Origin: Anaerolineae bacterium
GTDB taxonomy: Bacteria; Chloroflexota; Anaerolineae; B4-G1; SLSP01
Length of the DNA stretch: 35,852 bases
NCBI GenBank assembly: GCA_025454475.1
Contig: JALOOJ010000094.1
Location: 1 to 35,852, forward strand
Direction of reading: 5' to 3'
The notes under the pieces were generated by a model. That model was not told the origin of the DNA. It saw only the letters and a program-made list of their open reading frames with translations, and did not search any database. Below, one piece after another: positions 1-35,852 of the stretch. Each line of letters begins with the position of its first letter. The first letter of the stretch is position 1. Both the position numbers and the translations under genes were made by a program.

Positions 1-16
1 CGAGCCGCCGCCCCTG

Positions 17-54
17 CCAGATGCCGGGGACCTCTAGAGGTCCCCGGCATCTGG
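17..54. repeat. 38-bp perfect palindrome, REP-like family copy A
   Basis: The sequence reads identically on both strands over 38 bp, with the core CCGGGGAC / GTCCCCGG. As RNA it would form a long GC-rich stem. Two more intergenic palindromes with the same core occur at 20615-20660 and 32964-33001, so this looks like a dispersed element rather than a lone terminator. No transposase is visible in the window. Confidence 0.75.
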
Positions 55-89
55 GGTGTGAGCCTGCTTCCCCTCCTGCCTCTCAGGAG

Positions 90-95
90 TATACT
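90..95 (+). promoter_or_regulatory. weak candidate -10 box (TATACT)
   Basis: TATACT sits inside the short palindrome GAGTATACTC, about 40 bases before the ATG at 136. No convincing -35 box is visible 16-18 bases upstream, so this is only a tentative promoter for the first gene. Confidence 0.3.
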
Positions 96-135
96 CTGGC
101 CCGAGGAGCTGTGACCCGCGTGGGAGGTAATCCGA

Positions 136-591
136 ATGGCGTTGTTGGAGGAGCCCAAGGTAAGGGACCGCGTCGACCAGCTACTGTCGTTCGTACTGAC
201 GCTGATCTGCGTGGCGCTTGCCGTGTATGCTGTCATCCAGGTGCGTGTCGTCATTGCGCTGGCGAGCGAGCTGGCCGATTTCCGCCGAGCCCAGTTCAGA
301 CTGGCAACCATCTTTGGCGTGATCGTTCTGAGTCTGGCTTGGTTCGTCTACACGCTCTGGGTCGTCGACTCCCATCAGCAGGGCTATGTTCTCGCGCGCA
401 TCGCCCGCGCTCAGGGCAAAACTATGCCCGTGCGCTTCACCAACCAGCCCGTGATGCCCTGGCTCTGGCAGCATAACCTTCATCTGGCGGTCACACGCTT
501 CCTCAAGAACGTGCTGGTCCCACTTGCCATCCTGGTCGTCGCTCGAATCATCAGCGAGATCCTGCAGGCGCTGATCGTTGGGAAGCCCTAG
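136..591 (+). CDS. small integral membrane protein, unknown function
   Basis: I do not recognise the family. The 151-residue product has three hydrophobic segments (about residues 15-41, 54-77 and 124-147), separated by a charged stretch around 42-52 and a longer polar segment (78-122) with several Trp and His residues. The start is ATG with GGAGG at 123-127, eight bases upstream. A candidate -10 box lies at 90-95. It is followed 42 bases later by the DUF218 gene on the same strand. No catalytic motif is visible. That it is a real gene is supported by the ribosome-binding site and the coherent membrane topology; its function cannot be given. Confidence 0.7.
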   Translation: MALLEEPKVRDRVDQLLSFVLTLICVALAVYAVIQVRVVIALASELADFRRAQFRLATIFGVIVLSLAWFVYTLWVVDSHQQGYVLARIARAQGKTMPVRFTNQPVMPWLWQHNLHLAVTRFLKNVLVPLAILVVARIISEILQALIVGKP

Positions 592-633
592 CACCGACAC
601 CCCAGGACAGTATCGTCATCCCGACGCCCAGAC

Positions 634-1434
634 ATGTTCTACGTCCTCTCCAAGCTACTGCCGCTCTTTGTCTATCCGACAGGATTGGTGTGCGTTCTGC
701 TGATCGCAGCCGTGATTCTGCGCCATCGTCCACGTGCTTCAGCAGGCATAACCGTCGTAGCACTCCTGATCCTCGGCCTGGGCGCCAACCGGTTGGTCAG
801 CATGACGTTGACGCGGGCCCTTGAGTGGCGGATTCCACCTCTGACCGAGGCTACACGGCCGTCGGCTGACGCCCTCATAGTGCTCGGCGGCGGCCTGCGC
901 CAGCAACTCGCCCCACGCCCGTCGCACGAGGTCGGCGAAGCCGGAGATCGCGTACTCTACGCTGCACGACTCTACCATGCTGGGGTCGCTCCGGCACTGA
1001 TCGTCAGCGGCGGCGAGGGACCGCTTCAGAATCCGGGCACCGTCTCAGAGGCAGAAGCTATGGCAGAAATGCTCGTGACACTCGGCGTACCGCGAGACGC
1101 TATAGTCCTCGAGGACACTGCGCGCAACACCTACGAGAATGCCTTGGAGAGCGCAGAGTTGCTTGGGTTCAGGGGCTGGACCCGCGTCGTGCTCGTGACC
1201 TCCGCGATGCATATGCCACGTGCCTATGCCGCCTTCACCCACCAAAACCTGGAAGTGATCGCGGCGCCCACCGACTATCTCCTCACCTACTCTGACTGGG
1301 ATTTCTACACGCAGCGAGATCCTGGCGTGATGCTGATGAATCTGCTGCCTAAGGCTGAATACCTTGAGATCACCGAGAGAGCGATGAAAGAGATCATCGG
1401 GATCTTCGTCTATCATCTGCGCGGCTGGCTGTAA
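634..1434 (+). CDS. DUF218/YdcF-like (SanA/ElyC-type) membrane-anchored protein
   Basis: The protein has 266 residues, with two N-terminal hydrophobic segments (about 5-29 and 38-58) followed by a DUF218 domain. Family hallmarks are seen in order: ADALIVLGGG (78-87), a Tyr/Ala-rich helix around 109-118, LIVSGG (122-127), SEAEAMAEML (138-147), LEDTARNTYENA (159-170) and VTSAMHMPRA (188-197). Members such as E. coli ElyC, SanA and YdcF act at the cell envelope; ElyC influences lipid-carrier use in peptidoglycan and enterobacterial common antigen synthesis, but the exact reaction is not settled for most of the family. No clear Shine-Dalgarno sequence precedes the ATG, so translation may depend on the upstream gene. 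The next gene begins 10 bases downstream. The family call is firm; the specific role is not. Confidence 0.88.
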   Translation: MFYVLSKLLPLFVYPTGLVCVLLIAAVILRHRPRASAGITVVALLILGLGANRLVSMTLTRALEWRIPPLTEATRPSADALIVLGGGLRQQLAPRPSHEVGEAGDRVLYAARLYHAGVAPALIVSGGEGPLQNPGTVSEAEAMAEMLVTLGVPRDAIVLEDTARNTYENALESAELLGFRGWTRVVLVTSAMHMPRAYAAFTHQNLEVIAAPTDYLLTYSDWDFYTQRDPGVMLMNLLPKAEYLEITERAMKEIIGIFVYHLRGWL

Positions 1435-1444
1435 GGAGTCGACA

Positions 1445-1888
1445 ATGACCGTAGTCCTGGGCATATCACTCGTCGTGCTTGGCCTGGCTCTGTGGATCGC
1501 AGCCGGGCTGCTCCCCGTGTTTAGGCTGCAGAGCCGCGGGCGCGGTTCGACGGATGCAACGCTCGACCTGACCTGGATGGGGGTCGTGAAGCTGCGCCGG
1601 AGGCTCATTGGCGGCATCACGGGAGCTCGACTTGGGCGCGATTCGGCACAGGTAGAGCTGGCTACTCGGGACGGTTGGGTGCCCCTCGCGCTCCCGAAAG
1701 TCAAGCCACAGCTCACCCCGGCCCAACTCACAGGCATCATCGATCATTACGCAAAGGAGACTGCGCCACCGAAGGTGCTTGCGCTGCCGCTCAGGGACCG
1801 CCTGAGCACGATGGTGGCCTTCGCCCTGCTTTTCCCGCTGGGCACCATCTGCGTGTTCGCCGGAGCCTTGCTGGCGACAAGAGCCTGA
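1445..1888 (+). CDS. small membrane protein, unknown function
   Basis: The family is not recognised. The product has 147 residues: a transmembrane segment at about 4-24, a soluble beta-rich middle (about 30-115) and a second transmembrane segment at about 121-144. The start ATG is preceded by AAGGAG overlapping the stop of the DUF218 gene, which argues for co-transcription and translational coupling. The layout (membrane anchor, compact soluble domain, membrane anchor) is seen in many envelope proteins of unknown role. The downstream URO-D gene starts after a 47-base gap with its own ribosome-binding site. Confidence 0.65.
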   Translation: MTVVLGISLVVLGLALWIAAGLLPVFRLQSRGRGSTDATLDLTWMGVVKLRRRLIGGITGARLGRDSAQVELATRDGWVPLALPKVKPQLTPAQLTGIIDHYAKETAPPKVLALPLRDRLSTMVAFALLFPLGTICVFAGALLATRA

Positions 1889-1935
1889 TCCAGAACACCC
1901 ACCGAGAAGCCAAATACCTATACCGGAGGCTTACA

Positions 1936-3033
1936 GTGACCCAGCTCGACGTCCCGTTCGCGACGCCCGTTACACCTAATTGGGAGGCATTCCGCGACTG
2001 CATTATGCGCACAGGGACACCCAAGCGTGTCCACCACATCGAGCTATTCCTCGACAGAGAGGTCCAGGAGGCGATCTGCCAACGCTACCACCTGCTCGAC
2101 GGGCTCGACAGTGGCGACCCGGCGTTCCCGCTGCAACGGATGGTCCGCGCTCAGCGGTTCCTCGGCTACGATTACGTCCGCCAGGGCGTCGACGATCTCC
2201 CAATGCCGCTCAACCGCGCCGTCACCGAAGACACTGCCGCGTATCAGCGCGAGGGCGGACGATCCTACGTAGACGAGACAAGGGGCCCGATCACCTCGTG
2301 GGAAGAGTTCGAGCGATACCCCTGGCCCGACCCTGCGGAGGTCACGACCAATGCACTGACGTGGTACGACCGGCACCTGCCTGACGACATGTGCGTTATC
2401 GGCAGCGGTGGTTTTGCGCACTTCGCCGAGTACCTGACTTGGCTGATGGGCTACGAGACGCTCTGCTACGCCCTCTACGACCAGCGCGATCTGGTGCGTG
2501 CCATTGCCGACCGCCTGATGGGGCTCTACGTTCCTATGTTGGAGCGGATCCTCAGCTACGACCGGGTGAAGATAGTCTGGGGAAGCGACGACATGGGGTT
2601 CAAGACCGGCCCTATGATCGGCCCCAACGACCTTCGCGAGTTCGTGCTGCCGGGGCACAGAAAGATGGCGGAGATGGCGCACGCCGCGGGACGACCCTAC
2701 CTGCTCCACTCGTGCGGCAACCTCTTCTCGATCTACGACGACCTCATCGACGACGTAAAGATCGACGCCAAACACTCCTTCGAAGACACCATCGAGGATG
2801 TTCGAGAACTCAAGCCGACCTACGGGCAGCGAATGGCGCTGTTGGGGGGAATCGACCTCGATTTCCTGTGCCGCGCCGACGAGGCCACGATCCGCGCACG
2901 CGTCCGCAATACGCTCGACATCTGCATGCCCGGCGGCGGATATTGCCTCGGCACCGGCAACAGCGTCGCCAACTACATCCCGTTGAACTCGTACCTGGCC
3001 ATGGTCGATGAGGGACGCAACTACGTCCTCTGA
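1936..3033 (+). CDS. URO-D family methyltransferase-like protein
   Basis: The product is 365 residues if started at GTG 1936, which has GGAGG at 1925-1929 six bases upstream. The open frame extends back to 1675 over the previous gene, but that region reads as a shadow. The protein belongs to the uroporphyrinogen decarboxylase superfamily, in the branch related to corrinoid methyltransferases (MtaA, MtbA, CmuA), not heme synthesis. His258-Ser-Cys260 matches the His-x-Cys zinc ligands of those methyltransferases. A further cysteine, Cys337 in YCLGTGNS, lies near the usual third ligand but is not exactly in its position. Members take a methyl group from a donor or corrinoid protein and pass it on; no corrinoid protein is encoded here. 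A related gene lies at 3649, separated by a VOC protein. The substrate is unknown. Confidence 0.85.
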   Translation: MTQLDVPFATPVTPNWEAFRDCIMRTGTPKRVHHIELFLDREVQEAICQRYHLLDGLDSGDPAFPLQRMVRAQRFLGYDYVRQGVDDLPMPLNRAVTEDTAAYQREGGRSYVDETRGPITSWEEFERYPWPDPAEVTTNALTWYDRHLPDDMCVIGSGGFAHFAEYLTWLMGYETLCYALYDQRDLVRAIADRLMGLYVPMLERILSYDRVKIVWGSDDMGFKTGPMIGPNDLREFVLPGHRKMAEMAHAAGRPYLLHSCGNLFSIYDDLIDDVKIDAKHSFEDTIEDVRELKPTYGQRMALLGGIDLDFLCRADEATIRARVRNTLDICMPGGGYCLGTGNSVANYIPLNSYLAMVDEGRNYVL

Positions 3034-3088
3034 GTGATCGGACCCGCGCGAGGGTGCATACGCTGTCGGGGGCAGCCACCTCGCTCTC

Positions 3089-3122
3089 AGCGCCCATGGG
3101 CTTAGTTCGGGCCTTGGGCGCT
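3089..3122 (+). terminator. stem-loop after the first URO-D gene
   Basis: AGCGCCCA (3089-3096) pairs with TGGGCGCT (3115-3122), with partial extra pairing inside the loop. There is no T-run after it, so it may be a weak terminator, an RNA-stability element or a leader structure for the VOC gene 120 bases downstream. Confidence 0.35.
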
Positions 3123-3241
3123 AACGTGTTGACGACCACTTGCGCCCCTTCGCACTCCGGTACATAATCGGCGGATAGCCCAGCCAGACCCGCCCACCCC
3201 TGCGGCGGAGACAGGGCGAAGGCTGGACAGAGGGGGTACCT

Positions 3242-3643
3242 ATGGTCATCGGAATGGCACACGCATGTTTCGTCGTCTCAGACCTCGAGCGGGCACTCGC
3301 TTTCTACCGCGATCAGCTTGGGCTGCCTGAGGCTTTCAGCTTCATCAATGAGGCTGGACACCGTCACGGCGTCTATCTGCACCTGGGCGGGCGCAACTTC
3401 GTCGAGTTGTTCGAGGGGACCCTCGACGCGCCGGCAGCGAATCAGTCGTTCAAACACATCTGCCTCGAGGTCGATGACATCCTAGCGACGGCCGCCGCGC
3501 TGCGATCGAGCGGCGTCGAGGTCAGCGATCCCAAACTCGGCAGGGACCAGAGCTGGCAAGCCTGGATCGTGGATCCCGATGGCAACCGAATGGAGCTGCA
3601 CCAGTACACGGCGGAAAGCTGGCAAGCGCCCAGTCTGGCGTAG
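3242..3643 (+). CDS. VOC superfamily (glyoxalase/dioxygenase-fold) protein
   Basis: The protein has 133 residues and forms two beta-alpha-beta-beta-beta modules. The first begins AHACFVVSDLERALAFYRDQLG (residues 6-27); the second begins at about residue 70. Four candidate metal ligands occupy the canonical places: His7, Glu55 (NFVELF), His72 (KHICLEV) and Glu118 (NRMELHQY). The C-terminal DPDGNRMELHQY is typical of glyoxalase I-like and epimerase-like VOC enzymes that isomerise or cleave small substrates at a divalent metal. A purine-rich ribosome-binding site precedes the ATG. It lies five bases before the second URO-D gene, so the two are probably translated together. The 208-base gap upstream contains the stem-loop at 3089-3122. 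The substrate cannot be told from sequence. Confidence 0.88.
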   Translation: MVIGMAHACFVVSDLERALAFYRDQLGLPEAFSFINEAGHRHGVYLHLGGRNFVELFEGTLDAPAANQSFKHICLEVDDILATAAALRSSGVEVSDPKLGRDQSWQAWIVDPDGNRMELHQYTAESWQAPSLA

Positions 3644-3648
3644 CGGCC

Positions 3649-4824
3649 ATGACCAGCACTCCCTGCACCGTTGTCGACAACCTGCTCCGCAACCGTGGGA
3701 TGGAGCGAGTCGCGCTCCACGACTCGCCGTGGGCCGACACGATGGTTGCCTGGGTCCGACAGGGCTACCCCACACGTTGGGTACACAAAGACGTCGGCGA
3801 GAACCGCTGGCGCCCTGATGACGGGCGGGCCGAGGAAGTCACTCAGGACGGCGACTACCTGGAGCCCGTGCCCGCGTGGGAGCACTTCGGGTTCGACATG
3901 GTGGGCATCGGTCCCTGGTTTGACCCCATCCCCATACGCGGCTACGACGAGCTGCTCCAGGAGACCAACGAATGGGAAGTGCGGCGCGATGGCGCCGGCG
4001 CTGCCCTCAAGTACTGGAAGCACAAGTCAGGTACTCCCGAGCACATCGACTTCCTGATGAATTCGCGCGAGATCTGGGAGCGCGACTACCGCCCCCACGT
4101 GGTTGCCTGGGACCCGGACCGCGTCGATGTTGTCGCGATGCGCCGCAGCCGCGACCGCGTCGCGGGTCACGAGCGCTGGATCCACTACGGACACCTTTTC
4201 ATCTGGGAGCTGGCGCGCAAGAGTATGGGCGACATCACACTCTACGAGAGCCTGCTCCTTGACCCGGGCTGGATGCACGACTACAACCGCGTCCACACAG
4301 ACCTCTGGAAGCAGGCCTTCACGCGCATGTTCGATGAGGTGGGCCTTCCCAACGGCATCTGGCTGTATGAGGACCTGGGCTACAAGAACGGCCTTTTCGC
4401 GTCGCCCAGAGTCCTGGGCGAGATCGTCTTTCCCTACTACGCCGAGATGGTCGACTTCTTTCACAGCTATGATCTCCCGGTCGTCCTGCACACGTGCGGC
4501 AGCACCGTCGACGCGCTGCCCCTGATCATCGACGCAGGCTTCGACGCCCTGAACCCAATGGAGCGCAAGGCCAAGGGCAACGATCCCTTCGCCTTCGCGG
4601 AGCAAGTCGGCGACCGTCTCGCCTTTGTCGGTGGCCTGGATGCGCGCATCCTGGAGACCAACGATCCCGATACCATCCGGCGCGAGGTCACGGCCTACAT
4701 CGAGGGCATGAAAGCCCGCGGCGCCCGCCTTATCTTCGCCACCGACCATAGCATCTCGCCCCGCACGACGTACGACAGCTATCGGGTGGCGGTCGATGCG
4801 TATCGGGGATGCATGTGGTACTAG
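3649..4824 (+). CDS. second URO-D family methyltransferase-like protein
   Basis: The product has 391 residues and the same overall fold as the gene at 1936, but is clearly diverged. His281-Thr-Cys283 (LHTCGS) is the zinc-type motif of the methyltransferase branch, and FVGGLDAR (about 326-333) is the following conserved strand. At the end, where MtaA-like enzymes carry a third ligand near a Gly-rich turn, it has FATDHSIS with no cysteine, so the metal site may differ. Two paralogues around a VOC protein suggest a transferase set acting on a small methylated compound. It overlaps nothing and is followed 16 bases later by the TIM-barrel gene, with GGAGGAG in between. The family is firm; the reaction is inferred. 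Confidence 0.83.
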   Translation: MTSTPCTVVDNLLRNRGMERVALHDSPWADTMVAWVRQGYPTRWVHKDVGENRWRPDDGRAEEVTQDGDYLEPVPAWEHFGFDMVGIGPWFDPIPIRGYDELLQETNEWEVRRDGAGAALKYWKHKSGTPEHIDFLMNSREIWERDYRPHVVAWDPDRVDVVAMRRSRDRVAGHERWIHYGHLFIWELARKSMGDITLYESLLLDPGWMHDYNRVHTDLWKQAFTRMFDEVGLPNGIWLYEDLGYKNGLFASPRVLGEIVFPYYAEMVDFFHSYDLPVVLHTCGSTVDALPLIIDAGFDALNPMERKAKGNDPFAFAEQVGDRLAFVGGLDARILETNDPDTIRREVTAYIEGMKARGARLIFATDHSISPRTTYDSYRVAVDAYRGCMWY

Positions 4825-4840
4825 CTGGAGGAGTCCCCTG

Positions 4841-6130
4841 ATGTTTTGGAAGGAAGTCGTCGCAAGCCTCTATCCGTGGGATCTGCTCGATGAAGGTCTG
4901 GATCACGTCCTCGACGTGCTGGAGCGGGACACGCTGACCAACAGCACGTACCTCGTGGCGCTGATGCACGACGAGAAGCGCCCGCTGACCGATCTCTACT
5001 ACCCGCACAACCCGCGCCGGAAGGTGTACTGGACTGAGGACTCGCGCGCCTATTGGCGCCCGGATCCCGACACCTACCGCGAGACCCGCATCAAACCACG
5101 GATCAGCGATCGCCCTGAGATCCAGGAACGCGACTGGCTTCAGGACCTGATTGAGGGCTCGCGTCGCCGTGGGATGACGGTCGGTGCGGAGCTGTCGCAC
5201 ACCTGGGTCGACAAAGTGCGGACGGAGGGCGAGCTATCAGATGTTGTGCAGCGCGGGATCAGCGGCGATCCCTTCGCCGGGCGCATCTGCCCTAACCATC
5301 CTGACATCCGAGCGTATGGTGTTGCCCTTTATCTGGATCTGGCAAATCACTACGATATCGACTTTATCCAGACTTGCCTGATTGGGTTCCATCCGGGGAA
5401 CCACCAGCCTTGGGCGGCGTCCGGCGCGGGAGAAGCCATACGACTTGTCGGCATTGCGACCGGCGGCTGTTTCTGCGAGCACTGCCGCGCCGCCGCTGAA
5501 CGTGAGGGCCTGGACTGGAACGCGGTTGTCGACCGCTTGCGTTGGCTCGCCGAGGGCTTCAATGCCTACAACCACCGACAGGCCTTCGATCTGCGGCTGC
5601 TCCGCGAGAGCAGTACCACCGCCACCGCCTTGCTTGCGGAGATCCCCGAGCTCTACGCGTTCCTGAAGTTTCGCACCGATTCGCTGACCCGGTTCTTCGG
5701 GCAGATCGCGGAGGCCGTACACGCGGTGCGCCCGCGCATGGATCTTCGGCTGAACCATTTTGCCAGCTACCCCGAACTCATGGGGCTCGACCTGAAGGCC
5801 GTGGGCGGGCTGCTCGATTCGGTTCGGAGCTCCGACTACGCCGAACAACTCGGTGATCCGGCCCGGATGGAGACCAAGCGCGCGTATCTGCACAGCATTC
5901 GGAGAGCTATTGGCCCGGACAAGTACTTCCTGTCGGCCATCTCGCCGCGCCCCAAGGCAACCCCGGCGCTCGTCAAGCAGGGGATCCTTATCTCAGCCCA
6001 ATGCGGGGCCGACGCGTTGACCATCGGGCACTATGACGGCAGTTGGAACAACTGCCTGCGCGCCATCCGCGAAGGAATCGACGAAGCCGACATCGTTGTT
6101 GACCGCGATGCCCCTATGTACAGGAGTTGA
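4841..6130 (+). CDS. glycosidase-like TIM-barrel protein
   Basis: The product has 429 residues from ATG 4841, chosen because GGAGGAG at 4827-4833 lies seven bases upstream; a longer frame from 4796 would overlap the preceding gene. The sequence resembles uncharacterised proteins related to hypothetical glycosyl hydrolase groups. Features include an alpha/beta repeat pattern, CPNHPDIRAY (150-159) followed by a YDIDFIQ strand (171-177), then CFCEHC (210-215), a cysteine cluster typical of this group that may bind metal or stabilise a loop. There is no signal peptide, so it is cytoplasmic. The catalytic residues are not identifiable with confidence. It sits between a URO-D methyltransferase-like gene and an exported transpeptidase, in a run ending with GH127. 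A role in processing a sugar conjugate is plausible but inferred. Confidence 0.6.
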   Translation: MFWKEVVASLYPWDLLDEGLDHVLDVLERDTLTNSTYLVALMHDEKRPLTDLYYPHNPRRKVYWTEDSRAYWRPDPDTYRETRIKPRISDRPEIQERDWLQDLIEGSRRRGMTVGAELSHTWVDKVRTEGELSDVVQRGISGDPFAGRICPNHPDIRAYGVALYLDLANHYDIDFIQTCLIGFHPGNHQPWAASGAGEAIRLVGIATGGCFCEHCRAAAEREGLDWNAVVDRLRWLAEGFNAYNHRQAFDLRLLRESSTTATALLAEIPELYAFLKFRTDSLTRFFGQIAEAVHAVRPRMDLRLNHFASYPELMGLDLKAVGGLLDSVRSSDYAEQLGDPARMETKRAYLHSIRRAIGPDKYFLSAISPRPKATPALVKQGILISAQCGADALTIGHYDGSWNNCLRAIREGIDEADIVVDRDAPMYRS

Positions 6131-6136
6131 ACACGC

Positions 6137-7162
6137 ATGCCCCAGCACCCGAAGCCTATCACCCGCCGCGGCTTTCTGCGCCTTACCGCACTCGGCGCGC
6201 TCAGTCTGGCCCTACCCAGAACCGTCCTCGCCGACCGTGATGATTACGAGTCTTTCGACCCTCCTCCCAGAGACTATGGGCGCGTCATTGCCTGGCAGCA
6301 GGCAGTGCGCTCGCTCCCTGATCCGGGCGCCAAGATCGTCGCATACGCCGGGCGCGATGAGGTGATCCCGCTCCAGGCTCAGTTGCCTGGGGTCGCGCCT
6401 TGGCCCAGCAATCCCACATGGTATATGACTGGCGGCGGGTTCGTCCACAGCGGCTACGTTCAGCCGGTGGAGACGACCCCCAACCTCGAGGTGATCGAGC
6501 GCGTCGAGCCGCCGGGGTTCTGGGCAGAGGTATGCTTGCCGTTTGCCGCGACCAGATGGAGCGTCGAGGGGACGGGAACCGGGCGCAAACTCTACTACGA
6601 GACCGTCTACCGCGTGGTCAATGCCGCGCAGGCGCAGGATGGCGCGTGGTACTATCAGCTCGAGCAAGGCATCACCTACAACACTCCCGGCCTCTGGGTG
6701 CCCGCATCCGCCATGCGCCGCCTGAGCCCCGAGGACCTGGCGCCGATCTCACCCGGGCGCCCCGACAAGCGCATGGAGATCAGCATCACCAACGAAACCC
6801 TCACCTGTTTCGAGGGCGAGACGCCCGTATTCACGACGCGCACGGCATCCGGCATCTACGGGCTCGGGACGCCGTTCGGGGAGTTCACCGTTCTGCACAA
6901 GCGCTTCGGATGGCGCATGGTGGGCGACGACTACGACCTACCCGGCGTGCCGTTCCCGGTCTACATCACCCGCTCGGCCGTTGCCATCCATGGGACCTAC
7001 TGGCACAACGACTATGGCCGCCGCCACAGCCACGGCTGTCTCAACGTAGCCAGCCGCGATGCTCGTTGGATCTACCGCTGGGTAGACCCGATTGCCAACT
7101 ACGCCGATGGCACCACAAAGGCTGAACCTGGCAAAGGCACACCCGTTACCGTGGTAGCCTGA
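6137..7162 (+). CDS. Tat-exported L,D-transpeptidase (YkuD domain)
   Basis: The product has 341 residues. A twin-arginine signal TRRGFLRL (about residues 9-16) followed by a hydrophobic stretch and ALPRTVLA-type cleavage region indicates folded export. The C-terminal YkuD domain (about 215-330) has the active-site pattern His285-Gly, then Ser298-His-Gly-Cys301-x-Asn303. Cys301 is the nucleophile that forms the acyl-enzyme in L,D-transpeptidases. The region between signal and catalytic domain (about 50-205) resembles SH3-type envelope-binding sequence but is not clearly assignable. Such enzymes make 3-3 peptidoglycan cross-links or attach proteins to the wall. It starts six bases after the TIM-barrel gene and its stop overlaps the ribosome-binding site of GH127, so it is embedded in a sugar gene run, which is unusual. 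Confidence 0.9.
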   Translation: MPQHPKPITRRGFLRLTALGALSLALPRTVLADRDDYESFDPPPRDYGRVIAWQQAVRSLPDPGAKIVAYAGRDEVIPLQAQLPGVAPWPSNPTWYMTGGGFVHSGYVQPVETTPNLEVIERVEPPGFWAEVCLPFAATRWSVEGTGTGRKLYYETVYRVVNAAQAQDGAWYYQLEQGITYNTPGLWVPASAMRRLSPEDLAPISPGRPDKRMEISITNETLTCFEGETPVFTTRTASGIYGLGTPFGEFTVLHKRFGWRMVGDDYDLPGVPFPVYITRSAVAIHGTYWHNDYGRRHSHGCLNVASRDARWIYRWVDPIANYADGTTKAEPGKGTPVTVVA

Positions 7163-7173
7163 AGGAGATCCAA

Positions 7174-8997
7174 GTGAACCAGTCCAGTCTGCTCCAGCCC
7201 GTCTTTCGCCCTCTCCCGCTTGGCGCAATCCAGCCGCAGGGATGGCTCACCCGCCAACTCCGCATTCAGGCCGATGGCATCAGCGGGCACCTCGATGAGT
7301 TCTGGCCCGATGTCAAGGATAGCCAGTGGTTCGGTGGCAGCGCGGAGGCGTGGGAGCGCGCGCCCTATTGGCTTGATGGCCTACTTCCGCTGGCCTATGT
7401 TCTTGATGATCCCGCGCTAAAGGCCAAGGTCACGCGGTACCTCAACTACATCATTGCGCACCAGCAGGAAGATGGTTGGCTCGGCCCCCGCACGATGGTA
7501 GCGGCCTCGGGTGCCCAGGCGCAGGCGCGCTACGATCTCTGGGGTCAGATCCTGGCCACAAAGGTCCTTGTCCAGTACCACGAGGCGTCCGGCGATACGC
7601 GCGCTGTCGCCACACTGGAGCGTGCGCTTCACGCTATGGACAGGACCATCGATGGGCGGCCGCTCTTCGACTGGGGCCAGATGCGCTGGTTCGAGGCGCT
7701 CATCGCCATTATCTGGCTGTACGAGCGTACGGGTGAGCACTGGCTCCTTGACCTGGCCGTCAAGCTGCAGGCTCAGGGCTTCGGCTGGCGGGGCTTTTTC
7801 CTGGCGCCGTCGGGATGGCCCGCTGCGGAGCCAACGCGGCGCGGCCGTTGGGGGCATATGAGCCACGTGGTCAACAACGCGATGGCCGTTAAGGCGCCAG
7901 CGCTAGAATGGCGCACCCGACCTACGCAGGGCACCGAGCTCTGCGCCGTGGTGGAGCTGGCTTATTCGCTTGAGATGCTCTTGTCAACCTTTGGCGAGGC
8001 CACTATCGGCGATCAGCTCGAGCGCGTGATCTTCAACGCGCTCCCCGCTACGTTCTCTCCCGACATGTGGTCACACCAATACGACCAACAGGCGAACCAG
8101 GTCCTGTGCACGAGTCACGAGCGCGCCTGGAGCAACAACGGACCCGACTCGAACCTCTTCGGCGTCGAGCCGAATTATGGCTGCTGTACGGCGAACCTCA
8201 GCCAGGGTTGGCCGAAGTTCGCGGCCCATCTATGGATGACGGCCCATCCTGGGATGACCTCGGCGGATCGACCAGGGATCGCCGCCGTGGCTTACGCGCC
8301 AAGCTCCGTGCATACACAGGTCAGCGACATCCCGGTTACGGTGACCCTGAAGACCGAGTACCCCTTCCGTTCTGACCTCGCGTTCACGGTCGAGACCGAG
8401 CGTCCCGCTAACTTCTCGCTCTGGCTCCGCATCCCCAACTGGGCTGAGGGTGCTGCCCTGGTGCTGCCCGACGGCGCGAAGGAGGCCCCATTGCCCGGAA
8501 CGTTTCACGAGGTAAGACGCTCGTGGGAGGGCCGCGAGTCGCTCGAGTTGACGCTGCCAATGCGGCCCACCCTACGACGGGGCCACAACGACGCTGCGGC
8601 AATCATCCGAGGCCCCCTCGTCTATGCGCTCAAGATCGGCGAACGATGGAACCGAGTCCATGCCGACGCACCCTACCGTGAGGTACCACACGCCGACTGG
8701 GAGGTGCTGCCGACCACACCGTGGAACTACGCCCTCGCCGTGGATGAGGCAACCCTTGGTGATGATGTGTCCTTCGCTGAGCACCCATTGGGCGATTGGC
8801 CGTTTTCGCCGGACGGCGCGCCCGTGACCGCGACCGTGCGAGGCCGCCGGTTGCCGGGATGGGACCTCGATCACGGCTCGGCCGGCGACGCTCCACAGAG
8901 CCCCGTCTCAAGCACGGAGCCCGACGAGGCTTTGACGTTGATCCCCTATGGCTGCACCAACCTACGGATCACTGAGTTCCCCACACTGCACCGCTGA
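7174..8997 (+). CDS. GH127 family beta-L-arabinofuranosidase-like enzyme (DUF1680)
   Basis: The product has 607 residues with an (alpha/alpha)6-type N-terminal half and beta-rich C-terminal half, the usual GH127 length and order. PLPLGAIQPQGWL near the start is a family signature. The zinc-thiolate site known from HypBA1 is visible: Glu255 and Cys257 (TELCAVVE), and Cys337-Cys338 in NYGCCTANLSQGWPKF; the first cysteine of that pair corresponds to the nucleophile. The family removes beta-L-arabinofuranose from plant glycans and glycoproteins, although some members have other specificities. The start is GTG with AAGGAG at 7162-7167. No signal peptide is seen, so it probably acts on imported oligosaccharides. 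The following gene, a uronate-isomerase-like protein, fits use of pectic or arabinan side-chain sugars. Confidence 0.9.
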   Translation: MNQSSLLQPVFRPLPLGAIQPQGWLTRQLRIQADGISGHLDEFWPDVKDSQWFGGSAEAWERAPYWLDGLLPLAYVLDDPALKAKVTRYLNYIIAHQQEDGWLGPRTMVAASGAQAQARYDLWGQILATKVLVQYHEASGDTRAVATLERALHAMDRTIDGRPLFDWGQMRWFEALIAIIWLYERTGEHWLLDLAVKLQAQGFGWRGFFLAPSGWPAAEPTRRGRWGHMSHVVNNAMAVKAPALEWRTRPTQGTELCAVVELAYSLEMLLSTFGEATIGDQLERVIFNALPATFSPDMWSHQYDQQANQVLCTSHERAWSNNGPDSNLFGVEPNYGCCTANLSQGWPKFAAHLWMTAHPGMTSADRPGIAAVAYAPSSVHTQVSDIPVTVTLKTEYPFRSDLAFTVETERPANFSLWLRIPNWAEGAALVLPDGAKEAPLPGTFHEVRRSWEGRESLELTLPMRPTLRRGHNDAAAIIRGPLVYALKIGERWNRVHADAPYREVPHADWEVLPTTPWNYALAVDEATLGDDVSFAEHPLGDWPFSPDGAPVTATVRGRRLPGWDLDHGSAGDAPQSPVSSTEPDEALTLIPYGCTNLRITEFPTLHR

Positions 8998-9125
8998 CGG
9001 ATGGCGGCGAGCAGGTTCGCAGCGGGTGGTCCCCTGTCTGCTGACAGGCGATATGTGGAGATTCACCAGAGGACAGTGCATCCGACGAGACCCGTGTGGG
9101 CATCGGCGCACCAAGGAGATCCAGC

Positions 9126-10352
9126 ATGATGAAACGCCGTGAATGGCGCGAGGCCATCACCGAGCTGCCCGTATTCGACACGCACACCCACCTGAACATG
9201 CCCGGTGTGCCGATTCCCGCGCAGACGTTCTGGGACATCGCGCACTACTTCTGGTTCCAACAGGAGCTCTGGTCCGTTGGCTATCCGCTCGATGCTCCCG
9301 CACTCCCCGAGGTAGCGCGGCGGGAGGCGTTCGCAGCGGCCTTCAACGCTGCACGCAACACGCATTGGCACCTCGTCGTGCGCAGCATCTGCCACGACCT
9401 CTATGGGCTCGCGCTCACCGATGAGTCAGGGCTCACCACGTCTGATCGCATTGTCGCGCTGGATGCCGCGATCCGCGAGCGCGCTGCTCAGCCCACTTGG
9501 GCCCAGTCCGTCGTCGATCGGCTCGCCATCCGGCGCATCGCCGTCAACACCCTGGCAGAGGCCGACTTCGTCGAGCTGCCCGGCATTGGCGCCGCGGTGC
9601 CAACCTGGAATGGCCATGGCGCCTGGCTGGCGCGGCTATTGGGGTCGTCTGAGCCACAGGTCGAACTCGAGGCGGCACGTGAGGCCGCCCGCCGTGATGT
9701 CGCCGCCCTAAGGGCGATTGGGATCCGCGGGATGCGGGTAGCAGCAGAACCCTTTGAGGCCGGCGGCAAGGCCGCCGTCGCGCTGATTGACAACTACCCC
9801 AACCGGCACGTGGCACCGTGGCAGGCCGAAGCTGCTCTCTCCCACATCCTCTTCGATGCCTTGAGCGAGCACGGGATGTTTGCCCAGCTCTTCCTGGGGA
9901 TCGAGCGCGACGTCAGCCCGCGCACTTCGATGGCGGTGGACGTGCCCCGCCGCATCACTGACCTCTATCCGCTCTTCGAGCGCTATTCGTGCGGACTGGA
10001 GCTCGTTGTCGGTTCACCGACCGACAACATGGCTGCTGCGCAGGCCGCCCGCATCTACCCCAATGTTTATGTTGGCGGGCTCTGGTGGTACAACTTCCGT
10101 GCCAGCACCTACGCCGATGCGATGCAGGCACGGGTCGAGGCCGTCCCGGCGTCGAAGAGCGCCATCGTCGCATCCGATGCTCGGTGCATCGAGTGGTGTT
10201 ACGGCAAGATCCTGCTAGTCAAATGGCTCCTGGCCGATTTCATGCATCGGCAGGTGAGGCAGGGGTGGCTGACGAAGGACGACGCACTCTGGGTGGCGCG
10301 AGAGTGGCTGCATGACGCTGCTGCGCGGCGCTACGTGTCCACCGTCGCCTAA
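9126..10352 (+). CDS. amidohydrolase related to uronate isomerase (UxaC-like)
   Basis: The product has 408 residues from ATG 9126, with AAGGAG at 9113-9118. The amidohydrolase metal motif FDTHTHL is at residues 17-23 (His20, His22). Near the C-terminus are GGLWWYNF and SDARCIEWCYGK, which correspond to the GSAWWFND and TDSR segments of uronate isomerase, with Asp of SDAR likely the last metal ligand. True UxaC interconverts glucuronate/fructuronate or galacturonate/tagaturonate. This protein is shorter than UxaC (about 470) and clearly diverged, so the substrate may be another uronate-like sugar or lactone. The 128-base gap upstream holds only a short hairpin. It ends the plus-strand carbohydrate run and converges on the S1 gene. 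Confidence 0.75.
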   Translation: MMKRREWREAITELPVFDTHTHLNMPGVPIPAQTFWDIAHYFWFQQELWSVGYPLDAPALPEVARREAFAAAFNAARNTHWHLVVRSICHDLYGLALTDESGLTTSDRIVALDAAIRERAAQPTWAQSVVDRLAIRRIAVNTLAEADFVELPGIGAAVPTWNGHGAWLARLLGSSEPQVELEAAREAARRDVAALRAIGIRGMRVAAEPFEAGGKAAVALIDNYPNRHVAPWQAEAALSHILFDALSEHGMFAQLFLGIERDVSPRTSMAVDVPRRITDLYPLFERYSCGLELVVGSPTDNMAAAQAARIYPNVYVGGLWWYNFRASTYADAMQARVEAVPASKSAIVASDARCIEWCYGKILLVKWLLADFMHRQVRQGWLTKDDALWVAREWLHDAAARRYVSTVA

Positions 10353-10366
10353 TGCTCAAACCATCG

Positions 10367-10420
10367 GGTTCGTAGTAACCGTTCCAGCGGTCCTGACGGC
10401 GAAGGCCGCATCTACGAACC
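10367..10420. terminator. inverted repeat between convergent genes, possible terminator
   Basis: GGTTCGTAG (10367-10375) is repeated inverted as CTACGAACC (10412-10420), enclosing smaller complementary stretches. It lies 15 bases after the plus-strand carbohydrate run and 75 bases after the minus-strand S1 stop, the right place to end transcripts from both sides. There is no T-run, so termination is inferred. The rest of the gap to 10494 holds nothing else that I recognise. Confidence 0.4.
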
Positions 10421-10494
10421 TCAACTGCATGCCCGGCAATCCGCTAGGTTGGGCGCTAACGCCGACCGTGGCGCAACGCCGACCAGACCAGGCC

Positions 10495-11670
10495 CTAGCG
10501 GCGGCTCAGGAGAAGCCTGCGCCACCACGGCAGCTTCGTGGGCCGCCGGTGCGCTGTGGTGGTGGCTGGTACCGAGGCCGGTCGCTGTGCGGGCAATGGT
10601 TCGGGCGGTGCATCGCCCATGCCCACTGCAGCATACAGAAGCCCACAGTCCCACAACTGTCGCGCTGCCTCCGCCGACAATGTGTCGCCTGGCGTGCAGA
10701 GAACGACGTAGGACTCAGGATCATAGGCCGCGTACCGCGCAATAAGCCGCACCGGCGGCGGGCCAGCAAGCATCCAGCGCAACGGCATCGTCGAGACGCG
10801 AGCAAAAGTATCCGGTCGCTCCTCCAACGCAAGCGCCCATCCGAATCTCTCAGGTGCCGACACCTGGGCCTTCGGATTCACGCGGGCCAAGAGCCCATCC
10901 AACGTGAGCGAGGGCACCTCAAGCTCGAACAGGACGGACGCGGCGGTGGCAAGCTCCTGATCGTGCGGCCGTTTGGCAAGCTCCCGCAGGAACCACAGAC
11001 CGTCGAGTTCCACGAATCTGCTGTCGGCCTTTATCGCACCAAGCAGTCGTCCAACCACCACGTCGCCGAAACGCCAGAGCACGTCGTCGATACACGAACC
11101 AACGTCGTCGCTCTCGCTCTGAGCCGTCATCAACGACTCGGCAGAGGGCCCTGTCTGACCCGCGACGACGGTTGCCTTAGGCGCAGCTGGGCCTATAGCG
11201 TAGACCTGCGGAGTGCTCCGTCCATCGATGCGCACCAGGGCGTGATCGCTGCCCACCTGCATGACATCACCCAGCCGTGGAGCAAATCCCCGGATGCGAT
11301 CGAGATCAGGCACAACAAAGATTGCGCGATCGCCGGCGGCCCACGAGGCCGCCGCGTCCCATTTCCGAACGACGGGGTCAGCCACCTTGGTGTCCGGTGC
11401 GGCGGCGCTGTCAAGGCGGGGGCCCTGGTTCAGTCGCGACGCTACCACAACGCGCACCAGATTTGTCAGATCGCTTGCGCGCCCGGCCTCGTCCGCTCGT
11501 GTCGCGATTGCGGCACAGAGCAGGTCAAGGTCGGCGCGGGTCACCGCAAACAACCGCGACCAGTACCGCTGGTAGAAAGCCCCGTAGGCCCGATAGTGTC
11601 CCATCTGGGGAGACATGGCCAGAGGATGCCCGCCCAGTGAAGGTGAACGGTGAACGCCGAGGGTGTCCAC
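10495..11670 (-). CDS. S1: beta-barrel/winged-helix-like partner of the methyltransferase-like protein L1
   Basis: I do not recognise a named family. The 391-residue product is clearly homologous to S2 (15077-16057). Shared blocks are: helical DLTNLVRVVVASRL (67-80); a beta-rich block with KWDAAASWAAGDRAIFVVP (103-121) and PRLGDVMQVG (131-140); a winged-helix-like block IDDVLWRFGDVVVGRLL to DSRFVELDGLWFLR (194-229); a second one ending RWMLAGPPP (298-306); then ARYAAYDPESYVVLC (311-325). A Pro/Ala-rich tail ends in a very basic stretch. The same order, helix then beta barrel then winged helix, appears in the first 220 residues of L1. The start is uncertain: GTG 11670 has AGGAG at 11681-11685, while ATG 11616 and ATG 11604 are alternatives and the last aligns best with S2. 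It begins directly after the L1 stop. DNA binding is inferred. Confidence 0.7.
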   Translation of the reverse strand: MDTLGVHRSPSLGGHPLAMSPQMGHYRAYGAFYQRYWSRLFAVTRADLDLLCAAIATRADEAGRASDLTNLVRVVVASRLNQGPRLDSAAAPDTKVADPVVRKWDAAASWAAGDRAIFVVPDLDRIRGFAPRLGDVMQVGSDHALVRIDGRSTPQVYAIGPAAPKATVVAGQTGPSAESLMTAQSESDDVGSCIDDVLWRFGDVVVGRLLGAIKADSRFVELDGLWFLRELAKRPHDQELATAASVLFELEVPSLTLDGLLARVNPKAQVSAPERFGWALALEERPDTFARVSTMPLRWMLAGPPPVRLIARYAAYDPESYVVLCTPGDTLSAEAARQLWDCGLLYAAVGMGDAPPEPLPAQRPASVPATTTAHRRPTKLPWWRRLLLSRR

Positions 11671-11672
11671 AG

Positions 11673-14600
11673 CTACAGCGCTCCTACTGGCGAGGTCAGC
11701 CACTCACGAGAGAGCACAAAGTAGGTACGTCCTCCTGCCGCTGGGAGAAGCCGGCGCGCCAATGCCAGATACGCGTGGTGTATGCCAGTTCCGGCATCGT
11801 CGTTGCCGGTGAGCCGTTCCCCGACATAACGCTGAACCGCCTCGTCTGCAGTCGCAAACCAGGGCGGGTTGCCGGTGACCAGATCGAAGCCCGCGCCCTC
11901 GTCCCAACCGGCGCTCGCCCACGCCATGCGGATTTCGGGAAACTCAAGCTCCCAGTGGAAGAAACCTTCGGCCTCTGCCTGTGCCTGAAGCCAGGTGGGC
12001 GCAAGCGCCGATATTCGCTCGAGCCGTGGTCCTCCTCGTTCATCGATCACAGCCCGCAACGCAGAAGCCGCCTCGATATCGCCGAGCGCCGCGCTGACAA
12101 CCAGGTCGAAAGCCAGCCGCAAGGGCTCGAGTGCCGCGTCAGCCTTCGCGGCTTGGCCTGCGCTCCACTGCACATCCAGTGACGTCGTGTCAACGCGTTC
12201 GGTCAGCGGGTACAACTCCATCGCGCCGGCAACAATCTCCTGGGGTAGATCTGGCACCCCCAGATCGTCTACGACCTGAGACAGATCAGCACCGAGCAAG
12301 GCATTCCCTACACGTAAATGATGCTCCAGATAACTGAAGGGCATCCCGGGGACCAATGTATGCAACCAGAGCGCGGACTTGGCCACTTCGACAGCCGCGC
12401 GATCGGGAGCAATGCCGAATAGCGAACGTTCCACGATCAGGCGAGACAGGATCGTTGCGTCATCCAGCGCGGTGGCCGTAGCCAGCAGACCTTGCCGCTC
12501 AAGCTCATCGGCGATGTCCCGCCGCAAGTCGTCAATCAGCTTGTACACGGGATTCCAGTTGCGCGGCACGTCGCGATGCGCCGCGTGATACGCTTGCAGC
12601 ACGGCCACAACGCCGTCAGTCAGCGCATCGGCGACGCCCACCAGGAATGCCCCGGGGCCCATCGCCGGGTCGCACACCCGTATCGCCAGTAGCGCCGACC
12701 GCGCCTCACGTGCTGCCGACTCCCATTCGGCGTAGAGCGTCGCCCGTCGACGTCGGTCCAGCGCGCGGCGCAAGCTGCGACGCAGACTCACAACGCGCCC
12801 CATGACCTCCTCAAAGGTCCGTGCCCGCGCCTCGAGGATCGGTGCGACAGCCTGTTGCGCCGACGTCGCGACGACATAGTCGGGCAAGACCTCGCTTGCG
12901 CGATATGCTGCACCCTCGCGCGTAAGCACGACCTCACCCGTCTCAGCGTCCACCACCGTGATGCACGTGCCGACCATCTCGCCACAGACGGCGACCAAAT
13001 CACGCGCATCCAGCGCGCCATAGTCCACAGACCGGTACAGCGCATCAAGGGCGCGTCCTAGCGCCTCGTCACTGAGATGCGTGCGCTCCAGAAAAGCATG
13101 GTCCTCCTGGTCGATCGGATCGAAGAGCTGCCGGCCATATCCTGGTAGCCCCTTCTCAGGATCGCCCTTGCTCAAACGAAGCAGCAAGGCAATCACCAGA
13201 TCGTACCGAGGCGTCGTATACACGCCGGGGCTCAGAGGCAAGGCTCGCCCAAGCCGCTCGGCAGCCCAGTGCGCTTGTGCAGTCAGACTGTGGGGGTGGT
13301 ATGCGGGATCGTCAGTCGGGAATAGACCGCGAGCCTCAGCGATTAGCGCCAACAATAGCCGCGTCGCCAATAGCACGCTGGCCCGATGCACGAGCCGCAG
13401 CGATGCAGGTGTCTCCTGATCGACCCCCTGCCTCTGACGTCGATAAGTGACGAAACCGCCAGCGATCGCGGGCAGGGCCTCACCCAGCAATCGCTCGCGC
13501 AGCAGCTCCCGAGCCCGAACCTCATCTCTCGGAATGCGCAATCGGAGTCGCTCGACGAGGCACCGCCCATCGGTCCCCGTCGTGTAGGAAGCTTGGCGGA
13601 ATAGGAGCCACCAGCGCTGAAACGCCTGCCATTGCTCGAGACCCGGGCGTACAGGCGTTCCGACGCCCGTCATCGCTAACCCGGAGAAGATGTCCGAGAG
13701 ATCGAGCTCGTAGAAGGTCCGCGCAACGCTGTTGGAATCGCTGGAGAACAGTCGCCACGCTCGACCATTGGTCAGGATTCCCCAGCGTACCCCGACCCGG
13801 CGCATCTCGCCGATGAGCTGATGACCTGGCGCAACCGGGAGACATCGCTGCTCCGGCTCGATACAGGCACGATCGGCCAATGGCCTTATCTCCTCAGTCC
13901 GCACCGCCAGGTCCAAGGATTGGTCCCAGGCCATCACCTCGGCCAGGACGGGAGCGCGCCGCGCGAAGGGCCGGGCTATGCCATCATCCATAAACAGCTC
14001 TGCGGCTGCCGTATCGTCTACGCATAGGGCATAGACGTTCTCGGAGGCAGCCGAAAGCGCACTAACAGGGACACTGGACCAACCGAGAGCGCGCAACAGA
14101 GGTTGTACGAAACCTCGCACCAGCTGGGTTACGTTCCAGATCGCACCTGATTGCGCTGCGTGTGCCCAGAGCGCGTGCACCGTCTCGAACTGGCGACCGA
14201 CCGCCTCCTCTGCTTGCCGCGTCTCAGGAAATGCGGCGATGGCTTCCTCGAATGGATCACCTGCAAAGAGCGTCTCACCGGAGCGAGGTGCCTCGCGCGA
14301 TCTGCTCTCGGCTGGGCCGTCGACCTCCGGAACTGTCACCCGCGAGACCGCTATCTGGTCGAAGAATGCATCCAGCAGCAACGCCACGGCAGCATCCAGC
14401 ACGTCAGGGCTCATCGGTGGGAAGAATTCCCTCAGACAGCCGAACTCGCCATTGCGATAGTAGAGTGTGATGAAGCGTGGGTCAGAGGCCAGTACCTGGC
14501 GCACCTCGCGGGCAACTTGCTGCCCTTGCTCAGTGAGCGCTTGTTCGACGGCACCTTCGGACACCACATCGGGCGTAGCTTCCTTGGGCGCTCCCGGGAT

Positions 14601-14999
14601 CTCGGCAGCCAGCATCAGCTTCTCGCGTTGCTGCTTGTACCCTTCCGGTGAGAGTTGGACCGTAAGGACTTTGAAAGCGCCCTGTATGCCGTTGCTACCC
14701 TCTCCGACGGCCATTACGGTGCCCAACCGTCCATCAAGCAACCGGATGTGCTCACCCACCCGATAGCCGCAGCCAGGTGTGTAGATCCGGTAAGCGCTGT
14801 CGTCTACCCAGTGCGCACGTACCGCGTAGCGCACAAGTTCCTGAAGGGGAACCGGCTGGTTGGCTCGACGGATGTAGTCAGCCAACCGATCAGAGTCCAC
14901 CCAAGTCATAGAGGGAGTCTGACTAGGCCGCTTGAGCCCTTCAGGGTATCTGTGCCCATCAGGGACTTTGAGTTCCCTGGACGGTATGCGCAGTGACAC
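11673..14999 (-). CDS. L1: PglX/Eco57I-type adenine DNA methyltransferase-like giant protein
   Basis: The product has 1108 residues; GTG start with a strong AGGGAGG at 15009-15015. Domains in order: helical/beta-barrel module (about 40-115); winged-helix-like block with DPRFITLYYRNGEFGCLR (173-190); degenerate PD-(D/E)xK-type region ending WGILTNGRAWRLFSS (406-420), in which the E-x-K motif reads Glu354-Val-Met356 and so lacks the lysine; helical linker; then the methyltransferase fold with DPAMGPGAFL (777-786, SAM-binding motif I), HHLRVGNALLGA (893-904), FHWELEFPEI (1014-1023) and catalytic NPPW (1044-1047). FHW-x-EFPE before NPPW is characteristic of the PglX/type IIG group, which methylates adenine N6. 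It ends about 60 residues after NPPW, so the target-recognition part is missing. Methylation activity is possible but unproven. Confidence 0.82.
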   Translation of the reverse strand: MSLRIPSRELKVPDGHRYPEGLKRPSQTPSMTWVDSDRLADYIRRANQPVPLQELVRYAVRAHWVDDSAYRIYTPGCGYRVGEHIRLLDGRLGTVMAVGEGSNGIQGAFKVLTVQLSPEGYKQQREKLMLAAEIPGAPKEATPDVVSEGAVEQALTEQGQQVAREVRQVLASDPRFITLYYRNGEFGCLREFFPPMSPDVLDAAVALLLDAFFDQIAVSRVTVPEVDGPAESRSREAPRSGETLFAGDPFEEAIAAFPETRQAEEAVGRQFETVHALWAHAAQSGAIWNVTQLVRGFVQPLLRALGWSSVPVSALSAASENVYALCVDDTAAAELFMDDGIARPFARRAPVLAEVMAWDQSLDLAVRTEEIRPLADRACIEPEQRCLPVAPGHQLIGEMRRVGVRWGILTNGRAWRLFSSDSNSVARTFYELDLSDIFSGLAMTGVGTPVRPGLEQWQAFQRWWLLFRQASYTTGTDGRCLVERLRLRIPRDEVRARELLRERLLGEALPAIAGGFVTYRRQRQGVDQETPASLRLVHRASVLLATRLLLALIAEARGLFPTDDPAYHPHSLTAQAHWAAERLGRALPLSPGVYTTPRYDLVIALLLRLSKGDPEKGLPGYGRQLFDPIDQEDHAFLERTHLSDEALGRALDALYRSVDYGALDARDLVAVCGEMVGTCITVVDAETGEVVLTREGAAYRASEVLPDYVVATSAQQAVAPILEARARTFEEVMGRVVSLRRSLRRALDRRRRATLYAEWESAAREARSALLAIRVCDPAMGPGAFLVGVADALTDGVVAVLQAYHAAHRDVPRNWNPVYKLIDDLRRDIADELERQGLLATATALDDATILSRLIVERSLFGIAPDRAAVEVAKSALWLHTLVPGMPFSYLEHHLRVGNALLGADLSQVVDDLGVPDLPQEIVAGAMELYPLTERVDTTSLDVQWSAGQAAKADAALEPLRLAFDLVVSAALGDIEAASALRAVIDERGGPRLERISALAPTWLQAQAEAEGFFHWELEFPEIRMAWASAGWDEGAGFDLVTGNPPWFATADEAVQRYVGERLTGNDDAGTGIHHAYLALARRLLPAAGGRTYFVLSREWLTSPVGAL

Positions 15000-15026
15000 G
15001 GAGATCGACCTCCCTACACGTAATCC

Positions 15027-15032
15027 AGTATA
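15027..15032 (-). promoter_or_regulatory. possible internal -10 box before L1
   Basis: TATACT is read on the minus strand 28 bases before the L1 start, in the 77-base gap between S2 and L1. The best -35 (TTAACA) is 20 bases away, too far for a good promoter, so this is weak evidence for separate transcription of the second module. Confidence 0.25.
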
Positions 15033-15076
15033 CGCCAGTCGCCATCCTGCTGTGTTAACGCCCCGTTACTGAGCGA

Positions 15077-16057
15077 TTACGGCATCCTCCGCTCCACAAC
15101 CGAACCCAACAGACCCACTTGCCACAGGCGCTGCACCATCTCCGGCGCCAGCGCCTCCCCAGGCTCACAGAGCAAGGCATACGATTCTGGGTCGAAGGCG
15201 GCGTAGCGTGCCAAGAGGTCACCCGGTGGCGGCCCAGCCAGGACCCACCGCGGTCTGGCGTCGGAATCGACGTTTCTGAAGAGATCGGGCCTCTCGTACA
15301 GCCTCAGGACCAGACCGAACAGGCCGCTATCTCCCGCGGGGACCGGAGGCGGCACCCATCGCAACAGCTCAGCCGCCGTCAACGGACGATCGACGGCATA
15401 CAACATAGCGTGTGCCAAGCCCTCCAGTTGCGTGGTCGAAGGCAGCGCGGCCAGATTGCGCAGGTACCATCGCCCCTCCAGATCGCAGAAGCGATCATCA
15501 CTCCGCAAGGCGCACAGAAGAGCGGTCACAACGCCCTCGCCGTAACGCCAGAGCACGCCGTCTATGCGCGAATCGTCATCGGCGCTATCGTCCAGAGCGC
15601 TGACGAGATCCTCGACCGACTGGCGCCACTCGACCACGCCCACGGCATCGCCGAAGGCCGGGGCTGCACCGTAGACACGGGCGTTCGGCTCCCCATCGAG
15701 CCTCACGACAACACACTTGCCGCGCACTTGCGTCACCTCGCCGACCCGGGGGGTGAGGGACCTTACTCGCTCACCGACGATGGGCACAGCGAACAACGCC
15801 CGATCACCCACATGCCATGCATCGGCAGGGTCCCACAAGCGAACCCGATCGCGCTCGACCACCCCAGGGACGGTAGGCGCGTCGCGCGGAGGACCTGAAC
15901 GGAGCCTCTCCTGGATCAGGTGTCGCGCTAACGTCGTCAGGTCCTCCGCAGAACGCGTCGTCCTGATGCGAGCAATGATGCGACTCAGATCGTGCCCGCG
16001 TACCAGAAATGCATCCGATCCGTACCTCAATGGGACCTTGATTGTGCCACGCACCAT
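15077..16057 (-). CDS. S2: beta-barrel/winged-helix-like partner of L2
   Basis: The product has 326 residues and is homologous to S1 along its length. Blocks: helical DLTTLARHLIQERLRSGP (39-56); RLWDPADAWHVGDRALFAVP (73-92) and TPRVGEVTQV (102-111); IDGVLWRYGEGVVTALL to DDRFCDLEGRWYLR (165-200); LTAAELL to DLFRNV (226-263), a second winged-helix-like unit; RWVLAGPPPGDLLARYAAFDPESYALLC (270-297). It lacks the basic C-terminal tail of S1. ATG 16057 is chosen because GAGGGGG (16064-16070) lies six bases upstream and overlaps the L2 stop, which implies translational coupling; a TTG at 16072 would overlap L2 by four bases. No catalytic motif is seen. A DNA-binding or target-recognition role for L2 is inferred from the fold pattern and strict pairing. 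Confidence 0.72.
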   Translation of the reverse strand: MVRGTIKVPLRYGSDAFLVRGHDLSRIIARIRTTRSAEDLTTLARHLIQERLRSGPPRDAPTVPGVVERDRVRLWDPADAWHVGDRALFAVPIVGERVRSLTPRVGEVTQVRGKCVVVRLDGEPNARVYGAAPAFGDAVGVVEWRQSVEDLVSALDDSADDDSRIDGVLWRYGEGVVTALLCALRSDDRFCDLEGRWYLRNLAALPSTTQLEGLAHAMLYAVDRPLTAAELLRWVPPPVPAGDSGLFGLVLRLYERPDLFRNVDSDARPRWVLAGPPPGDLLARYAAFDPESYALLCEPGEALAPEMVQRLWQVGLLGSVVERRMP

Positions 16058-16068
16058 GGATGGCCCCC

Positions 16069-19000
16069 TCAATGCTGCCCAGCGTTCCGGTTCCGACCGG
16101 CTCGGACGACCGGCGTCACAACGAATGCCACACGCCCGCCGGGTCGGCGAACAAGCTGGCGCGCCCTCGCCATAAATGGACCATCTTCGCCGCGCTCGGA
16201 GGCGCCAGCCGACGAGACCGCCGGCGGGCTGCCGATGATCGCGTCGAATCCAGGTCGCTCAGTACCACCGCCGGTCGGCTTCAGAAACACCTCGGGGAAC
16301 GCTACATCCCAATGAAGGAATCCAAGTGCCGCCGCGAGCTCGCGCGCTTGGTCGACGATGGCCAAGTCGCCCGGTTCCAGCGCGATCGCGCCTTGGAGCG
16401 CTGGTACTGCATCGTCGCCCAGCCGGTTCAGAAGGCCACGGGCGCCGGGGTTTCCCAGTTCCTCGCTGACCCAGAGGTCCAGGAGCAACTCTAGCGGTGT
16501 GGTGTCACTGGCGCCGTCCAGGGCACCGGGTCGGTTCAGGGTGGGCATCGCGGCATCGCCCTCCGCTGCCAATGAGGGTGGCAGGGCAACGTCCGACGGC
16601 AACAGCCCAGCCACCAGGCTTGGCGCTAGAGCCTCATCCTGGACATCCGCCAGCCGGGCGCCCAGCAGGCTATCACCCCGGCGGAGATGGTGCACGACGT
16701 CGACGAAAGGTGCTCCGGCTGCATAGGCGCGCGTGGCGACGCTCGTCCTGGCAAGAGCAACCGCGGTCTGATTCAGGTCGACGCCGTAGATGGCGCGCTC
16801 GGCAACCAGCCGCGAGAGTACAACGTCATCCTCCAGGCTCTCCGGGGGAATGACTACACCTTGAGCCCCGGCTGCCGCAAGGATTCTGTCCCGCGTCTCA
16901 GCGATAGCTCGCGCCACAGGGTTCCACGCCCAGGGCACCCAGGGATGCGCACGATGGTACGCTGCAAGCGTCTCAGCGATCCCATCGACGAGCATATCGA
17001 TCGCCCCGATCAGAAGCGTCCCAGTTCCCATCGCTGGGTCAAGGACCTTGATACCCAACAGAGCATCACGGGCCGCCTGCTCTGCCGCGGCGAGGGCCAC
17101 CCGCTCACCAATTCGATCCGTTGTGACTGGCTCCGGCAGCCGCACTCCGGTTCTGACGGGCTCGGACTCTCCCCGATGTAGGATGGCGATCCTGTCCATC
17201 GCCGTGGCGAAGCGAGCCGAGCGTGGGGCAAGGGCGGCTTTGACTGCCGCCTCAATGAGCGAGACGCCCACGAAATCTGGGAGCGGCAGACTGCTCGACG
17301 TCTGCGGGGCGCCGCTGTTGCTGACTAGCACAACCTGACCCGCTGCAGGCTCGACCACCCACAGTAGGCTCTCGATGAGGCCTTCAGCTACGGCGCTCAG
17401 ATGACGCATAGAGATCACCGAGTAATCCACAGGCTCGCCATTGGCAGTCCCAAGAGCCGCGAGGGTCCGCGCGACTACACGATCGCTAAGCCGGTGGCGC
17501 TCCAGAAAGCTGTACTCCGAGTTGGCTGGGCTGAACACCTCCCCGCCACCCTCGGCCAACCCAAGAAGAGGGTGCCCGTGATCGATGTGGCGGAATAGCG
17601 TAAGTAGCCCATCATAGCGGGGCGTGAAGTGGGTTGCCGCGCTGGGCAGCGGGCCATCCGCCACGCAGTCTCGCGCCCATCGCACCATGGTGGTCAAGCT
17701 CTGCCCTCGATAGTCCGGGTTACCCATCGGCAGCACGGCATGCTGCTCGGCGTGCAACACAAAGAGCAAGCGGTACACGAGACCGAGGCTTGCGCGTACG
17801 ATCTCCTCCAGCGTTTCATCGGTCTCAGTACCAGCACCGCGCTCGACGGCTCGGTAGACTACGAAACCTCCGGCGATCTCGGGCAGGACAGTATCAAGCA
17901 GCCGCCGTCGCACGTCGTGAACGACCGCCCGGGCGTACGCCGAAGACTCCCGCTTCAGGCCATCGATGATGGAACGGCCATAGGCATCGGGCTCGGAAGC
18001 CTCCGGCCCAAAAACAGCAGCCCATTGCCGGAAACGTTGCCATGGCACTCCGGCAGTTTGAGGGGGATCCATCGCACCCTCAGCTCCACTCGACGATCCG
18101 AAGATCCCAGACAAGTCAACGGCGTGGAACGTACCAAGCGTGCTTCCAACATCGGGATCGCCCCATGCCGAGCTGTAGAGTCGCCATTCCCTGCCGTTTG
18201 TCAGGATGCCCCAGGGGACACCTTCCGACAGCAGATGCCCCACAAGTCGCAACGCGGGGCTACCCTGAGATCCAGAAGTACTTGCATCATAGGGAGTCGC
18301 ATCCCGACCCAGAGGCTGCTCCCAGTCCTCAACCACCAGCACGGCAAGCGCATCCGAAGTCACAGGAACGCCGCTCTGCGTCCGAGAGCGGGCTCGGTCG
18401 CGGCTGGCGACATCGGCGAACAATGCAAATTCGCTGCCTCCCGAAGGCGATGAGACGCCCGGGAGCGGTGCATAGACCCACCCCAGTGAGGAAATCGCTG
18501 GCGCCACGAACCGAGACCACGTCTGCCCTTTACCAAAGCCACCGAACGCACCAGCAAAGCAGGACCTCATGACCTCATAGACGGATCGCAGTTGTGCATC
18601 AGGGCCCTCGTGTTCCACGCCCCAACGCGCAGACCCCGCGTTCAGGCGCGCATCTTCCGGTGCCTCTGGGATGCGGGCAGCCCTGGACACTGGGGACACG
18701 CCCGCTAACGCAATGGCAGCGCCAGCACCCATCGAATTGTCCGCAACCTCCGGGGAAAACACATCAGCACGAAACAGCGTCGACGCGCGGACCGGCGTCT
18801 GGCTGACCTGGGTTCGGGGCACCGACAGAGCAACATCGCGTTCAGGAACCGACACTAGACCGGCAAGAACTGGATGGAGGCCCACAGCGGTTCGGAGCTC
18901 CCCACCATGCTCGCGCTGGAATGCTGCGAGCGCCTCACCTGAGTTCTCAGGGGTGTCTGAGATGGATGGAGCTCCACTGACCTCAGACACGGCACGCAGG

Positions 19001-19275
19001 ATCACCTCACCCGTGCGCAACTCCAGGACGGAGAAGGAGCCCTGACCGGGGTTGCCACGAGGATGGACTGCCACAACCTCGGCGACCTGGTCGTGGTAGT
19101 GTATTCTCTCGCCTGCCGCATAGGTGGCCCCGGGAGCATAGCATCTGACTCGGGCCCCGCGCTCCAGCACGATCTGGGCAGCCCGTCGCACCAGTTGGTC
19201 GAGATCGACCGAACCGCCGCCCGTTCTGACGGCCCACGCCAAGAGGGATTCTAGGTCAGCCGGCTCGAGCTGCAT
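16069..19275 (-). CDS. L2: PglX/Eco57I-type methyltransferase-like giant protein, probably catalytically dead
   Basis: The product has 1068 residues from ATG 19275; the frame is open to 19335 but that part contains the promoter. The layout matches L1: beta-barrel module RCYAPGATYAAGERIHY (44-60), degenerate PD-(D/E)xK-like region with SEFALFAD (281-288) and VLVVEDW (312-318), where the E-x-K residues read Val and Glu, then WGILTNGREWRLYSS (355-369). The methyltransferase fold has DPAMGTGTLL (746-755), IYGVDLN (829-835, SAM ribose-binding strand), HHLRRGDSLLG (862-872) and LHWDVAFPEVF (987-997). The catalytic NPPY/W position reads SPPA (1016-1019), losing both the Asn and the aromatic residue needed for N6-adenine methylation. 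The C-terminus ends abruptly within a micro-repeat at 16081-16109. A structural or regulatory role beside L1 is inferred. Confidence 0.8.
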   Translation of the reverse strand: MQLEPADLESLLAWAVRTGGGSVDLDQLVRRAAQIVLERGARVRCYAPGATYAAGERIHYHDQVAEVVAVHPRGNPGQGSFSVLELRTGEVILRAVSEVSGAPSISDTPENSGEALAAFQREHGGELRTAVGLHPVLAGLVSVPERDVALSVPRTQVSQTPVRASTLFRADVFSPEVADNSMGAGAAIALAGVSPVSRAARIPEAPEDARLNAGSARWGVEHEGPDAQLRSVYEVMRSCFAGAFGGFGKGQTWSRFVAPAISSLGWVYAPLPGVSSPSGGSEFALFADVASRDRARSRTQSGVPVTSDALAVLVVEDWEQPLGRDATPYDASTSGSQGSPALRLVGHLLSEGVPWGILTNGREWRLYSSAWGDPDVGSTLGTFHAVDLSGIFGSSSGAEGAMDPPQTAGVPWQRFRQWAAVFGPEASEPDAYGRSIIDGLKRESSAYARAVVHDVRRRLLDTVLPEIAGGFVVYRAVERGAGTETDETLEEIVRASLGLVYRLLFVLHAEQHAVLPMGNPDYRGQSLTTMVRWARDCVADGPLPSAATHFTPRYDGLLTLFRHIDHGHPLLGLAEGGGEVFSPANSEYSFLERHRLSDRVVARTLAALGTANGEPVDYSVISMRHLSAVAEGLIESLLWVVEPAAGQVVLVSNSGAPQTSSSLPLPDFVGVSLIEAAVKAALAPRSARFATAMDRIAILHRGESEPVRTGVRLPEPVTTDRIGERVALAAAEQAARDALLGIKVLDPAMGTGTLLIGAIDMLVDGIAETLAAYHRAHPWVPWAWNPVARAIAETRDRILAAAGAQGVVIPPESLEDDVVLSRLVAERAIYGVDLNQTAVALARTSVATRAYAAGAPFVDVVHHLRRGDSLLGARLADVQDEALAPSLVAGLLPSDVALPPSLAAEGDAAMPTLNRPGALDGASDTTPLELLLDLWVSEELGNPGARGLLNRLGDDAVPALQGAIALEPGDLAIVDQARELAAALGFLHWDVAFPEVFLKPTGGGTERPGFDAIIGSPPAVSSAGASERGEDGPFMARARQLVRRPGGRVAFVVTPVVRAGRNRNAGQH
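16081..16109. repeat. hairpin micro-repeat, copy B (L2 3' end)
   Basis: Contains CCGGT-TCCG-ACCGG, a perfect 5-bp stem with 4-base loop. It shares an 18-base exact block with copy A at 20414-20442, and differs at 2 of 22 positions from copy C at 17146-17167. It encodes the last residues of L2 before an early stop. Confidence 0.6.
17146..17167. repeat. hairpin micro-repeat, copy C (inside L2)
   Basis: 22 bases matching copy B except for two changes, which break the perfect stem. Here the frame of L2 is kept (it encodes SEPVRTG on the minus strand), between the linker and motif I. This copy could be chance similarity; the link with copies A and B is tentative. Confidence 0.4.
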
Positions 19276-19306
19276 AGCGCTCCGGGGATGATAGTCGCAT
19301 GCAGGA

Positions 19307-19335
19307 AGTATAGCACCGCAGCGTCTTGCGGACAA
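19307..19335 (-). promoter_or_regulatory. sigma-70-type promoter for the L2-S2-L1-S1 cluster
   Basis: On the minus strand TTGTCC (19335-19330), a 17-base spacer and TATACT (19312-19307) form a good promoter. The expected start lies near 19300, giving a leader of about 25 bases to ATG 19275. This supports the downstream ATG over the earlier TTG as the L2 start. Confidence 0.6.
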
Positions 19336-19389
19336 ACATCGTGCGCGACGAGCGCCCCTCGCCTGTACCGTTCAGGACAGGGGAAGGAA

Positions 19390-20591
19390 TCACTCCTCGG
19401 CGTCGTCCGGTGACACGCCGAACCTGCCCACGAACCGCACCTGGCCGTCCTCAACACGTAACACGATCATTGATCTGATCGGGTTATGCACGGCATCAAA
19501 CGACATGGGCCCAGCTATCCCATCGAAACGCAGCGTCTCGAGTGTCCGCGCCACCAGCGCAGGATCCTCAACCCCAGCCTCGGCGATCGCGGTGAAAAGC
19601 AGGTTCGCCGCATCATAGCTCAGCGTTGCCAGCGCATCGGGCGGGGCAGAGAATCGCTCCTGAAAACGCGTGACCCACGTGCGCACCACACCCGACGGCT
19701 CATCGCCGAAATAGTGTGCCGTGAATACGGCGCCGCTCATCACAGCCAGGTCAAGCGCCGGCGAATCCCACCCATCACTGCCCAGCACTGGTGCTAGCAC
19801 GCCAAAGCTCCTGGCCTGCGAGACCAACAGGTTAGCCACGGCCGCATAGCCGGGCAGGTACAGAAGGTCCGGTTCCTTGTCACGCACGCCCTCCAGCTCT
19901 TCGAAAAACAGGTCCGCATTCGGATCGTAGGTCTCGGTTGCCACGATTTCGCCGCCGGCCTCCCCGAAAGCAGCGGTGAAGCTGTCCGCCAACGTCTGGC
20001 CGTAGGAGCTCCCTGCGGCATAGAGAACTGCAGCACGCTCGGCGCCCATCTGCTCGCGTGCGTACTGGGCGGCTACCTTGCCCTGAGCCTCATCGGTCAG
20101 CGGCACACGGAAGACTTGGGGACGGACCTCACCATCCGCATCGAGCGTCAACCCAGCCTCGACCGAACCGGGGCTGATCTGTAGCGCCCCTCGAGCGTTC
20201 ACACCCAGGACGCCTTCGTCGCCAAACACACCTCGGCCGGCGGCACTCACGTCGCTTACTACCTGAGCTACGCCCTCGGACGCCGTCGCACAGACAGCCC
20301 CAATCAGGAACATAGCCCCTTTGTCCAGAGCTGCTTGCGCAGCCGCACGTCCCTGAAGGTAGTCACATTGGCTATCCTCGATGATCACCTGAACAGGCTG
20401 TTCGAAGACGCCAAGCTGTCCGGTTCCGACCGGCTCCGACGGCCCCCATTTCGGACACTGTTGCCCAGCGCTGCGTAGTCACCAGAGAACGGGGCGATCA
20501 CCCCAATCCTCAGAGCTACGACCTCCTGCTCTGGACTGCCTCCACAGCCCGTCAGCAGCACACCCAACAGCAAACACGCGAGCCACCTCAC
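19390..20591 (-). pseudogene. broken branched-chain-amino-acid-type ABC binding protein (second copy)
   Basis: The gene starts at GTG 20591 with AAGGGG upstream, giving a lipoprotein signal with lipobox LLTGC and the mature start LRIGVIAPFSGDYAALGNSVRNG. Compared with the intact paralogue at 25079-26215, the next stretch (expected about 36 bases to the Gly-Val strand) is replaced by 32 unrelated bases containing micro-repeat copy A. The frame shifts and hits TGA at 20385-20387. The rest of the protein (PVQVIIEDSQCDY onward, to GSDGWDS, SYDAANLLF and the end) continues intact in another frame, with a GTG overlapping the stop. The remainder lacks a signal peptide and first strand, so it should not function as a periplasmic receptor. 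It follows livF on the same strand. A sequencing error is unlikely to explain a replaced segment. Confidence 0.75.
20414..20442. repeat. hairpin micro-repeat, copy A (at the livK-like frameshift)
   Basis: Contains the same CCGGT-TCCG-ACCGG hairpin as copy B and aligns with it over 29 bases with four mismatches. It lies exactly where the binding-protein gene loses its frame. Confidence 0.6.
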
Positions 20592-20614
20592 GGCCTCACC
20601 CCTTCCAGTAGCAA

Positions 20615-20660
20615 AGTGCCGGGGACTTCGGGCGTCGGAACGCCTTGAGTCCCCGGCACT
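20615..20660. repeat. REP-like palindrome, copy B
   Basis: AGTGCCGGGGACT (20615-20627) pairs with AGTCCCCGGCACT (20648-20660), 13 perfect pairs. The interior holds a second small hairpin, GGCGT-CGGA-ACGCC. It shares the CCGGGGAC/GTCCCCGG core with 17-54 and 32964-33001. It sits between livF and the broken binding-protein gene. Confidence 0.75.
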
Positions 20661-20704
20661 CGGTATCTGACCTCGACCTGTGACACACAATAGGCAACGG
20701 CAGA

Positions 20705-21418
20705 TTAGCCGCCGAGATAGGCGGCGCGCACTTGTGGATTGGCACCCAACTCCTGCGCTGAACCCTCCAACTGGATGGCCCCTGTTTCCAGCACGTAGCC
20801 GCGATCAGCCACCGACAGCGCCATCTGGGCGTTCTGTTCAACAAGCAGGATCGTGACCCCCTCACGACTGATCTCCTTGATGATGTCGAAGATCTCCTCG
20901 ACCAGGATCGGCGCAAGCCCCATTGAGGGCTCATCCATCAGCAGAAGCCGCGGCTTTGCCATCAACGCGCGCCCCACCGCGAGCATCTGCTGCTCGCCAC
21001 CCGATAGCGTTCCGCCGGTCTGCGCTATCCGCTCCCGCAGCCGTGGGAACAGACGGAACACATTCTCCATCGACGCCTCGATCTCATCCTTGTCCGACCG
21101 CGTGAATGCCCCCATCTCCAGGTTCTCACGCACCGTCAGCGGCGAGAAGATGCGTCGCCCCTCCGGCACGTGGATCAGGCGCTTGCGAACGATATTGCTG
21201 GCCTCTACGCCGGTAATGTCCTCTCCGGCGTAGAGGATCTCCCCGCGGTCAACAGGTAGGAGCGCCGAGATGGTACGGAGAGTGGTGGACTTTCCAGCGC
21301 CATTCGCGCCGATCAGTGTGACCACCTCACCCTCATCAACATGAAACGTTACCCCGTGAAGGGCACGAATCGCGCCGTAGGATACATGCAGATCCCTGAC
21401 CTCAAGTAGTGCCGCCAT
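20705..21418 (-). CDS. livF: branched-chain amino acid-type ABC transporter ATPase LivF
   Basis: The 237-residue product is a standard LivF-size ATPase. Walker A GANGAGKST is at 37-45, the ABC signature LSGGEQQ at 138-144, Walker B LLLMDEPS at 158-165 and the switch His/Gln region VEQNAQMAL near 195. LivF and LivG form the cytoplasmic nucleotide-binding pair that powers uptake through LivH and LivM. The VPEGRRIF stretch (84-91) is typical of LivF. It is the last intact gene of the transporter run, 32 bases after livG. The substrate may be leucine/isoleucine/valine, but this transporter family also moves amides, urea and aromatic compounds. Confidence 0.95.
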   Translation of the reverse strand: MAALLEVRDLHVSYGAIRALHGVTFHVDEGEVVTLIGANGAGKSTTLRTISALLPVDRGEILYAGEDITGVEASNIVRKRLIHVPEGRRIFSPLTVRENLEMGAFTRSDKDEIEASMENVFRLFPRLRERIAQTGGTLSGGEQQMLAVGRALMAKPRLLLMDEPSMGLAPILVEEIFDIIKEISREGVTILLVEQNAQMALSVADRGYVLETGAIQLEGSAQELGANPQVRAAYLGG

Positions 21419-21450
21419 ACGTTATCCCTTCATTCCCTGGCACACCGGCG

Positions 21451-22266
21451 CTATACGTGCGCCTGGCGGCCCAGGTAGGCTTCTACGACCTGGGGATTTG
21501 AGCGAACCTCCGATGGATCACCGCGGGCGATGACCTCGCCGAAATCCATCACTGTGATCCACTCGCAGATGTTCATCACCAGGCGCATCCGGTGCTCAAC
21601 CAACAGCACGGTCAAGTCGAACCGATCTCGAATGAAATGGATGAGCTCCATCAGCTCATCAATCTCCTGCGGGTTCATCCCGGCGGCAGGTTCGTCTAGA
21701 ATCAACAGGCGCGGCTGCGCCGCTAGAGCACGCGCGATCTCCAGGCGGCGTTGAAGTCCATAGGGCAACCCACCCGCGATCTCATTCTGGCGGGACGCAA
21801 GGCCGAAAATCTGTAGGAAGTCCTGTGCTCGCTCCGTCATCTCTGCTTCCTTCGCGTGAAAGCGCCGGGTCTGCAGCACGGAGTCCAGCAGGCTGTAGCC
21901 TGCATGGGGGTGATACGCGATCCTGACGTTGTCAAGCACCGTCAACTGCGAGAACAAGCGAATATTCTGGAACGTTCGGGCGATCCCCATCTGGATGATC
22001 TGGTGCGAGGGCAGCCCAACTAGCTCGACATCGCGGAAGCGGATGCTCCCCTCACTGGCGTTGTACACGCCAGTGACCAGGTTAAACACCGTGGTCTTGC
22101 CAGCACCATTCGGCCCGATGAGCCCAGCCAGCTCGCCGTGGTGGAGAACCAAGTCGAAATCGTGCACTGCGCGCAGGCTGCCGAAGAAGTGCGTCACATT
22201 GTCGATGTCAAGGACCACCGGGCGCTCGGTCACAGTCGCGGATAGCGTGTCGGGTCGTCCTCTCAT
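21451..22266 (-). CDS. livG: branched-chain amino acid-type ABC transporter ATPase LivG
   Basis: The product has 271 residues. Walker A GPNGAGKT at 51-58, the LivG-specific signature LPYGLQRRLE (167-176) in place of LSGGQ, and Walker B LILDEPAAGMNP (188-199). The ARTFQNIRLF stretch (96-105) is the LivG Q-loop. Its ATG overlaps the livM stop by four bases (ATGA), showing tight translational coupling. It partners with LivF as the energy-coupling pair of the importer. Confidence 0.95.
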   Translation of the reverse strand: MRGRPDTLSATVTERPVVLDIDNVTHFFGSLRAVHDFDLVLHHGELAGLIGPNGAGKTTVFNLVTGVYNASEGSIRFRDVELVGLPSHQIIQMGIARTFQNIRLFSQLTVLDNVRIAYHPHAGYSLLDSVLQTRRFHAKEAEMTERAQDFLQIFGLASRQNEIAGGLPYGLQRRLEIARALAAQPRLLILDEPAAGMNPQEIDELMELIHFIRDRFDLTVLLVEHRMRLVMNICEWITVMDFGEVIARGDPSEVRSNPQVVEAYLGRQAHV

Positions 22267-23609
22267 GCCACCACCTCCCCGTTGGCGCCAACATCGCCCG
22301 AAGAGGATTCAGTATCCCCGGTATCACCAACGGTGGCGACACCAGGCCGAAGTTGTGGTAGCTTCTTACGCAGGAAAGGCATCTCGTAGCGACCCATCAG
22401 GCCTTCCGGACGCAACAGCATCATCAGCAGCAGAACCAACGGGTAGACCACAAAGCGCCAGGTCTCGAAACCTGCGGGCAGATAGAGGCGCAGCACGCCC
22501 TCAAGCAGGAAGATCCACACAAATCCAGCCAGGATCGTCCCCGTCATGCTCCCAAGCCCGCCAAAGACGACGATGATCAGCGGGTTGAAGGACTGGATGA
22601 AGTTGAAGTTCTGGGGATGCAGAAACGCCAGATCGTGCGCCCGTATTCCGCCAGCGAGGCCCGCAAAGACGCTGCCAATCACAAATGCCAGTACCTTAGA
22701 CGTGGCGACGTCGATGCCCACCAGTTGGGCAGCCCGCTCATCCTCACGCACCGAGACGATGGCGCGCCCGGTGCTCGAGTGCAGCAGGTTACGCATTACC
22801 ACCACCACCAGTACCAGCGACGCGAAAACCCAAGGCCACGTCGTCCACATCGGGATACCGATCATACCTCGGGCGCCCTTCATCTCGGGAAAAGGCAAGA
22901 TCGTGTCGGTATTATCCAGCAGCACCTTGATGATGACGGTGAACCCCAACGTTGCGATACCAAAGTAGTCGGATCCGAGCTCGAGCACCGGAATGCCAAA
23001 GAGGAAGCTCGCGATCCCGGCGAATGCCGCTCCCCCGAGCAGTGCAAGAAAGAACACGATTCTGTCCGAGACATCCGAAGGCAGCCCCTCAAGCACTCCC
23101 GTCACGACAGGGCCAAGCGACGGCACCAGGAACCGCACAGTGATGGCGAGCGCCACAATCGTGGCAATCACAAAGAACGTGAAGCGCGTCATCACGTTCA
23201 CGCGAAAGAACGCCCCCAGCAACCTGGACACGCCGATGTAGAACAGCAGCACCAGGAGAGAGCCGAACAGAACGACGACAATGCCTGACGGGTCGGAATG
23301 AGTCCAGCGCCACGTCACATCGGCGGCCGTATAGGACCCGATAGCATAGAACCCATACTGCCCAAGCGAGAACTGCCCGCAGAAACCGTAGATCAGGTTC
23401 AGGCCCAGCGCGACCATGGTTATCGCCGCGCCCCAGAAGATGATACCACGCCAGAAGTTGTTCAGGACGTCGAATTGGAGAAGCGCCTGTACCAGTGCGA
23501 AGAACAGCAGCCCTCCACCGACGAATAACACGCCCGGTTTCTTCAGAAGCTTCTGAGGCTGGCCTCGCCCCGAGAGGCGAACCCGTTCCGAAGGGCGTTG
23601 TTCGACCAT
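22263..23609 (-). CDS. livM: branched-chain amino acid-type ABC permease LivM
   Basis: The product has 448 residues with about ten hydrophobic segments starting near residue 28. The family signature region ALGLNLIYGFCGQFSLGQYGFYAIGSY lies near 87-113 (shown in part: GQFSLGQYGF), and the EAA-like coupling loop precedes VDVATSKVLAF-type sequence in the middle. It forms the membrane channel with LivH. The ATG has GGAGG five bases upstream, overlapping the livH stop region. It is slightly longer than E. coli LivM, with charged ends rich in Gly/Ser/Thr at the C-terminus. Confidence 0.93.
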   Translation of the reverse strand: MVEQRPSERVRLSGRGQPQKLLKKPGVLFVGGGLLFFALVQALLQFDVLNNFWRGIIFWGAAITMVALGLNLIYGFCGQFSLGQYGFYAIGSYTAADVTWRWTHSDPSGIVVVLFGSLLVLLFYIGVSRLLGAFFRVNVMTRFTFFVIATIVALAITVRFLVPSLGPVVTGVLEGLPSDVSDRIVFFLALLGGAAFAGIASFLFGIPVLELGSDYFGIATLGFTVIIKVLLDNTDTILPFPEMKGARGMIGIPMWTTWPWVFASLVLVVVVMRNLLHSSTGRAIVSVREDERAAQLVGIDVATSKVLAFVIGSVFAGLAGGIRAHDLAFLHPQNFNFIQSFNPLIIVVFGGLGSMTGTILAGFVWIFLLEGVLRLYLPAGFETWRFVVYPLVLLLMMLLRPEGLMGRYEMPFLRKKLPQLRPGVATVGDTGDTESSSGDVGANGEVVA

Positions 23610-23618
23610 AGAGACCTC

Positions 23619-24935
23619 CTACACCTTTTCCGCCGGCGGCTCACCGAAGATGCCCTGGGGCCACACGAGCAGCACGATGATCAGCAATGAGAACGCGATG
23701 GCGTCGCGCATCGGCGTTGAGATGAATCCTGCAGCCAACACCTCCGTCTGGCCCATGATCAGCGACCCCACAAACGCACCCGGGATGCTGCCGATCCCGC
23801 CCACAACCGCCGCTACGAAAGCTTTGAGGCCGGGGATAATGCCCATCAGGTGATGTACTTGTTTGTAAGCGGTCGCATAGAGGACTCCGCCAGCGCCGGC
23901 AAGGCCACCGCCCAGAGCAAAGGTCGCAGTGATGACGCCGTCCACGTTGATGCCCATCAGCCGTGCCGCGGGCTTGTCATAGGCTGCGGCTCGCATTGCC
24001 TTGCCAAGTCGCGTGTTGTTCACGATGTACTGCAACACTACCTGCAACAGAATCGAGGCGCTCATAATGACGAGCGTGACGTTGGAGGCGGAGAGATCCC
24101 ATACCTTGCCCCCGGTCTCGATGCGAATCCCGGCAAGCGTCAGCACAACCGCCAGGAATCCACCGAACTGGAGTCCAAACGAAAGCAACGGATGGCGCAA
24201 AATCAGCTTGGCCCGTGCATCCCCGCGCTTTCCGCGCACAAAGAAGATCCCGTAAATGACCAGCGCAACTACGAAGATCGTCCACATCGCCGCCATCAAG
24301 ACAGGTGACACCTTCCCTGCCGAGTACACTGCCACCTCAAACGGCCGTGGGTAGGTGATGTAGTTGTTGGTGTAGGCAAAGGGCAGCGCGCCGAAGTACT
24401 CCAGGAAGAACGAGACGCCGACCGCCGTGATCAGCGCCGCGATGCGTGGCTTGTTCCGCAGCGGGCGGTATGCGAACCGCTCCACAACCACAGCCAACGC
24501 CGCAGAGATGACCATTGATGCCAGGATTACGGTGAACGTCCCCACGACTGTTGCCAGCCCCTCGGGCATTCCGGGCGCGACCCAGGTTAACCAGCGGTGG
24601 AGCTCCAACGTGCCAATGGTGTAGAAACTCGTGAATGCCCCCACCATGAACACATCCCCGTGGGCGAAGTTGATCAACTTGACGATGCCATAGATCATCG
24701 TGTAGCCCAGAGCAATAAGCGCGTAGATGAACCCCAACTGCAGCCCATTCATGACCTGCTGGATGAAGACACTGGGGTTCTGCAGCAAAGCCCGACCCAA
24801 CACGTAGAGCACAAACAACCCCAAGACGACAAAGATCCCCTGGCTGATGCGATTGAGGATCATACCGTCCCTACGCCGCAGCGAAGCGCCATTGGCCTGC
24901 ACGTCCACGCCTCGCACGCTTACTGTATGCTCCAT
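23619..24935 (-). CDS. livH: branched-chain amino acid-type ABC permease LivH, enlarged
   Basis: The product has 438 residues from ATG 24935, chosen over an earlier frame start at 25016 because a purine-rich ribosome-binding site precedes it. Signatures include ALGYTMIYGIVKLINFAHGD in the N-terminal half, TRLGKAMRA (coupling helix) and GLKAFVAAVVGGIGSIPGA near the end. Ordinary LivH has about 300 residues. Here an N-terminal extension adds one extra membrane segment, and roughly 90 residues with further membrane segments are inserted between the YITYPRP stretch and TRLGKAMRA. Both parts are in frame and hydrophobic, so this is a structural variant rather than damage. It is separated from the binding-protein gene by a stem-loop at 24995-25041. 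Confidence 0.92.
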   Translation of the reverse strand: MEHTVSVRGVDVQANGASLRRRDGMILNRISQGIFVVLGLFVLYVLGRALLQNPSVFIQQVMNGLQLGFIYALIALGYTMIYGIVKLINFAHGDVFMVGAFTSFYTIGTLELHRWLTWVAPGMPEGLATVVGTFTVILASMVISAALAVVVERFAYRPLRNKPRIAALITAVGVSFFLEYFGALPFAYTNNYITYPRPFEVAVYSAGKVSPVLMAAMWTIFVVALVIYGIFFVRGKRGDARAKLILRHPLLSFGLQFGGFLAVVLTLAGIRIETGGKVWDLSASNVTLVIMSASILLQVVLQYIVNNTRLGKAMRAAAYDKPAARLMGINVDGVITATFALGGGLAGAGGVLYATAYKQVHHLMGIIPGLKAFVAAVVGGIGSIPGAFVGSLIMGQTEVLAAGFISTPMRDAIAFSLLIIVLLVWPQGIFGEPPAEKV

Positions 24936-24994
24936 AGCTCCACCTTCCTCACCTGCACCTTGACAGACACCTATGTACTCTTCTGGGTACAAGA

Positions 24995-25041
24995 GAGAAG
25001 CCGGGGCCCGCGCCACCGTGGCGCGAATGCCCTGGCTTCTC
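24995..25041 (-). terminator. stem-loop between binding-protein gene and livH
   Basis: GAGAAGCC (24995-25002) pairs with GGCTTCTC (25034-25041), and GCGCCAC with GTGGCGC inside, giving a long hairpin just after the binding-protein stop. Such a partial terminator or stabiliser usually lets the receptor be made in excess over the permease. There is no long T-run. Confidence 0.55.
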
Positions 25042-25078
25042 CGATTCCTCAGCTAGTTATACCTAGGCGCGCGTCCGG

Positions 25079-26215
25079 TCACGGAGCGACGGTATCTGTA
25101 TAGATGACCTGGCCACCCGAGACCTGGAGCATGACGGCGGACTTCACCGGGTTGTGGCTAGCATCATACGTGATCTCGCCAGAGACAACTGGGAAGGTTC
25201 CCGACGCCATGGTTTCAGCGACCTTGATAGGATCGACACTGTTGGCCTGATCCATCGACTGCAGCAGAATCGTCGCGGCATCATAGGCCAATGCGGCCAG
25301 CGCGTCCGGTCGGGCTCCATACTTTGCCTCGTACTTGCTCACGAAGTCCTGCACGATCGCCCGCGTGTCATCCGCTGAGAAGTGGTTTGTGAAGTAGCCG
25401 CCCTCGACCACGCTAACGTCAAGGTCAGCCGAATCCCAACCATCGCCGCCCATCAACACGGCGGTGATCCCCTTCTCCTGGGCCTGTCCCGCGATCAGGT
25501 TAACGGTATTGTAGTAATCCGGCAGGTACAGCACATCAGGATTCGCGTCCTTGACCTTCGTCAGAATCGCCGAAAAGTCCTGATCGTCACCAGTGTAGCT
25601 CTCCGTCACGACGACTTGGCCACCGGCGGCCTCAAACTCCTTGATGAAGACCTCGGCCAGGCCACGGACGTAGTCATTGCCCTGGTCCAGGAAGACCGCG
25701 GCCGTCTGGGCGCCCAGCGTCTCAATGGCGAACTTCGCTCCCACCAACCCCTGGAACGGGTCGATGAAGCAGGCGCGGAAGATAGTGGACTTGGTGGTGC
25801 CGTCCTCGGCAACCGTCACGCTGGGGTTCGTCGAGGTCGGGCTGATCTGCAGCACGCCCTTGGACGTCGCGATTTCCGACACAGGAATCGAGGCGCTCGA
25901 GCAGACCTCACCGATGATGAACTTCACGCCATCCTGATCGATGACCTTGTTCGCGGCGCTGACCGCAGCCTCAGCATTGCACTGGCTGTCCTCAACCACG
26001 ACCTCGATCGTCGCACCATCAACACCACCCTTGGCGTTCCACTCCTCAATGGCCAGCATCGCGCCATCGCGGGTGGACTGACCAAAGGTCGCCACGTCGC
26101 CGCTCAAAGGCGCCAAGATCGCGATCTTGACGGCCTTGCTACCGGCGCCGCCACAACCACTCAGCGCCACCAGTGCCAACACCACCATGGCCACAACAGC
26201 AGTTCTAATACGCAT
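25079..26215 (-). CDS. branched-chain amino acid-type ABC transporter substrate-binding lipoprotein
   Basis: The product has 378 residues. A signal peptide ends in lipobox ALSGC with Cys21, so the mature protein is lipid-anchored outside the membrane. The two-lobed periplasmic-binding fold of the LivJ/LivK type (Peripla_BP_6) is seen: VKIAILAPLSGDVATFGQ (29-46), then EVVVEDSQC, ISPTSTNPSVT, PDVLYLPDYYNTVNLI, GGDGWDSADL and ALAYDAATILL. It captures the ligand for LivHMGF; leucine/valine/isoleucine is the default but related receptors bind other amino acids or amides. AGGAGGAG precedes the ATG. A strong minus-strand promoter lies at 26365-26393, giving a leader of about 140 bases in which a GGCCCG/CGGGCC hairpin is the only structure I note. 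Confidence 0.93.
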   Translation of the reverse strand: MRIRTAVVAMVVLALVALSGCGGAGSKAVKIAILAPLSGDVATFGQSTRDGAMLAIEEWNAKGGVDGATIEVVVEDSQCNAEAAVSAANKVIDQDGVKFIIGEVCSSASIPVSEIATSKGVLQISPTSTNPSVTVAEDGTTKSTIFRACFIDPFQGLVGAKFAIETLGAQTAAVFLDQGNDYVRGLAEVFIKEFEAAGGQVVVTESYTGDDQDFSAILTKVKDANPDVLYLPDYYNTVNLIAGQAQEKGITAVLMGGDGWDSADLDVSVVEGGYFTNHFSADDTRAIVQDFVSKYEAKYGARPDALAALAYDAATILLQSMDQANSVDPIKVAETMASGTFPVVSGEITYDASHNPVKSAVMLQVSGGQVIYTDTVAP

Positions 26216-26364
26216 CTGACTCTCCTCCTAAATGATCTGGGACCAAAAACATGGGGCACTGCCTTCCTTGCTTGTTCGCTCTAACGGTGATGGTCGCGTA
26301 ACGCACCCCCTCTCCGGCCCGCGGCAATCACGGGCCAACAGCAAGACATTGCAGTAACAGTGCT

Positions 26365-26393
26365 ATTCTACCGGGGATTGCGTCAAGTGTCAA
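26365..26393 (-). promoter_or_regulatory. strong sigma-70-type promoter for the liv-like operon
   Basis: On the minus strand TTGACA (26393-26388), a 17-base spacer and TAGAAT (26370-26365). The -35 is perfect and the -10 matches five of six. It lies one base from the -35 box of the divergent promoter at 26395-26422. Confidence 0.75.
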
Positions 26394-26394
26394 A

Positions 26395-26422
26395 TTGACG
26401 TTCGACGCATGTCGAATATAAT
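26395..26422 (+). promoter_or_regulatory. divergent promoter with palindrome in its spacer
   Basis: TTGACG (26395-26400), a 16-base spacer and a perfect TATAAT (26417-26422). The whole spacer is the inverted repeat TTCGAC-GCAT-GTCGAA (26401-26416), a candidate operator for a dimeric regulator. It should drive the membrane-protein gene at 26474. Confidence 0.7.
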
Positions 26423-26473
26423 GTTGGGTAACCAACGCAACCGCACGTGACAGGTGCGATGAAGGAGTTGTGC

Positions 26474-26869
26474 ATGCGCAACGTGAAGCTACCCATCGCA
26501 GTGCTGCTGGCGCTGCAGGTGCTCGCCGTGATCCTTTACCCTCTGAGCTACTTCAGGCTTGCACCCCAGGCGGCTGTGTTGCCGCCAGCGCTCCTGTTTC
26601 TACTGGCGCTGGCAGTCGTCGGCCTCAACACGAATGTACTGTCCATCGCTGGGACACGAAACCTCTTGATCTTCGTCCAGGGGCTCAACACTGTCGTGCG
26701 CTTGATGACGCTGCTCCCCAATCTTAAGACCCCCGCCGGTGAGTGGGCTTGGGGCCTTATGGTCGCCCAGGTCATCGCTATGGGCCTGTCATGGTACTCT
26801 ATGGGCGCTCTCGAGCACCGTCCGCTCAATGAGCTACGCTTCAGGAAAACGATCGACGCCAACGGTTGA
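26474..26869 (+). CDS. small four-helix membrane protein, unknown function
   Basis: The product has 131 residues from ATG 26474, with AAGGAG at 26462-26467 six bases upstream; an earlier in-frame start at 26447 has no such site. Hydrophobic segments lie at about 7-27, 34-52, 62-81 and 91-111, with a short charged tail. I do not recognise the family. It is transcribed divergently from the liv-like operon, from a promoter with a palindromic spacer. Its stop codon overlaps the -35 box of the next promoter, so it is probably a single-gene unit. Confidence 0.68.
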   Translation: MRNVKLPIAVLLALQVLAVILYPLSYFRLAPQAAVLPPALLFLLALAVVGLNTNVLSIAGTRNLLIFVQGLNTVVRLMTLLPNLKTPAGEWAWGLMVAQVIAMGLSWYSMGALEHRPLNELRFRKTIDANG

Positions 26870-26893
26870 CAAAACGCCCGTATGGGCTAGAAT
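26866..26893 (+). promoter_or_regulatory. sigma-70-type promoter for the L25 gene
   Basis: TTGACA (26866-26871), a 16-base spacer and TAGAAT (26888-26893). The -35 box overlaps the TGA of the preceding gene. The leader to the L25 start is about 165 bases; I see no known leader motif in it. Confidence 0.65.
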
Positions 26894-27066
26894 ACCCTGT
26901 CGTTGCCAGCTCCAAGTGGCCGCCTCGTCGCGGCCTCTTTGGTTGTCGGGCATCGATCGTAAGCTGAATGCTCGGTGCGCTAAGCTGCCTTTTGCGCCAC
27001 ACGGGCGACTCAGCGGGCGCTCATTCGCGGGCGTTGGTACGCTAATGGTATACGGAGGAGATAGTA

Positions 27067-27711
27067 ATGAAAGCGATTGAACTCCGCGCTCAGCCACGAA
27101 CGCTGACCGGAAAGCATGTCAAGCTCTTACGGCGCCAGGACGTAGTCCCTGGTGTCGTGTATGGTCACAACATCGACCCCGTCCCGGTCCAGTTCAACAC
27201 CAAGGAGCTTGCGCATGCGCTCAAACGAGCCGGGTCCAGTGCTACCGTTCAGCTCGCGGTTGAGGGCACGGCCTCTCCCTACCTCGTGATTTTCCGAGAT
27301 GTACAGCACCACCCCATTCGGCGGGGGATTACGCATGTGGATCTGCAGGCGCTGAGCCTAACCGAGACCGTACGCGTCCCTGTCAACGTTGTCGTCGTCG
27401 GCAAGTCACCTGCGGTTGAGGTGCTGGGAGGCGTCCTGCTGCAGACGCTGATGGAGTTGGAGATCGAGGCCTTACCGATGGACCTTGTGCCCGTCATCGA
27501 AGTCGACATCTCGGGTCTGGCGGAGATAGGAGACTCGATATCCGTGGCCGATCTAGACATCCCGGAGACTATCACCGTGCTCAACGCCCCTGACGCCACG
27601 ATTGTCCAGGTGACCTTCCAGGCCGCGGAGGAGGCCCCCACCGCCGCCGTGGAGGCTGTGGTTGAGCCCGTTGCTGCCGTTGTCGCGCCCGAGGACGAGC
27701 GCAAGCCCTAA
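27067..27711 (+). CDS. rplY: 50S ribosomal protein L25, CTC/TL5 type
   Basis: The product has 214 residues, the long CTC/TL5 form rather than the short E. coli L25. The N-terminal 5S-rRNA-binding domain (about 1-92) begins IELRAQPRTLTGKHVKLLRRQD and includes VPGVVYGHN and FRDVQHHPIRRGITHVDLQAL. The C-terminal beta domain (about 93-190) has EVDISGLAEIGDSISVADLDIP. The acidic Ala/Glu-rich tail (about 190-214) is common in this form. It binds 5S rRNA in the large subunit central protuberance. GGAGGAGATAGTAATG gives a strong start. Two stem-loops downstream separate it from the convergent EF-G-like gene. Confidence 0.96.
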   Translation: MKAIELRAQPRTLTGKHVKLLRRQDVVPGVVYGHNIDPVPVQFNTKELAHALKRAGSSATVQLAVEGTASPYLVIFRDVQHHPIRRGITHVDLQALSLTETVRVPVNVVVVGKSPAVEVLGGVLLQTLMELEIEALPMDLVPVIEVDISGLAEIGDSISVADLDIPETITVLNAPDATIVQVTFQAAEEAPTAAVEAVVEPVAAVVAPEDERKP

Positions 27712-27723
27712 CACCTGTAGGTC

Positions 27724-27758
27724 GACAACAGGCGAGGTGGTTCACCTCGCCTGTTGTC
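27724..27758 (+). terminator. terminator-like stem-loop after L25
   Basis: A 16-bp perfect stem (27724-27739 with 27743-27758) and a three-base loop lie 12 bases after the L25 stop. No T-run follows; the strength and position of the stem support a terminator. Confidence 0.7.
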
Positions 27759-27838
27759 ATTCCTGGACTCTGCGCTTCCTGAAGCCTACACTATACGTGT
27801 ACCGTCCGGTGACACTGACGAAAATGCCGGAAATCGAA

Positions 27839-27868
27839 GCGGTCCGGAGCCAGATGGCCCCGGACCGC
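27839..27868 (-). terminator. terminator-like stem-loop after the EF-G-like gene
   Basis: GCGGTCCGGAGCC (27839-27851) pairs with GGCCCCGGACCGC (27856-27868) with one mismatch and a four-base loop. On the minus strand it lies about 36 bases after the stop and is followed by a modest T-containing stretch. Confidence 0.6.
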
Positions 27869-27903
27869 AATCGTCGCAGGAGACGTTGGGAGTCAACCCC
27901 AGG

Positions 27904-29964
27904 TTACTCTTCCTCGATCTTGGCTTGCGCAATGACCTGCTCCGCCAGGTGCGACGGCACCACATCGTAACGCACAAACTCCATCGTGTAGATACCGCGG
28001 GCTTGGGTGATGGCGCGCAGGTTCGTGGAATAGAGCTGCATCTCGGCCAATGGCGCTTCTGCGGAGATCACCGCCCTCTTCCCTTCCTGGCCCATCCCCT
28101 GTACGCGCCCGCGGCGCGTGTTGAGATCCGACATCACGGCGCCAGCGTAGTCCTCAGGCACCGTGATCACATACAGGTATATTGGCTCAAGCAGCACGGG
28201 TCTGGCCGCACGGAAGGCCTCCTTGAAGCCCTCACGCCCTGCGATCTGGAAGGCAATGTCCTTCGAGTCGACGGGGTGCTCCTTGCCATCCGTGATCGCG
28301 ACACGCACGTCCACAATGTTGTAGCCTGCCAGGACGCCTTGTACCATCACCCCACGAATGCCCTTCTCAATGGAGGGCATGAAGGATGACGAGATCCGGC
28401 CACCGACCACTTCCCAGACATACTCAAATCCCGCATCGCGAGGCTGCGGTTCGACTCGCATATGCACCTCAGCGAATTGGCCCGCGCCGCCCGACTGCTT
28501 CTTGTGGCGATACTGCGCCGTGCCCACGGCAGTGACGGTCTCTTTGTAAGGGACCTTGGGGACACGAGCCTCGAGGGCCACGTTGAAGCGGGACTTCATG
28601 CGGCGTACAGCCGTATCGACGTGCGCATCCCCCATGCCGGAGAGGATGGTCTCAACGGTCGAGGGGTCCTGGCGCCAATGGAACGTCGGATCCTCTTCAC
28701 AGAGGCGCGACAACGTCTGCCCCATCTTCGCCGTGTCTGCCTTGGTGACCGGTGAAATCGCCACACTATACAGGGGTGTTGGGAACTGCGGCCCGCGGAG
28801 CGTCAGAACGCGCGACTTGAGCGTCAGCGTGTCTCCGGTCTGTGCCTCCGCCAGCTTCGTCACGGCGCCGATATCGCCGGCGTGCAGCGCATCAACCGGG
28901 AGCTGCTCGGCGCCACGCATGCTGATCAGCTGGCTGAACCGCTCCGACTCGCCTGTACGGGCGTTGACCAAGGTCTCGCCAGGGTTAAGCTGTCCTCCGA
29001 ACACTTTGAAGTAGCTGATCTTGCCCACATAGGGATCAGCGGTCGTCTTGAACACAAGTATCGCCAAGGGCGAGCTGTCGCCGATGACAAGCGTCTCCTC
29101 CCCCTGGGACCCCCTGGCTACGAATGTCTTGCCCACCGGCGATGGCGCCACATTGGCAATGACATCCAGGAGCGCGCCCAGCCCGATCAACTCAGAGCCG
29201 CCAGCGCCCGCGAGAACCGGGACCCATGTACCCTGAGCGATGACCGTCCGCAAGCCATTGGTCACTTCATCAGGGGTGATCTCCTCGTCCTCAAAGTACT
29301 TGTTCATCAGATCCTCGTCCGCCTCGACGGCTGCCTCGACGATCTGCGTATGGAGCTCCGCCACGCGATCTGCCAGATCAGCGGGCACATCAGCGGGCCT
29401 GCTGTCGGGACCCATGTAGGCTTTGCGCTCAAGGATATTGATGACGCCTGCGTATTCCGCCTGCGCACCGATGGGTAGCATCAGCGGGAGGAATTTGGCG
29501 TCAAAAGCCTCGCCAAGCGATGCCAGGGCCTTGTCGAAGTTCGCGTTCTCGCGGTCCATCTTGTTGATCAGCACCGCGCGGGGCAGATCCTCTTCGTCGG
29601 CATAGCCCCAAGTCAGTTCTGTACCAACCTCGACGCCAGCAGCAGCGTCGACCACGACGAGCGCCATGTCCGCGGCCCGCAATCCGCTTTTCACCTCACC
29701 CACAAAGTCTGTGTACCCCGGGGTGTCTATGAGGTTGATCTTCGTGTTCTTCCACTCCACCGGTGCCGTCGCAGTGCTCAACGAGATCTGACGGCGGGTC
29801 TCCTCAGCATCAAAGTCCGTCGTGGTCGTCCCCTCCTCCACCTTCCCGCGCCGGACAATCGCCTTGCTCAGGAAGAGCATCGCCTCGACCAGTGTCGTCT
29901 TGCCTGATGACCCATGGCCCACCAGGGCGATGTTGCGGATGTTCTCCGTGGTATACGCTTTCAT
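27904..29964 (-). CDS. elongation factor G-like translational GTPase
   Basis: The product has 686 residues with the full five-domain EF-G layout. G1 reads GHGSSGKT (16-23) where true EF-G has GHIDAGKT, the hallmark of the EF-G-like paralogue group. Switch and other motifs are GTTTTDFDAEE (45-55), G3 DTPGYTDF (80-87) and G4 NKMD (134-137). The later part carries the domain IV segment QSGGAGQFAEVHMRVEP and domain V near GRREGF-type sequence to the end. Such paralogues bind GTP and the ribosome, but several lack normal translocation activity and act in recycling or stress; the role here is unknown. The canonical fusA is not in this window. A promoter at 30079-30106 and a leader hairpin at 30033-30058 precede it. 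Confidence 0.93.
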   Translation of the reverse strand: MKAYTTENIRNIALVGHGSSGKTTLVEAMLFLSKAIVRRGKVEEGTTTTDFDAEETRRQISLSTATAPVEWKNTKINLIDTPGYTDFVGEVKSGLRAADMALVVVDAAAGVEVGTELTWGYADEEDLPRAVLINKMDRENANFDKALASLGEAFDAKFLPLMLPIGAQAEYAGVINILERKAYMGPDSRPADVPADLADRVAELHTQIVEAAVEADEDLMNKYFEDEEITPDEVTNGLRTVIAQGTWVPVLAGAGGSELIGLGALLDVIANVAPSPVGKTFVARGSQGEETLVIGDSSPLAILVFKTTADPYVGKISYFKVFGGQLNPGETLVNARTGESERFSQLISMRGAEQLPVDALHAGDIGAVTKLAEAQTGDTLTLKSRVLTLRGPQFPTPLYSVAISPVTKADTAKMGQTLSRLCEEDPTFHWRQDPSTVETILSGMGDAHVDTAVRRMKSRFNVALEARVPKVPYKETVTAVGTAQYRHKKQSGGAGQFAEVHMRVEPQPRDAGFEYVWEVVGGRISSSFMPSIEKGIRGVMVQGVLAGYNIVDVRVAITDGKEHPVDSKDIAFQIAGREGFKEAFRAARPVLLEPIYLYVITVPEDYAGAVMSDLNTRRGRVQGMGQEGKRAVISAEAPLAEMQLYSTNLRAITQARGIYTMEFVRYDVVPSHLAEQVIAQAKIEEE

Positions 29965-29998
29965 CTACACTCCCTCCGGAAAATGGTACCGTTATGCG

Positions 29999-30017
29999 AC
30001 GCGCCCGAGGGCGCGCT
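29999..30017 (-). other. small GC-rich leader hairpin
   Basis: Read on the minus strand, GCGCGCCC folds back on GGGCGCGT with a two- to four-base loop, about 35 bases before the EF-G-like start. It is the second hairpin in that leader; its function is unknown. Confidence 0.4.
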
Positions 30018-30032
30018 CTCTACGTTAGCATA

Positions 30033-30058
30033 CAAAGACGGCCGTAGGGCCGTCTTTG
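30033..30058 (-). other. strong hairpin in the EF-G-like leader
   Basis: CAAAGACGGCC (30033-30043) and GGCCGTCTTTG (30048-30058) form an 11-bp perfect stem with a four-base loop. It lies downstream of the promoter at 30079-30106 and upstream of the gene, and no T-run follows on the minus strand. It could be an attenuator-like leader element, or a terminator for read-through from hemW. Confidence 0.55.
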
Positions 30059-30078
30059 GACAGGAATAACGGAACAAC

Positions 30079-30106
30079 ATTGTAAAGGATAACGGCTGAA
30101 AGTCAA
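30079..30106 (-). promoter_or_regulatory. sigma-70-type promoter for the EF-G-like gene
   Basis: On the minus strand TTGACT (30106-30101), a 16-base spacer and TACAAT (30084-30079), lying just after the hemW stop. The predicted leader is about 105 bases and contains both hairpins described separately. Confidence 0.6.
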
Positions 30107-30133
30107 AAGCTGCCGGCCGATTCGTGGCGCGCT

Positions 30134-31366
30134 TCACTCCTCGGGCAGCAGGAACTCCTGGAACACAAGGTTTCCCAGCAATCGGCCTCGCCTCGTCAGC
30201 CGCACGCGCTCGCCATTCCACTCTAGCAGATCGTATTCAGCAAAGCGGTCAATGACGTGCCCGTAGAGTTCGTGTAGATGATGTCCGGATGCCTCGTGAA
30301 AACGGGCGTCAGACACGCCCTCGGCCAGCCTCAATCCCATCATCATCAGTTCGCCGTCAAGCGTGGTCTGCAACAGGGGGGTATCACTATAGCCGTGTAG
30401 ATGGCCATCCCATATTGCGCTGATGTAGGCTTGGGGATGGGGCAGGTTGCTCCACCGGCGTCCACGAAACCACGAGTGAGCCCCCGCCCCAAGCCCAACC
30501 CAGGGCTCGTTGCGCCAGTAGATCAGGTTATGGGCCGATACAGCCGGTGAGATCGCCTCCGTTTCGCCACCGGGCGGGAGCGCCCAGATCTCCGGCGCTG
30601 GGCTGCTACCGCGCGCCCAATTGGAGATCTCGTACTGCCAGAAGCAAGCACCGTGCAGCAACTCGGAAGCGGCTTCATACATATCAGCTGACAAGTCAGG
30701 ATCTGGCGCAGGCACGTCACCCATCGCGAGCGTCTCAGCCAGCGGCGTGCCCGGCTCCAGCGTCAGGGCATATAGCGATAGGTGATCCGGTCGAAGATCC
30801 AGACAACGACACACTGTCTCCTGCCATTGCTCCAGGGTCTGCCCGGGCAAACCATACATCAGGTCAAGGCTGATGTTGTCGAAACCTGCGCTGCGGGCTG
30901 CTTCATAGCTTCCCACGGCGTCGCGCCACGTGTGAATGCGCCCAAGGAGCAGCAATTCGGCGCTGTGCGACGACTGTACGCCGAGGCTGAGGCGGGTAAC
31001 ACCCGCCTCGCGTAGGCCATCCAGATACGACGGGCTGAGGGTGCCCGGGTTCGCCTCGAGTGTCACCTCGGCACCCCACGGCAGCCGAAACTCGCGCCGG
31101 ACGGCCTCCACCAGGCTCTCGAGATCCTCAAGCGCCAGCAACGACGGCGTGCCCCCCCCAAAGTACAATGTGCGCGCACGCGCGCTTATCGCGCGCTCTG
31201 CCCGCAGCCTTGCTTCCTGCACGATGGCCGCAACGTATTCGTCCTCCAATGAGAGCAAGCCAGTGTAGGTGTTGAAGTCGCAGTATGTGCACCGCTGCAC
31301 GCAGAACGGCACGTGTACGTATAGTCCCACCTGAGACGATGGATGCCCCTGGGTGTACTTGGTCAT
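30134..31366 (-). CDS. hemW: HemW-type radical SAM protein (heme chaperone)
   Basis: The product has 410 residues. The radical-SAM iron-sulfur motif is Cys22-x3-Cys26-x2-Cys29 (FCVQRCTYCDF) after GLYVHVPF, followed by YFGGGTPS (SAM binding), EANPGTL and RLSLGVQS. The HemW C-terminal domain is present (NLIYWRNEPWVGLGAGAHSW, then a winged-helix tail with RGRLLGNLVFQEFL). HemW was once annotated as oxygen-independent coproporphyrinogen oxidase; it lacks the extra N-terminal elements of HemN and instead binds heme and delivers it to target proteins. Its ATG overlaps the stop of the GIY-YIG gene by four bases (ATGA). Confidence 0.92.
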   Translation of the reverse strand: MTKYTQGHPSSQVGLYVHVPFCVQRCTYCDFNTYTGLLSLEDEYVAAIVQEARLRAERAISARARTLYFGGGTPSLLALEDLESLVEAVRREFRLPWGAEVTLEANPGTLSPSYLDGLREAGVTRLSLGVQSSHSAELLLLGRIHTWRDAVGSYEAARSAGFDNISLDLMYGLPGQTLEQWQETVCRCLDLRPDHLSLYALTLEPGTPLAETLAMGDVPAPDPDLSADMYEAASELLHGACFWQYEISNWARGSSPAPEIWALPPGGETEAISPAVSAHNLIYWRNEPWVGLGAGAHSWFRGRRWSNLPHPQAYISAIWDGHLHGYSDTPLLQTTLDGELMMMGLRLAEGVSDARFHEASGHHLHELYGHVIDRFAEYDLLEWNGERVRLTRRGRLLGNLVFQEFLLPEE

Positions 31367-31662
31367 TCCTGTGCCTCTTCGACTATCTCGGAGGCGAACG
31401 ATGCGCCGCGGTATGGGACCTGGTCCTCGATTAGGCGGAGCTTGGCGTTGCGCCCAAGGCGCTTGAGGGCTACTTCGGCCGCTAGAGCGTCGGCGCGACT
31501 GCCTATACGCCAGGCTGCCGCAAGCGTCACGGGGCTATGCGCCCGAGTGTATCGCGCTCCTCGACCGGCATTGTGCTCAGACACCCTGCGCACGACATCG
31601 CTCGTGACGCCGGTGTAAAGCGATCCATCCCCGCAACGCACGATGTAGACATACCAGTCCAC
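31363..31662 (-). CDS. GIY-YIG domain protein, UPF0213/YhbQ type
   Basis: The product has 99 residues, a stand-alone GIY-YIG domain. The motif pair reads Tyr4-Val-Tyr6 and Tyr16-Thr-Gly18, followed by Arg25/Arg26, His30 and Glu63 in AAEVALKRL, the usual catalytic set of this nuclease fold; the GARYTRAHSPV stretch (35-45) is typical of the YhbQ group. Related proteins show DNA nuclease or repair-linked activity, but most are uncharacterised. The start is GTG with AGGAG six bases upstream. It is co-transcribed with hemW and the promoter is probably at 31714-31741. Confidence 0.9.
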   Translation of the reverse strand: MDWYVYIVRCGDGSLYTGVTSDVVRRVSEHNAGRGARYTRAHSPVTLAAAWRIGSRADALAAEVALKRLGRNAKLRLIEDQVPYRGASFASEIVEEAQE

Positions 31663-31713
31663 GCCCAGCTCCTGGATCCAGCAACTTGTGGCGGCCTACA
31701 AGGTTAGAACACG

Positions 31714-31741
31714 AGTATACCCCGCGCCGCAACAACGGCAA
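31714..31741 (-). promoter_or_regulatory. candidate promoter for the GIY-YIG/hemW operon
   Basis: On the minus strand TTGCCG (31741-31736), a 16-base spacer and TATACT (31719-31714), about 50 bases before the GTG start. Confidence 0.5.
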
Positions 31742-31911
31742 TGTGAGGTACGGCGGCTCGCGCCCGTCAGCATCGAGGGGCCGGCCCGGATCGTGACGTG
31801 GGTCGCAGCCTATGTACCGGGAGAGGCGAGTGAATCCCTGTCGATGCTCCCCCGGCCCGCCACAGCGATCCCTCGTCCCCAACCGGTCACCATTATGTAG
31901 CTCGATTGGCC

Positions 31912-31940
31912 TTGACACTCCTCCCAGAAATAGATAGAAT
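31912..31940 (+). promoter_or_regulatory. strong sigma-70-type promoter for the secreted protein
   Basis: TTGACA (31912-31917), a 17-base spacer and TAGAAT (31935-31940). The ATG at 31980 follows with AAGGAG at 31969-31974. The same -10 (TAGAAT) recurs at the liv-like and L25 promoters. Confidence 0.75.
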
Positions 31941-31979
31941 ATGGTTAGCGCCGCCGCACAACAGAGACAAGGAGCTGTT

Positions 31980-32915
31980 ATGACCGTACGCACCGCCAGC
32001 CTGTTCTTGCTCAAGGGCGTGGCCTTCGTCGCTCTGCTCTGCATTCCGCTCAGCGGATGGACCGTTCTGGCAGCCCCACTGGAGCAAGCTGACGGTCTGG
32101 AGGCGATCCTCGACGTCGCACCTACACCGACCGTCAGCCACATAGTCTTCCTCCCTCTGATCGAGAGGCATACCTGGGTCCCAATGTCCATCCGAAACGG
32201 CGGATTCGAGGAAGCCTGGGAGACGGAGTCATCACACCAAGCGCTGAAGGTGAACACGGACGAGGGATCTGTCACAACAGTCGCCATCGACAACATCCTC
32301 ACACCACCGGGGTGGCTCACCTGGTTCCGCGAAGGAGCAGCATATGAGGAACTTGGCCAAGACGGAGGACTTGAGGTTATCTCCTGGCGTCAGCCCGAGG
32401 TAAAAAGCGTGAATCACCATAACCCGGATCGTATGAACAGCGGTTTGCGGGGGCAGCTGCTATTCACGGTCTGGAGAGTCCACGATGCCGGCTTCCTCCA
32501 GCACGTCGACGTGTCGCCTGGCCAACCGGTCCGCCTGAGCGGATGGGCCCACGCGTGGTCCAACAACGAGGGCGCACCAACGCCGGACAACCCTGATGAT
32601 CCCTACTGGAGCGAGGGCAGCCAAGTGGGCTTCAACCACTTCTCCGCGCTTGAGGGCGCAGAGGGTCTGGATGGCGGCGACCAGAACTTCACTTTCATGC
32701 TCGGGATCGATCCGACGGGCGGCAACAACCCCTTTGCGGACACCGTGGTCTGGGGATCAGGTATGCACGTCTACAATGGTTTCAGGGAGGTGCCCGCCGT
32801 CACAGCCACAGCGCAAGGCACATCCATCACGATCTTCCTACGCTCGCGGACGCTCTGGCGGTACAAGCACAACGATGCGTACTGGGACGACATTACACTG
32901 CAGGTAGCGCAGTAA
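31980..32915 (+). CDS. secreted beta-sandwich (carbohydrate-binding-like) protein
   Basis: The product has 311 residues. The signal peptide covers about residues 1-31 (hydrophobic core, end near VLAAP), followed by a short linker with VFLPLIER, seen after signal peptides in other Chloroflexota exported proteins. The main part (about 65-311) begins IRNGGFEEAWE and ends NDAYWDDITLQV, the start and finish expected of a jelly-roll carbohydrate-binding domain in which the last strand carries a WDDI motif. Aromatic and Trp-rich strands (RLSGWAHAWSNN, WGSGMHVYNGF) could bind sugar. There is no catalytic signature. The start is chosen from AAGGAG five bases upstream. It precedes a DUF4038 glycosidase on the same strand, so both may serve glycan use; this is inference. 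Confidence 0.65.
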   Translation: MTVRTASLFLLKGVAFVALLCIPLSGWTVLAAPLEQADGLEAILDVAPTPTVSHIVFLPLIERHTWVPMSIRNGGFEEAWETESSHQALKVNTDEGSVTTVAIDNILTPPGWLTWFREGAAYEELGQDGGLEVISWRQPEVKSVNHHNPDRMNSGLRGQLLFTVWRVHDAGFLQHVDVSPGQPVRLSGWAHAWSNNEGAPTPDNPDDPYWSEGSQVGFNHFSALEGAEGLDGGDQNFTFMLGIDPTGGNNPFADTVVWGSGMHVYNGFREVPAVTATAQGTSITIFLRSRTLWRYKHNDAYWDDITLQVAQ

Positions 32916-32963
32916 CCTCGGACAGCGCCCTCCACTCAGCGCTGAATCTGGCACAGCCGCAAC

Positions 32964-33001
32964 CAAGGCTCCGGGGACTGCGCGCAGTCCCCGGAGCCTT
33001 G
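32964..33001. repeat. 38-bp perfect palindrome, REP-like family copy C
   Basis: Perfectly self-complementary over 38 bp with the CCGGGGAC/GTCCCCGG core shared with copies at 17-54 and 20615-20660; the flanking arm bases differ among copies. It may also end transcripts from the secreted-protein gene. It occupies the place of a -35 box for the next promoter. Confidence 0.75.
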
Positions 33002-33006
33002 CCTTG

Positions 33007-33015
33007 TGCTATACT
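33007..33015 (+). promoter_or_regulatory. extended -10 promoter element
   Basis: TG-C-TATACT is an extended -10 box 28 bases before the ATG at 33043. No normal -35 exists, since the palindrome ends six bases upstream. Confidence 0.45.
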
Positions 33016-33042
33016 GCCCGTGCTGAGTCCAGGGAGGTGTCA

Positions 33043-35004
33043 ATGGCTTACCAGCTCGCAGGCATGCAATACGTCACCACGGAATGGTCCTATGTCTCCA
33101 ACGTCATCTACAACGATCCGTTCAACGACGTTGAGCTCGATGTTCTGCTGACCCACAGTGACGGTGAGGTGTGGCGTGTCCCAGCGTATTGGGCGGGAGG
33201 CCAGACGTGGGTGGTCCGCTTCGCCCCCCCAAGACCCGGCGTCTACAGCGTAACCACCCGTTGCTCCGATGACACCAATGCAGCGTTGTCCGGTCAGACA
33301 GCCACACTGCCGGCCACTCCCTATGTAGGCGACGATCGGCTACTTCAGCACGGGCCCCTACGCGTGCGCCAGGGAAGCCGGCTTCTGGAATTCGCTGACG
33401 GAACCCCGTTCTACTGGTTGGGCGACACCTGGTGGATGGGATTCTGCCGTCGCCTCTCTTGGCCCGGCGACTTCCAGAGGCTCGTCGCGGATCGGGTGGC
33501 GAAGGGATTCACACTGATACAGATCGTCGCTGGTCTCTATCCCGACATGCCGGCGCTCGACCCGCGCGGCGCGAATGAGGCGGGCCTTCCTTGGGAAGAA
33601 GGGTTCGCCCGGATTCGCCCACCGTACTTCGACATGGCCGACCTGCGCCTTCAGTGGCTCGTGCGCAGCGGCCTGGTGCCGTGTGTTGTCGGCTGCTGGG
33701 GTTACTATCTGCCCTTGATGGGCATCGACCGGATCAGGGCTCACTGGCGCTATCTCATCGCTCGCTGGGGAAGCTATCCCGTCATCTGGTGTCTCGCCGG
33801 CGAGGGCGCGATGCCCTATTATCTATCCCCGAACCCCGACAAGGACCGTCAGTCACAGATCGAGGGATGGACGGAAGTCGCGAGCTATGTGCGTGCCACC
33901 GATCCCTACCACCGCCCCATAACGATCCATCCAACGCAGATAGGGCGCGACCAGGTCACGGACGATAACGTGCTGGACTTCGATATGCTTCAGACCGGCC
34001 ACGGCGGGTACGGCAGCGTCCCGAATACGGTCGCAAAGGTGATTACTGAGCGCGACCGACAGCCGGCGATGCCCGTGGTCGTCGGGGAAGTGAACTACGA
34101 AGGCATCCTCCACGGTACGCAAGCCGAGACGCAGCGACTCACGTATTGGTCTGCGGTACTCTCAGGCGCTGCAGGCTTCACGTACGGCGCCAACGGCCTA
34201 TGGCAGGTCAACAGGCGCGAGGAACCTTACGGCACCTCCCCCCACGGTGCAAGCTGGGGAGATATGCCATGGGATGAAGCAGTAGAGCTCGAGGGTAGTC
34301 GTCAGCTCGGCCTCGCCAAGAGCCTGCTCACGGAGTACGACTGGTGGCGGTTCGAGCCGCACCCCGAGTGGGTGGAGCCCGCAGGCTCAGCCGAGAACGT
34401 CGCAGCCCCGTTCGCCGCGGGGATACCGCGAAAGGTGCGTGTCATCTACCTTTACCAACCCCTGATGCCCTGGACTCACGCCAAGGTCTGCGTGCGCGGC
34501 CTGGAACGAGATCTGAGCTATCGTGCTTTCTACTGGAACCCTCGAAACGGCGTGCGCCGCGATATTGGCGTCGTCGATTCGGACGATGCAGGTGCGTGGC
34601 CGATCCCCATCCAGCCGACAATGAGCGACTGGGTGCTCGTCCTTGAGGCACTGGAATATGGTGATCAGACCCGGCCAGTTGGCCGAGTCGACGAGATCAC
34701 CGTGAGACCCGTTCCTGTCGACATGGGCCCCATCGTGCAAGAGGTAGCGAGGCGTCTATCTGACCTGATCCATGCGCAGGGGGCCGAGATGGTGGTTCCT
34801 ACGCACTGGCCCCAGGCGCTGGGCCATCGACCGTGGATCGAGGAGGCATGGACCATGCACATCAGCAAGGCCATCAGGGACGGCGGACCCGCACCCAGAG
34901 TTCAGGTGGGTGCCGCTCCAGTGGCCGGAGGCAAGATCTGTTTCTGGGTGCGCTGTGCCGGCAACACGTACAGCTTCGAGCTGCCGGCCGCCCTTATGAC
35001 CTAG
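33043..35004 (+). CDS. DUF5060/DUF4038 glycoside hydrolase-like protein
   Basis: The product has 653 residues from ATG 33043, with GGGAGG upstream. The N-terminal beta domain (about 8-92, DUF5060-like: NDPFNDVELDVLLTHSDG, PGVYSV) precedes a DUF4038-type TIM barrel (about 105-450) with FYWLGDTWW (123-131). Two candidate catalytic glutamates lie at strand ends: Glu254 in VIWCLAGEG (248-256) and Glu349 in PVVVGEVNYEG (344-354), about 95 residues apart as in retaining clan-A-type enzymes. DUF4038 proteins include GH140 apiosidases acting on pectin RG-II, but substrates vary. There is no signal peptide. The last 150 residues form an additional domain that I do not recognise. It converges on the DUF4349 gene. 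Confidence 0.82.
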   Translation: MAYQLAGMQYVTTEWSYVSNVIYNDPFNDVELDVLLTHSDGEVWRVPAYWAGGQTWVVRFAPPRPGVYSVTTRCSDDTNAALSGQTATLPATPYVGDDRLLQHGPLRVRQGSRLLEFADGTPFYWLGDTWWMGFCRRLSWPGDFQRLVADRVAKGFTLIQIVAGLYPDMPALDPRGANEAGLPWEEGFARIRPPYFDMADLRLQWLVRSGLVPCVVGCWGYYLPLMGIDRIRAHWRYLIARWGSYPVIWCLAGEGAMPYYLSPNPDKDRQSQIEGWTEVASYVRATDPYHRPITIHPTQIGRDQVTDDNVLDFDMLQTGHGGYGSVPNTVAKVITERDRQPAMPVVVGEVNYEGILHGTQAETQRLTYWSAVLSGAAGFTYGANGLWQVNRREEPYGTSPHGASWGDMPWDEAVELEGSRQLGLAKSLLTEYDWWRFEPHPEWVEPAGSAENVAAPFAAGIPRKVRVIYLYQPLMPWTHAKVCVRGLERDLSYRAFYWNPRNGVRRDIGVVDSDDAGAWPIPIQPTMSDWVLVLEALEYGDQTRPVGRVDEITVRPVPVDMGPIVQEVARRLSDLIHAQGAEMVVPTHWPQALGHRPWIEEAWTMHISKAIRDGGPAPRVQVGAAPVAGGKICFWVRCAGNTYSFELPAALMT

Positions 35005-35089
35005 AGCACACCGGAGCCGGCACCCACCGGATCGTGGGAAGGCGCCGACCCCGGCGATCGGAATCGCTGCTTGGAACAGACCACCGGGC

Positions 35090-35852
35090 TTAGGCTTCGC
35101 CGCCCTCCGTGGGCTGTTGTACCGCCAGCTTCTGCTTCTTCCGCTTGCCGCGCCCGAACACAAGGCGGAGCAGCCGGACCAGGCCATAGATCACGAGCCC
35201 GATGAAGCCCATCACGGGTACCATCACGATGATGATCCAGATTAACGCGTCGACCAGGAATCGGAGAACGCCGACTAGCGCCTCCACTGCACGCTTCGCC
35301 GTACCCTGGGGCCGCCACCCGGCAATCTCCACAGGCCGCGAAAGCTCGTCCGGCACAAGGGACACGGTGATCGTGGCCATGGCCGACTGGCGCTCCAGGT
35401 AGCGCATGCGTCCCTTGGTCTCTTCGATCTGGATCTGCGTCGCGCTCAGCTCGGAGTAGATCGCCAGCACCGCTTCAGTGTCCTCCGCCTCCTCCATCAG
35501 CTCCTCGAGGCGCGCCTCCTTGACCTCGAGTGCCTTAAGGCGCGACTCCAGATCCACATACTCCTGGGTCACGTCTTGGCTGCTAATAGAGTCCTGAGTG
35601 ATCTCCATAGCCAACGCCCGTAGGGCATCCATCGCCGACTGAAAGGCTTCCGCCGGTACACGAAGTGTCAGGTCGATACGCCGCAGGCCGCCTGCATAGG
35701 AGTAGCTGTTGGCCCCCGACACGTACCCGCCGGCGTTCTCGGCGATCGCCACTACGGCGTCCTGACCCACCTCGGTGTCAGTGAGAACCAGGATCAGGTT
35801 CCCGTTGTAGATGACCATACGCGGGACATCGTCGGACAGCACGTCGTCAGCA
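35090..35852 (-). CDS. DUF4349 membrane protein, N-terminus beyond the window
   Basis: The visible part has the DUF4349 pattern: RMVIYNGNLILVLTD, an ENAGGYV turn, RIDLTLRVPAEAF, then a long coiled coil starting near VTQEYVDLESRLKALE and running through RMRYLERQSAM, followed by ITVSLVPD. A C-terminal membrane helix (WIIIVMVPVMGFIGLVIYGLV) and a basic tail end the protein. Members are usually lipoproteins or signal-anchored proteins, and their signal would lie past 35852; the frame is still open at the edge. The function of the family is unknown. The 85-base gap to the DUF4038 gene shows only minor inverted stretches. Confidence 0.85.
   Translation of the reverse strand, partial: ADDVLSDDVPRMVIYNGNLILVLTDTEVGQDAVVAIAENAGGYVSGANSYSYAGGLRRIDLTLRVPAEAFQSAMDALRALAMEITQDSISSQDVTQEYVDLESRLKALEVKEARLEELMEEAEDTEAVLAIYSELSATQIQIEETKGRMRYLERQSAMATITVSLVPDELSRPVEIAGWRPQGTAKRAVEALVGVLRFLVDALIWIIIVMVPVMGFIGLVIYGLVRLLRLVFGRGKRKKQKLAVQQPTEGGEA

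Follow-up and report, generated by a model that had tools for sequence, protein, structure and literature searches.

A tandem pair of apparently disarmed type IIG proteins with predicted winged-helix partners, kept across a genus of Anaerolineae

Enzymes that carry restriction and methylation on a single chain are usually viewed as either active or decaying. The described systems to which we compare the locus reported here include the type IIG enzymes (IIC/IIL; BpuSI, MmeI, DrdV), and among them the BcgI-like enzymes have a separate specificity subunit. According to a review, the specificity module of a type IIG enzyme can be a separate subunit (PMC4081073), and a methyltransferase of Bacillus subtilis, DnmA, is reported to influence gene expression while giving no protection against phage (PMC9973331). 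The literature searched for an inactivated type IIG pair, or for such a system in Anaerolineae, held no description of one.

We have tried to focus on one question: what are the four genes that lie together in the window, by which we mean the whole stretch of DNA that was analysed (35,852 nt of contig JALOOJ010000094.1)? Essentially, their kind is known, type IIG, and what is new is a tandem, apparently disarmed pair with a new partner that is predicted to have a winged helix. Four open reading frames on the minus strand were confirmed at 10,495-19,335, and the features that matter are these, in window coordinates:

19390-26215, minus strand: liv-type branched-chain amino acid ABC transporter genes, upstream on the same strand, syntenic genus-wide; context, outside the module
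16069-19335, minus strand: L1, 1088 aa, truncated, apparently inactivated type IIG-like protein with, in order, an N-terminal helix/SH3-like domain, a dead PD-(D/E)XK-like region, a helical region and a truncated methyltransferase; likelier start ATG 19275
16219-16230, minus strand: L1 motif IV, degraded to SPPA (residues 1036-1039)
15077-16072, minus strand: S1, 331 aa, predicted DNA-binding protein with an SH3-like barrel and, at model residues 207-275, a winged helix; likelier start ATG 16057, ~12 nt past the L1 stop
11673-14999, minus strand: L2, 1108 aa, paralogue of L1, DPAMGPG and NPPW kept, nuclease residues lost, C-terminus truncated
13680-14204, minus strand: L2 PD-(D/E)XK-matching region (residues 266-440), matched to intact relatives, NVYALC...AEVMAW replacing the catalytic residues
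12651-12671, minus strand: L2 SAM motif I DPAMGPG (residues 777-783), kept
11859-11870, minus strand: L2 motif IV NPPW (residues 1044-1047), kept in the window genome, lost in some orthologues
10495-11703, minus strand: S2, 402 aa, paralogue of S1 whose C-terminal tail is Pro/Ala-rich and basic; likelier start ATG 11616, ~57 nt past the L2 stop

A preliminary description of this DNA, made from its letters alone, had recognized four minus-strand genes in two homologous pairs, and that much holds: L1 and L2 are homologous over their whole length (30-31% identity over 1091 columns, E 3e-96), and S1 and S2 are 43% identical over 318 positions (E 1e-66). The tandem pair also stands, with its numbering swapped, for transcription runs L1-S1-L2-S2, from right to left in the window. 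That S begins at the L stop is an approximation: the longest S1 frame does overlap the L1 stop, but the likelier starts of both S genes lie a little beyond the stops, and among orthologues the L-S gap ranges from a 4-nt overlap to a few nucleotides. Just before the likely L1 start, at 19307-19335 on the minus strand, there is a promoter-like TTGTCC-17-TATACT with a TG extension; such sites occur at chance number in the region.

Where does L come from? In Pfam, L2 matches an Eco57I methyltransferase (E 2e-9) and L1 does so weakly; in PADLOC, the best profiles are those of DrmMI and the type IIG enzymes (E 1e-40 for L2), each spanning parts of L only. A PDB sequence search with the S and L alignments gave no informative match. 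In a structure search, as had been proposed, the L2 model (pLDDT 65, moderately confident and weak at its C-terminus) matches BREX PglX/BrxX best and then DrdV, MmeI and BpuSI (E 4e-5 to 4e-2). Across ~300 genomes of the class, we found relatives in other Anaerolineae—G231 (1380 aa), G179, G196, G063, G012 and G036 (both at a contig end) and G120 (2054 aa)—that carry RPDY(A/T)LF...(E/D)AKxW and motif I, with motif IV as NPPY/W in contigs that extend to it; those uncut by a contig end continue in a long C-terminus. The nuclease residues are thus kept in seven of eight such relatives, the eighth, the more distant G172, having the PD and no E/DxK. Taken together, the matches indicate that L descends from single-chain type IIG restriction-methylases (PglX/MmeI/BpuSI fold) and is not a free-standing new methyltransferase. 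The label “uncharacterised” was right for S, but for L it missed this clear ancestry.

The PD and E/DxK are replaced in all ten L proteins from five genomes of the genus; the window L1 reads SEFALF...VVEDW and the window L2 reads NVYALC...AEVMAW. The 3' end of the gene is present in nine of the ten, and each of these stops no more than ~60 residues past motif IV, whereas the intact relative G231 has ~460 more residues. Because G231 847-948 matches M.TaqI 73-178 and L2 ends near G231 residue 918, L would end near TaqI residue 145; given the domain limits of TaqI, L would lack both the remainder of the catalytic domain and all of the recognition domain. All nine proteins are without the last part of the methyltransferase fold and without a target-recognition domain. 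Motif IV reads GSPPA, GSPPS, GSPPA, GNPPL and GNPPV in the five L1 proteins (GSPPA in the window) and, in L2, NPPW (window genome and G002), NPPH (G001) and GAPPR (G004). SAM motif I is DPAMGxG in eight of nine aligned L proteins and DPVVGAG in the other. Motif IV, then, appears lost in every L1 and eroded in some L2, with motif I largely kept. L had been called methyltransferase-like, which is right as far as it goes; the protein is an incomplete methyltransferase, what remains of a nuclease-methyltransferase that looks truncated and inactivated. A DNA-modification complex had also been suggested; active modification by both copies is not supported, given the GSPPA of L1 and the missing C-terminal methyltransferase and target-recognition parts.

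In the tree, the L1 clade (100/100) and the L2 clade (100/100) join each other (100/99) apart from the relatives. Most simply, then, the nuclease site and the C-terminus would have been lost once, before a duplication split L1 from L2, and all of this would have preceded the radiation of the genus.

The small protein has no match in Pfam, PADLOC or NCBIfam, and no specificity subunit appears even at E 1 in Pfam or PADLOC. Its model (pLDDT 83.8, pTM 0.79) has a helical N-terminus, a small SH3-like barrel and, at 207-275, a segment that matches winged-helix chains at a middling Z of up to 7.8, in a comparison that covered mainly 207-278. This supports the winged helix named in the preliminary description, and S probably binds DNA, to judge from a model with that middling Z and no solved homologue. 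Foldseek of the whole model gave nothing below E 1e-3, which leaves the whole-protein fold without an assignment.

Could S simply be the split-off C-terminus of L? That idea is ruled out, as S is homologous to the N-terminus of L instead. Profile comparison (hhalign) pairs S with the L N-terminus at 95.4% probability, S with the first 300 residues of a 525-aa Anaerolineae protein at 99.5% and the L N-terminus with the same domain of that family at 98.8%. On these profiles, S and the L N-terminus belong to one domain family, which has no name. The 525-aa family itself (L023:3796-5376, present in many Anaerolineae genomes) has no Pfam or NCBIfam name, its N-terminal domain being the part common to S and L. 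Hits to the S profile, most of them in this family, turn up in 84 of 298 genomes of the class (E 1e-8). At E 1e-15, a search of 400 genomes of the phylum found S in the window's own genome only, so the S family is rare; the records named in a DNA scan for S are Anaerolineae/Thermoflexales MAGs, and IMG/VR viral contigs hold no relative and so give no sign of phage origin.

Fused copies of the same N-terminal module are found elsewhere: in G120 and G036 the partner is a type IIG enzyme whose nuclease residues are intact, and in G059 it is an N6-methyltransferase. Over 535 residues the modules of G120 and G059 share 71% identity, and therefore the module has been swapped between enzymes. In G120 (L106:5823-11987), a single chain of 2054 aa holds both an entire 525-aa-like module and a type IIG enzyme whose catalytic motifs are intact.

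S has other neighbours elsewhere. In G059, G023 and G031, at loci that have no L, it ends shortly upstream of a ~1880-aa protein combining a DEDDh exonuclease with DinG-like and RecQ-like helicases (the G031 copy is cut by a contig end), and in G104 and G075 more distant S-like proteins precede a similar giant helicase. Of these other giant exonuclease-DinG-RecQ proteins of G104 and G075 (L126:763-11547, L125:97-6521, L127:1-6473), those at L125 and L127 are preceded by an S-like protein and the one at L126 by a protein with the G059-type N-terminal module. In G059, three N6-methyltransferases, a specificity-subunit-like protein and a PDC-M41A protein share the strand of S and the helicase, and the locus looks like an undescribed restriction-like system; its parts (L030:8495-19997 and L031:182-2803) are an N6-methyltransferase with the S/L-type module, the specificity-like protein, two more N6-methyltransferases, the PDC-M41A protein, S and a 1886-aa DEDDh-DinG-RecQ protein. 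The full helicase was not found in the genus genomes searched. Supply in trans from the window's own genome was considered and rejected, as that genome has only separate RecQ-like and DinG-like proteins, ~30-42% identical.

How, then, does the module compare with systems that have names? It is closest to type IIG, with which L shares the order of a PD-(D/E)XK-like region, a helical region and the start of a gamma-class methyltransferase, besides the fold matches and a clear homology to intact full-length relatives in other Anaerolineae. Of the marks of a type IIG enzyme, L has the SAM motif I (DPAxGxG); the gamma-class motif IV (NPPY/F/W) is present as NPPW in the window L2 and altered in L1 and in some L2 orthologues; the nuclease residues are gone, the methyltransferase is incomplete and there is no specificity module, either C-terminal or as a separate subunit, and L adds an extra N-terminal domain and a fixed tandem duplication with S. 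It is possible that S is a functional substitute for that module. The BcgI-like enzymes resemble the arrangement in pairing a large enzyme-like chain with a separate small protein, but S is a winged-helix/SH3-like protein with no specificity-subunit match. BREX PglX/BrxX gives the best fold matches of the L2 model, yet no PglZ, BrxA, BrxB, BrxC or BrxL adjoins among the annotated window frames, and L is without the C-terminal part. DISARM DrmMI is the best PADLOC profile, but the DrmMI and IIG profiles cover parts of L, and DrmA, DrmB (DUF1998) and DrmC are missing as neighbours; an MZB/DUF1998 protein of the window genome lies on another contig and has matches in common control genomes as well. 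For type I restriction, the window has no HsdR, HsdS or HsdM neighbour. The 525-aa family resembles S over its first 300 residues, and the loci of S with the giant exonuclease-DinG-RecQ protein differ from the module in having no L, the helicase being missing at the window locus. No named system fits the L-S module.

Both L copies are present in all five genus genomes examined, so the four-gene arrangement is not chance, and the survey of L-S neighbours that had been called for finds the two adjacent throughout. The cassette sits between an amidohydrolase-like gene and the liv ABC operon in G000, G001 and G002, and in G003 and G004 as far as the contigs reach. The ten L frames and their S frames are open across five species at ~40-65% amino-acid identity, with differences at codon positions 1/2/3 of ~0.35/0.28/0.63 and a dN/dS of ~0.1-0.3, an estimate made with saturated dS. 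Both copies are thus under purifying selection, as anticipated from their deep divergence. Identity is 80-85% for LivF and LivG and 67-68% for the amidohydrolase-like protein, which means that L and S evolve faster than their neighbours. Such a fixed housekeeping position of the cassette speaks against a mobile defence island. Pfam annotation of the window frames (liv transporter, GH127, L25, EF-G and others) shows no defence gene beside the cassette and bears out the reported absence of BREX, DISARM and type I/III partner genes. Next to L1, at 19390-20690 on the minus strand, the second of the LivK-like substrate-binding genes shows a frameshift close to its N-terminus relative to the G001 and G002 orthologues (tblastn, two frames); this is either a sequencing error or a pseudogene.

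We suggest, giving it about an even chance, that a type IIG pair has been exapted here after losing its catalytic activity, and that together with S, its DNA-binding subunit, it forms a complex that senses SAM and binds DNA, in a regulatory or a defensive role. L would no longer cut DNA, L1 at least would no longer methylate it and L as a whole would do so little or not at all; L may still bind SAM and serve as a scaffold. The S gene lies right where the recognition domain was once encoded, and S would supply DNA binding in trans through its winged helix and perhaps pair with L through their homologous domains. A heteromeric complex of the two L-S pairs is possible, as had been proposed, and it would be a regulator, or a sensor that recruits other nucleases, and not a self-contained restriction system. 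A bolder form, which we offer tentatively and would ourselves bet against, makes the two inactivated enzymes, each with a winged-helix partner replacing its recognition domain, a non-enzymatic, SAM-responsive DNA-binding machine whose targeting subunit, S, is shared with a separate, undescribed exonuclease-DinG-RecQ helicase defence system.

The preliminary description suggested a phage-defence role; an active module of this kind would recruit a nuclease encoded elsewhere. The type IIG/DrmMI ancestry, the fast divergence relative to neighbours and the company that S keeps in other families (an exonuclease-helicase, joined in one of them by three methyltransferases and a specificity-like protein) speak for it, but the syntenic position is fixed, the surroundings are a conserved stretch between the amidohydrolase and liv genes and not a defence island, the cassette has no intact nuclease and no full giant helicase was found in the genus genomes; we consider it unlikely. 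We think it more doubtful still that L2-S2 is an active SAM-dependent N6-adenine methyltransferase, S replacing the recognition domain and L1-S1 being an inactive partner, in other words an orphan epigenetic methyltransferase. Since L2 of the window genome and G002 keeps NPPW along with motif I, residual methyl transfer is possible if the missing parts are supplied in trans, and there are precedents for separate specificity subunits in type IIG enzymes (PMC4081073) and for a methyltransferase that serves gene expression with no phage protection (PMC9973331). Against this stand the GAPPR of G004 and the NPPH of G001, the loss of the last part of the fold in all L with a 3' end and an S that matches neither a methyltransferase nor a classical specificity subunit in Pfam, PADLOC or NCBIfam.

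That the locus is a decaying restriction relic, transiently open, would explain the loss of both catalytic centres and the C-terminus, but the open L and S frames of five species, with their strong codon-position bias and dN/dS, largely refute it and make it very improbable. An assembly or frameshift artefact splitting an intact L, conceivable in a draft assembly whose LivK-like gene does carry a frameshift, is refuted by orthologues with the same L end and S start in independent assemblies and by the kinship of S with the L N-terminus and not the missing C-terminus, and has practically no chance of being true.

We return to the disarmed pair. What the genus appears to have kept by selection, in a fixed housekeeping position and with a putative DNA-binding partner, would be neither of the two things that such enzymes are usually taken to be. 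If our reading is true, we would have here a clear example of restriction enzymes that have become a scaffold or sensor, and the module would make it possible to ask directly what the type IIG core does once catalysis is gone. It also brings to light a domain family of Anaerolineae, one without a name, that has been swapped among type IIG enzymes, methyltransferases and giant exonuclease-helicase loci.
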